From positions 1,550,001 to 1,614,000 of the forward strand of contig NC_012489.1 in the NCBI RefSeq assembly GCF_000010305.1: a stretch of DNA of 64,000 nt, read 5' to 3'. Of this stretch, positions 1 to 64,000 are shown piece after piece. Made by a program: the position numbers and the translations under genes. This DNA comes from Gemmatimonas aurantiaca T-27 (lineage in GTDB: Bacteria > Gemmatimonadota > Gemmatimonadetes > Gemmatimonadales > Gemmatimonadaceae). The notes under the pieces were generated by a model that saw nothing but the letters and a program-made list of their open reading frames with translations, did no database searches and was not told where the DNA came from. Numbering within the stretch: the stretch's first letter is position 1; each line of letters opens with the position of its first letter.

Positions 1-46
1 CACGTGGCCTCTTGCGTTTGCGGCGCACCAGTGATGGACTGGTACC

Positions 47-1018
47 ATGACCACGCCACACCACCCGCCATCTTCGCCGACACGTCCACACCAGGCCATG
101 GGAGCAGGTGGAGAGTTCGACACCATCCGCATGCTCATGTCGCGATGGGGAGATCTCGCAGCCGATATCGGTGACGACGCCGCGGTGCTCTCGCCGATCA
201 CCTCGGGCGTCCGCGTGGTTTCCACCGACGCGTGCGTGGAAGGGGTGCACTTCCGGCGTGAGTGGATTGCCCCTTACGACGTGGGTGTGCGGGCGGCCGC
301 GGCGGCCCTCAGCGATCTGGCGGCGATGGGAGCTGCTGCCGAGTACGTGTTGGTGGCCTTTGTGGTGCCTGACGGCTGGCGCACCGCACTGGGTGCGGTG
401 GCCGACGGCATCGGCGCACAGGTGCGACGCGCCGGCGCACGGATTGTAGGCGGAAACCTGAGCCGAGGAGCCGCCTTTGGCATCACGCTCACCGTGATCG
501 GCACCGCCGCGCGTGCCGTGTCGCGGGCCGGTGCGCAGGTGGGTGATGTCGTGGTGGTGACGGGCCTTCTGGGTGGCCCCGGGGCGGCGCTCGCGGCGTG
601 GGAATCGGGTGTGGAGCCAACAGGGTGGGCCCACGAACGCTTTGTGCACCCGTCGCCACGTCTGGCCGAAGGCGCGCTGCTGGCCGCTGCCGGCGCCAGC
701 GCCATGCTCGACATCTCCGATGGGCTGGCCGCGGATGCTCGGCATATCGCGGCGGCCAGTGGCGTCGATCTGGTGATCGACGACACACGTCTGCCCCTGG
801 GCGAGGGGATCACCGCTCAGAACGCCCTGCGCAGCGGCGAGGAGTACGAATTGCTGGCGACCATGGCGCCTTCGGCGTATGAGGCACTGGCCTGCGCCTG
901 GCCAGCCGGCGGTGTGTCACTCACGGTGATTGGTGTTGTGGGGCCAATTGGCGCCGCCCACCGATCCGGTCAGGGCGCCGTGTCACCGGGACACGATCAT
1001 TTCCGTGAAAACTCCTGA
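47..1018 (+). CDS. thiL: Thiamine-monophosphate kinase
   Basis: ThiL phosphorylates thiamine monophosphate to the diphosphate cofactor in the cytoplasm, the last step of thiamine biosynthesis. The protein (323 aa) shows the family's ordered motifs: GGEFDTIR near residue 21, DIGDDAAVL near 40-48, STDACVEGVHF near 59-69, SDLAAMGA near 89-96, then GGNLSR, DISDGLA, GEEYELL and a terminal GHDHF. These are the Mg-ATP and substrate-binding elements of ThiL/PurM-fold kinases. The ATG at 47 gives about 20 extra N-terminal residues. An internal ATG at 98 begins MGAGGEF and matches the usual ThiL start better, so the true start may be 98. It is followed closely by plsC on the same strand. The function is secure and only the start is uncertain. 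Confidence 0.95.
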   Translation: MTTPHHPPSSPTRPHQAMGAGGEFDTIRMLMSRWGDLAADIGDDAAVLSPITSGVRVVSTDACVEGVHFRREWIAPYDVGVRAAAAALSDLAAMGAAAEYVLVAFVVPDGWRTALGAVADGIGAQVRRAGARIVGGNLSRGAAFGITLTVIGTAARAVSRAGAQVGDVVVVTGLLGGPGAALAAWESGVEPTGWAHERFVHPSPRLAEGALLAAAGASAMLDISDGLAADARHIAAASGVDLVIDDTRLPLGEGITAQNALRSGEEYELLATMAPSAYEALACAWPAGGVSLTVIGVVGPIGAAHRSGQGAVSPGHDHFRENS

Positions 1019-1070
1019 GCCTGCCCGTGATCGGCCTTCGCGATCATCGTTGAATTGAGCGGGTCGCTGG

Positions 1071-1880
1071 GTGATTTTTCACGGAATGTTTCGGACTGCT
1101 CTCACGACGATCGCGCTGCTGCTGGGTACGCTCATCTTCGGGTCGATCGTGCTGATCTCCCAGTTGTTTGGCGTGCCGGAAGGGCCCAACAGCATCTACG
1201 AAAAGTGCCCGCGCTGGTGGGCCTGGTGGCTGCTGCGTGCTGCGGGCGTCAAGGTGGTGCTGCATCGTGCCGAAGGTGTGGTCGATGACTCCGTGCCGCG
1301 GGTGTACATCGCGAATCACGTGTCCTGGTTCGACATCCCGTCGCTGATCCACGTGCTGCCGCCGTACGGTTTTGTGGCCAAGCGGGAACTCGAGAAAATC
1401 CCGCTGTTCGGAGCCGCGGCCCGTGGTGTAGGCGTGATCTACATCGATCGCGAAAACCGGAAGGCGGCGTTTGGCGCGTACGAAGATGCCGCGCGCAAGA
1501 TTCGTGAAGGGCAATCGGTGTTGGTCTATCCTGAGGGAACCCGCGGCGATTCGTATGCGGTGCGGCCTTTCAAGAAGGGTCCGTTTGTGCTCGCCATTGG
1601 ATCGGGAGCGCCGATCGTGCCGATCGCGATCCATGGCACGATCGAAGTGAATCCGCGCGGGTCGTTCCGGGCCTCACCCGGCACCGTCCATGTGCACCTG
1701 CTCGAACCCATTCCCACCGAGGGCCTCACGTACGATGATCGTGAAGCCCTTGGGGAACGCGTGCGCGAGCGGGTCGCGGCGTGCCTGCGTGAGCAGTATG
1801 GCGTGAATCCCGCGCTTGTGTCCCGAGGTTCGCGGCCGGCCGCGACGCCTGTCGATTCGTTCCGTACCCAGAACTCCTAA
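1071..1880 (+). CDS. plsC: 1-acyl-sn-glycerol-3-phosphate acyltransferase
   Basis: This enzyme transfers an acyl chain to lysophosphatidic acid to make phosphatidic acid at the inner membrane. The 269-aa protein has an N-terminal hydrophobic segment (about residues 8-34), the catalytic HX4D motif as NHVSWFD (82-88), and the phosphate-binding PEGTR motif (154-158). A GTG start at 1071 is listed; an ATG five codons later (1086) is an alternative. The gene sits 52 nt after thiL and 12 nt before eno, so the three probably form one transcription unit. The C-terminal 25 residues after the acyltransferase fold are low complexity and not conserved. The assignment is firm to family level. Confidence 0.93.
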   Translation: MIFHGMFRTALTTIALLLGTLIFGSIVLISQLFGVPEGPNSIYEKCPRWWAWWLLRAAGVKVVLHRAEGVVDDSVPRVYIANHVSWFDIPSLIHVLPPYGFVAKRELEKIPLFGAAARGVGVIYIDRENRKAAFGAYEDAARKIREGQSVLVYPEGTRGDSYAVRPFKKGPFVLAIGSGAPIVPIAIHGTIEVNPRGSFRASPGTVHVHLLEPIPTEGLTYDDREALGERVRERVAACLREQYGVNPALVSRGSRPAATPVDSFRTQNS

Positions 1881-3654
<1,774 letters not shown>

Positions 3655-3658
3655 TGTG

Positions 3659-3690
3659 CAAACGGTCGGTCCGAAAGGGCCGGCCGTTTG
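3659..3690 (+). terminator. Intrinsic terminator after initiator tRNA
   Basis: A stem of about 14 bp (CAAACGGTCGGTCC with GGGCCGGCCGTTTG, two G-T pairs) closes a GAAA tetraloop. It begins 4 nt after the tRNA 3' end and is followed by TGTGT. Confidence 0.75.
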
Positions 3691-3735
3691 TGTCCCGGTA
3701 CACCGCGTGTGCGACAGGCGTGGTGCAAGTGCTGG

Positions 3736-3809
3736 GGCTGGGTAGCTCAGCCGGTTAGAGCGCACGACTCATAATCGTGAGGTCGGGAGTTCGAGTCTCC
3801 CCCCAGCTA
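3736..3809 (+). tRNA. tRNA with CAU anticodon (elongator Met, or Ile2), island insertion site
   Basis: This is a 74-nt class I cloverleaf: acceptor GGCTGGG/CCCAGCT (G1:U72 wobble), D arm GCTC/GAGC, anticodon arm CACGA CTCATAA TCGTG, T arm GGGAG TTCGAGT CTCCC, discriminator A, no encoded CCA. The anticodon is CAU, so it is elongator tRNA-Met or, after lysidine modification, tRNA-Ile(CAU). Sequence alone does not separate these. The 3' half from the anticodon loop onward is repeated at 47610-47652, which marks this gene as the integration site of the 44-kb island. The gene is left intact, with its 3' half probably supplied by the island. Confidence 0.95.
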
Positions 3810-3810
3810 T
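3768..3810 (+). repeat. attL core (tRNA 3' half)
   Basis: This is 43 nt from the anticodon loop to one base past the tRNA discriminator. It matches 47610-47652 at 41 of 43 positions. The two differences are at T-stem positions 50 and 64 and are compensatory (G-C here, A-T at the right end). Confidence 0.92.
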
Positions 3811-3833
3811 CGCCGTACCTCTCAGTTGAAACC

Positions 3834-3872
3834 ATGAAAGCCGTTGACTCGTAACGAGTTAGCGGCTTTCAT
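3834..3872 (+). terminator. Strong hairpin just inside the island
   Basis: A near-continuous 18-bp stem (outer arms ATGAAAGCCG and CGGCTTTCAT, inner CTCG/CGAG, two G-T pairs) closes a TAA loop. It starts 24 nt after the tRNA and ends in TCGTTTCC. It probably replaces the tRNA terminator displaced to 47665-47693 by integration. It could also be a binding site for island proteins. Confidence 0.6.
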
Positions 3873-3924
3873 CGTTTCCGCCCCGGTCCATGCAACCGCT
3901 CCTGCGCGACGTGGAAATGTGGGT

Positions 3925-3972
3925 CCGTATGTGCTTGTGTGGCCCGGTTTGCGCATACGGTTGCACATACGG
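3925..3972. promoter_or_regulatory. Candidate integrase arm-type sites, left end
   Basis: There are three copies of a GCRCATACGG element: an inverted copy at 3925-3934 (CCGTATGTGC) and two abutting direct 12-mers, TTGCGCATACGG (3949-3960) and TTGCACATACGG (3961-3972). The same element recurs inside the right end (47525-47559). Repeats near both ends of an element encoding a tyrosine integrase are what arm-type sites look like. This role is inferred. The rest of 3873-4055 shows no gene. Confidence 0.55.
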
Positions 3973-4055
3973 TACCGCATGCGGCAGGACGTCGCCACGG
4001 CGAGTACACTACCGCCTACGGCGGTACCCACCGCGGTGCTGATGCGCGGCCGTGA

Positions 4056-4772
4056 CTAGGCGGCCGCGGCGTGCGCCGGCGTGGACGCCACCCCCGCCGC
4101 CTGCGCGGCGAGCCGCACCGCGATCTCGTGCGCGCGATCATCCGCGTGGCGGTGCAGACGCTTCGCCGCGAACAGGCTGAGCCCGAGGCGCTCCGCGACG
4201 TCCACCCACGACGCCGTCGGCTCTTGCATCGCCTTCAGCACTTCGCGTTCCTGCGGCGTGAGTTCCTGCAGCACGGCAGTCACGAGAGCGTCACGTTGCG
4301 CGCGCGGAATGGGCAACCGGTGCAGCGCCCATGAGGCCGATACCTGCGCGGCCCCTGATGGGGACGCAGGGGACGGCGGGTTCCTATCCGGGTCCTCGTC
4401 GATGGCATCGGCGATCTGACGCTCCAGCCAGCGCTCGAAGTCCACGACGCTGCGGCTGGCGCAGCGGGGTAGGGCCGCCATCACGCGCGCCGTCGCCTCC
4501 GCGACCATCCATTCGACATCGAACGGTGGCATCAGCAGATCGCCATCCGCGGTGTCGGCGCTCTCCCCGACCTGCGGCGAACCGAGTTGCTCAACGTACG
4601 CGCGAACGCGCTGCGCGATCAGCGCCGCGAGCCATTGCTTCGCCGCCAGCGCCTGCGAGTACGACGCGTCTCGCGACGCGAGGAACAAGGTGAAAACCCC
4701 GCATCCGGTCTCGACCAACAGACCGATGGCGGCGAACGCCGCACGACGACGATTGGTGTGCCTCTTGGCCAT
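4056..4772 (-). CDS. Putative membrane-anchored sigma-70 region-4-like HTH protein
   Basis: The 238-aa protein is of unknown specific function. The C-terminal third has a sigma-70 region 4/LuxR-type helix-turn-helix: LTPQEREVLKAMQEPTASWV followed by DVAERLGLSLFAAKRLHR. The N-terminus is basic (MAKRHTNRRR) and followed by a hydrophobic stretch (AAFAAIGLLVETGCGVFTLF), so it may be membrane-anchored or this may be a buried helix. The ATG at 4772 was chosen because GGAGG lies 6 nt upstream; the frame is open further upstream without such a site. It is the first gene inside the island and reads toward attL. It could be an island regulator or an ECF-like factor lacking region 2. Confidence in the gene is high, in a sigma-like role modest. 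Confidence 0.6.
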   Translation of the reverse strand: MAKRHTNRRRAAFAAIGLLVETGCGVFTLFLASRDASYSQALAAKQWLAALIAQRVRAYVEQLGSPQVGESADTADGDLLMPPFDVEWMVAEATARVMAALPRCASRSVVDFERWLERQIADAIDEDPDRNPPSPASPSGAAQVSASWALHRLPIPRAQRDALVTAVLQELTPQEREVLKAMQEPTASWVDVAERLGLSLFAAKRLHRHADDRAHEIAVRLAAQAAGVASTPAHAAAA

Positions 4773-4853
4773 GTGAACCTCCGTGAGGTAGTGGTAGTCC
4801 CGGCCGTGGTGACCGGGACCCCAGCGTGTGTGCATGTGATCGGGGGCGCCGCG

Positions 4854-6344
4854 TCAGGCGGCGGCGGGCGTGTCGTCGGCAGCGACGGTCGTCCTGGCGG
4901 CGCCCGTTTGGGCGTTGAGCAGCGCGCCGCTGAGCCGTGGCCCCAACTCCCGTGGCACCGTGTCGATCTCGCCGATGTTCGGGATGGCCTCGCGCGTGCG
5001 AACGCCCAGTTCCTCCATCCGTCGAGCGATGGGGAGGAGTCGCGATTCCAGCGACCCAGTGAGCGCATTGTATGCCGTCACACAGTCGCTCAGCGCGCGC
5101 TGCACGTGGCACACATGCCCGAGCACAACGCCCAGGCGGCCCAGTAGATCGGCCCCGATCTTCTCGATCTCCGCCGCCCGCTGATCACGCCCGTCCTGTC
5201 GCCACAACTGCTCCACCGCACTCAGCACGATCAACAGCGAGGCCGGCGACACGAGATGCACTTGTTGGCTGGCCGCGTGCTGCAACAGCTTCGGATCGCG
5301 ACGGAAGGCCGCGTCCAGCACCGCATCGGCCGGAACGAATAGCAGCACGCCGTCGAGCAGCACCCGATCCGGTACCACGGCGGACACTCGTGCGGGGTAG
5401 CTCTTGCTCGCGAGTTGATCGATGTGCAAGCGCAGCGCCTTGGCGTGGCGGTCGAGCAGCGCGGACTTCTCGCTCTGCGACGACGCGTGCTGGGCGTCCA
5501 ACAAGTGCTGTAGCGGCGCCTTGCTGTCGACGACGATGGCCCGCCCCTGCGGCAGCAACAGCACCGCATCGGGCCGGAACAGTCCCTCCTCCCCGCGCAG
5601 GGCGGGCTGCATCACGTAGTGCACCCGCTCTTGGAGGCCGGCCGCCTCCAGCGCGCGCTGCAGCGTCCACTCCCCGTACCGTCCGCGTACCTGCGATACG
5701 CGCAACACGTCCTGCAGCTTGCGCGTCTCCTCTCGATGTGCACGGTGCTCGTCGTTGAGGCTCTGCACGAGTGTCACCAGGCGCGAGAACTCTGCCGCGC
5801 TGCGGGTGTCGGTGGCGACGGAGGTATCGGCCAGTCGCTGCAACGTCTCGTGTACCGGCTGCAGCTCGACGTGCAATCGTTCGTTCCGCTCCGCGGTCGC
5901 CGCCTCGTACGCGGCACGAATCGCCTCACTCTCAGAACTGGCGCGGCGTTCGAGCGCCGCGGTGGTCGCCTGGAATGCTGTCGCCTGTTGCTGCAGCAGG
6001 CGGTCCCCCAGTTCACTGGACAACTGCTGCAGGGCCGCCCGCTGGGCCTCGGCGGCCTCGCGCGTCGCGTGCAGGCTGGCTTCGAGCTGTGCGCGCTCGA
6101 GTATTGCGGCGTCCTCCCGGGCGCGAGCCTCGGCCAGTTCGGTCTCCATCCGCACACGCTCGGCGTCGCGATGGGCCGTGGCGGTCTTGGTGCGGTGCTT
6201 GAGCACTCTGACGGCGATGATGCCCACCACGGCGACGAGCACCGCGGTTAACCCGGTGATGATTCCTATAGGGGTATCGTTGAAGACAACTCCTTTGCAT
6301 GGGTGATGCGTCGTAGGACCCGGTGTGGTCCCGCAAGAGAGCAT
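4854..6344 (-). CDS. rmuC: RmuC-family protein
   Basis: RmuC proteins are membrane-anchored coiled-coil proteins with a restriction-endonuclease-like fold, linked in E. coli to limiting recombination at inverted repeats. This protein has an N-terminal transmembrane helix (GIITGLTAVLVAVVGIIAVR), a long coiled coil rich in Glu/Ala/Arg, then the conserved RmuC core: VRGRYGEWTLQRALEAAGL, LLPQGRAIVVDSKAPLQHLL, and a VPADAVLDAAF segment. The Asp and Lys of VVDSKAPL correspond to the nuclease-like centre. The start is uncertain: ATG 6344 is used here, while an AAGGAG at about 6290 sits just before the membrane helix but has no in-frame ATG or GTG after it. It lies 81 nt upstream of the sigma-like gene on the same strand and could form an operon with it. 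Confidence 0.8.
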   Translation of the reverse strand: MLSCGTTPGPTTHHPCKGVVFNDTPIGIITGLTAVLVAVVGIIAVRVLKHRTKTATAHRDAERVRMETELAEARAREDAAILERAQLEASLHATREAAEAQRAALQQLSSELGDRLLQQQATAFQATTAALERRASSESEAIRAAYEAATAERNERLHVELQPVHETLQRLADTSVATDTRSAAEFSRLVTLVQSLNDEHRAHREETRKLQDVLRVSQVRGRYGEWTLQRALEAAGLQERVHYVMQPALRGEEGLFRPDAVLLLPQGRAIVVDSKAPLQHLLDAQHASSQSEKSALLDRHAKALRLHIDQLASKSYPARVSAVVPDRVLLDGVLLFVPADAVLDAAFRRDPKLLQHAASQQVHLVSPASLLIVLSAVEQLWRQDGRDQRAAEIEKIGADLLGRLGVVLGHVCHVQRALSDCVTAYNALTGSLESRLLPIARRMEELGVRTREAIPNIGEIDTVPRELGPRLSGALLNAQTGAARTTVAADDTPAAA

Positions 6345-6559
6345 AGCGGATTGAGGGCCCGCTGTAGCACGACGCGACGGCGAGGCCGAACGACAGCATG
6401 CGGGGCGATACTCGGGGGCGCCGCGTGCGGAGATTGCGCAACCGGAAACGATGACCGGGGAGGTATCGTCGTCGTGATCCGTCCCGCTGTGGTGCCGCCG
6501 TTGCTGTCCGTACATCGCGCGGGTGGCGGTCAGCAGGGCGGTGCGGGTACGCTCGGCCC

Positions 6560-6838
6560 ATGACCGCTTTGCCTCCTCGCCGCCGCCGGGCCGCCGTCCT
6601 CCCACCGGGACGCCTGACGTTTCGCGAGATCGCCGCCCTCCTTGGCATCTCGGTGATCACCCTCCGCCGCCGCGTGCGTCCGGTTGGCGACCAGGCGACA
6701 CGCCGGCTCTGGGCCCAGCGACTCGACCTCAAGCGTCGACAACGCGGGGACTCACTGCCGGTGTATCACGCCTGCCGCCGACGGGTCGAGGAGTGGGGGC
6801 CGGAGATCACCGGCACGGACCCACCGGTCACGGACTAG
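6560..6838 (+). CDS. Small helix-turn-helix DNA-binding protein
   Basis: The 92-aa, very basic protein has one clear HTH: LTFREIAALLGISVITLRRR (about residues 19-38), of the MerR/excisionase-like type. There is no enzymatic domain. It is divergent from rmuC, with the 215 nt between them (6345-6559) holding the likely promoters. It precedes another small regulator on the same strand. It may be an island regulator or a recombination directionality factor; sequence does not decide. The start ATG at 6560 has no strong ribosome-binding site. Confidence 0.5.
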   Translation: MTALPPRRRRAAVLPPGRLTFREIAALLGISVITLRRRVRPVGDQATRRLWAQRLDLKRRQRGDSLPVYHACRRRVEEWGPEITGTDPPVTD

Positions 6839-6915
6839 CCCGGGGCGTGTTGCGGGGAACGTGCCGGTACGTCATCTCTCTGTTCGGTATTCGCGAACAG
6901 TGAACCGAGGAGCCC

Positions 6916-7458
6916 ATGACCGCCGACGCGCTGCACGCCTTGGATGTGGGGCGCGCCCTCCGGCTCGCCGAGAGCCCGGTGGCCGACTTTCGCACGTTCG
7001 CCGACGACCTGTCGTTGAGCGTCAGCACCGCGCATGCCGCCGTGAAGCGTCTCAAGCTGGCCGGACTCGTGCGCCCGTCCAGCGCGGGGATCGGCACGGT
7101 GAACCGGCACGCTCTCCTGGAGTTCCTAGAACATGACGTGCGGTACGCGTTTCCTGCGGCGGCCGGGGCGCCCACGCGGGGGGTGCCGACCGCGCATGCC
7201 GGGCCGGTGTTCGCGGAGGTGATGGACTCGGCCGAGGCTCTCGTGTGGAAAGACCCGCAGGGCACGGTGGAGGGCCGCGCGTTGTCGCCCTTGCTCCCGC
7301 GGGCTGGTCGGCTCGCGGAACGGGCACCGGGTACGTATGCCCTGCTGACAGCGGTCGATGCACTGCGAATTGGGCGGGCGCGAGAGCGGGATATCGCGCG
7401 GCGCTACATCCGGCGTGTGCTCAAGGTGCAGCCTGCACACCGATCCTCAGTCGCGTGA
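6916..7458 (+). CDS. Winged-helix transcriptional regulator, unknown target
   Basis: The 180-aa protein has an N-terminal winged-helix DNA-binding domain: ADFRTFADDLSLSVSTAHAA followed by VKRLKLAGLVRPSSAG, the pattern of a recognition helix and wing. The C-terminal part has an unrecognised domain ending in a helical ALRIGRARERDIARRYIRRV. A good ribosome-binding site (GAGGAG, 6 nt before ATG 6916) supports the start. It follows the small HTH gene by 77 nt and is convergent with the metal ATPase gene. In this position it could regulate island functions. I do not recognise a named family. Confidence 0.6.
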   Translation: MTADALHALDVGRALRLAESPVADFRTFADDLSLSVSTAHAAVKRLKLAGLVRPSSAGIGTVNRHALLEFLEHDVRYAFPAAAGAPTRGVPTAHAGPVFAEVMDSAEALVWKDPQGTVEGRALSPLLPRAGRLAERAPGTYALLTAVDALRIGRARERDIARRYIRRVLKVQPAHRSSVA

Positions 7459-7595
7459 CCGACCATCTCACGGCCACCCGCTTCACCGGGCGCAATACGC
7501 CGGCGCTCGGAGCGAACGCCACCGGACCGCGACGCGCTGTCCCGCGCCCCCGTGGGCATCGCGCCCCGACGCCAGCGTGATCCCTGCGGGGTTCT

Positions 7596-10016
<2,421 letters not shown>

Positions 10017-10104
10017 TTCACTCCCTCGCCATCCAGCTGCGGCCCTCGCTGTTCTGCGCCCTCACGACGTGCCGGCATCGCGTTGCCGTTCGTGACGTTG
10101 TCGT

Positions 10105-13100
10105 TCACGGGTCCAGGCCGGTGTGGGGGAGATTGCTCGTGGCTGTCTGGGCCTGCGCCGCCGCACGTCGGGCTTCTCGTCGTGCGCGCCACGATTCCCC
10201 AGCGGCGAACAGCGTGGGAAGTACGAACAGCGTGAGCAACGTCGAAGTGACCAAGCCCCCGATCACCACCGTTGCCAGGGGGCGTTGCACCTCAGCGCCC
10301 GTGCCATGCGACAGCGCGACAGGCACGAAGCCGAGGCTTGCCACCAACGCGGTCATCAGCACTGGCCGAAGCCGCTCGCGCGCGCCGCCGAGCGCCGCGT
10401 CGAGCGGCGTTGCGCCGCGCGCACGTGCGCGTTGCACGGTCGTCAGGAGCACAAGCCCATTGAGCACCGCCACACCGAACAAGGCGATGAAGCCGATGCT
10501 GGCCGATACGGAGAGGTGGAGCCCACGCGTCCAGAGGGCAAGCACGCCGCCCACCGCCGCGAACGGCAGGTTCACCAGCACGAGCCCGGCCAGCCACCAC
10601 GAGCGGAGCGACGCCCACAGGAGGAGCGCGATCAGCAGGATCGACAGGGGCACGACGACCTGAAGGCGGGCCATCGCGCGCTGCTGATTCTCGAACGCGC
10701 CGCCGTAGGTGACGAAAACGGCGGGTGGGACCGTGACCCGCGACTCGATGGCGCGGCGTACGTCGGCCGCGAACCCTCCCAAGTCGCGGCCCGCCACGTT
10801 GGACTGCACGAGCGTGTAGCGCTGCGCACGTTCCCGACTGACCTGAACCGGGCCGTTCTCGAGGCGGATGTCTGCGATCTGTGAGAGCGCGATACGCGCG
10901 CCGCCGGACGCGCCGCCGACCGGGGCCGGCACCGTGATCGCGCCGATGGCTTCGGGCGACGTGCGCAATGCCTGCGGGTAGTAGACCGCCACGTCGACCG
11001 CGTAGCTGCCTTCGATGAGCTGCGAGACGGGCTTGCCGCCTACCGCGGTCTCGAGCGCTTCCTGCACCTCCGCCATCGGGATGCCAAAGCGCGCCATCGC
11101 GGCGCGGTCGAGCCGGACGTTCAGGTAGCCTTGGCCGGCGGTCTGCTCGATCTGCACTTCGTCCGCGCCGGGCACACTGCGCACTACGCCTGCGACCTGC
11201 TCTGCCACTTGGCGCGTAATGACCGGGTCATCGCCGAAGATTTTGATCGCCAAGTCGGCCCGGACGCCCGAGATGAGCTCATCGAGCCGCATCTGCATGG
11301 GCTGCGTCATGCTGATGGCGATCCCCGGGACGCGATCTTCGAGCCGCTCGGTGATCTCGCGTTCCATCGAGTCCTTGTCCACGCCGCGCCGCCACTGATC
11401 GCGCGGCTTGAGCATGACGAAGATGTCGGCCTGGTTGACGCCCATCGGGTCGCTACCGATCTCCGCGCGCCCCACGCGGCTCACGACGGTGGTCACCTCG
11501 GGCGACAGGCGCACCGTCCGTTCGAGTTCCTCCTGCATCGCCACGGAGCGCGTCAGCGAGATGGTCGGGTCCTTGGTCGCCGAGATAAGCAGCGACCCTT
11601 CGTCGAGTTGCGGCAGAAACTCGGTGCCGAGACGCGGGACAACGAACAGGGTGGCGAGCAGCAGGGTCAAGGCAACGAAGACCGTGACTCCTGGGCGTCC
11701 CATCACCGCGCCCAGTGCTCGCGCATAGCGCCGGTCGAGGGCGTGCTCCACGCGTTGGGCATTCTTGGACTCGCGGGCGCCGCGCCGGAACACCCACGTG
11801 CTCGCAGCGGGGATGAAGCAGAGTGCCAGCAAAAGGCTTCCGAACAGCGCAATGGCCACCGTGATGGCCATCGGGCGGAACATGCGCGCTTCGAGCCCCT
11901 GCAGGCTCAGGATGGGGACGTACACCAGCATGATGATCAGCACGCCGAAGGCAATCGGGCGCGCGACCTCATGCGCTGCGGCCAGCAACCTGGTCGCGAT
12001 GCCCTTGTTCGTTGACGGCAACTCGCCACGCTCTTCGTCGCCATGCAGCGTGCGCACGAAGTGCTCGGTCATCACGACGGCGCCGTCGACAATCATGCCG
12101 AAGTCGATGGCACCGAGACTCAGGAGGTTGGCCGAGAGCCCAAGCCAGCGCATGCCGAGAAATGCGCACAGGAGTGAAAGCGGGATCGTGGCCGCCACCA
12201 GGAGTGCCGCGCGCACGTTGCCGAGGAACAGCAGCAACACGGCAATCACCAGGAGCCCGCCTTCGACCAAGTTCGTGCTCACCGTGCGAAGCGTGCCGCC
12301 GACAAGGTCCGTCTGGTCGTAGTAGGGGATCACCTTGACGCCCGGTGGCAGCGAGCGGTTGATGTCCGCGACGCGCTCACGCACGCGCGCCACGACTTCA
12401 CGACTGTTCTCGCCGCGCAACATCATGACGATGCCGCTCACGACTTCCCCGAGGCCGTCGTGTGAGACCGCGCCTTGGCGGAGTTCCGCCCCGTATCGCA
12501 CGTCGGCGACATCCCCGATCAGCACGGGCACGCCCGCCTTGCTCGCGCGGATCACGGTGTTGCGTAGGTCATCGAGCGTGGCCGCGGCGCCCAAGCCACG
12601 CAGGATGTATTGCTCGTCGCGGTGCTCGAGGTACCCGCCCGCTGCGACCGCGTTGTTCGACTCGACGGCTTCGACCACGTCATGCAGGGTGAGCCCGAAG
12701 CTCGCCAGCCGCTCAGGCCGGACGACAACCTGCGCCTGCCGAACCTCGCCACCGAAACTGTTGACCTCCGTCACGCCCGCCACGGTGCGGAGTTGCGGAC
12801 GGATCACGCGGTCCTGCAGCGTGCGCAGCGCTCGGGTGTCCAACCGTTCGCCGGTGTTGGATGCCGAGTCCTGCAAAAGTTTATACATGAAGATCTCGCT
12901 CGACGCACTCGAGAGCGGGCCAAGCGAGGCGTCCGCCCCAGGCGGTAGCGCACTCCGGGCACCCTGCAGCCGTTCGCTCACCAGCGTGCGGGCGCGTTGG
13001 ATGTCGACGTGGTCCTCGAAGACGACGGTCACCGCCGCGAACCCGTACTTCGATACGGACCGAACCAGGGTGACGTCGGGCAGTCCTTGAAGCGCGGTCT

Positions 13101-13386
13101 CGAGCGGAAAGGTGGTCAAGCGCTCGACTTCGACCGGCGACAGGCCGGGCGCCTCGATCAACACTTGCACCTGCACGTCGGTGAGGTCGGGGAACGCATC
13201 GACGCGAAGCGTCCGGAGTGCCCACAGGCCCGCGGCGGCGACAGCCAAGACCAGCACAAGCACCGTCAGACGCTGTCGGATCGACCACGCAACCAGCCGC
13301 TCGACGACGCCGTTCGTCGTCTCGCCCTCCATCGCATCAGCCGTGGACCGCGGAGTCTCAGGCGTGGCCATCGGGTTAGTGCTCAT
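10105..13386 (-). CDS. czcA: CzcA-type RND heavy-metal efflux pump
   Basis: This is the proton-driven inner-membrane pump subunit of a CzcCBA trans-envelope complex that expels divalent cations. The 1093-aa protein has the usual HME-RND layout: a transmembrane helix at about 37-55, two large periplasmic loops and helix bundles. The proton-relay motif in helix 4 is DFGMIVDGAVVMTEH (428-442), which is the HME1 (Zn/Co/Cd) form and differs from the Cu/Ag form found in the second pump of this island. It overlaps czcB by 11 nt, consistent with co-translation in the order czcC-czcB-czcA-ATPase. Metal specificity beyond divalent Zn/Co/Cd is inference. Confidence 0.92.
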   Translation of the reverse strand: MSTNPMATPETPRSTADAMEGETTNGVVERLVAWSIRQRLTVLVLVLAVAAAGLWALRTLRVDAFPDLTDVQVQVLIEAPGLSPVEVERLTTFPLETALQGLPDVTLVRSVSKYGFAAVTVVFEDHVDIQRARTLVSERLQGARSALPPGADASLGPLSSASSEIFMYKLLQDSASNTGERLDTRALRTLQDRVIRPQLRTVAGVTEVNSFGGEVRQAQVVVRPERLASFGLTLHDVVEAVESNNAVAAGGYLEHRDEQYILRGLGAAATLDDLRNTVIRASKAGVPVLIGDVADVRYGAELRQGAVSHDGLGEVVSGIVMMLRGENSREVVARVRERVADINRSLPPGVKVIPYYDQTDLVGGTLRTVSTNLVEGGLLVIAVLLLFLGNVRAALLVAATIPLSLLCAFLGMRWLGLSANLLSLGAIDFGMIVDGAVVMTEHFVRTLHGDEERGELPSTNKGIATRLLAAAHEVARPIAFGVLIIMLVYVPILSLQGLEARMFRPMAITVAIALFGSLLLALCFIPAASTWVFRRGARESKNAQRVEHALDRRYARALGAVMGRPGVTVFVALTLLLATLFVVPRLGTEFLPQLDEGSLLISATKDPTISLTRSVAMQEELERTVRLSPEVTTVVSRVGRAEIGSDPMGVNQADIFVMLKPRDQWRRGVDKDSMEREITERLEDRVPGIAISMTQPMQMRLDELISGVRADLAIKIFGDDPVITRQVAEQVAGVVRSVPGADEVQIEQTAGQGYLNVRLDRAAMARFGIPMAEVQEALETAVGGKPVSQLIEGSYAVDVAVYYPQALRTSPEAIGAITVPAPVGGASGGARIALSQIADIRLENGPVQVSRERAQRYTLVQSNVAGRDLGGFAADVRRAIESRVTVPPAVFVTYGGAFENQQRAMARLQVVVPLSILLIALLLWASLRSWWLAGLVLVNLPFAAVGGVLALWTRGLHLSVSASIGFIALFGVAVLNGLVLLTTVQRARARGATPLDAALGGARERLRPVLMTALVASLGFVPVALSHGTGAEVQRPLATVVIGGLVTSTLLTLFVLPTLFAAGESWRARREARRAAAQAQTATSNLPHTGLDP

Positions 13387-14674
13387 CGCTCAGCGACGCT
13401 TTCGCGAGCTCACTCTTCAGCGTGAAGGCGCCGCGCACGACGACGCGTTCACCGGCCCTGAGTCCGTCCTGCACCACCACCATCGCGGTGCGCTGCGTTG
13501 CCGAACCAGGCGGCGAGAGTGGCGTCGTCCGTACCTCGCGGCGCACGTAGGTGCGCGGGCCCGTCTCGACGAACACGAACCGACGCTCCCCGTCGGTGAC
13601 GATGGCACTCTCGGGGATGGTGAGGGTGCTTCCGGTCACGCCGCTGTTCACCGCACCGTTCACCGGACGCGTGGCTGGCACGTCGAGCCGCACCGTGGCG
13701 AACATCCCGGGCCTGAGCCTGCGGCTGCCGTTGGGGACGTGAATGACGGCGCGGAGCGTCCGCGTCTCCGGGTTAAGGGCGTCGCGCAGGCGTTCGACGC
13801 GGCCCTCGAACCGCATGTCGGGGAAGGCGGCGATGCTGACCGTCGCGCGCTGTCCCGTCCGCACCTGCGGCAAGTTACGCTCGGGGACCTCGGCGATCAC
13901 GTCGATCACCGAGAGGTCGGCCACGGTGAAAATGGGGGCGCCTGCCTCCACGGCGGCGCCTGGAAGGATATGCGACTCCATCACACTGCCGCCGATGGGT
14001 GACCGGAGGGACAGCGTGCTGGCCGGATCGCTGCCAGCGACCGCGCGGGAGATCTCCGCATCGCTCGCGCCGAGCAGCCGCAGGCGACGACGTGCGGCGT
14101 CGGCCAGCGCGCGTGCGCCCGTCTCGTCCGTGGTTCCGGTGAGCGTGGCAACGCGGCGCGTCGCCTGCGCCAGGTCGACTTGCGCCGTGAGATACTCGGG
14201 ACTGAACAACGACCCGACGGATTGGCCGGCGACGACAGCATCGCCTTCGACGACGGAGAGGCGCTCGACGCGACCCGCGATACGTGAGGACACCAGGGCG
14301 ACGCGGCGTGGGTCGATCTCGACCTGACCCGGCACCTCGAGGCCCTCCGCGCCGCCGAGAGCCGCGGCCATGGCGACCGCCTGGACTTCGATCTGCGCGG
14401 TGCGGAACGCGGCCTCGGACAACGCCACCTTGTCAGTCTCGGCGTGTTCGTCTGCATGCTCCGCTCCGCCTTCCGTGGCTACGGCTTCGCGCGCTGCGGT
14501 GTCGCTGGGCGCTTGTGCCTCAGCGCGCACGGTGGGAGTCGCTGGCTCGTCTCCGCATGCTGCGGTAAAGGCCAGGGTCATCATGAGCACACGCGTCAGC
14601 ACACACTTCGCGAGTCCAGCGGCGAAGCGCATGGGCGATGTTCGCGTCGCTGCGATACGATGTGAGAGAGTCAT
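13376..14674 (-). CDS. czcB: CzcB-type periplasmic adaptor (membrane fusion) lipoprotein
   Basis: This adaptor bridges CzcA and the outer-membrane channel. The 432-aa protein has an N-terminal lipoprotein signal with lipobox LAFTAAC, an acidic/His stretch (AEHADEHAETD) typical of Czc adaptors, a barrel-sandwich/lipoyl half-motif (VALVSSRIAGRVERLSVVEG and later LRSPIGGSVMESHILPGAAV), a helical hairpin between them, and a beta-barrel with the RLRPGMFATVRL motif. It starts 4 nt downstream of the czcC stop and overlaps czcA. The alternative name CusB-like is less likely, given the HME1-type partner pump. Confidence 0.88.
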   Translation of the reverse strand: MTLSHRIAATRTSPMRFAAGLAKCVLTRVLMMTLAFTAACGDEPATPTVRAEAQAPSDTAAREAVATEGGAEHADEHAETDKVALSEAAFRTAQIEVQAVAMAAALGGAEGLEVPGQVEIDPRRVALVSSRIAGRVERLSVVEGDAVVAGQSVGSLFSPEYLTAQVDLAQATRRVATLTGTTDETGARALADAARRRLRLLGASDAEISRAVAGSDPASTLSLRSPIGGSVMESHILPGAAVEAGAPIFTVADLSVIDVIAEVPERNLPQVRTGQRATVSIAAFPDMRFEGRVERLRDALNPETRTLRAVIHVPNGSRRLRPGMFATVRLDVPATRPVNGAVNSGVTGSTLTIPESAIVTDGERRFVFVETGPRTYVRREVRTTPLSPPGSATQRTAMVVVQDGLRAGERVVVRGAFTLKSELAKASLSDEH

Positions 14675-14677
14675 TGG

Positions 14678-16114
14678 TCAGCGTCCGTTGGACGGAGAAG
14701 AGACGTGGGAGTCGCTGCGCTCATCAGCGCCGAGGAGGTCGGCCCACGCGTCGGCCGCGTCGACCAGAGCGCGAATACGTTCGATCTCGGCGCGCGACAG
14801 CGCGCGCTCGAAGTCGAGGAGTTCCAGCAAGGAAAGACTGCCCGTGCGATAGGCGGCGAGCGCACTTTCCCGCTCGTCGCGGGCGCCCCGCAGCAGCGCC
14901 GCGTCGAAGGCGTCGAGCCGCTCGCGCGCGGCGCTGTAGCGCTCGCGCGCCGCCTCGATCCGCGCTCGGGCTTCGGCGAGGGCAGCCTCGCGCGCGACAC
15001 CAGCCGTGGAGATCCCTTGGGAAGCCGCGGCGAGGGCCAACTGGTTGCTGCGCGTCGCGGTAAAGGGCAACGAGACCGTCATGCCGAAGGACGGCCCGAG
15101 GGTCGGCCCGTTGTTCGCCTGACCGATGCGCTGGATTCCGGCGAACGCGCTGACCTGCGGGCGCTGCTCGGCGAGTACAAGAGCCCGCGCGGCGGCGGTC
15201 CGGGCGGCGTCGGTGCGCTGGAGCCTCGCCACGTCCGACCGCGCGAGCAAAGAGTCGAGTGACGGCAACGGGGGCAGGACGGCGCGCCAGGCGTCACCCA
15301 GTCCATCACCGGCGAGGGTGTCGATCAGGGCGTCCAGGGTGGACGCCGCGTCGGTTCCGGTGAGTACGGCCGTGAGGCTTGCCCGTGCACCACGGGCCTC
15401 GGCCATGCTGGCGCTCCGGTCGCTCTGGATCCGCAAGCGCTCGGTCCGCACGCGGAGCACATCGACATACCGAGCCTGTCCAACGCCGAACCGACCGCGG
15501 ACCCCCTCTTCGGCACCAGCGAGGAGCTGATCCTCGGCCGCCAACCGCAGCGCGATCCGTCGAGCCCCGGCCGCGCGGACGGCGTCGCGGAGGACCACGC
15601 CCTCGAGACGCCGCTCTTCAAGCGAGACCGCGATGGTCGCCGCTTGGACCTCGACATCGGCCAGCGTGCGCTCGGCGCGCCGTCGTGGACCGGTCATGAA
15701 GTCGCGACCGACCTCGAGGCGAAGATTGCCTTGATCGAGGTTGCTCGCTGGGGCTTCTGAGAGGCCAGCCGAGAAGAAAGCGGGGGCAGTGGGGCCGGCA
15801 GCGGCGGCACGCGCGGTAGCGAGATCGACGTTCGCCCGGGCCGCACGCAGCATCGGACTTCCCGCGCGGGCAGCAGCACGCACGCGTTCGATGGCCCGGC
15901 TTACGCGCGTGCTATCGAGCGCGATGCGCACCCGAGCGGAGTCCGTCGGCAATTGTGCGCTGAGCGGCGCAAGCGCGGACACGCCGGCGAGTGCGGCGAT
16001 GAGGCGGGCCATCCGTCGTAGCTTGGAAGGCAGCGCGGGCCGGGATGCTGCGCGGCAGGTGGTGCGGTGGAGATCAACGGCGCACGGGTGGCCGTTTGAT
16101 TGTGCAGCGGTCAT
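14678..16114 (-). CDS. czcC: CzcC-type outer-membrane efflux protein (TolC family)
   Basis: This is the outer-membrane channel of the Czc complex, about 478 aa. It shows two OEP repeats of long amphipathic helices; each repeat contains the family pattern, for example LRLEVGRDFMTGPRRRAERT in the first and LGPSFGMTVSLPFTATRSNQ in the second. A signal peptide (MARLIAALAGVSALAPLSAQ) begins about 34 residues into the frame. The ATG at 16114 has GAGGA 4 nt upstream, while the ATG of MARLIA would give a cleaner export signal, so the start is unresolved. It is the second gene of the leftward czc unit, after the small His/Cys-rich gene. Confidence 0.85.
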   Translation of the reverse strand: MTAAQSNGHPCAVDLHRTTCRAASRPALPSKLRRMARLIAALAGVSALAPLSAQLPTDSARVRIALDSTRVSRAIERVRAAARAGSPMLRAARANVDLATARAAAAGPTAPAFFSAGLSEAPASNLDQGNLRLEVGRDFMTGPRRRAERTLADVEVQAATIAVSLEERRLEGVVLRDAVRAAGARRIALRLAAEDQLLAGAEEGVRGRFGVGQARYVDVLRVRTERLRIQSDRSASMAEARGARASLTAVLTGTDAASTLDALIDTLAGDGLGDAWRAVLPPLPSLDSLLARSDVARLQRTDAARTAAARALVLAEQRPQVSAFAGIQRIGQANNGPTLGPSFGMTVSLPFTATRSNQLALAAASQGISTAGVAREAALAEARARIEAARERYSAARERLDAFDAALLRGARDERESALAAYRTGSLSLLELLDFERALSRAEIERIRALVDAADAWADLLGADERSDSHVSSPSNGR

Positions 16115-16233
16115 GGGGTCCTCGAGAGGGCGAAGCCGCAACCCGTGCGCGTGGGCACGGATGTGGACGGACGCGATGACGCGTTAGCCGCTCGCGAGAG
16201 GGGCGCACGGAATGCGCGGCGGGGCTGACGCGG

Positions 16234-16641
16234 CTAGGCGCTCTGCACCCGAGGGGGGCGTCTCTTCGGCTCCCCCACCACACTTGAAGGGAGACGGTCG
16301 GACTTTCCTGACACCGCCGTGGCGAGGGCGTCCAGGCGTCCCGGCAGGACATGCTGGGTCGTCAAGGTCCCGCCATGGGCGTGCGCGCAATGGCAGAGGT
16401 GCATCTCGTGCTGATCCGGTGCGCTCGTGGTGCCTGATCCCGGACCCGGATCTACGGCGGCAGCTGTCGCAGACGTGGGGGCCGGGCTCGTGCTGCCGAT
16501 GGCAAGCGCAGCCTGCGGATCATCGCAGGGGTCAGCGATCAGCGGTTCCGCGACCGTCACCGACACACACAGCCCAAGCAGCACCGCCAGAAGGCGGCGC
16601 AGCGTTGGTGCGAGTGGCGAACGGCGAAGGGCGTGGAGCAT
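16234..16641 (-). CDS. Small secreted His/Cys-rich protein, candidate periplasmic metal binder
   Basis: The 135-aa protein has an N-terminal signal-like hydrophobic segment (RRLLAVLLGLCVSVTVAEPL). Its middle has a dense ligand cluster, HEMHLCHCAHAHGG, with five His and two Cys in 14 residues. The position resembles the small CzcI/DUF2946-type genes at the head of czc operons, but I cannot assign the family. It is the first gene of the leftward czc unit, divergent from the CadC-like regulator across the operator at 16733-16770. A role in periplasmic metal buffering or signalling is inferred from composition and position only. Confidence 0.6.
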   Translation of the reverse strand: MLHALRRSPLAPTLRRLLAVLLGLCVSVTVAEPLIADPCDDPQAALAIGSTSPAPTSATAAAVDPGPGSGTTSAPDQHEMHLCHCAHAHGGTLTTQHVLPGRLDALATAVSGKSDRLPSSVVGEPKRRPPRVQSA

Positions 16642-16732
16642 CAGGAAACAGTTGCGGTGATTCGGCCGCGAGGTCAGCCCAGGCGCCCGAGTAGCATTGG
16701 GGCGTTGCGAGGGCTGCCAACGGGCAGTATTC

Positions 16733-16770
16733 TACCTGAACGAATGAACGACAGTTCAGTCGTTCAGGTA
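16733..16770. promoter_or_regulatory. CadC/SmtB-type operator between divergent czc and cadC units
   Basis: This is a nested dyad. The outer arms TACCTGAACGA (16733-16743) and TCGTTCAGGTA (16760-16770) are perfect 11-bp inverted repeats. Inside them TGAAC-GACA-GTTCA (16745-16758) forms a second dyad of the TGAA/TTCA kind bound by ArsR/SmtB-family repressors. It lies 13 nt upstream of the regulator's ATG and 91 nt upstream of the divergent gene, so one repressor could control both directions. Confidence 0.8.
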
Positions 16771-16783
16771 ACGTAGGAGTCCG

Positions 16784-17221
16784 ATGCGCATTCTGCAAGC
16801 TCGCCATCGCCCAAGGCCGTCCGTGGCCATGGGCGACCCCATACAGCCCGCGCCCGGCCCCTTGATGGCCGACGTGTGCGAGGTCGCGTGCGTGGATGCC
16901 GAGAAGGTGGCGCGAGTCAGGGCGGCCGGCCCGGCCCCCGCGACGTTGCTGGCGCTCGCCGAGACCTTCAAGGCACTGGGTGACCCCACGCGGCTCCGGA
17001 TCGTGGCGGCCCTGGCGCAGGAAGAGCTCTGCGTCTGCGACCTCGCGACCCTCGTCGACGTGTCCGAGTCCGCAGTCTCTCACTCGCTCCGGACGCTCAG
17101 GCAGCTCCGCCTCGTGCAGTACCGCAAGGTGGGGAAAATCGCCTACTACTCGCTGGACGATGCGCACGTGGCGCGGCTGGTCGCGGAAGGTCTGGGCCAC
17201 ATCGACGAAGTCGGGCGCTGA
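16784..17221 (+). CDS. cadC: CadC-like ArsR/SmtB-family metal-sensing repressor
   Basis: This is a cytoplasmic winged-helix repressor released from DNA by Cd/Pb/Zn. The 145-aa protein has both known CadC metal sites: the alpha3N site, with cysteines in CEVAC (C32, C36) and ELCVCDL (C83, C85), and the alpha5 site as D126, H128, H139 and E142, with exactly the DxH-x10-HxxE spacing. The recognition helix is VSESAVSHSLRTLR. AGGAG 6 nt before ATG 16784 fixes the start. It is transcribed away from czc across its presumed operator and is followed after 5 nt by a CDF exporter. It is likely to repress itself, the exporter and the divergent czc unit. Confidence 0.9.
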   Translation: MRILQARHRPRPSVAMGDPIQPAPGPLMADVCEVACVDAEKVARVRAAGPAPATLLALAETFKALGDPTRLRIVAALAQEELCVCDLATLVDVSESAVSHSLRTLRQLRLVQYRKVGKIAYYSLDDAHVARLVAEGLGHIDEVGR

Positions 17222-17226
17222 GGGCC

Positions 17227-18093
17227 ATGTCCCGCGCAGCGCCGGCTGGCGTGGTCACCGCTCGCTATCGCGTGACAGGCATGGACTGCGCGCACGACGC
17301 GGCGGACATCGCCGCAGCGGCACAACGCATCGTCGGGGTGTCCGCGGTCAAGGTGTCGGTCGCGTCGGGAATCATGACCGCGGAGGCGCCCGAGGCGGTC
17401 CTACCACAGGTCGAACAAGCCGTCCAGGCCGAGGGGTACCAGATTGACCGGATCGGCGCGGCAGACGGCGTAGCGGGGGTGACGGGGGCGGCACCGGTCG
17501 CGCGCGGGTACCGACGGGCGCTATGGATCGTGGTGCTTCTGAACATCGGGTATGGCGTAGTGGAAGCGGTCGGCGGGTTCTTGGCTGGCTCCCAGTCGCT
17601 CAAGGCAGACGCGTTGGACTTCCTCGGCGACGGACTGATCTCCTTGGTGGGGCTGATCGCGCTAGCGTGGCCGCTCGTGTGGCGCGCGCGCGTCGCGTTC
17701 GGGCAAGGAGTGTTTCTGGGGCTCCTGGGAGCCACGGTTCTTGCCGCGACCGCGTATCGGGTTGTCGTGCAGCAGCAGCCGGAGGCCGACCTCATGGGAG
17801 TGTTCGGTTTCCTCGCGCTGCTCGTGAACGTAGCGGCGGCGCTGGCCCTGATGCCGTACCGCAAGGGCGGCGACGCCGCAGCGAAAGCCATCTGGCTCTT
17901 CTCCCGCAACGACGCGCTGGCCAACCTTGCCGTCGTGATCGCCGCCGGTCTCGTCGCGTGGAGCGGCACACCCTGGCCGGACCTCGTCGTGGCTGTAATG
18001 ATCGCGGCGTTATTTCTGCAGTCATCGTGGTCGATCATTCGTGACGCGCGCGCTGACATCGCCGATGCGCATGGCGGCGAGCAGCTCCCCTAG
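17227..18093 (+). CDS. CDF-family cation exporter with N-terminal HMA domain
   Basis: This is an inner-membrane metal/proton antiporter of 288 aa. Residues about 12-78 form a heavy-metal-associated fold around GMDCAHDA, with one Cys plus a His in place of CxxC. The rest is a cation-diffusion-facilitator transmembrane domain: a first helix WIVVLLNIGYGVVEAVGGFL, second-helix signature KADALDFLGDG, and fifth-helix LFSRNDALANLAVV. The usual HxxxD metal pairs are replaced by Asp and Asn/Asp residues, so specificity may differ from classic CzcD. The long cytoplasmic C-terminal domain of CDFs is absent. It is co-transcribed with the CadC-like repressor (5-nt gap). Confidence 0.8.
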   Translation: MSRAAPAGVVTARYRVTGMDCAHDAADIAAAAQRIVGVSAVKVSVASGIMTAEAPEAVLPQVEQAVQAEGYQIDRIGAADGVAGVTGAAPVARGYRRALWIVVLLNIGYGVVEAVGGFLAGSQSLKADALDFLGDGLISLVGLIALAWPLVWRARVAFGQGVFLGLLGATVLAATAYRVVVQQQPEADLMGVFGFLALLVNVAAALALMPYRKGGDAAAKAIWLFSRNDALANLAVVIAAGLVAWSGTPWPDLVVAVMIAALFLQSSWSIIRDARADIADAHGGEQLP

Positions 18094-18258
18094 CGTTTCC
18101 CGGTGCAGCGGCGCGGGTGTTGCCGATGGTGCTTCGGCGAACGGTCGACACCCTTGGCCGTCCAGGTATAGAACCCCAGAGTTTGCCGAAGGCGACGTTG
18201 ACGACGATTGCGGACGAGGGGAAGGCTTGCTTTCGGTAGGTATCCATCGGGAGGCGGT

Positions 18259-18582
18259 ATGGCTGGGGACGGGAAAATGTACGCCGAGCGGGTCGTGGCG
18301 CTGCTCCAAGAACGGGCGGCGCGGGTCGCGGCGTTCAAGGAAGTCGGAACACCGGCGAAGCGCCGACGCGGGTGGCGTCACGCCGCCGATCTGTCTGCGT
18401 TCGGTAGCGAGTACGCCTCACGCCGCCGCCGCACACGTAGTGGCTCGCTCCTTCTCTGTCTGGCATGCTCCGAGAGGAACGCCTGCCGCATGCTCGCCGG
18501 CAACGGGAACGCCTTGTCGCGCCACCGGCTGACCCAGTCGATGGTCTCGCCCAGCCACCACGTGCAGTCCATCTCGCGGTGA
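18259..18582 (+). CDS. Doubtful small ORF, overlaps recombinase gene end
   Basis: This frame encodes about 107 aa and starts with GGGAGG 4 nt before ATG 18259. It reads MAGDGKMYAERVVALLQERA and then becomes basic. Its last 200 nt lie antisense to the end of the large recombinase gene, where the sequence looks like a non-coding frame. No domain was recognised. The first 60 codons could be genuine, and the remaining part of 18094-18377 holds nothing else I can support. Confidence 0.22.
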   Translation: MAGDGKMYAERVVALLQERAARVAAFKEVGTPAKRRRGWRHAADLSAFGSEYASRRRRTRSGSLLLCLACSERNACRMLAGNGNALSRHRLTQSMVSPSHHVQSISR

Positions 18583-20909
18583 TAGGCGCTCGGGTGGTCG
18601 AAATGATCGACGGGGTGGCGTGCAGCCTCCACCATCACCGACTGGCACTTCACGTAGTGCTGTGCCAGCGTGGCGTCCACGTCTCCGGTCGCCCGTCGCG
18701 CGATCTGCTTCCCACAGGCGCGTTCCTCAGCGCCATGTCGCTGCATGCGGGTGGGGCCATTCGTGCCGCGGAGACCCCACCAGTACGTGGCCCACAAATG
18801 CCGCACCTTGTGCGGCCCGAACACCCACGGCCAACGCTTCCGCGCCTCGTCCATGGTCGCTGGCAAGTCGCTACGCCCCATCGCCTGCAATCCCTCGAGG
18901 AGCGCATCCGCCCATAGATCGTTCAATGCCTTGGAGAGAAACGCGCCAGCGACAGGCGGTGTGCGGCGTGAACGTGGTATTGGATTGATGAGCCAGGCAA
19001 CCGTGCCCATTCTCACTGCCCCCTGCATCGTGGTGCCAGGTGCCACCAGCCCGAGCTTCTGGACCGCTGGCCACCAGATGTCCCGGAGATATCTCGCGGC
19101 CCACGTGTAGTCGATGATTGCAGGTGACCAGCGCCAGATCGCGCGTTCGGTGTCATTCTTGGTCTCCGTTTCCGAGACGTCCGACTCCTCGTGCGCTCGG
19201 AAGGTGGAGGACATGGACCTGATGTGCAGCAGGTTGCCGGCAGCATCCCATGCAGCGTTGATGTGCACCTCACGGCCCACGCGCGCATGCTGGGCGTTGC
19301 TGATGCGGACGGGATCCGCCGTGAGCGTGGCCTGTACCGCCCACCGTGTGAGGGCACGGCGATACGCCTTGCGAGCCTTCTTCGCCTCGCGGGCACACCG
19401 CGCCGAGGCCGAGGAGGTGAGGGCGGCCCGTTCCGCAGAGTTCATCGCGCGCTGGTGCTTCGGCAGATCGACTAGCGTTCGCCATGGCAGCACGCAACAG
19501 ACCAGCTGCGGCAACGTGATTCGCTCGAAGAGCTCCGCAATCTGCTGACGCGAGTCCCGGCTCGCAGCCAAGGCAGCCTTCAGCATGTTTGACGTGGTTT
19601 CCCACGCCGTGCGGAACGCCTGTTCAGCCGCACTTCCATCGTTGTGAATACCGATCACGACACGCTCGGTAATGGCGGCAAGGGCATACAGCATCTGAAT
19701 GGCCGCGGGCGGGAGCATGAACTCTCCGTGCTTCGCAGGTGATGCCGAGGCCTGTGCGCCGTGGGGGACGCCACCACCGATGATCCCATTGGCGACGGCG
19801 TGCTCCACGACCACCACGGCGAGCGGACGAGTGGCGTTCTTCTCGATGCCGGTTGACGACACCTGCATCGCACGTCGCATCGCCTCGAGCTCCGGTGAGG
19901 TAGCCAGATGTTCGGACTCGAAGGCGCGGGAGCGCGATGTCATGCACCACAGATCGATGAACCGTGGATCCTCCGGCATGGCGACGTCCGTGATCAACGC
20001 CCGACGACGCACCTCGAGATAGGCACGCGCCCACTGCAAGGCCTGGTACTGGTAGCGCATCTGGGTCTTGGCCCGGAGTGATGCATGCACTGTGGGGCTG
20101 CGACGGTACTTGGCCCGACGGCTGACCTGCTGGTTCGCCACGGACTTCCATACACGAAGCTCGCTCATGAAGCGCGGCATGACCGCCTCGAGTTCGACCA
20201 ATGGCGCATCGTGATCGACTTCCCACGTCGGAAGCGCCGGGGTCAAGTCACCGCCTTCGGCCAGCTCCCGTGACACGCACCGCAGTACCCACACGTCGTG
20301 CGCCGTGTTCTTGCGTTCCCACGAGCGGAGGAGCTCGCGAAGGCCGTCCGGAGTGCCGGGCAGCGCGTAGGGGTCGATGACGCCATGGGCGGCCGCACAG
20401 CGCGCGAGGTTGCGCACGCCGGTCAGCACCATCTTGAGGGCGCGGCGGGCGAGGGCGGTCTGTTGATCGGCGATCCGTGCCTCGAGGAGTGCCTCCACGC
20501 GTTGCCAAGCGCTTGGCAGCTCGACGAGCGTTGCCGTCGTAGCCGGCTGGTGCTGGCCCAGAGCCTCAAGTAGGCGTCTCACACGGCTGGCCGCGTTGCC
20601 GGGGCGGCGCCCCCCGGCGGCCGCGGCGCGTAGCCTCGCCGCATGCGCGGTTCCGGACAGGAGGTCGCGCACGTCAATCGGCGCGGCCTCGTGACCAGCT
20701 GGTGGGTCGAGGAGATATCTGGCGTGTCGCTCGTCCTCGGCCACGCCCTGTTGCACCAGCTGCCACGCCAGTGCGGCGCGCAGGTCGCTGACGGCACCCG
20801 GGATGGTGGCAAGCGACAGGGTTGGGGTACCGCCGCGCTGCTGGAGGTCGTCTGCCTGCAGGCGCAGTACAGGAAAGGTGATGCGGGACTCGATGGTGGT
20901 GTGGGTCAT
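18378..20909 (-). CDS. Very large tyrosine-recombinase-like protein
   Basis: The 843-aa protein has a C-terminal third that carries the tyrosine-recombinase catalytic pattern: a box I-like LTADPVRISNAQHARVG (Arg), box II HKVRHLWATYW (HxxRH), and a terminal TLAQHYVK with a candidate nucleophile Tyr. The N-terminal 550 residues are helical and unusually long; part (LARRALKMVLTGVRNLARCA) may be a core-binding domain. AGGAG upstream of ATG 20909 sets the start. It sits between the Zn/Cd and Cu modules and not at an island end. It probably catalyses site-specific recombination or is a remnant of a separate mobile unit. Family membership is read from motifs only; specificity is unknown. Confidence 0.6.
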   Translation of the reverse strand: MTHTTIESRITFPVLRLQADDLQQRGGTPTLSLATIPGAVSDLRAALAWQLVQQGVAEDERHARYLLDPPAGHEAAPIDVRDLLSGTAHAARLRAAAAGGRRPGNAASRVRRLLEALGQHQPATTATLVELPSAWQRVEALLEARIADQQTALARRALKMVLTGVRNLARCAAAHGVIDPYALPGTPDGLRELLRSWERKNTAHDVWVLRCVSRELAEGGDLTPALPTWEVDHDAPLVELEAVMPRFMSELRVWKSVANQQVSRRAKYRRSPTVHASLRAKTQMRYQYQALQWARAYLEVRRRALITDVAMPEDPRFIDLWCMTSRSRAFESEHLATSPELEAMRRAMQVSSTGIEKNATRPLAVVVVEHAVANGIIGGGVPHGAQASASPAKHGEFMLPPAAIQMLYALAAITERVVIGIHNDGSAAEQAFRTAWETTSNMLKAALAASRDSRQQIAELFERITLPQLVCCVLPWRTLVDLPKHQRAMNSAERAALTSSASARCAREAKKARKAYRRALTRWAVQATLTADPVRISNAQHARVGREVHINAAWDAAGNLLHIRSMSSTFRAHEESDVSETETKNDTERAIWRWSPAIIDYTWAARYLRDIWWPAVQKLGLVAPGTTMQGAVRMGTVAWLINPIPRSRRTPPVAGAFLSKALNDLWADALLEGLQAMGRSDLPATMDEARKRWPWVFGPHKVRHLWATYWWGLRGTNGPTRMQRHGAEERACGKQIARRATGDVDATLAQHYVKCQSVMVEAARHPVDHFDHPSAYHREMDCTWWLGETIDWVSRWRDKAFPLPASMRQAFLSEHARQRRSEPLRVRRRREAYSLPNADRSAA

Positions 20910-21245
20910 AGGCTCCTCGGTGGGTTGGTGCTCTCGCGAGCGTACCGGGAGCGTGCGGCAGCCCGCACGGGGGGCGCCGATTCGGTGCAGAATCTTTGTG
21001 CACGGGCGCCGTCGCCGCGCTCTTCTCGTGCTCAATCGTGCGCTTACGCGCTCAGGTTGTGCGCAATCGACCCGATGATCGTCGTCGTGATGAGCAGGTC
21101 TCTTGCGCACAACGCGTCACGACGGCCGTGGGCTACTGTGCTCAAGTCGTGATCAGGTAACCACTTGGTAGTTCGGGGCGGTCCAACGACACCACGGACA
21201 CTTTGCACAAAGTTGGTGTTGCCTCACCGTGCGATTCCTCGCCCC
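20910..21245. other. Non-coding region upstream of the large recombinase gene, with dyads
   Basis: No gene is evident. It contains the recombinase promoter region. A perfect 11-bp inverted repeat, GTTGTGCGCAA (21056-21066) and TTGCGCACAAC (21103-21113), is separated by 36 nt. A short palindrome ACTTTG-CA-CAAAGT lies at 21198-21211. These could be recombinase or repressor binding sites. Confidence 0.45.
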
Positions 21246-24200
21246 TCAATCCGGCGCGCGGTTTCGGCTACGCTCCTTCCACAACGAATACACCGCAGGT
21301 ATCACGATCAGCGTCAGCAATGTGCTGCTGAGCATGCCGCCTACCATCGGCGCCGCGATGCGCTTCATCACACTGGCCCCGGTGCCGCTGCCCCAGAGAA
21401 TCGGCAATAGGCCGATCATGGTGGACGCCACAGTCATCATCTTGGGGCGTACTCGCTCGACAGCGCCCTCCATGGTGGCGGCGAAAATATCGGCCGAGGA
21501 CAGCACATTCCCATCCGCTCGACGCGCATCAAGCGCCGAGTTGAGGTACACGATCATGATCACCGCCGTCTCTGCGGCAACGCCGGCGAGGGCGAGAAAG
21601 CCAATCGTCACGGCCACCGACCACTCGTAGTTCAGTAGCCACAGAAACCACACACCGCCCACGAGCGTGAACGGGATAGACAACATCACGATCAGTGTAT
21701 CGGCGACGCTGCGGAAGTTCAGGTAGAGCAGCAGCACGACCAGTGCCAGGGTCGCCGGCACCACGATCTGCATGCGGGCCTTCGCCCGCTCCATGTACTC
21801 GTATTGGCCGCTCCACTCGAGGCGGTACCCGGGCGGGAGTGTCATGGCCCCTGCGATCATCCGCTTGGCCTCGGTAACGTAGCTGCCGATGTCGCGGTCG
21901 CCGGGATCCACGTACACCCATGCCGTGGGCTGCGCATCTTCGGTGCGCACGACCATTGGACCCGCCACCTGCCTGATGGTCGCCACCTGACCCAGTGGAA
22001 CCTGCGGCGTGCTACCCGTTGGCTGGCTCGAACCGTTCATACCGTCAGGCATCCCTCCTGCACCACCGCCGCCGCGCTCACCACCTCGAGCGCTTCCGCT
22101 GTGTGCCACCGGCACCAGAACCCCCGCGAGTCGTTCCGGCGTATCACGCAGTTCTTGAGGGTACCGCACGCGAACCCCGTAACGCTCACGTCCTTCGACC
22201 GTTTGGGTGATCGTCATCCCGCCAATCGCGGTCGCAATGACCGTCTGCACGTCTCCGACGTTGAGACCATGGCGTGCCGCCGCAGCGCGATCAATGTCGA
22301 TGTCCAGGTAGTAGCCACTGACCGCCCGCTCGGCGAATACGCTGCGCGTGCCGCTCACCTCCTTCAGGCGCATCTCCACCTCCTTGCCGAGCCGCTCCAA
22401 TTCCGCCAGGTCGGGGCCGTAGAGCTTCACACCCACGGGCGTACGGATGCCGGTGGCCAGCATGTCGATCCTTCCCTTGATGGGCATGGTCCACGCGTTC
22501 GTCACGCCTGGCATTTTCGTGGCGCTGTCCATCTGCGCGATGAGCTGCTCGTACGTGAGCCCCTCACGCCACGCATTCCTCGGCTTGAGCATGATGGTGG
22601 TCTCTGCCATGTCGAGGCCGGCAGGGTCGGTCGCCGTGTTGGCGCGTCCCGCCTTGCCCCACACGCTTGCCACCTCGGGAAAGCCGCGCAGAATGGCATC
22701 CTGCTGCCGTAGCAGTTCGCGCGCACGCGCAACACTGATGCCGGGCAAGGTGGTTGGCATGAAGAGCACCGAGCCCTCATCGAGCGGGGGCATGAATTCG
22801 CTGCCGATCCGCTGAAAGGGAATCCACGTGAGAATGAACATGACCGTCGAGCAGACGATCACCCCCCAACGATGCCTCAGCGCCCACGCGAGTACCGGCG
22901 TGTACACCCGGATCATCGCCCGTGAGAGCGGATTGTGCTGTTCGCGCGCGATTCGCCCGCGGATGAAGAGCCCCATGAGGACTGGAACGAGCGTGACACT
23001 GAGCAGGCTCGCTGCCGCCATCGCGAATGTTTTGGTAAGTGCGAGCGGCTTGAAGAGCCGCCCCTCTTGCCCCTCCAGCGTGAAGACGGGGATGAAGCTC
23101 ACCGTGATGATGAGCAATGAGTAGAAGAGCGATGGCCCCACCTCTCGCGCCGAGTCGAGTACCACCTCCAAACGCTCGCGGCGGGAAAGCAACGCCGTAT
23201 CCATGTGCGTGGCACCCGGAGCCGCGCGCCGCTCGAGGTGCTTGTGCATGTTCTCCACCATGACGATGGCGGCATCGATCATCTCGCCGATGGCGATGGC
23301 GATGCCGCCCAGCGACATGATGTCTGCCCCGATATCGAACGCCCGCAACCCGATGAAGGCGATGACCACGCTGATCGGCAGCGTGACCACGGCTACGAGC
23401 GCTGAGCGTGCATGCAGAAGGAAGACGATGCAGATAAGCGCAACAATGATCGCCTCTTCGATCAATGTCGAGCGCACCGTGCCAATGGCCTCCTTGATGA
23501 GCGTGCTGCGATCATACACCGGCCGCACCACCACGCCGGCCGGTAGACTGCCTTGTACCTCGACAAGCCGCGCCTTGACGCGGTCGATGGTTTCGAGGGC
23601 GTTCTCTCCGAACCGCATGACGACAATGCCACCCACTGCGTCGCCACGACCATCGAGGTCGGTGATGCCACGTCGGACAGCCGGGCCGATGGTCACCCGT
23701 CCGAGCTCCGCTACGCGCACCGGTGTGCCCGACGCGGTGGCTCCCACGACCACATTTTCGATGTCGGGGATCCCTTTCAGGTAGCCGAGACCGCGCACCA
23801 TGTACTCGCGCTCCGACAGCTCCATCACCATCGCACCTACATCGCTGTTGGCATTCTGGATGGCGTTCATCACGCGCGTCACAGGAATGCCGAACGCGAG
23901 CAGCTTCGCCGGCTCGAGGTCCACTTGGTACTGTTTCTCGAAGCCGCCGACCGAGGCCACCTCGGCCACTCCCGGCACGGCGGTGAGGGCGTAGCGCAGC
24001 GACCAGTCTTGCAGGGTACGCAGCTCGGGCAGGGACAATCGACCGGTGGTGTCTTCCAGCGCGTACTGAAACACCCACCCGAGTCCGGTCGCGTCTGGGC
24101 CGAGGCTGGGGGCGACGCTCGCCGGCAGCTTGCCCCGTATCCCGTTGAGATACTCGAGCACGCGCGAGCGCGCCCAGTACAGGTCGGTGCCGTCCTCGAA

Positions 24201-24488
24201 GATCACATACACGAACGACACGCCGAAAAACGAGTATCCGCGCACTGTTCGCGCCCCGGGCACCTTCAGCATCTCGGTGGCGATGGGATACGTCACCTGA
24301 TCTTCCACAATGCGCGGCGCCTGCTCATTGTAATCCGCCTGCACGATGACCTGCACGTCGGAGAGATCTGGCAGTGCGTCGAGCGGCGTCTGGCGCAGCG
24401 CGTATACGCCGCCGATGGCGAGGCACAACGTGAGCACGCCGACCACCAGGGCGTTCTGGACCGACCATTCAATCAGACGCTTCAGCAT
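21246..24488 (-). CDS. cusA: CusA-type Cu(I)/Ag(I) RND efflux pump
   Basis: This is the pump subunit of a second tripartite RND system. Its helix-4 proton motif reads AIAIGEMIDAAIVMVENMHK (about 397-416), the HME4 (Cu/Ag) form, which differs from the CzcA copy in the same island. The periplasmic segment AETTIMLKPRNAWREGLTYE and the following PIKGRIDMLATGIRTPVGVK match CusA around its Met ligands. A Gly/Ser-rich insert of about 35 residues (HSGSARGGERGGGGAGG onward) lies in the second periplasmic loop and is not typical. The start at ATG 24488 begins MLKRLIEWSVQNAL like CusA and has GTGAGG upstream. It follows cusB by 10 nt. Confidence 0.93.
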   Translation of the reverse strand: MLKRLIEWSVQNALVVGVLTLCLAIGGVYALRQTPLDALPDLSDVQVIVQADYNEQAPRIVEDQVTYPIATEMLKVPGARTVRGYSFFGVSFVYVIFEDGTDLYWARSRVLEYLNGIRGKLPASVAPSLGPDATGLGWVFQYALEDTTGRLSLPELRTLQDWSLRYALTAVPGVAEVASVGGFEKQYQVDLEPAKLLAFGIPVTRVMNAIQNANSDVGAMVMELSEREYMVRGLGYLKGIPDIENVVVGATASGTPVRVAELGRVTIGPAVRRGITDLDGRGDAVGGIVVMRFGENALETIDRVKARLVEVQGSLPAGVVVRPVYDRSTLIKEAIGTVRSTLIEEAIIVALICIVFLLHARSALVAVVTLPISVVIAFIGLRAFDIGADIMSLGGIAIAIGEMIDAAIVMVENMHKHLERRAAPGATHMDTALLSRRERLEVVLDSAREVGPSLFYSLLIITVSFIPVFTLEGQEGRLFKPLALTKTFAMAAASLLSVTLVPVLMGLFIRGRIAREQHNPLSRAMIRVYTPVLAWALRHRWGVIVCSTVMFILTWIPFQRIGSEFMPPLDEGSVLFMPTTLPGISVARARELLRQQDAILRGFPEVASVWGKAGRANTATDPAGLDMAETTIMLKPRNAWREGLTYEQLIAQMDSATKMPGVTNAWTMPIKGRIDMLATGIRTPVGVKLYGPDLAELERLGKEVEMRLKEVSGTRSVFAERAVSGYYLDIDIDRAAAARHGLNVGDVQTVIATAIGGMTITQTVEGRERYGVRVRYPQELRDTPERLAGVLVPVAHSGSARGGERGGGGAGGMPDGMNGSSQPTGSTPQVPLGQVATIRQVAGPMVVRTEDAQPTAWVYVDPGDRDIGSYVTEAKRMIAGAMTLPPGYRLEWSGQYEYMERAKARMQIVVPATLALVVLLLYLNFRSVADTLIVMLSIPFTLVGGVWFLWLLNYEWSVAVTIGFLALAGVAAETAVIMIVYLNSALDARRADGNVLSSADIFAATMEGAVERVRPKMMTVASTMIGLLPILWGSGTGASVMKRIAAPMVGGMLSSTLLTLIVIPAVYSLWKERSRNRAPD

Positions 24489-24498
24489 GGTCGTGGCC

Positions 24499-25884
24499 TC
24501 ACGGCTTGATCTGGCCGTCGTGCGATGCCCGCGGCGGTGTCGCCGACTTTGCCTTCGGCGCGACATGCGCCGAGTGATCCATTCCGGGCATGTCTGCCAT
24601 AGGGTCGCGCGTCGGCTTGGTCGGCCTTGGAGGCGGCGGGATGCGTGGCGTTGACGTCATCGGCAATGACGCCGGCGGAGTGCTCATCTCCATGCCCGGC
24701 ATGTTTCCCATGCCACCCAACGCCTTGCCGAGGTTCGACTCCGCGTCCACGAGGAAGGTCGCCGACGCGACTACCGTGTCGCCGGCGGAGAGACCCCGCA
24801 GTACCTCCACGCGTGTGTCGTTGGTGAGCCCGAGAGCGACTTCGCGCGGCGCGAGTTGGCCGTTGCCTTCTCGTACGAACACCACGTGGCGTTCACCCGT
24901 AGAAAGGACGGCGCCGCGTGGGACGGTAAGCGCCTGTGTGCGGGCCCCACCCACGATGCGCAGCGTGGCGTACATCCCCGGCTTGAGCTGCAGATCAGCA
25001 TTGGCGAGCACGACCCGTACCCGCACCGTTCGCGTTTCCGGGCTGATGGTGGGGTAGACGTAACCAATGCGCCCCATCCGGTGATCGCCGGGTAGTGCCT
25101 GAAAGTCGGCGTGCACCATTTGGCCTATCCGCACCTGCGCAAGGTCCTGCTCGAACACTTCGCCTTCCACCCACACGCGGCGCAGGTCGGCGACCTGGTA
25201 TAGTGCTTCGCCGGCCATGATACGTTGACCGGCGACGACGTTCTTCTCCAATACGTAGCCGGCGGCCGGCGAGCGGAGTGTCAGTGTACGCCGCACGGTA
25301 CCGGTCTCTTCGATGGCCGCGATTTCGGTGGCGGGGATGTCCCAGTAGGCGAGTCGTCGCCGCGACGACTCGAGCAGATCGGCGGCACTGCGTTGGGCGT
25401 CGGTGGATGCAGCAGCCACGTCTCGCGTGAGTCGCTTCGCAAGGAGAAGCTCCTCCTGGGCCTGCACGAGCATGGGCGAATAGATCGTGAGCAGCGCCTG
25501 ACCCATCTCCACCGGCTGCCCCGTTGCGTTCACGAGGAGTCGCTCCACATAACCGTCGATCTTCGGCGTGATCACGTGCAGTCGCGTCTCATCGTATGTG
25601 ATCTGGCCGACCGTTCGTACCTCGCGTTCCAGCGCTCCTACCGTGGCGACGGCATAGGTGACCCCGATGCGCTGCGCTTGCTCGGGGGGGAGCATCACGG
25701 GCGATGCGTTCTGCGCGCCGGCAGCGGCACCGTGATTGTGGTCAGCCGCCATGGGCGTCGGCGCTGATGCGTCGCGCGTGGCGAAGTACACGCCGCCTAC
25801 GGTCGCAGCCACCACCGCGGAATAGATCGCCATCCGCCATGGGGCGATGCGTCGCGGTGTCCCATGGCCTTCCTCGCGATTCAT
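24499..25884 (-). CDS. cusB: CusB-type periplasmic adaptor with Met/His-rich C-terminal tail
   Basis: This is the membrane fusion subunit joining CusA and the outer-membrane channel. It has an N-terminal membrane anchor (MAIYSAVVAATVGGVYFATR), then a short HNH stretch, the lipoyl halves (ITPKIDGYVERLLVNATGQP and LRSPAAGYVLEKNVVAGQRI), the helical hairpin and a LQLKPGMYATLRI barrel motif. The C-terminal tail is rich in Met and His (GMGNMPGMEMS and MADMPGMDHSAH), a Cu(I)-binding composition like CusF. AAGGAGG precedes ATG 25884, which overlaps the upstream stop as ATGA, so translation is coupled to cusC. Confidence 0.9.
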   Translation of the reverse strand: MNREEGHGTPRRIAPWRMAIYSAVVAATVGGVYFATRDASAPTPMAADHNHGAAAGAQNASPVMLPPEQAQRIGVTYAVATVGALEREVRTVGQITYDETRLHVITPKIDGYVERLLVNATGQPVEMGQALLTIYSPMLVQAQEELLLAKRLTRDVAAASTDAQRSAADLLESSRRRLAYWDIPATEIAAIEETGTVRRTLTLRSPAAGYVLEKNVVAGQRIMAGEALYQVADLRRVWVEGEVFEQDLAQVRIGQMVHADFQALPGDHRMGRIGYVYPTISPETRTVRVRVVLANADLQLKPGMYATLRIVGGARTQALTVPRGAVLSTGERHVVFVREGNGQLAPREVALGLTNDTRVEVLRGLSAGDTVVASATFLVDAESNLGKALGGMGNMPGMEMSTPPASLPMTSTPRIPPPPRPTKPTRDPMADMPGMDHSAHVAPKAKSATPPRASHDGQIKP

Positions 25885-27308
25885 GGCGCCTCCTTGGTCA
25901 TGGGGACCAGCACACGGCCGGTCAACATTTCGAGCTCCGCCCACGCCTTCCCTTCGTCTGATTCCAGCGTGACCAGTTCTTCGCGATACCGGTTCACGGT
26001 CATCCGGCTATCGAGCAGCGTCATAAAATCGACGCTCCCCACGCGATACGCCGCGAGTGCTGACGCGACGGTGGCCTCCGCCTGTGGGAGGATCGTGGTG
26101 CGATAGAGCACGGCGAGCCGACGGGCCCGTCCAAGCGCGGCGAACGCCTCGCCGAGGCGTCCACGCGTGTCCGCACGCATAGCGAGCAGATCGGCGCGTG
26201 CCATGCGGCTCATGGCGCCCGCCTCTTCGCGCATGCGGAGTTGCCGTGAGCGCGCAAAAATGGGAACCGTGGCGCCGATCATGAGACTTCCCATGCGGTC
26301 TGTGGTGCGGCCCATCGGCTCGCCGGTTGTCGCCTCGGCCATCGAGCCGCCACGCTGCCCGTACTGCAGGCCTACCTGCAGATCCGGAAGCAGTTCGCGG
26401 TGTGCGAGCCGTTCGCTCGCTTCCGCCGCGCGGAGTTCGTCCTGCCCGGCCCGTATCATCGGGCGCTCGCGGTCCGCCAACGAGTCCAGCCATCGGCGCG
26501 GTGGTATCGAGTCTGGGAAGTCCGGGAGTAACGGGACATGCAAGGCGTCATCAACGTCACGATCCAGCAGGGCATTGAGGCGAGCTGTCATTGCCTCGCG
26601 CATCGCCTGCATGCGCACGGTGTCCTCGACCATGCGGGCGATCTCCACCTGCGCACGCAGTACATCCGTCTGCCGCCCCTCGCCCACGCGATACATGGCC
26701 TCCGCCGTTCGCGCGATGTCCTGTAAGAGGCGCAGGGTTTCGCGCGCGACCGCGAGCTGCTGATGCGCGGCGTAGAGGTCGTAGAAGACCATCGCCGTCT
26801 GGCTGCGGAGCTCCCACACCACGTTGCTTACACGCGCCTTCGCCGCGGCAGCTGACGCCGACGCCGCCTTCCCCGCGAAGCGCAGTTTGCCGCCCAGCGG
26901 AAGCATCTGCATGAGCTGCACCTGCGCCATCCCCAGTACGGGCATGGGCGCCAGTCCCGGCAGCGAGTAGTTCATGAATCCGAACTGTAGTTGCGGATCG
27001 GGAGGCCGAGTGACAGACGAAACCCTCGCAGCGGCCGCGCGCGCCTGCGCGTCGGCGGCAGCCACCCGAGGGTTCACTCTGGTGACCTCGGCGAGCACCT
27101 GCGCGAGTGACAGCTGTTCGGCGGGGGGCTGTGAAGCCTCACGCGCGGTGGCACGCACCATCTCGCGCACCGCGTCACCGGATCGCGACTGCCCCGCCAC
27201 CGGAGCCGCCACTGACAGCACGAGCGCGACTGAGGGCGCGAGGATGCGTACCAGAATGAACGGGTAGTGGCAGTACGCTCGATGTTCCCGACGGAATGCG
27301 GATGGCAT
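25881..27308 (-). CDS. cusC: CusC-type outer-membrane efflux protein (TolC family)
   Basis: This is the outer-membrane channel of the Cus complex, 475 aa. The N-terminus is an export signal (ILAPSVALVLSVAAPVAGQS). Two OEP repeats follow, with long alternating helices rich in Ala, Arg and Glu; the segment MNYSLPGLAPMPVLGMAQVQ and the MGSLMIGATVPIFARSRQLR stretch mark the strands. Met residues are frequent along the lumenal parts. GGAG precedes ATG 27308. It is first in the leftward cusC-cusB-cusA unit. About 78 nt separate it from a bidirectional hairpin, and that gap must hold its promoter; I see no TTTA-N7-TAAA dyad there. Confidence 0.85.
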   Translation of the reverse strand: MPSAFRREHRAYCHYPFILVRILAPSVALVLSVAAPVAGQSRSGDAVREMVRATAREASQPPAEQLSLAQVLAEVTRVNPRVAAADAQARAAAARVSSVTRPPDPQLQFGFMNYSLPGLAPMPVLGMAQVQLMQMLPLGGKLRFAGKAASASAAAAKARVSNVVWELRSQTAMVFYDLYAAHQQLAVARETLRLLQDIARTAEAMYRVGEGRQTDVLRAQVEIARMVEDTVRMQAMREAMTARLNALLDRDVDDALHVPLLPDFPDSIPPRRWLDSLADRERPMIRAGQDELRAAEASERLAHRELLPDLQVGLQYGQRGGSMAEATTGEPMGRTTDRMGSLMIGATVPIFARSRQLRMREEAGAMSRMARADLLAMRADTRGRLGEAFAALGRARRLAVLYRTTILPQAEATVASALAAYRVGSVDFMTLLDSRMTVNRYREELVTLESDEGKAWAELEMLTGRVLVPMTKEAP

Positions 27309-27386
27309 GGCAACTCCAGTGTTCATCGTGCACATGATGCAGGTCGTCACCGGCTCAGTACAATCAGCATTCATCAGTCCGAAATG

Positions 27387-27438
27387 TCAGGAAGCCCCTG
27401 ACGCTGGTCACGAAAGAGAGCGGTCAGGGGCTTCCTGA
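27387..27438. terminator. Hairpin between copC unit and cus unit
   Basis: Perfect 16-bp arms TCAGGAAGCCCCTGAC (27387-27402) and GTCAGGGGCTTCCTGA (27423-27438) flank a 20-nt loop. It lies 34 nt downstream of the last gene of the copC unit and upstream of cusC. There is no clear T-run, so it may be a terminator or a mRNA 3' end stabiliser. Confidence 0.55.
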
Positions 27439-27471
27439 TGACACCACGCGCAACGCGTCCGCGCGCAGAGA

Positions 27472-27975
27472 TCACTCCGGCATGGGCGGATCGTTCGGCC
27501 GACGCGCACGGGAGGCCGTGTGTGAGTGTCGCACGACCCAGCGCGCTTTGTCACCACTGCCGGCGCGCTCGAGGATGAACGTGCCGCGCCCGAAGTTGTC
27601 GATGGTGCGAGTGCCCTCCTTGGCTTGCAGGGCATACGCTACGGTCGCCCAGGCGAGCTTGCCTTCGACGCGCGTCACGATCTCGATGGGGCGGTACTTG
27701 AACCCCGTCATCTCCTTGAGCTCGGGGCCAAGATGATGATCGCGGTAGTCCTTCCAGCCGCGGTTGATCCCGGCGCTCTCGAAGACCGTAAGACTGTCAC
27801 CGGCGTACAAAGTGTCCAGCGCCGCCAGGTCCGCTCGCTCCGCCGCCGCAAACACGGCTCGGATGACGGCCGTCGCCTGATCGACGGGACGGGTGGCAGC
27901 CTGCGCACTCAGCGTGCTCGACCAGGCCATCGCGCCCATGGCGATGACGGTCGTCGTCATGGATCCCTTGCGCAT
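27472..27975 (-). CDS. Secreted NTF2-like (DUF4440/SnoaL) protein, copper-linked
   Basis: The 167-aa protein has an export signal (MTTTVIAMGAMAWSSTLSAQ) and an NTF2-like alpha+beta barrel: a first helix TAVIRAVFAAAERADLAALD, the YAGDSLTVFESAGINRGW strand pair, the YRDHHLGPELKEM motif and later strands ending in ARWVVRHSHTASRA. The HH pair and downstream His residues could bind metal. It lies 7 nt after copC and shares its transcript. A second protein of the same type with a YRSHHL motif is encoded in the neighbouring operon at 29334-29828. The biochemical role is unknown. The start could be ATG 27960, which has AAGGGA upstream. Confidence 0.7.
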   Translation of the reverse strand: MRKGSMTTTVIAMGAMAWSSTLSAQAATRPVDQATAVIRAVFAAAERADLAALDTLYAGDSLTVFESAGINRGWKDYRDHHLGPELKEMTGFKYRPIEIVTRVEGKLAWATVAYALQAKEGTRTIDNFGRGTFILERAGSGDKARWVVRHSHTASRARRPNDPPMPE

Positions 27976-27982
27976 GGTCAGA

Positions 27983-28357
27983 TCACTTCACGCTGAAGAC
28001 GTACGACCCGCCCATCGGGTGGCCGTCGGGACCGGCAACGCGGTACTTCACTGTGTACGAACCGGCCGCGAGGGGCTTGGTCACCGGAATGACCACGGTC
28101 TCGGTCGCCTGCGAATCGGCCGCGACATCACCGAGTGCCGCCAGCTCTTCAGTGCCGCGGAGCAGTGTGATTTTCGCGATCTTGATCTCGATCTTCTCCG
28201 AGAACGTGAGGCGAAGCTCCTTCGGCGCAGCCACGGTGGTCCCGGCACTGGGCAGCGAACTCTTGAGCTTGGCGTGCGGCAGCACCGCAGCAATGGCAGC
28301 CACGGGCAGGGCCGCACCGAGGAGCAGCGACCGGATGAACGTGCGACGAAGCGACAT
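27983..28357 (-). CDS. copC: CopC-family periplasmic copper-binding protein
   Basis: CopC proteins bind copper in the periplasm and often work with CopD. The 124-aa protein has a signal peptide (SLLLGAALPVAAIAAVLPHA), a mature N-terminus beginning near His (PHAKLKSSLPSAGTTVAAP), the KELRLTFSEKIE strand, and the C-terminal AGPDGHPMGGSYVFSV, in which the Asp and His are the Cu(II) ligands expected with the N-terminal His. The start ATG 28357 gives MSLRRTF before the signal; a longer frame exists but lacks a signal start. It has its own promoter region with a TTTA-N7-TAAA dyad 52 nt upstream, and leads a two-gene unit. Confidence 0.88.
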   Translation of the reverse strand: MSLRRTFIRSLLLGAALPVAAIAAVLPHAKLKSSLPSAGTTVAAPKELRLTFSEKIEIKIAKITLLRGTEELAALGDVAADSQATETVVIPVTKPLAAGSYTVKYRVAGPDGHPMGGSYVFSVK

Positions 28358-28408
28358 GGGTTCTGATCGGGAATGAGGTGGAAACACGTACATCAACGTA
28401 CCCACGAT

Positions 28409-28423
28409 TTTACCCTGGGTAAA
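28409..28423. promoter_or_regulatory. Candidate BlaI-type operator upstream of copC
   Basis: Perfect dyad TTTACCC-T-GGGTAAA. It shares the TTTA-N7-TAAA frame and 15-bp length with sites at 34173-34187 and 35238-35252, each before another copper transcription unit. It lies 52 nt upstream of the copC ATG. Confidence 0.6.
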
Positions 28424-28461
28424 GGCTAGACATCGGTCGATCATACGACCGTGAAACGCAC

Positions 28462-29337
28462 TCAGCGGGGGGCCGACCGGAACACGAGGGTCGCCCAGTG
28501 AACGTCCCAGTCGGCGCCCGAGCGAGGGGGCGCTGGGACGATCTGCAGCGTGCGCACGTTCCAGAGGCCGGGGGGCGTGATGACCACGGTGGCAACACCG
28601 GCACTGTCGGTACTGACGGCGACGTCGCGAATGGAGGCCCGACGCGCGGCTGACGTGTCGACGCGAGAAGACGGCCGCTCCGGCACCGACCCCGCGTGAA
28701 GCCGCGCGAATGCCGCCGGCTTACCAAGCAACAGCAGACGGAGACGAAGCGTGTCCCCGGCACGGAGCGCGGACGGGTCCGACAGTGGAATGAACTCCAG
28801 CGGATGGCCCGCCACGCGGTCGAATGCGCGGGCTCCCCGCCCGACCTCGACCAGCGTTTTAGCGTACTTTGCGTATCGGCGCGTGAGGCTGTCTCCTCCA
28901 ACCACGGGCAGCAACCCATCACGCTCGTAGCGCTCGCGCGCCTCTGGTGCACCCTCGAGGTCGAGGTAGCGGCGGAAGCTGGCGGGGGACTCACGGACTG
29001 TCCGCGGCGCCAACTGGACGGCCACCATGTGCTGGCCGCCTACCGCCGGCGTATGCGCCAAGCGTAGCGAGGCCCCGTCGGTCGAAAGGGCGGTGATCCG
29101 ATGGACCGCGCTCGCTGTGAGCACCGAGGCGTTCACGATTCGGTCCGGCGTAACAGCGGACAGGCTTGTCGGGAACAGACTCGAGGTCTGACCGCGAACG
29201 CCGATCCGCCCACCTGGCACGAGCGAGAATGCGTCGGGTACCAACCAGAAATCGTGCGCGCGCAGCGCGTTGACCGAGGTGAGCGCCATCGCGGCGGCGA
29301 CGAGCGCGCAGCACCAGCGCGTAAATCGGGCGGTCAC
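28462..29337 (-). CDS. DUF4198-family periplasmic protein
   Basis: The 291-aa secreted protein of the DUF4198 type is recognised by the post-signal motif AHDFWLVPDAFSLVPGG and a terminal beta-rich domain ending in GLWNVRTLQIVP. This family often accompanies nickel, cobalt or copper transport genes; its activity is not established. The export signal is RWCCALVAAAMALTSVNALR. The GTG start at 29337 is favoured because it overlaps the preceding gene's TGA as GTGA, the same coupling seen throughout this operon. It is the last gene of the TolC-MCO-BlaI-M56-NTF2 unit. A role in periplasmic copper handling is inferred from context. Confidence 0.72.
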   Translation of the reverse strand: MTARFTRWCCALVAAAMALTSVNALRAHDFWLVPDAFSLVPGGRIGVRGQTSSLFPTSLSAVTPDRIVNASVLTASAVHRITALSTDGASLRLAHTPAVGGQHMVAVQLAPRTVRESPASFRRYLDLEGAPEARERYERDGLLPVVGGDSLTRRYAKYAKTLVEVGRGARAFDRVAGHPLEFIPLSDPSALRAGDTLRLRLLLLGKPAAFARLHAGSVPERPSSRVDTSAARRASIRDVAVSTDSAGVATVVITPPGLWNVRTLQIVPAPPRSGADWDVHWATLVFRSAPR

Positions 29338-29828
29338 GAGCGGCGACTCCGCGACGACCAGTGAAATGCGCTGATACGCCACCCCATAGGGGTACGCGTA
29401 AGGATCGCGAGTTCGGCGCCTACGGAGTTCACGGGGCGTCCACGCGACTCACCCGTTGCCTCGCTGGTCGACGTCGCCCACGCCATGTCACCGCGTACGC
29501 GGACGTGGATGCTGCCACGCGTCTGCTTGACTGCCTTCGCGAAGCTGATGTCGCTGGCGAGGTGATGTGAGCGGTAATCCGCCAGCGTCTCGATGCCTCC
29601 GGCCTCCACGATCACGGCATCGGGTGTCAACAGCTTGAGTGCAGCAAGGCTGTCGCCCGCCGTGAGGGCCTCATGATAGGCGCGGATGGTGGCTGCGACG
29701 GATGCCGAGTCGCTCTGAGCACCGTTGACCATGGGGTCGGCGGGCGCGGCTATCTGCATAGGGAGCGAGGTGGATTCAAGCGCCGCGGCGAGCAAAAGGC
29801 TGACGAGGCCAACGAGTGAGAGTGACAT
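29334..29828 (-). CDS. Second secreted NTF2-like (DUF4440) protein
   Basis: The 164-aa protein begins with a signal/hydrophobic helix (MSLSLVGLVSLLLAAALEST). Its body has the NTF2-like sequence pattern: ASVAATIRAYHEALTAGDSL, TPDAVIVEAGGIETLADYRS, then HHL and MAWATSTSEATGES, ending in GWRISAFHWSSRSRR. It resembles the protein at 27472-27975 in length, export signal and the Y-R-x-HH-L motif, so the two are likely paralogues placed in two copper operons. It lies 62 nt after the M56 protease gene and is coupled to the DUF4198 gene by GTGA. Function unknown. Confidence 0.68.
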   Translation of the reverse strand: MSLSLVGLVSLLLAAALESTSLPMQIAAPADPMVNGAQSDSASVAATIRAYHEALTAGDSLAALKLLTPDAVIVEAGGIETLADYRSHHLASDISFAKAVKQTRGSIHVRVRGDMAWATSTSEATGESRGRPVNSVGAELAILTRTPMGWRISAFHWSSRSRRS

Positions 29829-29890
29829 GGTCGGGGGCGAAGGGGAGAGTGCAACGCCGCTCGAGCGAAATGCTGAGCGACCGGACGACG

Positions 29891-30943
29891 TCATGAACCG
29901 TGCGCGTGGGGACAGTCTGCTGCACCAGCTGGGAGGACAGGTCCGGCGACTCGCCAGCGGCAGAACAGATGACCGGCGGCGAACATGCCGTCGTGCTCGC
30001 AATGCTGATGCGAACCCGGGTGCTCGGGTGCATTCGGCAGATCATGAACGTCGACGATGCCCGAAAGCATGCTCACCGCGAGTACCATGCTGGCGACGAC
30101 GACCGAGCCACCCGTGAGACGACCGCGAGGTTGGAAGTCTTCGCCCACGAGTCGACGGACACGCCGCTCCAGTAGGTCGGGGCGAAGGAACCCCACGACG
30201 GCCATGGACGCCCCCGGCGATTTCCAGGCGCCCAGCTTCACCAATGCGCTCGCCACCGTGAACGGACCCGTGACCTGACTCGCCGCATCGTCGGCCATGA
30301 TCTCGGCCTCGTCCGCGATATCATCGGCGATGGCTCGAAGGGCAGGGATCCAGAACAGCGCGCGAGCGAGCATTCGCAGTAAGAGAAAGCGGATCGGATC
30401 GCGCCGTCGAACATGTGTCGCCTCGTGCGCCAGCACGGCGACCGCTTCGTCTGGGAGCAACGCGCGCTCACCCCCCAACAGTGCTTCCGCCACGAACACG
30501 CGCGGCCGCCACCACCCCGCGGTAAAGGCCGGCATGGGTAATCCAGCCACCACGCACACATCACCCACGGAAAGGCCGCTGCGTTCCGCGAACTCCACCT
30601 CGTGTGAGGCGAGACCGCGCACCGGCAAACCATTCAGGACGCGCCGCGTACGGAGCGTTTTCTGCGTAATCTCGAACAGCGCCCAGGCAAATCCGACCGC
30701 GACCAAGAGATGCAACAGATGGTGCGCCGGTGACAGCAACTCATGCAGCGCGATCAGGCACAACGCGCCGAGGTGATCGCTGCCTGACAGCGGACGTTCC
30801 GCCACGCCCAGCAGGTGGGTACCCACCACCGGCACAAGCGACAACATGAGGATGGCCGACAAGCCGATTACCAGCAGTCGCTGATAGCGCCGCTCACCGA
30901 CCACGGTCCCGGGCCGGAGCCACGGACGATGCGAGTCAACCAC
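29891..30943 (-). CDS. BlaR1/MecR1-like M56 membrane metalloprotease, candidate copper sensor
   Basis: The 350-aa protein has membrane segments at about 22-46 and 57-92 and a last one near 280-303. A zinc-protease domain lies between them, with LAHEATHVRRRDP (HExxH at 173-177) and a downstream ADEAEIMADDAA that supplies the third ligand as in M56 peptidases. BlaR1 has a penicillin-binding domain after the last helix. Here there is only a tail of about 45 residues rich in His and Cys (HPGSHQHCEHDG, GHLFC, CPHAHG). It is paired with a BlaI-type repressor by an 8-nt overlap, inside a multicopper oxidase operon. I infer that metal binding by the tail activates cleavage of the repressor. The sensor role is untested. 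Confidence 0.8.
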   Translation of the reverse strand: MVDSHRPWLRPGTVVGERRYQRLLVIGLSAILMLSLVPVVGTHLLGVAERPLSGSDHLGALCLIALHELLSPAHHLLHLLVAVGFAWALFEITQKTLRTRRVLNGLPVRGLASHEVEFAERSGLSVGDVCVVAGLPMPAFTAGWWRPRVFVAEALLGGERALLPDEAVAVLAHEATHVRRRDPIRFLLLRMLARALFWIPALRAIADDIADEAEIMADDAASQVTGPFTVASALVKLGAWKSPGASMAVVGFLRPDLLERRVRRLVGEDFQPRGRLTGGSVVVASMVLAVSMLSGIVDVHDLPNAPEHPGSHQHCEHDGMFAAGHLFCRWRVAGPVLPAGAADCPHAHGS

Positions 30944-31382
30944 GACGGCGGCGGGCCTCGTCTACGAGTCTGGCCAGTCGATCCAACTGGGCGGGGTCAC
31001 GTTCCGCCAGCACGTCGACGAAGCACGCCGCCAGCCGCTCGGGCGCGAAATCGATCACGCCCTCCACCATGCGGCGTGATACAAAATCGTGGAAGTCGCC
31101 GGGCGCCATCGCCGCTTCGTAGTGCAGCAGTCCATGCAACTTTCGGCGCGTGAGGATCTGTTTCTCCACGAGCTTGTTCAGCACGGTCACCACCGTCAGC
31201 AGCGCCACCTCGTGCTCCACGATCACCATCTCGTGCACCGTGCGCGCGGTGACCGGCTCATCGAACTGCCACACGGCGGTCAGGAGCCGGGCCTCGAGAT
31301 CCCCGAGGACCTTCGCCAGCCCGTCCGCAGAGAGGCGTACGGCGTCGCCCATTTTCGGTTGTGCGGGCTTACGCGGACTCAT
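30936..31382 (-). CDS. BlaI/MecI/CopY-family repressor
   Basis: The 148-aa winged-helix protein matches BlaI/MecI: LSADGLAKVLGDLEARLLTA, VWQFDEPVTARTVHEMVIVE, LLTVVTVLNKLVEKQILTRR and a C-terminal helical dimerisation region ending in LARLVDEARRRRG. The Cys motif that lets CopY sense copper directly (CxC pairs at the C-terminus) is absent; there is only one Cys. Inactivation would then depend on the adjacent M56 protease, as for BlaI. GGAGA precedes ATG 31382, which overlaps the multicopper oxidase stop as ATGA. Being inside the operon, it probably autoregulates through the dyad at 34173-34187. Confidence 0.85.
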   Translation of the reverse strand: MSPRKPAQPKMGDAVRLSADGLAKVLGDLEARLLTAVWQFDEPVTARTVHEMVIVEHEVALLTVVTVLNKLVEKQILTRRKLHGLLHYEAAMAPGDFHDFVSRRMVEGVIDFAPERLAACFVDVLAERDPAQLDRLARLVDEARRRRG

Positions 31383-32764
31383 CGAAAGTCTCCGGGCGGA
31401 TGATGATGCGCATGGCCAGCGGCCTTCGCCTTGAATGCTGGTAGCGTGATGCGGTCGTGCTGCAATTCCTCTGGTGTGGCTTCGCGCGCCTGCGTGCCTT
31501 CGGGCGCCTGCCACCACGAGGTCTCGTCGCCGGCGCGCAGGCGGTCGCGCACCTTCATCACGGTGAACATGCCACCCATGTCGATGTATCCATGCGGACC
31601 CTGCGCCCCCATCATGGGCAGGCTGTTCTTGGGAACGGGCATCCCCATCTCGCCCATGCCGCCCATGCCGTCATGGCCCATCGTCATGTACTCGGGAATG
31701 ATCGGCTGTACGGCCTTGTCGATCACCTCAGCGTCGGCTCCAAGCATGCTGACGCCGCTATGACCCATCTGCGTCATGGTATGATGCGACATGTGGCAAT
31801 GCAGCGCCCAGTCACCCGGATTATCTGCAACGAATTCCATCGTTCGCGTACAGCCCACCGGTACGAGCTGGGTCACTTCCGGCCACCGCGCCGAGCGCGG
31901 GATGTCACCGCCATCGGTCGCCACGAGGGTCCAGGTGTGTCCGTGAATGTGGATGGAGTGGTGGCTCATGGCGCTCAGATTGCCCAGACGGATCCGCACC
32001 AGCTCATTGCGCTCCACCATCAGCGGCGCGGTTCCCGGATACGCCTTGCCGTTGAATGTGAGCACGTTGAACTCGAGCATCTCATTCGGGTCGGGGCGAC
32101 GGGCACCGGGAAGCACCTTCCACTCGCTCGACAGCAGGGCAAAGTCCCGATCCGGACGACGCTCCGGCGCCACGCGCGGATGAATGACGAACATGCCCAT
32201 CATGCCCAGCGCCTGCTGCGTCATCTCGTCACGATGCGAGTGGTACATGTAGGTGCCATGCTGGCGCAACGTGAACTCGTATCGGAACGTGGAGCCCGAG
32301 GGGATCGGCGCCTGACTGAGGCCGGACACACCGTCCATACCCGAGGGCAGGATGATCCCATGCCAGTGGACGCTCGTCTCGGCCGGGAGGTGGTTCGTGA
32401 CGTAGATGCGTACGCGGTCACCTTCCACCGCTTCGATGGTGGGGCCCGGGGTGCCCCCGTTGAAGCCCCAGCACTGGGCTTGCAGGCCGGGGGCGAACTC
32501 GTGCTCGACGGGCTCCGCGATCAGGTGAAAAACCTTCACCCCATCGACGATCTTGAACGGCAACGTGGACCCGTTCGGCGTGACCACCGGCGTGTAATCG
32601 CGGCCGGGACGCCCTGGTGCGTACACCGTCCCATTCGTATGTGATACGGTCGTGCGCGCGAGCGCCTGCGCGGCGCTGGGCAATCCCATCAGCGCGCCGC
32701 TCGCGACTGCACCGAGCCCGGACGTGATCAAACTGCGGCGGTTCATCTTCGAGGTCTCGCTCAC
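31379..32764 (-). CDS. Multicopper oxidase, copper-resistance type
   Basis: This is a periplasmic oxidase that likely converts Cu(I) to the less toxic Cu(II). It has a twin-Arg-like leader (MNRRSLITSGLGAVASGALM), and all four copper-ligand blocks are visible: HWHG, HSH, HSIHIHGH and HCHMSHHTMTQM, giving type 1, 2 and 3 centres. A Met-rich insert (MTMGHDGMGGMGEMGMPV) near the C-terminus resembles the Cu(I)-binding segments of CueO/CopA, and the C-terminus has HAHHH. GTG 32764 overlaps the upstream TGA as GTGA and is used here; ATG 32746 immediately before the leader is the alternative. It is second in the operon after the TolC-like gene. Confidence 0.9.
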   Translation of the reverse strand: MSETSKMNRRSLITSGLGAVASGALMGLPSAAQALARTTVSHTNGTVYAPGRPGRDYTPVVTPNGSTLPFKIVDGVKVFHLIAEPVEHEFAPGLQAQCWGFNGGTPGPTIEAVEGDRVRIYVTNHLPAETSVHWHGIILPSGMDGVSGLSQAPIPSGSTFRYEFTLRQHGTYMYHSHRDEMTQQALGMMGMFVIHPRVAPERRPDRDFALLSSEWKVLPGARRPDPNEMLEFNVLTFNGKAYPGTAPLMVERNELVRIRLGNLSAMSHHSIHIHGHTWTLVATDGGDIPRSARWPEVTQLVPVGCTRTMEFVADNPGDWALHCHMSHHTMTQMGHSGVSMLGADAEVIDKAVQPIIPEYMTMGHDGMGGMGEMGMPVPKNSLPMMGAQGPHGYIDMGGMFTVMKVRDRLRAGDETSWWQAPEGTQAREATPEELQHDRITLPAFKAKAAGHAHHHPPGDFR

Positions 32765-34155
32765 GGCAGGCTCGTCCCCACGGCGCGCTCCAGTTGAATG
32801 CGGGCCTTCCAATAATCACTCATCGCGTCGATGTATCCTTGACCGGCGCTCAGTTCACCCTGCCGTGCCTGCAACAGGCCGAACACGCTCACCGCCATGG
32901 CGTTGTATTGCAGCTGCGTCTCCTCGGTCACCCGACGACGCAGGGGTACGACACGCGCCCGGTACTCCTCGAAACGGGCGCGGGCCGACGTGAGCAGGGC
33001 GTGTGCCGCGCGAACATCAGCGCGCACGGACAAGGCGAGCGCCTCCTGTCTGGCTACGGCCGCGCGTAATTCGCTTTGTGCGCGCAGCATGCGCGCCTGA
33101 CCGCGGTCGAAGAAGGGCAACGGAATGGAGAAGCCGGGCCCACTCTTGAACGGGCCGCCGTCTTCACCTTCGCCGGCAAACGAGAGGGTTCCGTCGGGGA
33201 GCAACCGAAAGCGGTTCGTGAGCCCGAGCGCCTTGCCCGCGACGTTCACGTCCTGTAACGCCGCCGCCAGATCGAGCCGGCTGACCGCCGCGAGCGTCAG
33301 CAGCGAATCCACCGGCGGGTCGGTGACCGGCACGTCCGGCAGCCGCTCCGGAAGAATCAGCGACGCGCCAGTGGTGGATACACCAAGTGCTCTCACCAAC
33401 TGCTCTCGGCTCGCCTGACTTTCCCCGCGGGCGTGAATGGCTCCTGCCTGAAACTCTGCAGCCGCCGCGCGTTCGCTCACGAGATCGAGCTCCTGCAGGT
33501 TGCCGGCAGCGTGGATGGCGGTTGCCGCCGCGGCCGATGCGGCGGCGGCCGCTCGCGCCCGTTCACTGATCTCGCTGTTCTGCGCGGCCGCGATAGCCTC
33601 CACCAGGCTGGCTCTCACCTGCGCGGTGTGCTGGAACACCTCGTCTGCAACGCGAAGCCGGACGCTCGCCAACTGCGCTTCCGCCACCCGTCGGCGCAGC
33701 GGCTGCGACAGGAGGTCGACAAATGATTGGGCGATTCCGAACTCCTGAAAGCGTCCCGCGGTGAAACGTTCGAGCGAGAAGACGGGATTCGCGATCAGCG
33801 CCGCCTGCACGACATCGGCCCGCGCAAGCCCCAACTCCGCGTAGGTCGCGCGGAGCGCGGGGTGCGAAATGAGGGCGATACGCACCGCCGCCTCGGCGGT
33901 GAGGGGCTGCGACAGCAGACGATGGACGGTGTCGGCGTCGACCACAATACCAACGCCGGAGCGCGTGGGGACCGCGCCGCTGACGCGGGGCCGCAGCAGG
34001 TCGTCGACGCTGGACACGTCGCGTTGCAGCGAACCGTGGGCACAGGCGCCCGAAAAGGCGACCGAGCCTACCGCCAGGGACCGGGCAACGAGACGCAGCG
34101 CTGGCCTTCTAAGGGAATGAACAGGAAATCGCACGATCTGAGGAAGAGGGGGCAC
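32761..34155 (-). CDS. TolC-family outer-membrane lipoprotein, copper operon
   Basis: The 464-aa member of the outer membrane efflux family has a lipoprotein signal (RSLAVGSVAFSGACAHG, lipobox SGAC). Two helical repeats with coiled-coil character are visible, for example SQPLTAEAAVRIALISHPAL at the start of the first and SGPGFSIPLPFFDRGQARML in the second. It heads the operon with the multicopper oxidase, BlaI repressor and M56 protease, and no RND or adaptor gene is co-transcribed. It may serve the CusA pump or deliver copper complexes. The listed start is GTG 34155, without a visible Shine-Dalgarno; a GTG seven codons later is equally possible. The operator dyad ends 18 nt upstream. Confidence 0.82.
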   Translation of the reverse strand: MPPLPQIVRFPVHSLRRPALRLVARSLAVGSVAFSGACAHGSLQRDVSSVDDLLRPRVSGAVPTRSGVGIVVDADTVHRLLSQPLTAEAAVRIALISHPALRATYAELGLARADVVQAALIANPVFSLERFTAGRFQEFGIAQSFVDLLSQPLRRRVAEAQLASVRLRVADEVFQHTAQVRASLVEAIAAAQNSEISERARAAAAASAAAATAIHAAGNLQELDLVSERAAAAEFQAGAIHARGESQASREQLVRALGVSTTGASLILPERLPDVPVTDPPVDSLLTLAAVSRLDLAAALQDVNVAGKALGLTNRFRLLPDGTLSFAGEGEDGGPFKSGPGFSIPLPFFDRGQARMLRAQSELRAAVARQEALALSVRADVRAAHALLTSARARFEEYRARVVPLRRRVTEETQLQYNAMAVSVFGLLQARQGELSAGQGYIDAMSDYWKARIQLERAVGTSLP

Positions 34156-34172
34156 ACAACCGATGGGCGGAA

Positions 34173-34187
34173 TTTATGCCGCATAAA
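34173..34187. promoter_or_regulatory. Candidate BlaI operator upstream of TolC-MCO-BlaI operon
   Basis: Perfect dyad TTTATGC-C-GCATAAA in the 59-nt gap between copD and the TolC-like gene, immediately upstream of the operon that encodes the BlaI-type repressor. It has the same TTTA-N7-TAAA layout as the sites before copC and copD/copB. Confidence 0.65.
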
Positions 34188-34214
34188 GTGTAGTGGAACC
34201 CCATGGGGCCGTAC

Positions 34215-35186
34215 TCAGGAGGCCGGCGTCTGCGAATCTGGGGTTGCGGTGGCGACGAGAATGGCCGTGATCAGCAACACAAGGGCGCCGAGGAGCACCT
34301 CGAGCGCGACTGCCACGCGCAGGTTACGAAGTCCGCGCAGATGGCCGGCCTGAGGCGCGAAGCGTCGCCAGTTCAGCGCGCCGACCGACACGATGACCGC
34401 GACGGCAACGAGCTTCACTAGCAGCCGGAGACCGTACGACGACGTGCCGAGAAGGCGCACGTCCTGCAGGTGAAGCCATGCGGCAAAGGCGCCCGTCGCG
34501 CCAACCACTGACGCACCCACCAGCGCCGTCGGGGCGAAGGCCTTGAGCAGGGCGGGCAGCAGGTGTTTGGGCACGACGGCCCCATTGAGGGTGATGGGCC
34601 GGGAGCGGAGCCCGACCAGGGCCACAACGGCCAGGCCGCCGAGCCAGAATCCGGCTCCGAGCACGTGCATGGTGTCAAGGAGAACGGCGAGCGCTGCCAG
34701 GCGCGGGTCCGCGGCGGCGTGGCCCGACAGGGAAGATGAGAGCGCCAGGGTGATGGTCCCTGCCAGCGCCACGCCCCAGCCACCCAGGATGCCCCCGAAT
34801 CGTGCAATGCCTCGTCGCGCGGCATCCAGGCCAACGAGCACTGCTGCGACAGCGGCGATCTGAAGGAGCCATGCCCGACCCCACAGAGTCTGCGTCACGA
34901 TCATCTGGACAAGCCCCGCATCGAAGGCTTCGCTAGGATCGTAGAAGGCCAGAGTCTGCGCGATGAGACGACAGAAGGCAGCGGCCGTGACCAGCAGTGC
35001 GGCGTAAAATCCCCAGCATGCCGCTTCCCGCTCGGCGGCACGCGCGACCTCTGGCTCGCCCGACTCCCTCCTGAGTACCGGTATCGCGACCGCGGCGAAC
35101 GAGACCGAGCCCACGATCAGCATCATGCCGAGGTACAGCGCCCACCGGATGAAGACGTAGGCAGGAGATTCTGCGTCGAAGCTCAT
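34215..35186 (-). CDS. copD: CopD-family inner-membrane copper transport protein
   Basis: The 323-aa polytopic protein has about eight membrane helices, for example FIRWALYLGMMLIVGSVSFA, LLVTAAAFCRLIAQTLAF, WLLQIAAVAAVLVGLDAARR and VALEVLLGALVLLITAILVA. The internal DTMHVLGAGFWLGGLAVVAL segment is the CopD/YcnJ hallmark, with a His proposed to bind copper. CopD usually partners CopC in moving periplasmic copper across the inner membrane; here copC is separate but shares the candidate operator type. It is divergent from copB across the 25-bp dyad at 35233-35257. Confidence 0.88.
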   Translation of the reverse strand: MSFDAESPAYVFIRWALYLGMMLIVGSVSFAAVAIPVLRRESGEPEVARAAEREAACWGFYAALLVTAAAFCRLIAQTLAFYDPSEAFDAGLVQMIVTQTLWGRAWLLQIAAVAAVLVGLDAARRGIARFGGILGGWGVALAGTITLALSSSLSGHAAADPRLAALAVLLDTMHVLGAGFWLGGLAVVALVGLRSRPITLNGAVVPKHLLPALLKAFAPTALVGASVVGATGAFAAWLHLQDVRLLGTSSYGLRLLVKLVAVAVIVSVGALNWRRFAPQAGHLRGLRNLRVAVALEVLLGALVLLITAILVATATPDSQTPAS

Positions 35187-35232
35187 GGGGAGAGGAGGGA
35201 ATTGGGACGGCGAGGGCAGCCTTGCGCAACTT

Positions 35233-35257
35233 CTCGCTTTATCCTACATAAAGCGAG
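35233..35257. promoter_or_regulatory. Candidate BlaI operator between copD and copB
   Basis: Perfect 10-bp arms CTCGCTTTAT and ATAAAGCGAG around a 5-nt spacer CCTAC. The inner TTTAT-N5-ATAAA (35238-35252) fits the 15-bp TTTA-N7-TAAA pattern of the other two copper sites. It is 46 nt upstream of copD and 78 nt upstream of copB, so it can serve both divergent promoters. Confidence 0.65.
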
Positions 35258-35335
35258 GCATGGTTCAGCGCAACGCGCCGTAAGTGGCTTTTGAAGCCAT
35301 GATGGCATCCAAACTGCCTTGGCGAGGGAGTCGGC

Positions 35336-37444
35336 ATGACCAACCACGACCATCAGCACCACTCCATCGGCGCGGAATCCGGCCATTCCCAGCACTTGCA
35401 GGCAGCTGAGGCGGAACACGCGGCACGCGTCCCCGGCGGGATGGACGTTCACGCCCATGCGGCGCACGACAAGCACGCTGGCCACTCCGTCGCGATGTTC
35501 CGCGACAGGTTCTGGGGGACACTCGTGCTCACGCTGCCCACGCTCCTGTGGGGGCACATGCTGCAGTCGGCGCTCGGGTATACCGCGCCTTCGTTCGAGG
35601 GAGCGCACCTCATTCCCGCGCTGTTCGGAACCGCGGTGTTCGCATACGGCGGCATTCCATTTCTGCAGGGGGCCATTCGCGAGATCCGGGACCGGCTCCC
35701 TGGCATGATGACGCTCATCTCGCTCGCGATTACGGTGGCATTCGTTTTCAGCGCGGCCGTGTTCGTCGGCTTTCCCGGCATGCCCCTCTGGGAGGAACTG
35801 GCGACGCTCGTAACCATCATGCTGCTCGGCCATTGGATGGAGATGCGCTCCATCTCACAGGCGCAAGGCGCGCTCGGCGAACTCGCGAAGCTCCTTCCTG
35901 CCACCGCCGTCCGCGTTCACGGGCAGGGCGCCGAAGAGCGGCTCACGGAGGTATCGGTCGACCAGTTGGTGGTCGGGAACGTGGTGTTGGTGCGCCCCGG
36001 AGCGAACGTGCCCGCCGACGGGGTGGTGCGGGCAGGGCGGAGCAGCGTGAACGAGGCCCTGCTGACCGGAGAGTCGGCACCCGTTGCCAAGGCGGAGGGG
36101 GATCGTGTGATCGCCGGCGCGGTGAACGGCTCAGGGTCACTCCGCGTCGAGATCACCGGTACCGGCGAGCGCACCGCTCTGGCAGGCATCATGCGGCTCG
36201 TGGCTCAGGCACAGTCGTCCCGATCACGCGCACAGGCCCTGGCCGACCGCGCCGCCTTCTGGCTCACTTGGGTGGCGCTCGGCGCGGGGGCTATCACGTT
36301 CGCGGCGTGGATCGCCACGGGGGCGACGGCCGCGGTAGCGGTGGAGCGACTGGTTACGGTGCTCGTGATCGCGTGCCCACACGCGCTCGGACTCGCGGTG
36401 CCATTGGTGCTGGCCATCTCCACCACGCTCGGAGCGCACGGCGGCCTGCTGGTGCGCGACCGCCGCGGACTCGAAGAAGCGCGAAATCTCACCACCGTGG
36501 TCTTCGACAAGACGGGGACACTCACCCTCGGTGAACATCGGGTGGTGGCGATGCGCACTGTGCATGAGATGTCGGAAGATGATGCGCTGCGCCTGGCGGC
36601 GGCCGTCGAGCGCGACGCCGAACATCCGGTCGCGCGTGCGATTGTGTCGAGTGCGACCGAACGGGGATTGGTAATTCCTGCGGCAACCGGTTTCGAGCTG
36701 ATGCCGGGGCTGGGGGTACGCGCCACGGTTGAGGGGCGTGCGATAGCCAACGGGGGACCGAATCTGCTTGCCAGCCGCAACGTGACGCTCCCGGCCGAAC
36801 TGCAGCAATTCACTGACGAAGCGTCCGCGCGCGGCGAGGGCGTGGTCTATCTGATCGAGGATGTACAGGTGCAGGCGGCCTTCGCCGTCGCCGACGCCGT
36901 GCGCCCGGAGTCAGCCGAGGCCATTCGACGCTTGCACGAGGCCGGACTGGAAGTCGTGATGATGACCGGTGATGCGCGCGCCGTGGCCGACGCGGTAGGT
37001 CGGGAGTTGGGCATCGACACGGTGCTCGCGCAGGTGCTCCCGGAGGAGAAGGCCAAGCATATTCAGCGCCTCCAGCAACAAGGGAAACGCGTCGCGATGG
37101 TTGGTGATGGCGTGAACGATGCGCCGGCACTCGTCACCGCAGACGTTGGCGTAGCCATCGGTGCCGGCACCGATGTGGCCGTGGAGGCAGGCGACGTGGT
37201 GCTGGTCCGAAGTGATCCGCGCGACGTGCCGCGCATCATCAACCTGTCGCGAGCCAGCTACCGCAAGATGGTGCAAAACCTGTGGTGGGCCGCCGGCTAC
37301 AACATCGTGGCCATTCCGCTGGCGGCGGGCGTCCTCGCGCCGTGGGGCATCGTGCTATCGCCAGCGGTGGGCGCGGTCCTGATGTCGCTCAGCACGATTA
37401 TCGTCGCCGTGAACGCACAACTCCTGCGACGCGTCAAGCTGTAA
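35336..37444 (+). CDS. copB: CopB-type P1B-3 copper ATPase
   Basis: This is a copper-exporting P-type ATPase of 702 aa. The N-terminus is His-rich (NHDHQHHS, then HAHAAHDKHAGH) and replaces the HMA domain. The membrane motif is CPH (347-349), which defines the P1B-3 subgroup (Cu2+/Ag+). TGES is at 244-247, the phosphorylated Asp in DKTGT at 391-395, and an HP dipeptide in AEHPVA and GDGVNDAPALVTADVGVAIG follow. It is transcribed rightward from the shared copD/copB operator. With CusA in the same island, it covers cytoplasm-to-periplasm and trans-envelope steps of copper efflux. Confidence 0.93.
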   Translation: MTNHDHQHHSIGAESGHSQHLQAAEAEHAARVPGGMDVHAHAAHDKHAGHSVAMFRDRFWGTLVLTLPTLLWGHMLQSALGYTAPSFEGAHLIPALFGTAVFAYGGIPFLQGAIREIRDRLPGMMTLISLAITVAFVFSAAVFVGFPGMPLWEELATLVTIMLLGHWMEMRSISQAQGALGELAKLLPATAVRVHGQGAEERLTEVSVDQLVVGNVVLVRPGANVPADGVVRAGRSSVNEALLTGESAPVAKAEGDRVIAGAVNGSGSLRVEITGTGERTALAGIMRLVAQAQSSRSRAQALADRAAFWLTWVALGAGAITFAAWIATGATAAVAVERLVTVLVIACPHALGLAVPLVLAISTTLGAHGGLLVRDRRGLEEARNLTTVVFDKTGTLTLGEHRVVAMRTVHEMSEDDALRLAAAVERDAEHPVARAIVSSATERGLVIPAATGFELMPGLGVRATVEGRAIANGGPNLLASRNVTLPAELQQFTDEASARGEGVVYLIEDVQVQAAFAVADAVRPESAEAIRRLHEAGLEVVMMTGDARAVADAVGRELGIDTVLAQVLPEEKAKHIQRLQQQGKRVAMVGDGVNDAPALVTADVGVAIGAGTDVAVEAGDVVLVRSDPRDVPRIINLSRASYRKMVQNLWWAAGYNIVAIPLAAGVLAPWGIVLSPAVGAVLMSLSTIIVAVNAQLLRRVKL

Positions 37445-37456
37445 CCCACCCATGAC

Positions 37457-38437
37457 TCAGGACAGTGTGCGCGCGGCCGCCGCGACCGGTGCCTTGTCCA
37501 TCATGCGCCGCCGGAGCGGCGGCGACGTGAGAGCAAAGAGCACGAAGCCGGAGGCAACCGTTACCAGCCCGAGCACGGAGAACGCCCGAAGTGCGAGGTT
37601 GTTGAAGTTGTCGCGCCCCTCGTAGTCCATCGTGTGGAGCATCCACAGAAAGTCGAACAGGCGCCACCGATCATTGCGGATGCGGAGAACCTCCCCGAGT
37701 TCGGCCGGCACATAGGCCGTCGCGCCTTCCTCGTCACCGAAGCGCACGGCCCACGCGGGCAGCGGCTGCTCGCGGAACTCATGATGGGTGCCCACCGAGT
37801 CGGCAGTCAGAAGCGACACGTCGGTGACCGGTGCGCTACCGACATAGGCGGCTTTCGCCGTCGCGATGGCCTCGTCTCTGGTAAGCGGCGGACGCACTGC
37901 ACCGGTGGCCGCGTCGACGAAGGCACGACGCCTGACCGTGTGGGCGCTCGCGTCGTGCGAGCCTGCACCAGGTGCGCCGAAAAAGCTCACGCGATACGTG
38001 GGGCGGTCCGCCACGCGCACCAGTTCGACCGCGGCAACCGAATCGACCCGCGTGCTCGCGCCCAAGGACTCGGCATCAAGCGTTCTTGCTCGTCGGGCGT
38101 CGCGCTCGATTCGGTCGCTGCCGACGGCGCGCCATGGTCCGTTTGGCCGCAGCGCAGGCGTCCGCGCATTCCCGGTCCAGTTTGGATGGTCCTGACACAC
38201 ATCTTCAGGTGGTCGTTCTGCAAATACACTTCTGCGCGCATATCGCAGGCAACGAGACGTTGCACCGAGGCCTCCAGACCGGCGCGGTGGCTCTGGCTGG
38301 CTTTCCCATGTGCACGATGGCACCACGAGTGCCCCGCCGACGGATGGCCCCTGTTCCTGCGCCGAGCGTGCAACCGAAGGACCCGAAGCGTTTTGCCCGA
38401 AGAAACCCCGATCTGTTCGCGGGGTATACGAGCTCAA
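37457..38437 (-). CDS. PepSY-domain protein, N-terminus probably truncated or mis-started
   Basis: The C-terminal 170 residues form a clear PepSY domain and membrane anchor: TYRVSFFGAPGAG, RRRAFVDAATGAVRPPLTRD, TAYVPAELGEVLRIRNDRWR, FDFLWMLHTMDYEGRDNFNN, then the membrane helix VLGLVTVASGFVLFALTSPP. PepSY-TM proteins normally start with a membrane helix. The first 130 residues here are Arg- and Pro-rich with no helix, and look like a non-genuine extension. The N-terminal coding part may have been lost at 38.2-38.5 kb. It is convergent with copB, with only 12 nt between the stops. The role is uncertain; relatives are linked to metal or redox membrane proteins. Confidence 0.5.
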   Translation of the reverse strand: MSSYTPRTDRGFFGQNASGPSVARSAQEQGPSVGGALVVPSCTWESQPEPPRRSGGLGATSRCLRYARRSVFAERPPEDVCQDHPNWTGNARTPALRPNGPWRAVGSDRIERDARRARTLDAESLGASTRVDSVAAVELVRVADRPTYRVSFFGAPGAGSHDASAHTVRRRAFVDAATGAVRPPLTRDEAIATAKAAYVGSAPVTDVSLLTADSVGTHHEFREQPLPAWAVRFGDEEGATAYVPAELGEVLRIRNDRWRLFDFLWMLHTMDYEGRDNFNNLALRAFSVLGLVTVASGFVLFALTSPPLRRRMMDKAPVAAAARTLS

Positions 38438-38550
38438 CAGCCGGGCGGTGGTAGGCGGCCGAAACGGTCGTCTGGCACATCGTGCGCTAGGCTGTCGGCG
38501 GGCCGAACACGCGGCCCTTACCGATCACGTGTTGAACGAAGGGAGAATTG

Positions 38551-38964
38551 ATGGCACGTCCGAAAGGCACGCGGGCAGAACTGGAAGCGCGTCGAAATAC
38601 GGCGCGCGAGATGCACCGCGCCGGTGATTCCATCGCGCAGATTGCCGCCAAGCTCGACTGCACGGAAACGGCCGTGCGCAACTGGATCGTCGGGCCGCCG
38701 CCGCCGCCGTTCCCGGTCGAGCAGATGCGAAATCGCGTCTTTGCCCGCCTGCAGGAAGAGCGCTCGGCGGCCGTGTCGACGGGCGGACGGTTCACGGTGT
38801 GGACCACGGAGGCCCTCCCGTACGCGTTCGGCCCGGGCTTCACGGATCATTTCAAGGACGAGGGCGTGGACGCGATCCCGTCCGACATCTTCACGAACAC
38901 GCTCACCGAGTGGGGCTGCGTGCAGGACGAGAACGGCGTCTGGCGCGTGCCGCGCGCATCCTGA
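38551..38964 (+). CDS. Hypothetical protein with N-terminal HTH
   Basis: The 137-aa protein begins MARPKGTRAELEARRNTARE and has a homeodomain-like HTH (RAGDSIAQIAAKLDCTETAV then RNWIVG), as in resolvases and transposase N-termini. This is followed by a Pro-rich linker and a C-terminal domain (FTDHFKDEGVDAIPSDIFTN and following) of unknown type. GGGAG lies 6 nt before ATG 38551, a good start. It stands alone between the possible PepSY remnant and a leftward hypothetical gene. It could be an island regulator. I do not recognise the C-terminal part. Confidence 0.6.
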   Translation: MARPKGTRAELEARRNTAREMHRAGDSIAQIAAKLDCTETAVRNWIVGPPPPPFPVEQMRNRVFARLQEERSAAVSTGGRFTVWTTEALPYAFGPGFTDHFKDEGVDAIPSDIFTNTLTEWGCVQDENGVWRVPRAS

Positions 38965-39023
38965 TCACGACGATGTGGTACCCGGCCGCCGTTGACCGGC
39001 GGCCGGGTTCACGTGCCTTGCGG

Positions 39024-39308
39024 TTACCGATGGGCGTCGCGGTACCGAGCCGCACCCACGGCACGACGGTGCTCGTGGCGGAGCAGGTCCGCGAGCGTGG
39101 GGAACTCATTCGGGTCCCAAGGGAGCGCCCAACCCGTGCGGGCCAGTCCCTCGCAGATCTGTCGCGGGTTGTTCAGGTTCTCATACACGTACCCGCCGTT
39201 CGCCGGCGCGCCGAACTCGCGCCGGTGGAAGCTGCCGTCTTCGTACGTGTATTCGATGTTGCAGTAATGCGGAGTGGAGTGCTGAACGAACCGGATCTCG
39301 CTGTACAT
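39024..39308 (-). CDS. Hypothetical 94-aa protein
   Basis: This is a small acidic/aromatic protein beginning MYSEIRFVQHSTPHYCNIEY, with TYEDGSFHRREFGAPANGGY in the middle and a helical end TLADLLRHEHRRAVGAARYR. GGAG lies 7 nt before ATG 39308. No family was recognised. The sequence has ordinary residue composition and a convincing start, so it is probably real. The 59 nt to the preceding rightward gene (convergent) hold nothing else apparent. Confidence 0.5.
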   Translation of the reverse strand: MYSEIRFVQHSTPHYCNIEYTYEDGSFHRREFGAPANGGYVYENLNNPRQICEGLARTGWALPWDPNEFPTLADLLRHEHRRAVGAARYRDAHR

Positions 39309-39444
39309 GTGTTGCTCCAGGGTATGCGTAGAGCGGGAGCTCGCCAGCGTGCGGAGGTGCACGCCGTGTCCCGCTCGAGCACAGCCTAGAGTCCCTAATT
39401 TTCGTCCACCGCGACCGGCCGTCCGAAACGGCTCCCGGCGAACG

Positions 39445-39894
39445 TCAGTCCGCAGAGGGCTTACTGGCGTGCGCCGCGAAACGGTGCACCGTCGCCATGA
39501 GACGGCGAAGAATGCCGCCGCAGATCGCTGCGACCCCAGCGCGGAACGCGCGGTGCATCGGATGCGCGGCCCTTGCACCGCTGGGGAGCCGAAGATCGGC
39601 CGACTGCCTGTTGACGCCGACTGGCGAACGCCACACGCGGCCCGTGGCGAGGACAGGTGCAGTGGCGCCCCCCGCCGGATCGTGCGTCTTTTCGCGCGCC
39701 ACGGCGAACTCCCTTTCGAGTTGCCTCAACACCTCGCGGCGTAACCGGCTGAGACGGTCGCTGCCGCAGGCAATGCCGAGCCTCCGAACGGTCTCTGCAT
39801 CGATGGGGAGACGGTTGCGCACGCGTTCGTGCAGGATGGAGCGCCAGAAGTCGTCCGAGACGCGTCGCCCATTGGTCTGACGATGAACCTGCAT
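39445..39894 (-). CDS. Hypothetical basic protein
   Basis: The 149-aa frame starts MQVHRQTNGRRVSDDFWRSI with a possible AGGGG ribosome-binding site. The first half has a plausible helical region (DAETVRRLGIACGSDRLSRL then RREVLRQLEREFAVAREK). The second half is basic and low-complexity and may be unstructured. A shadow frame cannot be excluded because the reading frame is also open upstream. No function assigned. It is divergent from the restriction enzyme gene across a 424-nt region with ATCCGG repeats. Confidence 0.35.
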   Translation of the reverse strand: MQVHRQTNGRRVSDDFWRSILHERVRNRLPIDAETVRRLGIACGSDRLSRLRREVLRQLEREFAVAREKTHDPAGGATAPVLATGRVWRSPVGVNRQSADLRLPSGARAAHPMHRAFRAGVAAICGGILRRLMATVHRFAAHASKPSAD

Positions 39895-40318
39895 CGATAC
39901 CCCTGGCTGGGCCCCGGCCACCACGGCCGGAGGTGAGACCAGTGTAGGCCGGCTGCGACGTGGCTCCCCGGGGGAGGCTGTCCGCCGCCTGATCGGGGCG
40001 GACGGCACCGAGCGAGGGCGCCATCCGGTTCATCCGGATGAACCGGAAGAACCGGATGTGGCGGAAAATCCGGATCGTCCGGGTATCCGGGATTCTTTGC
40101 AGCATCCGGATTCCGCGACTACAGGCGGAAGCATCCGGAAAATCCGGATTGTTCAGGCGGGATGGTCTATCGCGCGGCAGGGCAGGGGAGTCTACTGGGA
40201 TGAAGCGCCGCCAACCCTCGCGCCCTGTCACGCCCGCGAGGTACCTTGCCCCCGGTTCGTGAACCCCGGGGCAGATCTGCCCTCCATCGGTACTGCTGCT
40301 AGAGGTGGTGTGTCCGGA
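39895..40318. repeat. Non-coding region with clustered ATCCGG repeats
   Basis: There are seven copies of ATCCGG, at 40023, 40032, 40068, 40085, 40104, 40133 and 40142, several extended to the palindrome ATCCGGAT. A 13-mer GGAAAATCCGGAT occurs twice (40063 and 40137). The spacing is irregular, so this is not a CRISPR. It lies 170-300 nt upstream of the MmeI-like gene and may be a regulatory or replication/recombination site. The rest of the region (40150-40318) shows no gene. Confidence 0.6.
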
Positions 40319-43300
40319 ATGTCGTCGTCGAATGCCGCTGTAACCCCCGCCGTCGCGCTTCGCGCCCTGCGCGAACGCTGGGCCGGGGTTCCCGCCGCTG
40401 AGCGGGCGAACGCCCAGAGCTACCTGCGCGACCTCTGTGAGGCGCTGGGGGTGCCGGCCCCGCTCCCCGCCGGCTCCGGGTACGAGTTCGAGCTCCCCGT
40501 CAAGCTGATCACTCGCGACGGCACCGAGACGACCGGGTTCGTCGACTGCTACAAGGTCGGCCACTTCATCCTCGAGGCGAAGGACGTGCAGGGCGGCGCC
40601 TCCGACGTGGCGCTCCGCCGTGCGTATGGCCAGGCGCGCCAGTATGCCGCCCACGACCCATCGGGCACGGCGCCCCCGTATCTCCTCGTGCTCGACGTGG
40701 CCAAGACCCTGCTCGTGTACCATCGCTGGGGCGGTGTGTATCAGGGGTTCGCCGCGGGCCATCGCATCGACCTACCAACGCTGGATCAGCGGCCGTCTGA
40801 CATCGAGCTGCTGCGCGACATCTGGACGCAGCCCACCAAACGCGACCCTCGGCAACACGCGCAGGCCGTCACCCAGGAGATCGCGGCGAAGTTGGCGACG
40901 CTGGCCGCCACCCTCGAGGATCGGGGCTTTGGGCCTGAACGCGTCGCGCGCTTTCTCATGCGCGTGGTGTTCTCGTGCTTCGCCGAGGACGTCGATCTCC
41001 TCCCGCGCGAAGCATTCCGACAGACTGTGCAGAATGCCGGCGTGCAGGGTGATGCGGCCCTCTTTCAGCGTGCGCTCGGCAGTCTCTGGCAGACGATGGA
41101 TTCGGGCGGCCTGTTCGGCTTCGAGAACATCCTGCAGTTCAACGGGCATTTTTTCAAAGACGCTGAGGTGCTGCCGCTCGAACGAGAGGAGATCGCCCTC
41201 GTACTCGAGGCGGCTCGTGCCGACTGGCGGGACGTTGAACCGACGATTTTTGGCACGCTGCTCACGCGTGCGCTCGACCCGGTCGAACGCCATCGCCTCG
41301 GCGCGGAGTACACACCCCGCGCGTTCATCGAGCGGTTGGTGCGCCCCACCGTGGAGGAGCCGGTGCGCGAGCGCTGGACCGCCGTGCAGGCCGAGGTGCT
41401 GCAACTGCGTGAATCGGGGAAGGCGAAGGACCGCGCGGCAGCCGAACAGCGGCTGCGCGAGTTCCTCGGCTGGTTGCAGGGACTTCGGGTACTCGACCCG
41501 GCCTGTGGCAGCGGCAACTTCCTCTACGTCACGATGCACGTGTTGAAGGACCTCGAGTATGAGGTGGTGCGTGAGCTCGAGGCGCTTACCGGACACGCCG
41601 AGCTCCGCATGCAGGAAATAGGGCCGAAGAATTTCCTCGGCATCGAGGTGAAGCCGTGGGCGCGTGAGATCGCCGAGCTCACGCTGTGGATCGGGTTCCA
41701 CCAATATTGGAAGCGTCACCATCACGTGCAGCCGCCCGAGCCGGTGCTCATGGACACCGGTACCCTCGAGTTGCGAGACGCCGTGCTGGCATGGGATGCC
41801 GTGCGCCACGTGCCGGAGAAGGATCGCTTCGACCCCACACCTCGCATCACGCATACGGTCACGGGCGAGCTGGTGCCCGACCCCGCGGCGACGTTGCCGT
41901 ACATGGAGCACGTGGGGGCACGGCAGGCGCCGTGGCCGGAGGCGGACTTCATCGTGGGGAATCCGCCATTCTTAGGACAGTTCCGACAGCGCGAATCCCT
42001 GGGTGACGGCTACGTCGAGGCGCTCCGGTCGGCTTACCCGGGCGTGCCTGATGCGGCCGATCTGGTGATGTACTGGATCTCCAAGGCCACACGCGCCGTC
42101 GAATCGGGACGCACGTTGCGAGCGGGGCTCATCACGACCCAGTCGATCACGCAGAAGCAGAACCGAAAGGTGCTTGAGGATGCAGCCGTGCGAGGGCTGC
42201 GTCCGGTTTGGGCCATTGCGGATCACTACTGGAACGATGGCAGCGACGACGCCCGCGTGCGTGTCGCAATGACAGTGTTCGCAAGAGAGCCTGCTGCAGC
42301 CACGCTGGTCACGGTCGATGGCGAAGCGAAAGTCGTGAACACAGTGCGTGTGCCGAGGTTGAACACCGACCTCACCGTGCATGCTGACGTACCATCAGCC
42401 GCTGCCGTTGCGCTTCAGGCGAACGCGTGGCTTTGCTCCAATGGCTATAAGCCTCACGGCACAGGATTCCTCCTCTCAGATGAAGAGGCACGGAGGCTGC
42501 TAAGCCTCGATCCCCGGAACGCGGAAGTGCTCCGTCCGTATCGGAACGGAATGGACCTCGCCACGCAGCCGCGCCGTGTTTGGATCATCGATTTCGGATT
42601 CGCAGACGAAAGCGAGGCACGGACCTACCCGCTGCTGTTCGACATAGTCCGTGATCGCGTGAAGCCCGAGCGCGATGCGAACGCGCGGGCGGTGTATCGG
42701 ACTTATTGGTGGCGATTCGGAGAGGCGCGCCGAGATTGGCGCAGCTTCGTTGCGGGGCTTCCTCGTTACATCGCTACGGTGAAGACGGCGAAACACCGGT
42801 TCTTCACATTTCTTGAATCAACCGTAGCACCGGATGACAAGCTCACGTGCATTGCTTCGTCGGAAGGCTTCGTGCTCGGTGTGTTATCCTCATTGATCCA
42901 CTCGACATGGGCGCTTGCGGCCGGGAGTAGGCTGGGGATCGACGGCACGCCGTCGTATGACAAGGGGACATGCTTTGACGCGTTCCCGTTCCCAGACTGT
43001 TCCGCCGATGTGCGCAATCGTATCGCGACAATTGCTGAGCGAATCGACGCACATCGAAAGTCCGCTATTGAGCGCAGTGCGAAGGTCGGTATGACCGTCA
43101 TGTACAATGTCATCGACAAGCTCCGAGTCGGGGCTACGTTAACCTCGAAGGAGCGTGAGGTCCACGAAGTCGCTGCGTGCGGCGTTCTCCGCGATTTGCA
43201 CGATGAGCTGGACGCCACGGTGGCGGAGGCGTACGGCTGGTCTTGGCCCGAGCCGCCGGCGTTGATCCTCGAGCGCCTCGTCGCCTTGCATGACCGCCGT

Positions 43301-43657
43301 GTGGAGGAGGAGGCGGGCGGCACGATCCGGTGGTTGCGTCCAGAGTATCAGCGTCCTCGGTTCGGCGGGGCCACGGACGGTGCCAATGTGGCCCCCACAC
43401 TGGACCTGCCCGCGACGCCCACCACCCTCACCGGAGCTGGGACAGTCATCGCCTCTGCGCCGTGGCCAAGTGACGCCATCGGTCAAATCACGGTGTTGCG
43501 CTCGATGGCGGCGATGACGCCAGTCTCCATCGAGGAGGCCGTGCAACGCCTCGTGGGCGCCAAGCGCGACATCGTGCACCGCCATCTCGAGACCCTGGCC
43601 ATGCTCGGCGAAGTTCGCGACGTCGGCGACGGGCGCTACGCCGTAACCGGGTCATAG
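40319..43657 (+). CDS. MmeI-like type IIL restriction-modification enzyme
   Basis: This is a single-chain endonuclease and adenine methyltransferase of 1112 aa. The nuclease motif is D76-x9-E86-A-K88 (in FVDCYKVGHFILEAKD), the same spacing as D70/E80/K82 known in MmeI. The helical connector follows, then methylase motif I DPACGSGNF (about 393-401) and motif IV GNPPFLG (NPPF about 548-551). A target-recognition region (GYKPHGTGFLL to AFPFPD) and a C-terminal winged-helix-like extension (TPVSIEEAVQRLVGAKRDIV) complete it. One protein both modifies and cuts, so no partner gene is needed. The start ATG 40319 is chosen because upstream codons lie in the ATCCGG repeat region. Its recognition sequence cannot be read off. 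Confidence 0.88.
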   Translation: MSSSNAAVTPAVALRALRERWAGVPAAERANAQSYLRDLCEALGVPAPLPAGSGYEFELPVKLITRDGTETTGFVDCYKVGHFILEAKDVQGGASDVALRRAYGQARQYAAHDPSGTAPPYLLVLDVAKTLLVYHRWGGVYQGFAAGHRIDLPTLDQRPSDIELLRDIWTQPTKRDPRQHAQAVTQEIAAKLATLAATLEDRGFGPERVARFLMRVVFSCFAEDVDLLPREAFRQTVQNAGVQGDAALFQRALGSLWQTMDSGGLFGFENILQFNGHFFKDAEVLPLEREEIALVLEAARADWRDVEPTIFGTLLTRALDPVERHRLGAEYTPRAFIERLVRPTVEEPVRERWTAVQAEVLQLRESGKAKDRAAAEQRLREFLGWLQGLRVLDPACGSGNFLYVTMHVLKDLEYEVVRELEALTGHAELRMQEIGPKNFLGIEVKPWAREIAELTLWIGFHQYWKRHHHVQPPEPVLMDTGTLELRDAVLAWDAVRHVPEKDRFDPTPRITHTVTGELVPDPAATLPYMEHVGARQAPWPEADFIVGNPPFLGQFRQRESLGDGYVEALRSAYPGVPDAADLVMYWISKATRAVESGRTLRAGLITTQSITQKQNRKVLEDAAVRGLRPVWAIADHYWNDGSDDARVRVAMTVFAREPAAATLVTVDGEAKVVNTVRVPRLNTDLTVHADVPSAAAVALQANAWLCSNGYKPHGTGFLLSDEEARRLLSLDPRNAEVLRPYRNGMDLATQPRRVWIIDFGFADESEARTYPLLFDIVRDRVKPERDANARAVYRTYWWRFGEARRDWRSFVAGLPRYIATVKTAKHRFFTFLESTVAPDDKLTCIASSEGFVLGVLSSLIHSTWALAAGSRLGIDGTPSYDKGTCFDAFPFPDCSADVRNRIATIAERIDAHRKSAIERSAKVGMTVMYNVIDKLRVGATLTSKEREVHEVAACGVLRDLHDELDATVAEAYGWSWPEPPALILERLVALHDRRVEEEAGGTIRWLRPEYQRPRFGGATDGANVAPTLDLPATPTTLTGAGTVIASAPWPSDAIGQITVLRSMAAMTPVSIEEAVQRLVGAKRDIVHRHLETLAMLGEVRDVGDGRYAVTGS

Positions 43658-43669
43658 GCGCCTACGGTC

Positions 43670-43764
43670 CTTACGGCACCAAGATATCCGCCTCAGATCT
43701 CGGCTTTTCGGCGCCGTAAGTGTTACGGCGTCGCTTTCAGCGCTGACAGGGGTTGCGCCGTAAG
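43670..43764. repeat. GCCGTAA/TTACGGC repeats before the DUF5343 gene
   Basis: There are four copies of an 8-mer, CTTACGGC (43670-43677), CGCCGTAA and TTACGGCG (43712-43719 and 43723-43730, a perfect dyad with a GTG centre) and GCCGTAAG (43757-43764). They occupy the promoter region of the next gene and are candidate binding sites of a regulator, possibly of the DUF5343 protein itself. Confidence 0.5.
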
Positions 43765-43807
43765 GCTCTCCCTAGCTAGGTTCATCGCACCTTTCCGTGG
43801 AGAACAG

Positions 43808-44581
43808 ATGGCGGACGAGCGGCAGAAAAGGACCGTAGTTACGGCTCCGTACATGTCTTGGGCTACCTTCGTCGGGTTCATTGCCGAATTGAACAAGAAG
43901 GGGGCGCCCCCGCCGCGTGTAGACGCGTCCCTGCTTACGACCAAGGCCGGTTCGGTCCAGCGGCAAATCCGAGGTGCCCTCGAGTTCTTCGGCCTCACGA
44001 GCGGTGAGTCGTTCGAGGTAACTGAAAAGATGCGCTCGCTCATTGCCGCTTACGGCACGCCTAGCTGGAGCCAGCAGCTCGGATCGCTGCTCATGTCGTA
44101 TGAGCCGCTTCTGGTCGGTTTGGACCTCAGCAGCGCGACGCACAAACAACTCGAAGAGGCGCTCGGCCGGAGCGGATTGACTGGGGCGTCGCCTCTTGAT
44201 AAGGCGTCTCGGTTCTTCCTCGCGCTCGCGAAGGAGGCTGGACAACCGCTCTCGCCCCATTTCAAGTCGTTACGACCGGGGGCCGCGGGCCGGAAGGTGG
44301 GTGGCGGCGGGAAGCCGAAAAACGGTCGCGCGAAAACGACCTCGGCCGAATCGATGCCGACCGGCGGGCCAACGACGCCGCCGCCGGGCACCCAGCAAAT
44401 TCGTCCGCTCCCTGATCTTGACTTCGTAGTGCACCTGCCGGAGTCGATCACGGAGGACGAGACCCTCTTCGCTATCGATCACCTCATCGGTTACCTGCGC
44501 CTGCGCCGGAAGTGGTTCTCCAACGTCAAGCTGCACCGTGACCCACAAAGCCAACGACCGCCGAATCCTGGGGAGGAATAG
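43808..44581 (+). CDS. DUF5343-family protein
   Basis: The 257-aa protein's N-terminal half matches DUF5343 in layout: PYMSWATFVGFIAELNKKGA, RVDASLLTTKAGSVQRQIRG and ALEFFGLTSGESFEVTEKMR, a helical domain resembling a winged helix. A basic Gly/Lys-rich linker and a separate C-terminal segment (LPDLDFVVHLPESITEDETL) follow. DUF5343 proteins are of unknown function and commonly occur in islands and defence regions. It follows the MmeI-like enzyme by 150 nt with its own repeat-bearing promoter region, and ends in a strong hairpin containing its stop codon. A role in regulating or aiding the restriction enzyme is possible but not shown. Confidence 0.65.
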   Translation: MADERQKRTVVTAPYMSWATFVGFIAELNKKGAPPPRVDASLLTTKAGSVQRQIRGALEFFGLTSGESFEVTEKMRSLIAAYGTPSWSQQLGSLLMSYEPLLVGLDLSSATHKQLEEALGRSGLTGASPLDKASRFFLALAKEAGQPLSPHFKSLRPGAAGRKVGGGGKPKNGRAKTTSAESMPTGGPTTPPPGTQQIRPLPDLDFVVHLPESITEDETLFAIDHLIGYLRLRRKWFSNVKLHRDPQSQRPPNPGEE

Positions 44582-44595
44582 TCGGCGGTCGTTGG
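44551..44595 (+). terminator. Hairpin terminator of the DUF5343 gene
   Basis: Perfect 14-bp arms CCAACGACCGCCGA (44551-44564) and TCGGCGGTCGTTGG (44582-44595) enclose the TAG stop (44579-44581). A T-rich tract is weak (AGATCTTCACCTTT). Confidence 0.65.
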
Positions 44596-44675
44596 AGATC
44601 TTCACCTTTCGACTCGCGAGGAGCCGTATGCACAAAGTCAGAGCCTGACGCCCGAATGGGCGGCCCCGACCCCTC

Positions 44676-44749
44676 ACCCCTGTAGCTCATTTGGATAGAC
44701 CACCCGACTGCTAATCGGGAGGTAACCGGATCGTGCCCGGTCAGGGGTA
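44676..44749 (+). tRNA. Island-borne tRNA-like gene, anticodon GCU, short variable loop
   Basis: This is a complete 74-nt cloverleaf: acceptor ACCCCTG/CAGGGGT (7 of 7 pairs), D arm GCTC/GACC with one C-C mismatch (11/24), anticodon arm CCCGA CTGCTAA TCGGG, variable loop AGGTA, T arm ACCGG ATCGTGC CCGGT, discriminator A, no CCA. The anticodon GCU reads serine AGC/AGU, but bacterial tRNA-Ser has a long variable arm and this one does not. Positions 54/58 are A/T in place of T/A and 15/48 are T/A, so tertiary pairs are reversed but still complementary. It could be a tRNA-Asn-like relative with a changed anticodon. The charged amino acid cannot be predicted. Confidence 0.75.
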
Positions 44750-44751
44750 CG

Positions 44752-44805
44752 TTGCCATACCCCGGCGAGTCCGTCGAAGTTAGGACGACTCGCCGGGTTT
44801 GGCAA
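44752..44805 (+). terminator. Terminator after island tRNA
   Basis: Stem CCCGGCGAGTC (44761-44771) with GACTCGCCGGG (44787-44797), extended by TTGCC/GGCAA outside, followed by TAACATC. It begins 2 nt after the tRNA 3' end. Confidence 0.7.
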
Positions 44806-45015
44806 TAACATCACGCTGCGAAGGCTCCAGTTCGGCACGTCGCCCGTCGTCGTGCCCTGGCCAGGATTGGGCTGTAGGTGATCAGGTGTCTGTAGATCCT
44901 GCCCACCGGGAGAGAGCCGTGCCGTAACGGCGATGCCGATGACGGCATGCGGAGCGCTGGCCCGGCGTCCTTGGAGCATGATCGTTGTCCGAGGCTGAAA
45001 AATTACGTGCGCTAG

Positions 45016-45033
45016 ACCTTTCCCATGAAAGGT
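45016..45033. promoter_or_regulatory. Dyad over the start codon of the excisionase candidate
   Basis: ACCTTTC-CCAT-GAAAGGT has perfect 7-bp arms and contains the ATG at 45025. It could be an autoregulatory binding site or an RNA hairpin hiding the start. Confidence 0.4.
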
Positions 45034-45666
45034 TCAACGCATGTCAGCGCCGTCGGCCCCGCCGCCGCCCCCGAGGTCGCCGCCAGCTCGGCCGCCCGGC
45101 CCACGCACCTCACCGTCGCCGAGCTCGCAGTGCGGTGGGGGATCTCCGCGTACACCATCCGCGAATGGGCGCGCACCGGACGGATCACCGACTGCCGCCT
45201 TGCCCACGGCGAGTGGGTGTTTCTGGAGAGCGCCCGCTTTCGGCTGACGCGGGCCGCCGCCGAGGGGCACCGGGGCGCCGAGACCTTGTTGGACTTCGCC
45301 GCCTACCCAGTCACGGTCGCGGAGCTCGCGACCCTCGTTCGCTGCAACCACGACACGATCCGGCGCCGGGCGCGGGCGGGCCAGTACACGCCGGCCGTAC
45401 ACACGCCCCTCGGCTGGCGATTCGGTGCGGGGGTGCTCGACCCTTCGTTCCCGGTCTCCGGGGCCGCCAGCTGCCCGTCAGGCGCCTCGGGCACGGCATC
45501 GGGGGACCGTGATGCCGATCCTCTCGCCGGGCTGCGGAACCTGAACTTCGATGTGCGCCGGCTTGGTGTGCCGCCTGTCGCGGTAGGGACGCATGCCTCG
45601 TCTGCAGCTGGCTCGGCCTCCCCCAGTCGGAAGCGGCGAGGGCCGCAGGCGATCTATCGCCGCTGA
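45025..45666 (+). CDS. Tandem-HTH DNA-binding protein, excisionase candidate
   Basis: The 213-aa protein has two MerR/excisionase-type HTH units: LTVAELAVRWGISAYTIREW followed by ARTGRI, and VTVAELATLVRCNHDTIRRR followed by ARAGQYTP. The C-terminal 90 residues are disordered and basic at the end (RKRRGPQAIYRR). Two DNA-binding units next to the integrase, convergent with it and 180 nt away, fit a recombination directionality factor that bends DNA at the island ends. The alternative is a plain regulator. ATG 45025 sits in a perfect dyad and has no strong ribosome-binding site, so translation may be regulated or the start may differ. Confidence 0.65.
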   Translation: MKGSTHVSAVGPAAAPEVAASSAARPTHLTVAELAVRWGISAYTIREWARTGRITDCRLAHGEWVFLESARFRLTRAAAEGHRGAETLLDFAAYPVTVAELATLVRCNHDTIRRRARAGQYTPAVHTPLGWRFGAGVLDPSFPVSGAASCPSGASGTASGDRDADPLAGLRNLNFDVRRLGVPPVAVGTHASSAAGSASPSRKRRGPQAIYRR

Positions 45667-45846
45667 CCAGGGGGCCCCTACGGGCCGGGCGCTCGTCGCG
45701 CGGCCCGCGTGTGCCGCGCCGAGAGCGCTGATGGGGGCGTCCGGTTCGCCGGAGGATGACCGCCAGCGTCTCCCGCGCAGAGACCACTTGGCACCGTAGT
45801 TCCGTGCGCCCTCACTGTCTGGGGCACACGGCACCGCCGGCGCTGC

Positions 45847-47394
45847 CTACACCATGCGCGCCACGGCGGCGGCGAATCGCCGGATGCGGGCCAGGGGGAG
45901 GCGACCCAGATCGCCACGCATGATCGACGTGACCTCGGCGGGCGTCGCCATGAGCCGCGTCATGAGCGCCGTCTCAGACAGTCCGTGCGACCGCACCGCC
46001 TCGCGGATGCTCCGCGCATAGCGGCGCCGCTCCTCCTGCTCCTCCGAGGTCAGGGGCGTACGCTGCACCGCGGCCTCGGTATCTCCCGCGGCGCGGCGCG
46101 CCTTCTCGATGGCGCGCCCCGCCCGGATGCGCTCGCCGTGATATGCCGACCGGCGCTGCCGTGCGGTCTGCGCATCGGGCAGGTCCTCGAACAGATCGAG
46201 CTCCACTTGCTCGACGCGCTCGCGGGTCACGTGGCCGTAGACGCGACGGATCAGCGTCTCGTCGGAGTGACCGATCTCTCCCACGATCAACTGCGCATCG
46301 ACGGGCAACGTGGTCCCGGTGACCGAGAGATGGAGCATCTGCAACCGCGCCGACACATAACTGTGCCGGAGGATATGATGGTCCAGCGACTTGCGAATCC
46401 CCGCCCGCTTGGCCGCCGCGGTCAGCGTGCCCGTGATGTCCTGAATGGGCGCATTCTTCTGCGCCTGCGTCTTGAGGATGACACTGGGGAAGAGCAGGGC
46501 GTGGCCGGGGCGGTCGCCGATGTACGGCTTGAGGACCGCCGCCAGCTTCGTCCACAACGGGATCGAGCGCTCGGCGGCTTCGCTCTTCCCGTCGCGGAAC
46601 GTGTTCGGCGCGACGCGGATCTGCTGCGTGTGGAAGTTGACGTCGCGCACGAGCAAGGCCATCGCTTCCTCGCGCCGCATGCCCGTGTACATCAGCGTCA
46701 TGGCGAGTTCGATGGCATACGGCACCTGCGGCGACGGCAGCACGTGGTCCAGCAGCGCCTTGAGTTCGGCGCGGGTGAGATAGGCGTCGTCCTCAATGGC
46801 CGTCCGCTTGCTGATGCGGGGCAGGTAGCGGCTGTTGGGCAGCGGATTGACGGTGAGCACGCGTTCACTGACGGCAAACGTCAACATCGCGGAGAACTCA
46901 AGGGCGTACGACCGGACCGTGGCCGCGGAGAGCGGCTGGCCGTCGACCTTGCGGCGGGCGCTGAGCTCTCCGAGCATCGCGTCCACGTCCTGCGGTTCGA
47001 GCCGCGAGAGGTAGCGCACCCGCTGGAGGGTGGGCGTTTCGAGGCAATTGAGGATGCCCCGCTTCCGGCGGTCCAAGTCACGCTCGCGATGGACCGGTCG
47101 CCCATCGGTCTGGCGCTCGGCCGCGAGGGCGGCCAAGAACGAGACGGCGTAGTCGGCGAGCGTGGGCCCGCGCTGGTCGCTGACCACGGCCGGGAGTCCG
47201 GCCTGATGGCGGTCCAGCGCCTTTTCGTACGTTGCCCATCGCGCCTTGAACAGCGCGTGGGCGACCACGGGATCGGTGGTCGCAAACTCTTCGCCGGGCG
47301 GCACCAGCGGCTCCCGCTTGCCGCCCACGGCGGCGAACCGGCCAAAGTTGGCCCAGTACCTGTTCTTGTTCAAAAACGGCTTCGCTTCGCGCAC
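45847..47394 (-). CDS. int: Tyrosine integrase with C-terminal HTH-like extension
   Basis: This is a site-specific recombinase that should integrate and excise the island at the tRNA site. The 515-aa protein has an N-terminal arm-binding region (VREAKPFLNKNRYWANFGRF), a core-binding domain, and the catalytic domain with box I LMYTGMRREEAMALL (Arg), a Lys-bearing RDGKSEAAERSIPL, box II HHILRHSYVSARL (HxxRH), GEIGHSD and the nucleophile in RVYGHVTRER. About 100 further residues end in an XRE-like helical unit (HGLSETALMTRLMATPAEVT), unusual for integrases. The GTG at 47394 is preceded by AGGAGG; an ATG at 47532 lacks this. It reads away from attR, 216 nt from it. Confidence 0.93.
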   Translation of the reverse strand: MREAKPFLNKNRYWANFGRFAAVGGKREPLVPPGEEFATTDPVVAHALFKARWATYEKALDRHQAGLPAVVSDQRGPTLADYAVSFLAALAAERQTDGRPVHRERDLDRRKRGILNCLETPTLQRVRYLSRLEPQDVDAMLGELSARRKVDGQPLSAATVRSYALEFSAMLTFAVSERVLTVNPLPNSRYLPRISKRTAIEDDAYLTRAELKALLDHVLPSPQVPYAIELAMTLMYTGMRREEAMALLVRDVNFHTQQIRVAPNTFRDGKSEAAERSIPLWTKLAAVLKPYIGDRPGHALLFPSVILKTQAQKNAPIQDITGTLTAAAKRAGIRKSLDHHILRHSYVSARLQMLHLSVTGTTLPVDAQLIVGEIGHSDETLIRRVYGHVTRERVEQVELDLFEDLPDAQTARQRRSAYHGERIRAGRAIEKARRAAGDTEAAVQRTPLTSEEQEERRRYARSIREAVRSHGLSETALMTRLMATPAEVTSIMRGDLGRLPLARIRRFAAAVARMV

Positions 47395-47524
47395 AGTCCC
47401 CTCCTGGGGTGTTGGTGTGTGCGCGCAGGCTAGGTCGCGTAATTTTGGCGGCCGCGTCGGCCGCCCCGGGGGCGGGCCGAGGCGGCTCAACGGGGCGAAA
47501 GGGGCGGCGGCGCTGTGGGTGGGT

Positions 47525-47559
47525 TTGCGCATACGCGGGCGTGAACCGCGCGCATACGG
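47525..47559. promoter_or_regulatory. Candidate integrase arm-type sites, right end
   Basis: Direct copies TTGCGCATACG (47525-47535) and GCGCATACGG (47550-47559), the same element as the three copies inside the left end (3925-3972). They lie between the integrase gene and attR. Confidence 0.55.
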
Positions 47560-47580
47560 GTGGTGTAACCCATTGTGATA

Positions 47581-47612
47581 GAGACAGTTAGTGTATCGTG
47601 ATACGCTGTCTC
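47581..47612. repeat. Inverted repeat abutting attR
   Basis: The outer arms GAGACAG (47581-47587) and CTGTCTC (47606-47612) are perfect, with an inner GTATC/GATAC dyad. The right arm overlaps the first 3 nt of the attR core. It may be part of the core-type site or a binding site for the excisionase. Confidence 0.5.
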
Positions 47613-47652
47613 ATAATCGTGAGGTCGAGAGTTCGAGTCTCTCCCCAGCTAT
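47610..47652 (+). repeat. attR core (tRNA 3' half remnant)
   Basis: 43 nt, matching 3768-3810 with two T-stem differences (A here for G, T here for C), which keep the stem paired (GAGAG/CTCTC). The tRNA 5' half is missing, so this is not a functional gene. Confidence 0.92.
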
Positions 47653-47664
47653 ACGTGCAGATCA

Positions 47665-47693
47665 CCCCGGTAAACGCTTTGCGTTTGCCGGGG
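47665..47693 (+). terminator. Displaced native tRNA terminator
   Basis: Stem CCCCGGTAAACGC and GCGTTTGCCGGGG with a TTT loop, followed by CTTCTGTTTT. It lies 12 nt after the attR tRNA remnant, as a tRNA terminator would, and marks the return to chromosome. Confidence 0.75.
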
Positions 47694-48260
47694 CTTCTGT
47701 TTTGTGGCGAGTCGCATGTCGTCGCAGCATCGCGCCGGATTGTCATGGTGCCACAAGATGGTCGTGCGATTCCTTGGGCAGTGCGTTTGAATGCATCTGC
47801 GGATGATCGCGGTTGAACAAATCGCTGGATCCATTCTTCACGTGTTGGTGGTGTGGTGTTCTGATGTGCGGAGTGTGAAGAACATCTCTGCAACCACGTG
47901 TTCATCGACATGTCCGTAGCGCAGCGATCATTGCGGTGACATGGATCTTCCATGGGCAATTTTGTCTGAATCAGAATGACGCGAAGCACGTCGGCATGTG
48001 CTGTGTTCTGTGTGCAGTGTCCGTTGATCGGTCGAGCCTGCTGAGCACCGCACGAGCACGCCACATACCCACGCGTGAGCGACACGCCATGCAATCCATG
48101 ACGCAGTACACGACGTAGCACAAAACAGGTCGTGATGTTCAACACACGAGTGTGGCAACGCACTCTGGCAAAAAGACTTGCGCAATGCGGACCCGACAGT
48201 CAGGTTTGCACCGCGCGCTGACGGTATTGAAGTCGTCCACCGCTTTCTCACCCGGCCGCC
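47694..48260. other. Non-coding region before the chemosensory operon
   Basis: About 570 nt, less GC-rich than its surroundings. Open frames on the minus strand have poor composition (high Cys/Thr/His) and no start signals, so I call none. It probably holds the che promoter, but no clear sigma-factor box was assigned. Confidence 0.5.
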
Positions 48261-48761
48261 GTGCTTTTGCCAATCGCAGTGCAATCATTTTTGCTCATTG
48301 ATGTCGGCGATGTGACGCTCGGCCTGGCCGCGTCATCGGTGCGTGAAGTCCTGCGTGCGGTCTTCATCACGCCGGTACCGTCCGAACATCCTCTCCTCGA
48401 AGGGGTCATCAATGTACGTGGCACGGTCGTGCCAGTACTCGACATCCGTGCACGACTGGGATTGCCGGCAACACCGGTCAGCGTGGATCAGTATCTCGTG
48501 ATCGCCGATGCGGCGTCGAGACAGGTGGCCCTGCGTGTCGATCAGGTGCATGAACTCGTTGCTGTTCCGCGTGAGTCCGTCGTCACGCCGGACGCTTCGC
48601 TTGAAGCCGATGCGGTGACCGGCATCGCTCGCACCGCAGACGGTGTCCTGGTGGTCTACGATCTGGATGCGTTCCTCACGGCCGACGAAGGGCGGCAGCT
48701 CGATGCCGCGCTGCTCACGGAGCTCGACACAACCCGCGACACGGCACCAGACGCCTCGTGA
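48261..48761 (+). CDS. cheW: CheW-like coupling protein
   Basis: CheW links chemoreceptors to the CheA kinase. The 166-aa protein has the CheW beta-barrel signatures: FLLIDVGDVTLGLAASSVRE, EGVINVRGTVVPVLDIRARL, QYLVIADAASRQVALRVDQV and HELVAVPRESVV. The start is GTG 48261. It is the first gene of a seven-gene unit in which nearly every junction is a 4-nt overlap, here GTGA with cheR. A second CheW gene follows cheR, so this system has two adaptors, perhaps one for the receptor and one for CheA or the methyltransferase. Confidence 0.88.
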   Translation: MLLPIAVQSFLLIDVGDVTLGLAASSVREVLRAVFITPVPSEHPLLEGVINVRGTVVPVLDIRARLGLPATPVSVDQYLVIADAASRQVALRVDQVHELVAVPRESVVTPDASLEADAVTGIARTADGVLVVYDLDAFLTADEGRQLDAALLTELDTTRDTAPDAS

Positions 48762-50278
48762 AAACGGCCGACGTCCGTTCGAATGTGGTCGCCATGGAGG
48801 CGATCGCCAGGCTGCTGCGGGAACGCACCGGTCTGACATTTTCGGACGCGCGCTGGTCGTTGCTGGAGCAAGGAGTGCTCCATGTCATGACGACCATTCG
48901 AGAAGCGAACGTGGAGCGTTTGCTGGAGCGTCTGCCCAGTGACAGCGCGCTTCTCGATGCCCTCGTGGCGCGTATCACGATCGGCGAGACGTATTTCGCC
49001 CGCGATGCCGGTCAGCTCGATGTGATACGCACCGAGCTGTTGCCACGCCTGCGCGCGCTGCGCCCGCCGGGGCACCGATTGCGATTGTGGAGCGCGGGCT
49101 GCGCCACCGGTGAGGAGGCTTTCACGCTGGCGATGATGACCAGTGAGATGGGGATCATCCCGTCGCCATATCTCTTGGGCACGGACATCTCGCGGCCAGC
49201 GCTCGATCGGGCGATGAAGGCCCGGTTCAGTGAATGGGCACTACGCGCGCTCTCACCGGAGCAGATCGCGCGCCACTTCCGCAAGGTCGGAGCCGACTGG
49301 GTACTCGCGCCAGCGATCGCGGGAGCGGTCACGTTCGCTGCACTCAACCTCGCCGCCGACGACTATCCGTCCATGGCCGGCAATGCGTGGGGGATGGATG
49401 TCATCCTCTGCCGCAATGTGCTCATCTACTTCGATCAGGAGCAGGCGCAGCGCGCAATCGCACGTTTGCTCGATGCACTCGCCGACGATGGCTATCTCGT
49501 GCTCGGTGTGGCCGATCCGTTGCCATCACCATCGTTGCCATGCGAACCAGAGATCACGCCGGCCGGTGTGGTGCTGCGTCGCATAGCGCGTGGGACGGTG
49601 TGGTCCACCTCGCGGTTGGCGTCTGCGCAGACGCCGGTTTCGCATTCCACGCTGAACGTCACAGAGGCACCACGGATAGCCACCCGATCCGCCTCCACAT
49701 CATCGGACACCGCGCGGCATGCACTGCCGTCGGCGATATCCGCGCTGCCACCGACACGTGATCATGTTGACACAGAAGCGGAACGGGTGGCCCAGCTTGA
49801 GGTGATGTACGACACGGCCGATTACGTCAACGCCGGTCATCGTGCGCGACAGTTGCTGCAACAGGGACCGCACGAGCGTGCGGCCGTGCTACTGGTGCGA
49901 TCACTCGCCAATCAGGGACGGCTGGATGACGCCGCGCGATCGTGTGACGCCGAGCTGGTGCGGCATCCGGCGTGTGCCGAGCTGTATGTATTGCAGGCCA
50001 TGCTGCGTTTGGAAGCGCGTCATCCACAGGACGCGGTGCGCGCCGCACGTGCCGCACTCTATCTCGACCGCACGCTGATCGTGGCCCATTTGCTGCTCGG
50101 ACGAGCGTTGCTTGGTCTGCGGGAGTCTGAACGAGCCCGTCACGCGTTTCGTCACGCGGGTCGGCTCCTGGCAAGTCATCCCACCGATACACCGGTTGCA
50201 GCGGCGGATGGAGAGCCCGTCGAGACACTGATGCGGGTGGTGCGTGAGCATTTGTCACTGCTGAATGAGGCCGCGTGA
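48758..50278 (+). CDS. cheR: CheR methyltransferase with C-terminal TPR-like repeats
   Basis: CheR methylates receptor glutamates using S-adenosylmethionine. The 506-aa protein has the CheR N-domain, ITIGETYFARD, the SAM loop LWSAGCATGEEAFTLA, GTDIS and ILCRNVLIYFDQEQAQRA. After about residue 270 a low-complexity linker leads to helical tetratricopeptide-type repeats (from VAQLEVMYDTADYVNAGHRA to AHLLLGRALLGLRESERARH). CheR-TPR fusions occur in systems of the FrzF/WspC type that control functions other than swimming. The GTG start overlaps the cheW stop as GTGA. Confidence 0.9.
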   Translation: MKTADVRSNVVAMEAIARLLRERTGLTFSDARWSLLEQGVLHVMTTIREANVERLLERLPSDSALLDALVARITIGETYFARDAGQLDVIRTELLPRLRALRPPGHRLRLWSAGCATGEEAFTLAMMTSEMGIIPSPYLLGTDISRPALDRAMKARFSEWALRALSPEQIARHFRKVGADWVLAPAIAGAVTFAALNLAADDYPSMAGNAWGMDVILCRNVLIYFDQEQAQRAIARLLDALADDGYLVLGVADPLPSPSLPCEPEITPAGVVLRRIARGTVWSTSRLASAQTPVSHSTLNVTEAPRIATRSASTSSDTARHALPSAISALPPTRDHVDTEAERVAQLEVMYDTADYVNAGHRARQLLQQGPHERAAVLLVRSLANQGRLDDAARSCDAELVRHPACAELYVLQAMLRLEARHPQDAVRAARAALYLDRTLIVAHLLLGRALLGLRESERARHAFRHAGRLLASHPTDTPVAAADGEPVETLMRVVREHLSLLNEAA

Positions 50279-50772
50279 TGCCAACAACGCCGTCTGAGTT
50301 GGCCATCCTCCGCGCCCGTGCCGCGCACCTCGCCCAGCGTATCGAACCAGAGGTAGTCGCCAGTACGGACGTGCTGGTGTTCATGCTGGCCGGTGAACGT
50401 TATGCGGTGCCGGCGGCGACGCTGCGCGAAGTAGTCATGCTTACACAGCGCGTGCCGTTGCCGGGCGCCACCGTACCGGTGGTGGGACTCACGTTGTGGC
50501 GAGGCGCACTACTGCGACTCGTGGACATTCGCGCCATGCTGGGATTGCCCATGACATCCCTCAACGATCTGGCACGTGTGCTGGTTATGGAAAGTGCGAC
50601 GAGCACCATCGGCTTGCTCGTCGATGAGGTGTTGGAGATGCGTGCGATCGATGTCAGCCAGTTGGAAGAACCGGCGCGAGGTACCGTGCGACACACGGAT
50701 CTCATTGTCGGCGTGACGAAGGACGTCGTTGCCGTGCTTTCGGCCGAACGTCTGCTCGACCTGGACCCCTGA
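50278..50772 (+). CDS. cheW: Second CheW-like protein
   Basis: The 164-aa protein has a short helical N-terminus ([20 protein letters not shown]) followed by a CheW domain: [54 protein letters not shown] and [17 protein letters not shown] 50278 overlaps the cheR TGA (TGATG); a GTG one codon upstream is also possible. The extra N-terminal helix distinguishes it from the first CheW of the operon, suggesting a separate binding partner. Confidence 0.86.
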
Positions 50773-50783
50773 TGGAGAATCCC

Positions 50784-52268
50784 ATGAAATGGACGGTGAG
50801 TCGCAGAATCGCCGCCGGCTACGCGTTGCTGCTGGTGATGATGCTGATCGGAGGCGCGCTCGCGAGTTTTGCCTTGCGACGCAGTGCCGTGGTCAGCGAG
50901 CAGGCATTGGGCACCGTGCGTCATCGATTGGTACCCGCCACGGAGGCACAATCGGACTGGCGGCGGGCCCGGGTCGACTACTTGCGTCTACTGGTGCAAT
51001 TCGAGCCCACGCTCATCCAGTCGGCTGACAGCCTGGTGGCTGCGGCGCGCACGCGTCTGGTCTCGTTGCGGGATTCTTCCACAGCGGAGCCACAGGAACA
51101 GGCCTTGTGGATCGAAATCATTCGTGATCTCGACGCCTGGCGTGTGAGCGCGCGGGAGATCGGCGAGTTGACGCGGGCCGGCCGACGCGACGATGCCGTT
51201 CGGCTGTTCAACACCACCATCGGTGCGGCGGCTGATACCATCGGCAGCAACATCATCAGCGGGATCGACATGGTGCAGCGTCGGACGGACCAGATTGCTG
51301 CCACCAGCGCCGCGATGACTCGTCGCATGCAACTGCTGATTGCCATCAGCAGCATCCTGTCGCTGGTGCTGGGTGTTGTCGCTGCCGTTCTGCTGAACAA
51401 GGCCGTGAACGGACCGCTGCGTGAGACGTCGGTGGTCCTCGCCTCCAGTGCTGCTGAAATCCTGGCGGCCACTACGCAGCAAGCATCGGGTTCCAATCAG
51501 TCGTCAGCCGCCGTGACCGAGACGGTCAGCACGGTGGAGGAAGTCACACAAACGGCTGAACAGGCGGCCGACCGTGCGCGGGCCGTGGCCGATTCCGCGC
51601 GCCGGACGGCGGAGATCGGGAAGTCGGGACTGCGCGCGATCGAAACGTCGGTGGAGGGCATGGCGGCGGTGCGGGAGCAGGTCGAAGCCACGGCGTCCAG
51701 CATCGTCACGTTGGCGGAGCAGGCGCAGGCTATCGGCGAAATCATCGCGTCGGTGAACGACATCGCCGAACAGACGAATCTGCTCGCCCTCAACGCGGCG
51801 GTGGAAGCGGCGCGCGCGGGTGAACATGGACGCGGGTTCGCCGTGGTCGCGGCAGAAGTGAAGAACCTGGCGCAGCAATCGAAGAAGGCCACGGTACAGG
51901 TGCGGCAGATCTTGGGAGAGATCCAGCGCGCGACCAATGCGGCAGTGATGGTCACTGAACAAGGCACCAAGCAGGTGGCGTCGATGGACCGGCAGGTACG
52001 TGAGGCCGGCGACACCATTCGTGCGCTGGCCGATTCCGTGGCGGATGCGTCGCAGGTGGCCGCGCAGATCGTGGCATCGGCGGGGCAGCAGGCGCTGGGC
52101 ATGAGTCAGATTCGCGAAGCCATGGCCAACATTCATCAGGCCACGCAGCAGAATCTGGCCGCCACCAAACAGGCGGAACGTGCAGCGCAGGATCTCAATC
52201 AGTTCGGTGGGCGTCTGCTGGCATTGACCGGTGCGACCGTGCGCCCCCACACCAACGGACGCGCGTGA
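50784..52268 (+). CDS. Methyl-accepting chemotaxis protein
   Basis: This is a membrane chemoreceptor of about 494 aa. The first transmembrane helix is [20 protein letters not shown], a four-helix-bundle periplasmic sensor follows (about residues 35-185), then the second helix ([20 protein letters not shown]). The cytoplasmic signalling domain has the conserved hairpin tip [20 protein letters not shown]. There is no clear CheR-tethering pentapeptide at the C-terminus. ATG 50784 has GGAG 6 nt upstream; the ATG at 50772 overlaps the cheW stop as TGATG and is the alternative start. It is co-encoded with its own CheA/CheB/CheR, so it is likely the input of this pathway. Confidence 0.9.
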
Positions 52269-54568
52269 CCGTGCCCGACGGCCTCTCTGCCCGTTTGCGA
52301 GCTACCTTCATCGGTGAGCTCGAGGAGCAGGTCGTTGCCATGAATACGGCGCTGCTCGCGCTGGAGCAGCAGCCGTCCGATTCGGAGCAGATCCGCGTGC
52401 TGTTCCGAGTCGCACACACGGTCAAGGGCGCGGCACGGGCGGCAGCCGTGACACCGGTGGAGTTGGCATGCCATGCACTGGAGACCTTTCTCGCGCGGGC
52501 GCGTGATGGCTCGGCCACCTTGGGCGCACCACAATTCGCCGCACTGTTCGCCGGGGCCGATGCCCTGGTCGACGCGGCCACCAAGCTGCGAGCCGGTCAG
52601 GAGCTGACACGCGGTATCCCGATCAACACCTGGTTCCTCGGCTTCGATGCCAACGTCGGGGAAATGACATCGCGCCCCAGGACCACCGCGCGGCCCTCGG
52701 CGTCTCGATCAATACCGGATGCCGGAGCACAGGCCTCATCATCCGCCGCTCCCAACGCGACACCACCTGCGGTGCTGCCCGAAGCATCACAGTCTGCCGC
52801 TCTGCCGGATGTGCCATTGGTGGCGCGAAAGAAGACCGCCGACCCGCTGCCCTCAGGGGAGGTGCCGGTACGGGTCGATGCCGGGCGGCTCGATGCCTTG
52901 ATGGCCACGGCTGGGCAGTTGTTGGGCACGCGTCGTGATGCGTCCGAACAGGCCGATGATCTCGAGTCGCTGCGGCTGCTGGCCGCTCGTTCGACCGCCG
53001 AGTGGAAACACACCACGCGTCGGTTGCGGGTGGCGCTTGGCCAACTGGTCGACACACCCGAGGCGCAGCGCTCCCTGCAACGCACGGAAGAACAGTTGCG
53101 GGAGTTCGCGGTTCGCACAGAACGCCTGACGACCAGAACACAACGTCAGCTACGTGCGCTCGACACACTCACCGATGACGTGCTCGATCAGGTGCGGCAC
53201 CTGCGCATGCGCCCCTTCGCCGACGCGTGCGCGGCGCTGCCTCGGGTGGTGCGTGATGTCGCTGGTGACACCAAACAGGTGCGGTTCGAGATCACCGGCG
53301 GTGATGTGGAGGCCGATCGTGCGGTGCTCGACGGCCTGCGGGAGGCTCTGCTGCATCTGGTGCGCAATGCGGTGGACCACGGGATCGAATCGCCGGAGCA
53401 GCGCATTGCTGCGGGCAAATCTCCCGAAGGAATCGTCGCGGTATCGGCTGCCATGCGTGGTGATCGTGTGATCGTCACCGTGAGCGACGATGGCGCCGGC
53501 ATCGATGCCGCGGCAGTGCGCGGACGCATGGAGGGACGTGGGCTCCACGCCGCCGACGATGATGCGGTGGCGGCAGCACTGTTCACCGGCAATCTCTCGA
53601 CTCGCGCCACGCCCACCAGTATCTCCGGGCGCGGCGTCGGCATGGACCTGGTCCGCGCGGCGCTGGAGCGGGTGCGTGGTACGGTCGCCCTCACGTGGAC
53701 GGAGGGACGCGGCACCACCGTGACGATGACCTGCCCGCCATCGCTGGCCAGTATGCGCGCCGTGCTGATGACCTGTGGGCACCAGACGATTGCGATTCCC
53801 ACCAGTGATGTGGAACGACTGCTGCGCATCTCCACAGCAGCGCTTCAACACATCGAAGGACGTCGCGTCGTGATGGTGGAAGATGTGGCGTTGCCACTGG
53901 CCGCTCTGGCGCACCTGCTGCCCCCTATCGTCGTACAACCGCTCGGCACCCACACGCTGATTGCATTGGTGGCCGTGGGGCCGCTGCGTGTGGGCCTGAT
54001 CGTGGACGAACTGCTGTCGGAAGAGGAGATCCTGCTGCAGCCGTTGTCGGATGGTGAACGCCGTTCGCCGCTGCTGAGCGGAGCCGCCATTCTGGGCTCG
54101 GGTACGATTGCGCTGGTGCTGGATGCCGCCGCCGCGGCCGAGGCGGCACTGGAAAGCAGCGCGCAGTTGCCGGAATCGACGGAGACGACGGGGCGCGATC
54201 GTCGGTTCAAGGTTCTGGTCGTGGACGACTCCATCACCACCCGCGCCCTGGAGCAAGGTATTCTCGAAGCGGCTGGGTACGATGTTCGCACGGCGGTGGA
54301 TGGGGCCGATGGATGGCGCTGCGTGCAGGAGTTCGTGCCCGATCTTGTCGTGAGCGACATCGAGATGCCGCGTATGGATGGCTTTGCGCTCTGTGAAACC
54401 ATTCGGCACTCGGCGCGATTCCGTGATCTGCCAGTGGTGCTGGTGACAGCGCTGGAATCTCCCGAACACCGTGCCCGTGGGCTGGATGTGGGAGCCGATG
54501 CATATCTCGGCAAGTCGACGTTCGATCAGCGTGGTTTGCTGCATGTGATCGAGGAGCTGCTCACATGA
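52265..54568 (+). CDS. cheA: Hybrid CheA kinase with receiver domain
   Basis: The 767-aa protein has, in order, an Hpt domain with the phosphorylated His in [15 protein letters not shown] (about 50), a Pro/Ala-rich linker, a dimerisation region, and a histidine-kinase ATPase ([30 protein letters not shown]). A CheW-like regulatory domain follows ([20 protein letters not shown]), then a C-terminal receiver ([16 protein letters not shown] and [14 protein letters not shown] with the acceptor Asp, Lys in LGKSTF). No P2 CheY-binding domain and no separate cheY are seen in the operon, so output likely passes through this or the downstream receivers. GTG 52265 overlaps the receptor stop as GTGA. Confidence 0.92.
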
Positions 54569-55668
54569 GCATGCCGATGAGTGTCCCCACCCCAGTGCGC
54601 GTGCTGATCGCGGAAGATTCCGCCACGTTGCGCGACTTGTTGCGGAGCATCCTCGAAACGGACCCCGACATTGTCGTGGTCGGGGAAGCGCGCACGGGGG
54701 CCGAGGCCGTACACCTGGCTGTTGAACTGGAGCCAGACCTCATCATGATGGACGTGCACATGCCCGTGATGGACGGGCTCGAGGCAACGCGGGAGATCAT
54801 GACGCGTCGCCCCACACCCATCATCATCGTGTCGTCGAGCAGCTCAGGTGACGATGTGAGTCTGCCGTTGCAAGCCGTGCTTGGTGGTGCGCTGATGTTG
54901 GTACGCAAGCCGGACGACCCGACGTCGAGTGACTTTGATACACGACAAAGTCATCTGCTCACGATGGTGAAGGCGCTGTCCCAGGTGAAGGTGGTGCGTC
55001 GCGCTGCGGGATTCGCGCGTGCCAGTGGTGTGCATCGCGTCATCCCTGGCCAGGCCGATGCAGCCACGACCGCGCGTGTCGCGTTGCATCGCGGCCCGGT
55101 ACGGGTGGTCACGATCGCGGCCAGTACCGGTGGACCCGCCGCCATTGCCCGGGTGCTGCGCGCGTTGCCGGCAGACTACCCGGTTCCCATTCTGATCGTA
55201 CAGCATATCGCCCTGGGATTCGGCGTGGGATTTGTCGATTGGTTGGCCACCATCTGTCCATTGGCGGTGCGCATCGCGCGTCACGGAGAACGGCCAGTGG
55301 GCGGCACGGTGTATGTCGCGCCGGATGACTCGCAGTTCGGTCTGCAGGTCGACGGCACGATTCACATCGATGCCTCACCCGCGGTAGGTGGCTTTCGCCC
55401 ATCGGCTACGGTGTTGTTCGAATCGGCCGCCCGTGCCCACGGTGCCGCTGTCGTGTCGGTGATCCTCACCGGCATGGGCAGTGATGGCGTGGATGGACTG
55501 CGCGCCGTGCGAGCCGCGCGTGGACTGGTGATCGCGCAGGATGAAGCATCGTCGGTCGTATATGGAATGCCTCGTGAGGCGGTGGCGGCGGGCACGGTGG
55601 ATCACGTGCTGCCACTCGACGAAATCGCCTCCATGCTCATGACGTTGAAGGGACCCCGTTTGCAATGA
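54565..55668 (+). CDS. cheB: CheB protein-glutamate methylesterase
   Basis: CheB removes receptor methyl groups when phosphorylated. The 367-aa protein has an N-terminal receiver (VRVLIAEDSATLRDLLRSIL, acceptor Asp in DLIMMDVHMPVMDG) and a C-terminal esterase with the Ser of TIAASTGGPAAI, the His of IVQHIALGFG and the Asp of LTGMGSDGVDGL. The linker of about 45 residues is longer than usual and includes KVVRRAAGFARASG. ATG 54565 overlaps the cheA stop as ATGA, and its own stop overlaps the next gene. Confidence 0.92.
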   Translation: MSMPMSVPTPVRVLIAEDSATLRDLLRSILETDPDIVVVGEARTGAEAVHLAVELEPDLIMMDVHMPVMDGLEATREIMTRRPTPIIIVSSSSSGDDVSLPLQAVLGGALMLVRKPDDPTSSDFDTRQSHLLTMVKALSQVKVVRRAAGFARASGVHRVIPGQADAATTARVALHRGPVRVVTIAASTGGPAAIARVLRALPADYPVPILIVQHIALGFGVGFVDWLATICPLAVRIARHGERPVGGTVYVAPDDSQFGLQVDGTIHIDASPAVGGFRPSATVLFESAARAHGAAVVSVILTGMGSDGVDGLRAVRAARGLVIAQDEASSVVYGMPREAVAAGTVDHVLPLDEIASMLMTLKGPRLQ

Positions 55669-58253
55669 GTCATCATATCCTGGCAGTTGAAGACAGCCCC
55701 ACACAGGCTGAAATCCTCCGACACTTGCTCGAATCGGCAGGACATGAGGTCGCAGTGGCATCGAACGGCACGGCCGCACTCGAACTGCTGGCGTCTACGC
55801 GACGCCGCTTCGATGTGGTCGTCAGTGACATCGTGATGCCTGGTGCGGTGGACGGGTACGAGTTGTGCCGTCGTATCAAGGCCAGCCCGCACTATCGCAC
55901 ACCGGTCGTGCTGTTGACGAGTCTCGCGGACCCCATGGATATCATCAAGGGACTCGAGTGTGGCGCGGACAACTTCTTCACGAAACCGTACGACGGCGAA
56001 CATCTGCTCGAACGCATCACCTGGCTGCTGGATACGCGCCGGGTGCGCCAGGGCACCGGATTGCATGTGGGATTGCAGGTGTATTTCATGGGGCGGGAAT
56101 TCACGATCAGCTCGGAGCGCGAGCAGATTCTGGATCTCCTCATCTCCACGTTCGAAGACGCGGTGCGGCAGAACCACAGCCTGCGTCAGCGTGAGGCGGA
56201 GCTGGAGTCAGCGCGGGCCGAACTGGCGCGCTACGCGGGCGTGCTGGAAACCGACATCGAACGATTCTTCGAGCTGTCCACGGATCTCATCTGTCTGGTC
56301 GGTGCCGACGGCCATTTCACGCGACTCAATCCGGCCTGGGAGCAACTCCTAGGCTGGACCGATGCCGAGTTGAAGGCTCGACCGTACATCGAGTTTGTGC
56401 ATCCGGATGATCGGGACGACGGCGAAGATACGCTGTTTCATCCTGGTGCCGACCGACGTACCGCACAATTCGAGAACCGCTATCGATGCCGTGATGGCAG
56501 TTATCGCTGGCTCGAGTGGCGCGCGATTCCCTCGCCGGATGATGATGTCGTGTTTGCCATCGCCCGTGATGTGACGCAACGACGGGAAGCCGATCGCATA
56601 CTCCGCGTGCGTTTTCAGCAGCAGGCTGCAGTGGCCGCGCTGGGGCAGGCGGCGGTGGAGATGTCGGACCTCGAGGCGTTGTTCGATGCGGCGGTCTTCA
56701 TGGTGGCCGAAACATTGGATGTGCCGATGACCCAGTTGCTGGAGCTGACGGGTAACGGACGCCGTATCGAAGCGCGGGCCAGTGTGGGGTATACCCGCGA
56801 CGTCACGGCGCTGTCGACGACCGGCGCCGGCCCCCATTCCCTGGCCGGCTACACTCTGCAGCAAAACGCGCCCGCCATTCTGGTGAACGCCTCCACCGAA
56901 TCACGCTTCGAAATCGGTGCGTATGCCGAGGCCGCCGGGTTGGTGTCTGCGGCAGCCGTGATCGTGCCGCTGCATGGCCGTCCTTATGGCGTGTTGGAAG
57001 TGGGATCCACGGTCAACAGGGTCTTCGGACAGGACGATATCCACTTTCTGCAGTCGGTGGCGCACATCCTGGGGTCGGCCATCGATCGCCGTCGTTCCGA
57101 TCACGCGCTGCAGCAGAGTCAGCGTATGGAGTCGGTGGGGCGCCTGGCTGGCGGCATCGCGCACGACTTCAACAACCTGCTCACCGTCATTCTCGCTCAC
57201 AATCAGTTCGTGACGGCGGCCCTGCCGGATGACGACACGCTCAAACACGACGTGGCGCAAATCGCCAGCGCCGGCACGCGAGCCGCTGGCCTCACGCGGC
57301 AGTTGCTCGCCTTCAGCCGACGTCAGGTGCTTGCGCCCAAGGTGCTGAGCCTGAACGACACCGTCGTGGATATCGAACGCATGTTACGGCGTGTACTGGG
57401 CGACGATGTGACACTGCAGGTAGCGCTCGATGATCATCTGCATCCGGTGTTGGCGGACCCGGGACAGATCGAGCAGGTCGTGATGAATCTGGCCGTGAAT
57501 GCTCGTGATGCGATGCCCTCTGGTGGAACCCTCACCATCCGTACGGGCAACGAAGAAGTTGATGCCACGTTCGCCGCGTTGCATGACGGCGCTTCGCTGG
57601 GCCCGCATGCGGTGATCTCGGTATCGGACACGGGCAGTGGCATGAGTCGTGAGACCCAGGCGAGAATCTTCGAACCGTTCTTCACGACGAAGGGGCCCGA
57701 TCGTGGGACGGGTCTGGGGTTGGCGACGGTGTACGGTATCGTGACCCAAAGCCGCGGTACGATTGGCGTGTACAGTGAGTTGGGTCGCGGGTCCACGTTC
57801 AAGGTGTACCTGCCGCGCGCGCAGCGTGGCCAGGAAATGCATACGCCCAGTACCGCACATGAGGCCATATCGGCGGGCGGCACGGAGACCATCCTGCTGG
57901 CCGAGGACGAGGAAGGGGTGCGGCACATCGCCGCTCGTCTGCTGCGCAGCTTCGGCTATACCGTACTCGAAGCCAGCAATGGTGAGCAGGCACTCGCCAT
58001 CGCCGACGCCTATACGGAGCACATCGACTTGCTGGTGAGTGATGTCACGATGCCGCGCATGGGTGGTGGCGTGTTGGCGCAGGAGCTGACCACACGGCGC
58101 CCGACACTGCGGGTGCTGCACCTATCCGGACATGTTGATCCGGTAGTGATCGAGTCCGGACTCTTCACGGGGAACACGGCATTTCTGCAGAAGCCCTTTT
58201 CCGCCGAGTCACTTTCGCGCAAGGTTCGGGAGGTACTCGACACGCCTCGATGA
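55665..58253 (+). CDS. Hybrid sensor kinase REC-PAS-GAF-HisKA-HATPase-REC
   Basis: The 862-aa soluble protein has an N-terminal receiver (ILAVEDSPTQAEILRHLLES, acceptor Asp in VVVSDIVMPGAVDG), a coiled-coil linker, a PAS domain (FELSTDLICLVGADGHFTRL), a GAF domain, a HisKA box (GRLAGGIAHDFNNLLTVILA, phosphorylated His) and an ATPase with NLAVNARDAMPSGG, SDTGSGM and GTGLGLATVYGI. The C-terminal receiver (ILLAEDEEGVRHIAARLLRS) has Asp in LLVSDVTMPRMGG. It has no membrane segment, so it probably receives its signal from CheA through the first receiver and acts as the operon's output. ATG overlaps the cheB stop as ATGA. The downstream target is unknown. Confidence 0.9.
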   Translation: MSHHILAVEDSPTQAEILRHLLESAGHEVAVASNGTAALELLASTRRRFDVVVSDIVMPGAVDGYELCRRIKASPHYRTPVVLLTSLADPMDIIKGLECGADNFFTKPYDGEHLLERITWLLDTRRVRQGTGLHVGLQVYFMGREFTISSEREQILDLLISTFEDAVRQNHSLRQREAELESARAELARYAGVLETDIERFFELSTDLICLVGADGHFTRLNPAWEQLLGWTDAELKARPYIEFVHPDDRDDGEDTLFHPGADRRTAQFENRYRCRDGSYRWLEWRAIPSPDDDVVFAIARDVTQRREADRILRVRFQQQAAVAALGQAAVEMSDLEALFDAAVFMVAETLDVPMTQLLELTGNGRRIEARASVGYTRDVTALSTTGAGPHSLAGYTLQQNAPAILVNASTESRFEIGAYAEAAGLVSAAAVIVPLHGRPYGVLEVGSTVNRVFGQDDIHFLQSVAHILGSAIDRRRSDHALQQSQRMESVGRLAGGIAHDFNNLLTVILAHNQFVTAALPDDDTLKHDVAQIASAGTRAAGLTRQLLAFSRRQVLAPKVLSLNDTVVDIERMLRRVLGDDVTLQVALDDHLHPVLADPGQIEQVVMNLAVNARDAMPSGGTLTIRTGNEEVDATFAALHDGASLGPHAVISVSDTGSGMSRETQARIFEPFFTTKGPDRGTGLGLATVYGIVTQSRGTIGVYSELGRGSTFKVYLPRAQRGQEMHTPSTAHEAISAGGTETILLAEDEEGVRHIAARLLRSFGYTVLEASNGEQALAIADAYTEHIDLLVSDVTMPRMGGGVLAQELTTRRPTLRVLHLSGHVDPVVIESGLFTGNTAFLQKPFSAESLSRKVREVLDTPR

Positions 58254-58285
58254 GGCGACGGTGAGGGCTCCTCACACCGGATGTT

Positions 58286-58735
58286 ATGAACCCGCTTGTT
58301 CGCCGCTATCTCCGCACGGCCATTGCCTTTCTGGTGATCGGACTGGCACTTGGTGTCTGGATGATGTATGCCCGTGAGTTCGGTGCCTACCAGCCACCCC
58401 GTATTCGCAGCGCACACACCCACGCGCTGTTGGTGGGATTTGTGATGCTCATGATCACCGGCGTCGCGCTGTGGATGTTTCCGCGTCCGCGCGCCGATGA
58501 TCAGGTCTTTCGTCCCGTGTTGGCGGAGATCGCCTGGTGGGCAATTGCACTGGGGACCTTGTCACGTGTGATGCTCGAAGTGCTGCTTCGCGCGAATGCG
58601 TCCGTTGGGTGGCGCAGTGTGTTGGTGGGAGCCGGTGTACTGCAAGCCGCCGGCATTGTGCTGTTCTTCGCCACCATGTGGACGCGAATCCGCTCGTCAG
58701 GGGCGAAGCTACCCGCCAGCGAGCGCGTGCCTTAG
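58286..58735 (+). CDS. Four-helix membrane protein, heme-copper-oxidase-subunit-I-like fragment fold
   Basis: The 149-aa protein has four predicted membrane helices. The second contains SAHTHALLVGFVMLMITGVA followed by LWMFPRP, which resembles the NnrS/cytochrome oxidase subunit I pattern in which His residues may bind heme. No larger oxidase domain is present. It starts 33 nt after the kinase gene on the same strand, and may be read with it, though it has no obvious signalling role. Its stop overlaps the end of the next, convergent gene by 4 nt. Function unknown. Confidence 0.6.
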   Translation: MNPLVRRYLRTAIAFLVIGLALGVWMMYAREFGAYQPPRIRSAHTHALLVGFVMLMITGVALWMFPRPRADDQVFRPVLAEIAWWAIALGTLSRVMLEVLLRANASVGWRSVLVGAGVLQAAGIVLFFATMWTRIRSSGAKLPASERVP

Positions 58736-59181
58736 GCGACCGTATCGACGCTGGTGGGATGGCCCTGGTATCGCTGCATGATCTGCAGGGCGCCCTCGAG
58801 AAGGGCTTCCGCTTCGTCGTCCTTGCGCCACCGGGCCCCCTCGATCCCCGCCTTGGTCAGCGCGAAAAAATCAACACGCTCGGTCCGCATCGTCTGATCC
58901 AGCGCGTCCCAGTCTCCGTTGACCGGAATGGCGAGCGTCATGCTCACGAACGGCGTGCTTTCGTCGAGAGTCATACGGCCGGCGCGGATTTCACCATTCA
59001 TCCAATCGCGCAGATCTTGCCTGGTCATACTGTGGAAATCCGTGCGCTCCACCCCAGCCGACGTTGAGTCTTTGGTTCTCGCGACGGCAAACGCCGAAGC
59101 GAACGTGGACTCGCCACGGGTCGTTGCCGGGGTGCTGGAACGACCTGCGTAGGGGAAATGACTTCCGGTCTGAATCTTCAT
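58732..59181 (-). CDS. Hypothetical protein
   Basis: The 149-aa soluble protein starts MKIQTGSHFPYAGRSSTPAT, with GAGGAG 4 nt before ATG 59181. The N-terminal 40 residues are Ser/Thr/Ala-rich. The rest is helical with MTRQDLRDWMNGEIRAGRMT, MTLAIPVNGDWDALDQTMRT and ALLEGALQIMQRYQGHPTSV. No family was recognised. It stands alone between the four-helix membrane gene and the DUF2911 gene. The good ribosome-binding site and ordinary composition make it likely real. Confidence 0.6.
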   Translation of the reverse strand: MKIQTGSHFPYAGRSSTPATTRGESTFASAFAVARTKDSTSAGVERTDFHSMTRQDLRDWMNGEIRAGRMTLDESTPFVSMTLAIPVNGDWDALDQTMRTERVDFFALTKAGIEGARWRKDDEAEALLEGALQIMQRYQGHPTSVDTVA

Positions 59182-59345
59182 CGACTCCTCAGGTGGATAC
59201 ACTGAATGGTTCGATGAGACAGAGTTGCAAGCTTCGCGCCAGCGCGGCCAGGCGGGCAGGGACCGCACCGCCTGGACATTCTTTCCTCTCTGCCGCACGA
59301 CATGCCGGTGCGTGCGGCAGTTCATTCCGATTGGTTGCCGATGGC

Positions 59346-59993
59346 CTACCGCACGGACCATTCGGTTTGTGCCTGCACCGTGCCCCACGCCATCGTCAAC
59401 ACCCCTTTGGCCGCACCCGGTGTATTCGCTGGTACCAGCCAGATGAAAAAACTCTCCACAGGAGTCGACAACGTGCTCACGGTGAGCGGGATGCGGGCCA
59501 CATCCTTGCTGGCGTCGTAGGCCGTGACGGCGACAGTTGCCGCGCCGGTGGTTTCACGCTGCAGAATCAACGTCCATGCGGAGCGGGCTGGGAGCACCTG
59601 CGCCACGTAACGACCACGCGGCACTGCCACACCGCCGATGGTAAGATCCACATCGCTCTGAAACACCGTGGCGCCGTTGGCACCCAGTCGCCACACCTTG
59701 TCAAAGGGTACCAGACTGTCCGTGTTGATCCGACGGCCGCGAAGATGCGGTTGTCCGTAGTCGATGCGGAGGAGGGCCGGTTTGCCCGCGGCGCGCTGCG
59801 CAGCGGTATCGGCGAGGGTCAGCGAAACTTCACTGATGGCGCGGGTGCTGGGCATGGCCACGTAGCCCGACACTTTGCCGGTCGTTTGTGCCAGCACGGG
59901 GGAGGCCAGCAGCAGGGACGCCGCGGTCACCGGCAGCCACCGGCTCGGACAGATGGCCGCGCGTGGGCGGAACGAAACGGAGAAGAGAGACAT
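59346..59993 (-). CDS. DUF2911-family secreted protein
   Basis: The 215-aa protein has an export signal (TAASLLLASPVLAQTTG) and the DUF2911 core: LLRIDYGQPHLRGRRINTDS, LVPFDKVWRLGANGATVFQS, DVDLTIGGVAVPRGRYVAQV and a YDASKDVARIPLTV strand. DUF2911 is a beta-rich family of unknown function, common in Bacteroidota and Gemmatimonadota. It lies 32 nt after the subtilase lipoprotein gene on the same strand and is probably its operon partner. Confidence 0.82.
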   Translation of the reverse strand: MSLFSVSFRPRAAICPSRWLPVTAASLLLASPVLAQTTGKVSGYVAMPSTRAISEVSLTLADTAAQRAAGKPALLRIDYGQPHLRGRRINTDSLVPFDKVWRLGANGATVFQSDVDLTIGGVAVPRGRYVAQVLPARSAWTLILQRETTGAATVAVTAYDASKDVARIPLTVSTLSTPVESFFIWLVPANTPGAAKGVLTMAWGTVQAQTEWSVR

Positions 59994-60025
59994 GGGTAGG
60001 CGGGGCGGGATGTGATGGGTGCGGA

Positions 60026-61672
60026 CTACTGGATGCGCTGCAGCGCGAGCTTCACGGCCGCGTAGGCATCGACGATACCGCCGGTGGCGGAGAGTGCGTC
60101 AAAGGCGACGCGTCCTTCACCACCGGGCTTCTCCACCATCTGGTTGGGGAATTTGCGCACGGACTGCAGCAGGATCTCCTTCACTTGCGCCGCGGTCAGA
60201 TTGGGGAAGTAGGCCATCAGCAGTGCGGCCACACCAGACACGACTGGTGCCGCCATGCTTGTACCGCTCTCCCGCTTGACGCCACCACCGGGCACGGTGG
60301 AGAGGATGTCATCTCCCGGGGCAAAGAGATCGACACGCGACTTCCCATAGTTGGAGAAGGTCGCCGCAAGCTTGTCTTTGCCTTTCCACGAGCTCGCCCC
60401 CACTTCGATCCAGGTCTCTACGCGAGCGCCCTCCACCGTCACGCTCGACGGAAAGGAAGGACTCACGTCGTTGTTTTCGGAGTCGTTACCGGCGGCGTGC
60501 ACGAGTAGCACTCCCTTGCTGGCGGCATAACGCATCGCGCTGTCCACCACCGGCTTCTGAGGCGACCAGGCCTTGCCGAAGCTCATGTTGATGATCTGCG
60601 CGCCATTGTCCACGGCGTATCGCACGGCGCGCGCGATGTCCGGATCTCGCTCGTCCCCATCGGGCACTGCTCGCACACCCATCAGCCGGACATTGGGCGC
60701 AATGCCTTGCACCGGATTGGCTGCGTCACGCACCGCGCCGATGATGCCGGCCACGTGCGTGCCATGTTTGGCGTCGGGCCCCATGATGTCCCGCGCACCG
60801 GCCGTTGGTGCGGTCGCATGGGGCGCGAACAACGTATCGAGTCCATAGCGGGCCTGTGATTCGTAGGCTTCCTTGGCTTCGGCAATCGCGGCCGCATCCA
60901 GCCCATTGTCGGCCAACTGCAGCCAGATGCCACGCGCCTGATCCTGCATGGCATTGGTGGGCATGAAAGCCTGCACACGGGCCCGCGTGAGATTGCCTCC
61001 CGGAATGGCCTGTCGGAGAATCTCGTTCACCTGGGCCATCGTGCGGTCGATGTTTTGGATCTGCGTCAGTGTGCTGGTGACTTTCTCGCGCTGCTCGCGA
61101 TACGCCGTGCGCACGGAATCGCAGCGTGCCGCGGCCGGCTTGCTCAAACCCGCACCAGCCGGCTGCCCGCCGCATGCGGCGTAGAGTCGGGTCACTTCGA
61201 AGGTGTCGTGATGCACCGACTCCCCGTTGGCCATGACCGAAAAATTCCAGCCGAACACGTCGTCGACAAACCCATTGTTGTCATCGTCACGCCCGTTGCC
61301 GGCCACTTCCCGCGGATTCTTCCAGAGCGTAGGCGCCAGGTAGCGATGCACGGTGTCGATCCCACCGTCGATGACGGCCACCACCACGCTGCGCTGTGGC
61401 GCGCGGCCGGCCAGCAGTTCGCGCAGGGCACGCTCGGAGCCGACGCCGATCACCCCATCCGTTTCCGCGTCGAGGCGATGCCAGTCGCCACGGGCCGAGT
61501 CTGCCGCGGCGGGTGGTGCCGGCGCTGGCGTGACGGTGACTGGCGGCTGTACGACCGGCTGGGTGGGTTGGCCACCCGGTGAGGGGCGTGGGCCGGTGGC
61601 GGTCGGGGCGGAGCGCGCACACGCGCTCAGGGACGCGCTGACGACCAGCGCGACGGCAATGGCACGGGACAT
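60026..61672 (-). CDS. Subtilisin-like S8 serine protease lipoprotein
   Basis: This is an exported endopeptidase of 548 aa. A lipoprotein signal (MSRAIAVALVVSASLSAC) starts the protein; a longer frame to 61723 exists but places extra residues before the signal. The S8 catalytic triad is visible: Asp in VVAVIDGGIDTVH, His in KHGTHVAGIIGA and Ser in ESGTSMAAPVVSGVAALL. A long insert of about 130 residues separates Asp and His, mainly helical (QREKVTSTLTQIQNIDRTMA). The N-terminal linker is Pro-rich. It is followed by the DUF2911 gene. The substrate is unknown. Confidence 0.9.
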   Translation of the reverse strand: MSRAIAVALVVSASLSACARSAPTATGPRPSPGGQPTQPVVQPPVTVTPAPAPPAAADSARGDWHRLDAETDGVIGVGSERALRELLAGRAPQRSVVVAVIDGGIDTVHRYLAPTLWKNPREVAGNGRDDDNNGFVDDVFGWNFSVMANGESVHHDTFEVTRLYAACGGQPAGAGLSKPAAARCDSVRTAYREQREKVTSTLTQIQNIDRTMAQVNEILRQAIPGGNLTRARVQAFMPTNAMQDQARGIWLQLADNGLDAAAIAEAKEAYESQARYGLDTLFAPHATAPTAGARDIMGPDAKHGTHVAGIIGAVRDAANPVQGIAPNVRLMGVRAVPDGDERDPDIARAVRYAVDNGAQIINMSFGKAWSPQKPVVDSAMRYAASKGVLLVHAAGNDSENNDVSPSFPSSVTVEGARVETWIEVGASSWKGKDKLAATFSNYGKSRVDLFAPGDDILSTVPGGGVKRESGTSMAAPVVSGVAALLMAYFPNLTAAQVKEILLQSVRKFPNQMVEKPGGEGRVAFDALSATGGIVDAYAAVKLALQRIQ

Positions 61673-61771
61673 CGAAGGCGGGGTCAGGGAATCGGTACAG
61701 CAGTACCCACGAGACGGCGTCATACTATCCGGTGGACGTTAGCCGATGACGTGGCCCGCCGCGACAGGCGG

Positions 61772-62974
61772 TCAGGATCCGTCGTCGGGAGGTACGCAGG
61801 AGAGTGCCGTGCGTGGTACACTCACACCTCGACGCCAGGGTGGCGTGGCACGCTGACCCTGAGGCAAGATATCCGGCGGTGGTGCCGAAAAGGCGTACAC
61901 CAGCACCTGCTGCAGTTCCGCGGCATGTTGAGCGAGCGGCCCTCGGCCCTTGATCCAGTTTACCGCGCAGACGTTGTCGATGAGCGACACACCTGGTGCG
62001 ATTTCGAGAAACTGCGTGGTCACCTGCACCGCGCGAATGGTGCGCAACGTCGAGGGGAGCCGGCCCGGTCGGCTCATTTCGAGTTCCATGCGACGCAACT
62101 GGGCGGTGGCGCTGTCGAGGAAAAACGCCCCGTGCACATCAGGTGAGGAGAGACGCTCCGACGCTCGCACGTCGAGACGGAACCATGTTTCATCGTCATG
62201 CGTGGAGGCGCCCGCGTAATGGAAACAATGGTTCCGCAAAAATGCGGCATCCGACAGATCGAGCAGCGTAGGCAGGTGCATCCTGTACTCGTCGCGTCCG
62301 CCGCTGCGATCACGCCTCACGACATTACCCGGTCGATATTGCACCGAGGACGCGCCGGACACGCGAATGCTATCCACGTGCTGGATGATCAAGCCCCGAT
62401 CGATCAACTGACCGGTCGCGCGGGTTTGCACGTAGGCGAAGGGGTACTGCTTCACCAGCAGGCGATAGCGGTCGGCATTCTCCCGCAGCAGGCCCACGAG
62501 CTGGGCCACTTCGGGGAAGCGCGCGCTGTCGGGAAGTCCCGGTGAGCGGCAGGGCTCGGCCGACCGCACCAGCATCGAAGACAGGCGTACCGGCACCTGC
62601 GTCAGGCGCACGTCCAGCACGGTGGTTTGTGCGGTGGTGATGGTGACCGTTCTGCGGTCGGGGACAAACCCCAGGCGACGAATGACCACCTCGTGCGAAC
62701 CCACCGGCACGTTGCCGAGCAGGAACGTGCCGTTCGGGCCGGAGAACCGTTCGATCGCCAAGGCCGGAATGGCGATCACGGCATAGGGCAGCGGCACATC
62801 GGTGACGGCCGCCCGCACGGTGCCTTGCAGCGTACCCACGGTCGGACTCGCACCAGACGTCTGCGCCATCGCGGTCGAGCTGACCAGCGGCAACCCGGCG
62901 AGCATCGTCAGGGTCAAAAGCCACATGGCGTGCCGAGCGCGATTGTGGCGCCACAGCCATTCGTAATACGTCAT
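61772..62974 (-). CDS. Secreted protein with carboxypeptidase-regulatory-like domain
   Basis: The 400-aa protein has a signal peptide (LLTLTMLAGLPLVSSTAMAQ) and an immediately following CarboxypepD_reg/beta-sandwich domain (TLQGTVRAAVTDVPLPYAVI, NGTFLLGNVPVGSHEVVIRR and LGFVPDRRTVTI), as found at the N-terminus of TonB-dependent receptors. No barrel follows. The C-terminal 250 residues are a domain of unknown function with several Cys and His (LRNHCFHYAGASTHDD). Proteins of this build are frequent in Gemmatimonadota. It is divergent from the TonB-like gene, the 226 nt between (62975-63200) holding promoters only. Confidence 0.75.
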   Translation of the reverse strand: MTYYEWLWRHNRARHAMWLLTLTMLAGLPLVSSTAMAQTSGASPTVGTLQGTVRAAVTDVPLPYAVIAIPALAIERFSGPNGTFLLGNVPVGSHEVVIRRLGFVPDRRTVTITTAQTTVLDVRLTQVPVRLSSMLVRSAEPCRSPGLPDSARFPEVAQLVGLLRENADRYRLLVKQYPFAYVQTRATGQLIDRGLIIQHVDSIRVSGASSVQYRPGNVVRRDRSGGRDEYRMHLPTLLDLSDAAFLRNHCFHYAGASTHDDETWFRLDVRASERLSSPDVHGAFFLDSATAQLRRMELEMSRPGRLPSTLRTIRAVQVTTQFLEIAPGVSLIDNVCAVNWIKGRGPLAQHAAELQQVLVYAFSAPPPDILPQGQRATPPWRRGVSVPRTALSCVPPDDGS

Positions 62975-63200
62975 GAGGTAGATAGCTACTGTCTTTCCAG
63001 TAATTGCGCCAGACGGAATCGTGATTCAATTGTCGGGTGCGTATCGCGTATTCGCAATTTCTGGGACGGAAGGCGATGGTACTCTTGCAAATACTTCGGG
63101 GAAGGGCGGAGATAGGGAATGGATTGCGGAAAACCGTGGCAGGTGGTGACGTGATGGCTGCGACCGGTGTTCTTGTGGCACACTGTGACTTGGAGGCTTT

Positions 63201-63890
63201 ATGCCCAAGCGTCGCGTGAGACTGACCATTTTCGAGTCAACGCGTCGTGTGATGCTGTGGTTGTTGACGCCGTGGCATCTGACGGGAGTGGGGTATATCA
63301 CCACCGTGGTGGGTAGTGCGGTGGTGCTGACGGCGGTGCCGATCGAGACGCCCACACCAGGTCTCGACGCACTCGCGCGGTTCATTGCGCCGCCAAAGCG
63401 CAACGGCCCTGCGCCATCGGTCGAGCGACTGAGCTACATCGGGTTGGGTTCGCACACCCAGCGAACCGCCGGCGATTTCAAGGTACCGGAGCCCAATGGG
63501 ACGGTGCCGGTGGCGGCCAATCGCGGTGGCGATCCTGGCGTCTACGAAGAACCGACACCCGAGGTCATCTCGGAGCGCCCGCTCACCGAGATCGAAGTGG
63601 ACTCGGCCGCCGCCCTCGACCCCACGGCTGCTGGACCGGACTATCCCTCCCGTATGCTCGAAAAGAACATCGAGGGGATCGTGCTCGCACAGTTTGTGGT
63701 GGACAGCCTCGGACGTGCCGACGTTACGACCTTCAAGTTGCTCGAGCCCGCCGAACCGGACTTTGTACTCGCCGTGAAGGAAGCGTTGCCGCGCATGAAG
63801 TATCGTCCGGCGTCGCTGGGTGGACGGGCGGTGTCCCAGTTGGTCCAGCAACCATTCGGCTTCCGTATTCGCCCGCCGGGTTCCGGTTGA
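63201..63890 (+). CDS. TonB-family energy transducer-like protein
   Basis: The 229-aa protein has an N-terminal membrane helix (MLWLLTPWHLTGVGYITTVV and following), a periplasmic Pro-rich spacer and a C-terminal TonB-type domain: DYPSRMLEKNIEGIVLAQFV, VDSLGRADVTTFKLLEPAEP and LPRMKYRPASLGGRAVSQLV. Such proteins connect the proton-motive complex ExbBD to outer-membrane receptors, but a structural role is also possible. GGAGG lies 4 nt before ATG 63201. Nothing further is recognisable in the last 110 nt of the window. Confidence 0.8.
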   Translation: MPKRRVRLTIFESTRRVMLWLLTPWHLTGVGYITTVVGSAVVLTAVPIETPTPGLDALARFIAPPKRNGPAPSVERLSYIGLGSHTQRTAGDFKVPEPNGTVPVAANRGGDPGVYEEPTPEVISERPLTEIEVDSAAALDPTAAGPDYPSRMLEKNIEGIVLAQFVVDSLGRADVTTFKLLEPAEPDFVLAVKEALPRMKYRPASLGGRAVSQLVQQPFGFRIRPPGSG

Positions 63891-64000
63891 TCAGCGGCCG
63901 CCAGAACAAGAACTGACACGTCTCACGCGAAGGCGTACGACGGGAGATATTGGGATCGCTTGGCGTTCCCGTCCGTCCTCTCTTCTGTTGGAGCTTTCGC

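Follow-up and report, generated by a model that had tools for sequence, protein, structure and literature searches.

The window, i.e. the whole stretch of 64,000 nucleotides of Gemmatimonas aurantiaca T-27 that was analyzed, contains a 43.8-kb island, which was marked out by its tRNA-Met repeats, its tyrosine integrase and its excisionase-like HTH gene. The attL-like repeat (3768-3810, + strand) is the 3' part of tRNA-Met (3736-3809) and was determined with ARAGORN and a repeat search. The attR-like repeat (47610-47652, +), detected by repeat search, is 95% identical to it. The integrase is encoded at 45847-47532 on the - strand (Pfam) and the excisionase-like or MerR-type HTH protein at 45025-45666 (+, family matches). 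Near the integrase end of the island, a class I tRNA gene with the anticodon GCU and an arginine-type body (44676-44749, +; ARAGORN, Rfam and sequence reading) follows two protein genes. These encode an MmeI-type type IIG restriction-methyltransferase (40058-43657, +; the true start is probably downstream of 40058) and a 257-AA DUF5343-related protein with a predicted N-terminal winged helix (43808-44581, +). The latter gene is called the partner gene, as homologues of it have a tRNA or tRNA-like sequence at the same place. One strong hairpin covers the end of the partner gene and lies between gene and tRNA (44551-44595, +; z -7.0). Another is located directly 3' of the tRNA (44751-44806, +; z -7.6) and is probably a transcript end or an insulator.

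No synthetase gene is present among the tRNA's neighbors named by Pfam (MmeI-type enzyme, excisionase-like HTH protein and integrase), no nuclease was identified near the tRNA, and no transposase adjoins the pair. The integrase homologues in the loci examined are not accompanied by a tRNA; hence, the window tRNA does not follow the integrase. The host genome is a single contig of 4,636,964 bases with 47 tRNA matches (Rfam). It has a normal, long-armed tRNA-Ser(gct) of 91 nt and a full set of other tRNAs, so that the island tRNA is redundant for decoding. A codon-usage check revealed no avoidance of AGY codons in the partner or island genes and, thus, no sign of self-protection or recoding.

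ARAGORN called a tRNA-Ser(gct) at 44676-44750 (+), and the Rfam tRNA covariance model, a check that had been proposed in the initial annotation, scored 44676-44749 with 49.4 bits (gathering score 29, E-value 1.5e-7). The initial annotation had further stated that all acceptor, anticodon and T-stem pairs form, which was confirmed by sequence reading: the acceptor stem is paired at 7/7 positions (ACCCCTG/CAGGGGT), and the anticodon and T stems at 5/5 each. The acceptor/T arms are therefore 7/5 and not 8/4 or 9/3 as in allo-tRNAs. Its claim of a serine anticodon in a class I body likewise agrees with ARAGORN, Rfam and the sequence. The anticodon loop CTGCTAA contains GCT, which reads AGC/AGU and not arginine codons, and the variable loop has five bases (AGGTA), i.e. 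the long variable arm of bacterial tRNA-Ser (class II) is absent. Two tertiary pairs are reversed (U15-A48 and A54-U58), again as described initially. What that description lacked is a C11-C24 mismatch, due to which the D stem is paired at 3/4 positions only (GCTC/GACC). When the unmodified RNA was folded without tertiary contacts, an alternative fold (-29.6 kcal/mol) was 6.8 kcal/mol lower than the cloverleaf (-22.8 kcal/mol). Because of this fold and the D-stem mismatch, the tRNA could be a weakened gene.

The body of the tRNA was compared with those of known isotypes. By sequence reading, it has the tRNA-Arg identity set A20, C35, U36 and A73; G36 also belongs to this set (U/G36). A20 was present in 116 of 117 class I arginine tRNAs and in 41 of 48 class I GCU tRNAs, and is the minority base in most other isotypes with alanine as the main exception (38/68). 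With the anticodon masked, the closest body was tRNA-Arg (score 101, next 86) within a wider neighborhood that is mixed. The isotype was correctly assigned by this method in 163 of 200 leave-one-out trials, and 27 of 51 GCU/ACU tRNAs were voted arginine. The best named DNA matches are tRNA-Arg of Acinetobacter. In bacteria, ArgRS identity is described as A20, C35, base 36 and A/G73, and serine identity rests on the variable arm, not on the anticodon (PMC9976931). Given the arginine set and the missing long arm, ArgRS and not SerRS is expected to charge the tRNA, which would then carry arginine to AGC/AGU codons. Body and anticodon disagree in this tRNA, an arginine-type body being combined with a serine anticodon, and naming by anticodon (‘tRNA-Ser’) could mislabel the amino acid. 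Of the three proposals made initially (a different amino acid at AGY codons, a decoy for anticodon nucleases or a non-translational role), the first is best supported, by the arginine determinants and by relatives with the same logic of body and anticodon; for charging and decoding it would still be a prediction. A long variable arm is combined with an anticodon for Asn, Lys, Ile(UAU), Thr, Cys or Gln in many phage tRNAs (viral loci L118-L355, e.g. L181, L188, L247, L264). For this reason, the length of the arm was not by itself taken to prove a mismatch.

The most serious alternative, although an unlikely one, is that the window tRNA derives from a phage-type tRNA-Arg(UCU), whose wobble U changed to G, and is now decaying and persists as a passenger without function. 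The nearest bodies are indeed tRNA-Arg, viral tRNA-Arg(UCU) of a similar kind are present, the weak cloverleaf and the D-stem mismatch would fit decay, and no full-length relative was found in 40 related genomes. However, no pair has been lost from the acceptor, anticodon or T stem, and the reversed tertiary pairs are complementary. To assess the latter, viral contigs were scanned for class I tRNAs with U15/A48, which gave at least 120 matches; the 80 loci kept from these contain 75 tRNA calls of many isotypes. In a scan of viral contigs for A54/U58 (AUCGU), the T stem was perfect in 59 of 81 cases among the matches listed. The other tRNAs of the viral loci have T/A (2041), A/T (79), A/A (22) or T/T (0) at positions 54/58; this tally omits tRNAs selected by pattern and is drawn from related sequences and enriched loci. 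Positions 54 and 58 covary strongly in these tRNAs. The U54-A58 pair has been called a hallmark T-loop feature (PMC7912444), but phage tRNAs, chiefly Asn(GUU), Ile(GAU) and Met(CAU), repeatedly have A54-U58 instead. Since intact phage tRNAs show both swaps repeatedly and positions 54 and 58 covary, the reversed pairs of the window tRNA are not a sign of decay. According to the initial annotation, homologues without the compensatory pairs would mark the gene as decaying. This is not simply applicable: each swap is found in intact phage tRNAs and one or the other in single class I GCU tRNAs (U15-A48 in L064, A54-U58 in L088/L357), while most class I GCU tRNAs have ordinary pairs. A further point against decay is that GCU or ACU tRNAs with arginine bodies recur beside the same kinds of partner gene in unrelated lineages, as described below.

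The 257-AA partner protein has no match in Pfam, PADLOC or NCBIfam. In the alignment of its family, four of eight members match DUF5343 (PF17278; best E-value 3.9e-6) and the window protein itself does not; the matches of these members support the name DUF5343 given initially. The restriction enzyme that had also been named initially as a neighbor of the tRNA is the MmeI-type IIG enzyme. The structural model has a mean pLDDT of 74 with good values for residues ~10-150, and its N-terminal part is predicted to be winged-helix-like. Foldseek gave no match for the model at E ≤ 0.001. The best VIA-align hit (Z 4.9) was BrxA of BREX systems, and many winged-helix regulators matched weakly as well; because these matches are weak, no more than ‘winged-helix-like’ is claimed.

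When 395 Gemmatimonadota genomes were searched with the protein alone, homologues of the partner were found in 12 other genomes. The loci of this DUF5343 subfamily were thus collected without any tRNA criterion, and nine of them were informative. In six of the nine (L444-L449), a tRNA or tRNA-like sequence is present on the same strand near the gene end (at or within ~90 nt). A decayed tRNA remnant follows the homologue in L451, and no tRNA was seen after the gene in L450 and in L443, the closest protein relative (52% identity). The partner homologue of a planctomycete (L493) has no tRNA either. One of the six, L448, combines a Leu-type class II body with UGG, an anticodon of proline. The other five (L444-L447 and L449) are short tRNA-likes with a reduced D arm, in which the acceptor GGGGCGC faces (G/A)CGCUCC-A and which retain G3-U70 and A73, i.e. 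the alanine (AlaRS) signal. With the Rfam mascRNA model, three of the short Ala-type tRNA-likes reached 36-40 bits and thus fell short of the gathering score (42.5); this type may not work in translation at all. Generic DUF5343 genes (L467, L469, L470, L472, L473) have a second protein gene 3' instead of a tRNA. As to the homologue search that had been suggested initially, tRNAs or tRNA-likes accompany the partner homologues in six of nine Gemmatimonadota loci, and the window tRNA has no full-length relative in the 40 related genomes. In these loci, the neighboring DUF5343-type gene is a recurring partner and not a bystander, which the initial annotation had overlooked. The subfamily had no matches in plasmids or phages, and the viral scan gave nothing new; in the literature searched, there was no paper on DUF5343 and none tying IS1595 to a GCU tRNA.

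Some further features of these loci were recorded. In L445, L446, L447 and L449, the Ala-type tRNA-like is followed by a strong ribosome-binding site with very short ORFs (e.g. MPPPP-stop) and then by a terminator-like hairpin; the ORFs are possibly a leader peptide. In L443 and L450, which are without tRNA, a related small protein is encoded next (..DEHEWIFVRSFRTRSGKVIHASSYGKQAF.. and ..DEWVWICTPYVTRNGRRIFASQYGLKAF.., respectively). One locus with a tRNA 13 nt before a generic DUF5343 gene (L080) was set aside, since it is possibly an island border.

Less probable than decay is a purely structural function, according to which the tRNA fold is an RNase P/Z processing signal, or an RNA partner, setting the 3' end or the control of the partner transcript, with an irrelevant anticodon. 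The recurring place right after the gene, the strong hairpins on both sides, the mascRNA-like scores of the short versions and the winged-helix partner are in line with this. The full-size versions, however, retain complete anticodon arms with ordinary loops, and anticodons from outside the body's own set would be needless for a mere processing signal.

A pattern scan for class I GCU tRNAs matched 48 stretches of the genome collection and 15 of viral contigs. The resulting set is mixed: L075 is a mutated Asn copy, L086, L094, L100 and L110 are archaeal Ser tRNAs, L102 is a false match, and in some copies the acceptor is broken. Class I GCU tRNA-likes with unpaired acceptor stems were noted in L056/L081, L101, L093, L096 and L072; the copies of Tissierella and Alkaliphilus are alike, and these sequences could be a separate tRNA-like family.

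Beside class I GCU/ACU tRNAs of proteobacteria and viral contigs, genes of a second protein family end 43-139 nt upstream of the tRNA (L062, L068, L076, L078, L091, L112, L115, L366, L416; L366 and L416 were found through their transposase, not by the GCU pattern scan). This small protein, for which Pfam has no family, is by our reading coiled-coil-like at the N-terminus and winged-helix-like at the C-terminus. When 289 genomes of one class were searched with the profile of this family and without a tRNA criterion, three new loci were obtained (L486-L488). In L486, the gene is followed by an Arg-body GCU tRNA and preceded by a Leu-body ACC tRNA, a layout shared by L062 with a Leu-body UUA (ochre) tRNA, and in L487 two Leu-body UGC tRNAs follow the gene. 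Together with a narrower search (L490-L492), six non-seed matches were obtained, four of which (L488, L490, L491, L492) have no tRNA, L490 being cut at the contig end. Mismatched tRNAs in two of six non-seed loci greatly exceed the ~0.3% expected per 300 nt (for a genome with 47 tRNAs in 4.6 Mb). The second family gave nothing in plasmids, and the viral scan nothing new. Overall, the tRNAs attached to both partner families repeatedly pair the body of one amino acid (Arg, Leu or Ala) with the anticodon of another.

Several side observations concern these loci. Two predicted ochre suppressors of the Leu-type class II with anticodon UUA lie beside the winged-helix-like gene (L062, 2145-2232, -) and beside an IS1-like transposase (L385, 2776-2859, +). 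A conserved small basic protein (..GGLKGGKARA..LTPEQRSEIAKKAAAARW..) is encoded upstream, in or near winged-helix cassettes, in L061, L112 and L492. In Dehalococcoidia (L104, 533-1236), a Leu-body GGA (Ser) tRNA, an Arg-body GCU tRNA and an odd CCU tRNA are close together. Despite its mismatched tRNAs, L104 was not accepted as a cassette, since a small gene on the opposite strand separates the first two.

IS1/IS1595-type transposases were found in 13 of 63 class I GCU loci (470 kb), in 3 of 9 DUF5343-subfamily loci (125 kb) and in none of 158 other viral tRNA loci (1,469 kb). Among 80 viral IS1-like loci, only four have a tRNA just upstream of the transposase, at a distance of 110-140 nt and with the anticodons GCU, ACU, UUA (Leu body) and AGU; the link is therefore an enrichment and not a rule. 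Simple scans detected no terminal inverted repeats around tRNA and transposase. As no insertion-sequence ends were found in this way, a position of the tRNA inside an insertion sequence is not claimed. A winged-helix-type gene next to a tRNA or tRNA-like with discordant body and anticodon thus recurs in other bacteria and in viral contigs, often together with an IS1/IS1595-type transposase.

We prefer the explanation, with a probability of about one half, that the window tRNA is a missense tRNA on a mobile island, forming a two-gene cassette with the upstream DUF5343-related winged-helix protein. ArgRS would charge the tRNA through A20/C35/U36/A73, SerRS would reject it for its missing long variable arm, and the ribosome would put arginine at the serine codons AGC/AGU. 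Judging from the layout, and more as a guess, the partner might control expression of the tRNA, and the pair might be a conditional translation poison, for defence or addiction, in the service of the mobile element. The combinations follow a rule: arginine bodies with GCU or ACU retain C35 and U36, and the synthetases that recognize Leu bodies or a G3-U70 acceptor are independent of the anticodon. Parts of the latter statement are supported by PMC9976931 and PMC11415595. Charging by the body followed by misreading is, thus, the simplest reading of these tRNAs. That the RNA is instead a decoy or sponge, absorbing an anticodon nuclease or toxin and thereby shielding the island or a phage, is the least probable alternative: the phage-type body, the adjoining restriction enzyme and the short tRNA-likes with reduced D arms after related partner genes would suit it, but it leaves the synthetase-preserving pattern unexplained (Arg bodies with NCU, Leu bodies, G3-U70) and no nuclease was identified nearby. 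Counted against the missense cassette were the D-stem mismatch and the alternative fold, the homologues free of a tRNA (L443, L450, L493 and four of six in the second family), the lack of full-length relatives in the 40 genomes, the unavoided AGY codons, the mixed GCU set and the lack of an adjacent transposase.

A more general idea is offered tentatively, with the odds against it: bacteria, islands and phages may share an unrecognized class of mobile cassettes, each with a winged-helix or DUF5343-type protein in control of one or several mis-assigned tRNAs, whose Arg, Leu or Ala bodies carry foreign or stop anticodons. Translation would then be poisoned or recoded on demand in defence, addiction or conflict between mobile elements. 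Few natural tRNAs with a built-in break of the code are known, none of them with an established purpose. If a cassette of this kind, with its predicted DNA-binding partner, recurs in bacteria and viral contigs, it would make this puzzle testable genetically.

The closest known cases are tRNA-ProX and the allo-tRNAs. Like the window tRNA, tRNA-ProX of Streptomyces, which is served by ProRSx (PMC11415595), is a natural bacterial tRNA whose body and anticodon belong to different amino acids, and it has an unusual 15-48 pair. Its body is of the proline type, it has A33 and A34, and a synthetase is dedicated to it (PMC11415595), whereas the window tRNA has an arginine body, U33 and G34, no synthetase gene seen nearby, a DUF5343/winged-helix partner and a location on a mobile island. 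In the allo-tRNAs of Mukai et al. 2017, as described in PMC7609411, the identity of the body (Ser or Ala) overrides diverse anticodons, as proposed here; for these tRNAs, a link to transposons or toxin-antitoxin systems has already been suspected. The allo-tRNAs described there have 8/4 or 9/3 acceptor/T arms, in contrast to the 7/5 arms, class I variable loop and arginine identity of the window tRNA. Phage-encoded tRNA-Arg(UCU) (e.g. L121) resembles the window tRNA in its D-loop type with A20, in U15-A48 and in similar stems, but the window tRNA has G34 instead of U34 and, thus, reads serine codons, has the A54-U58 T loop and resides on an integrative island. Toxin-antitoxin and abortive-infection cassettes are likewise small and mobile and combine a predicted DNA-binding protein with a product that may be harmful; here, this putative product would be a charged tRNA. 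New in the present case is the arrangement of partner gene and tRNA; if confirmed in more genomes and experimentally, the cassette would go beyond a variant of the tRNA-ProX or allo-tRNA kind.
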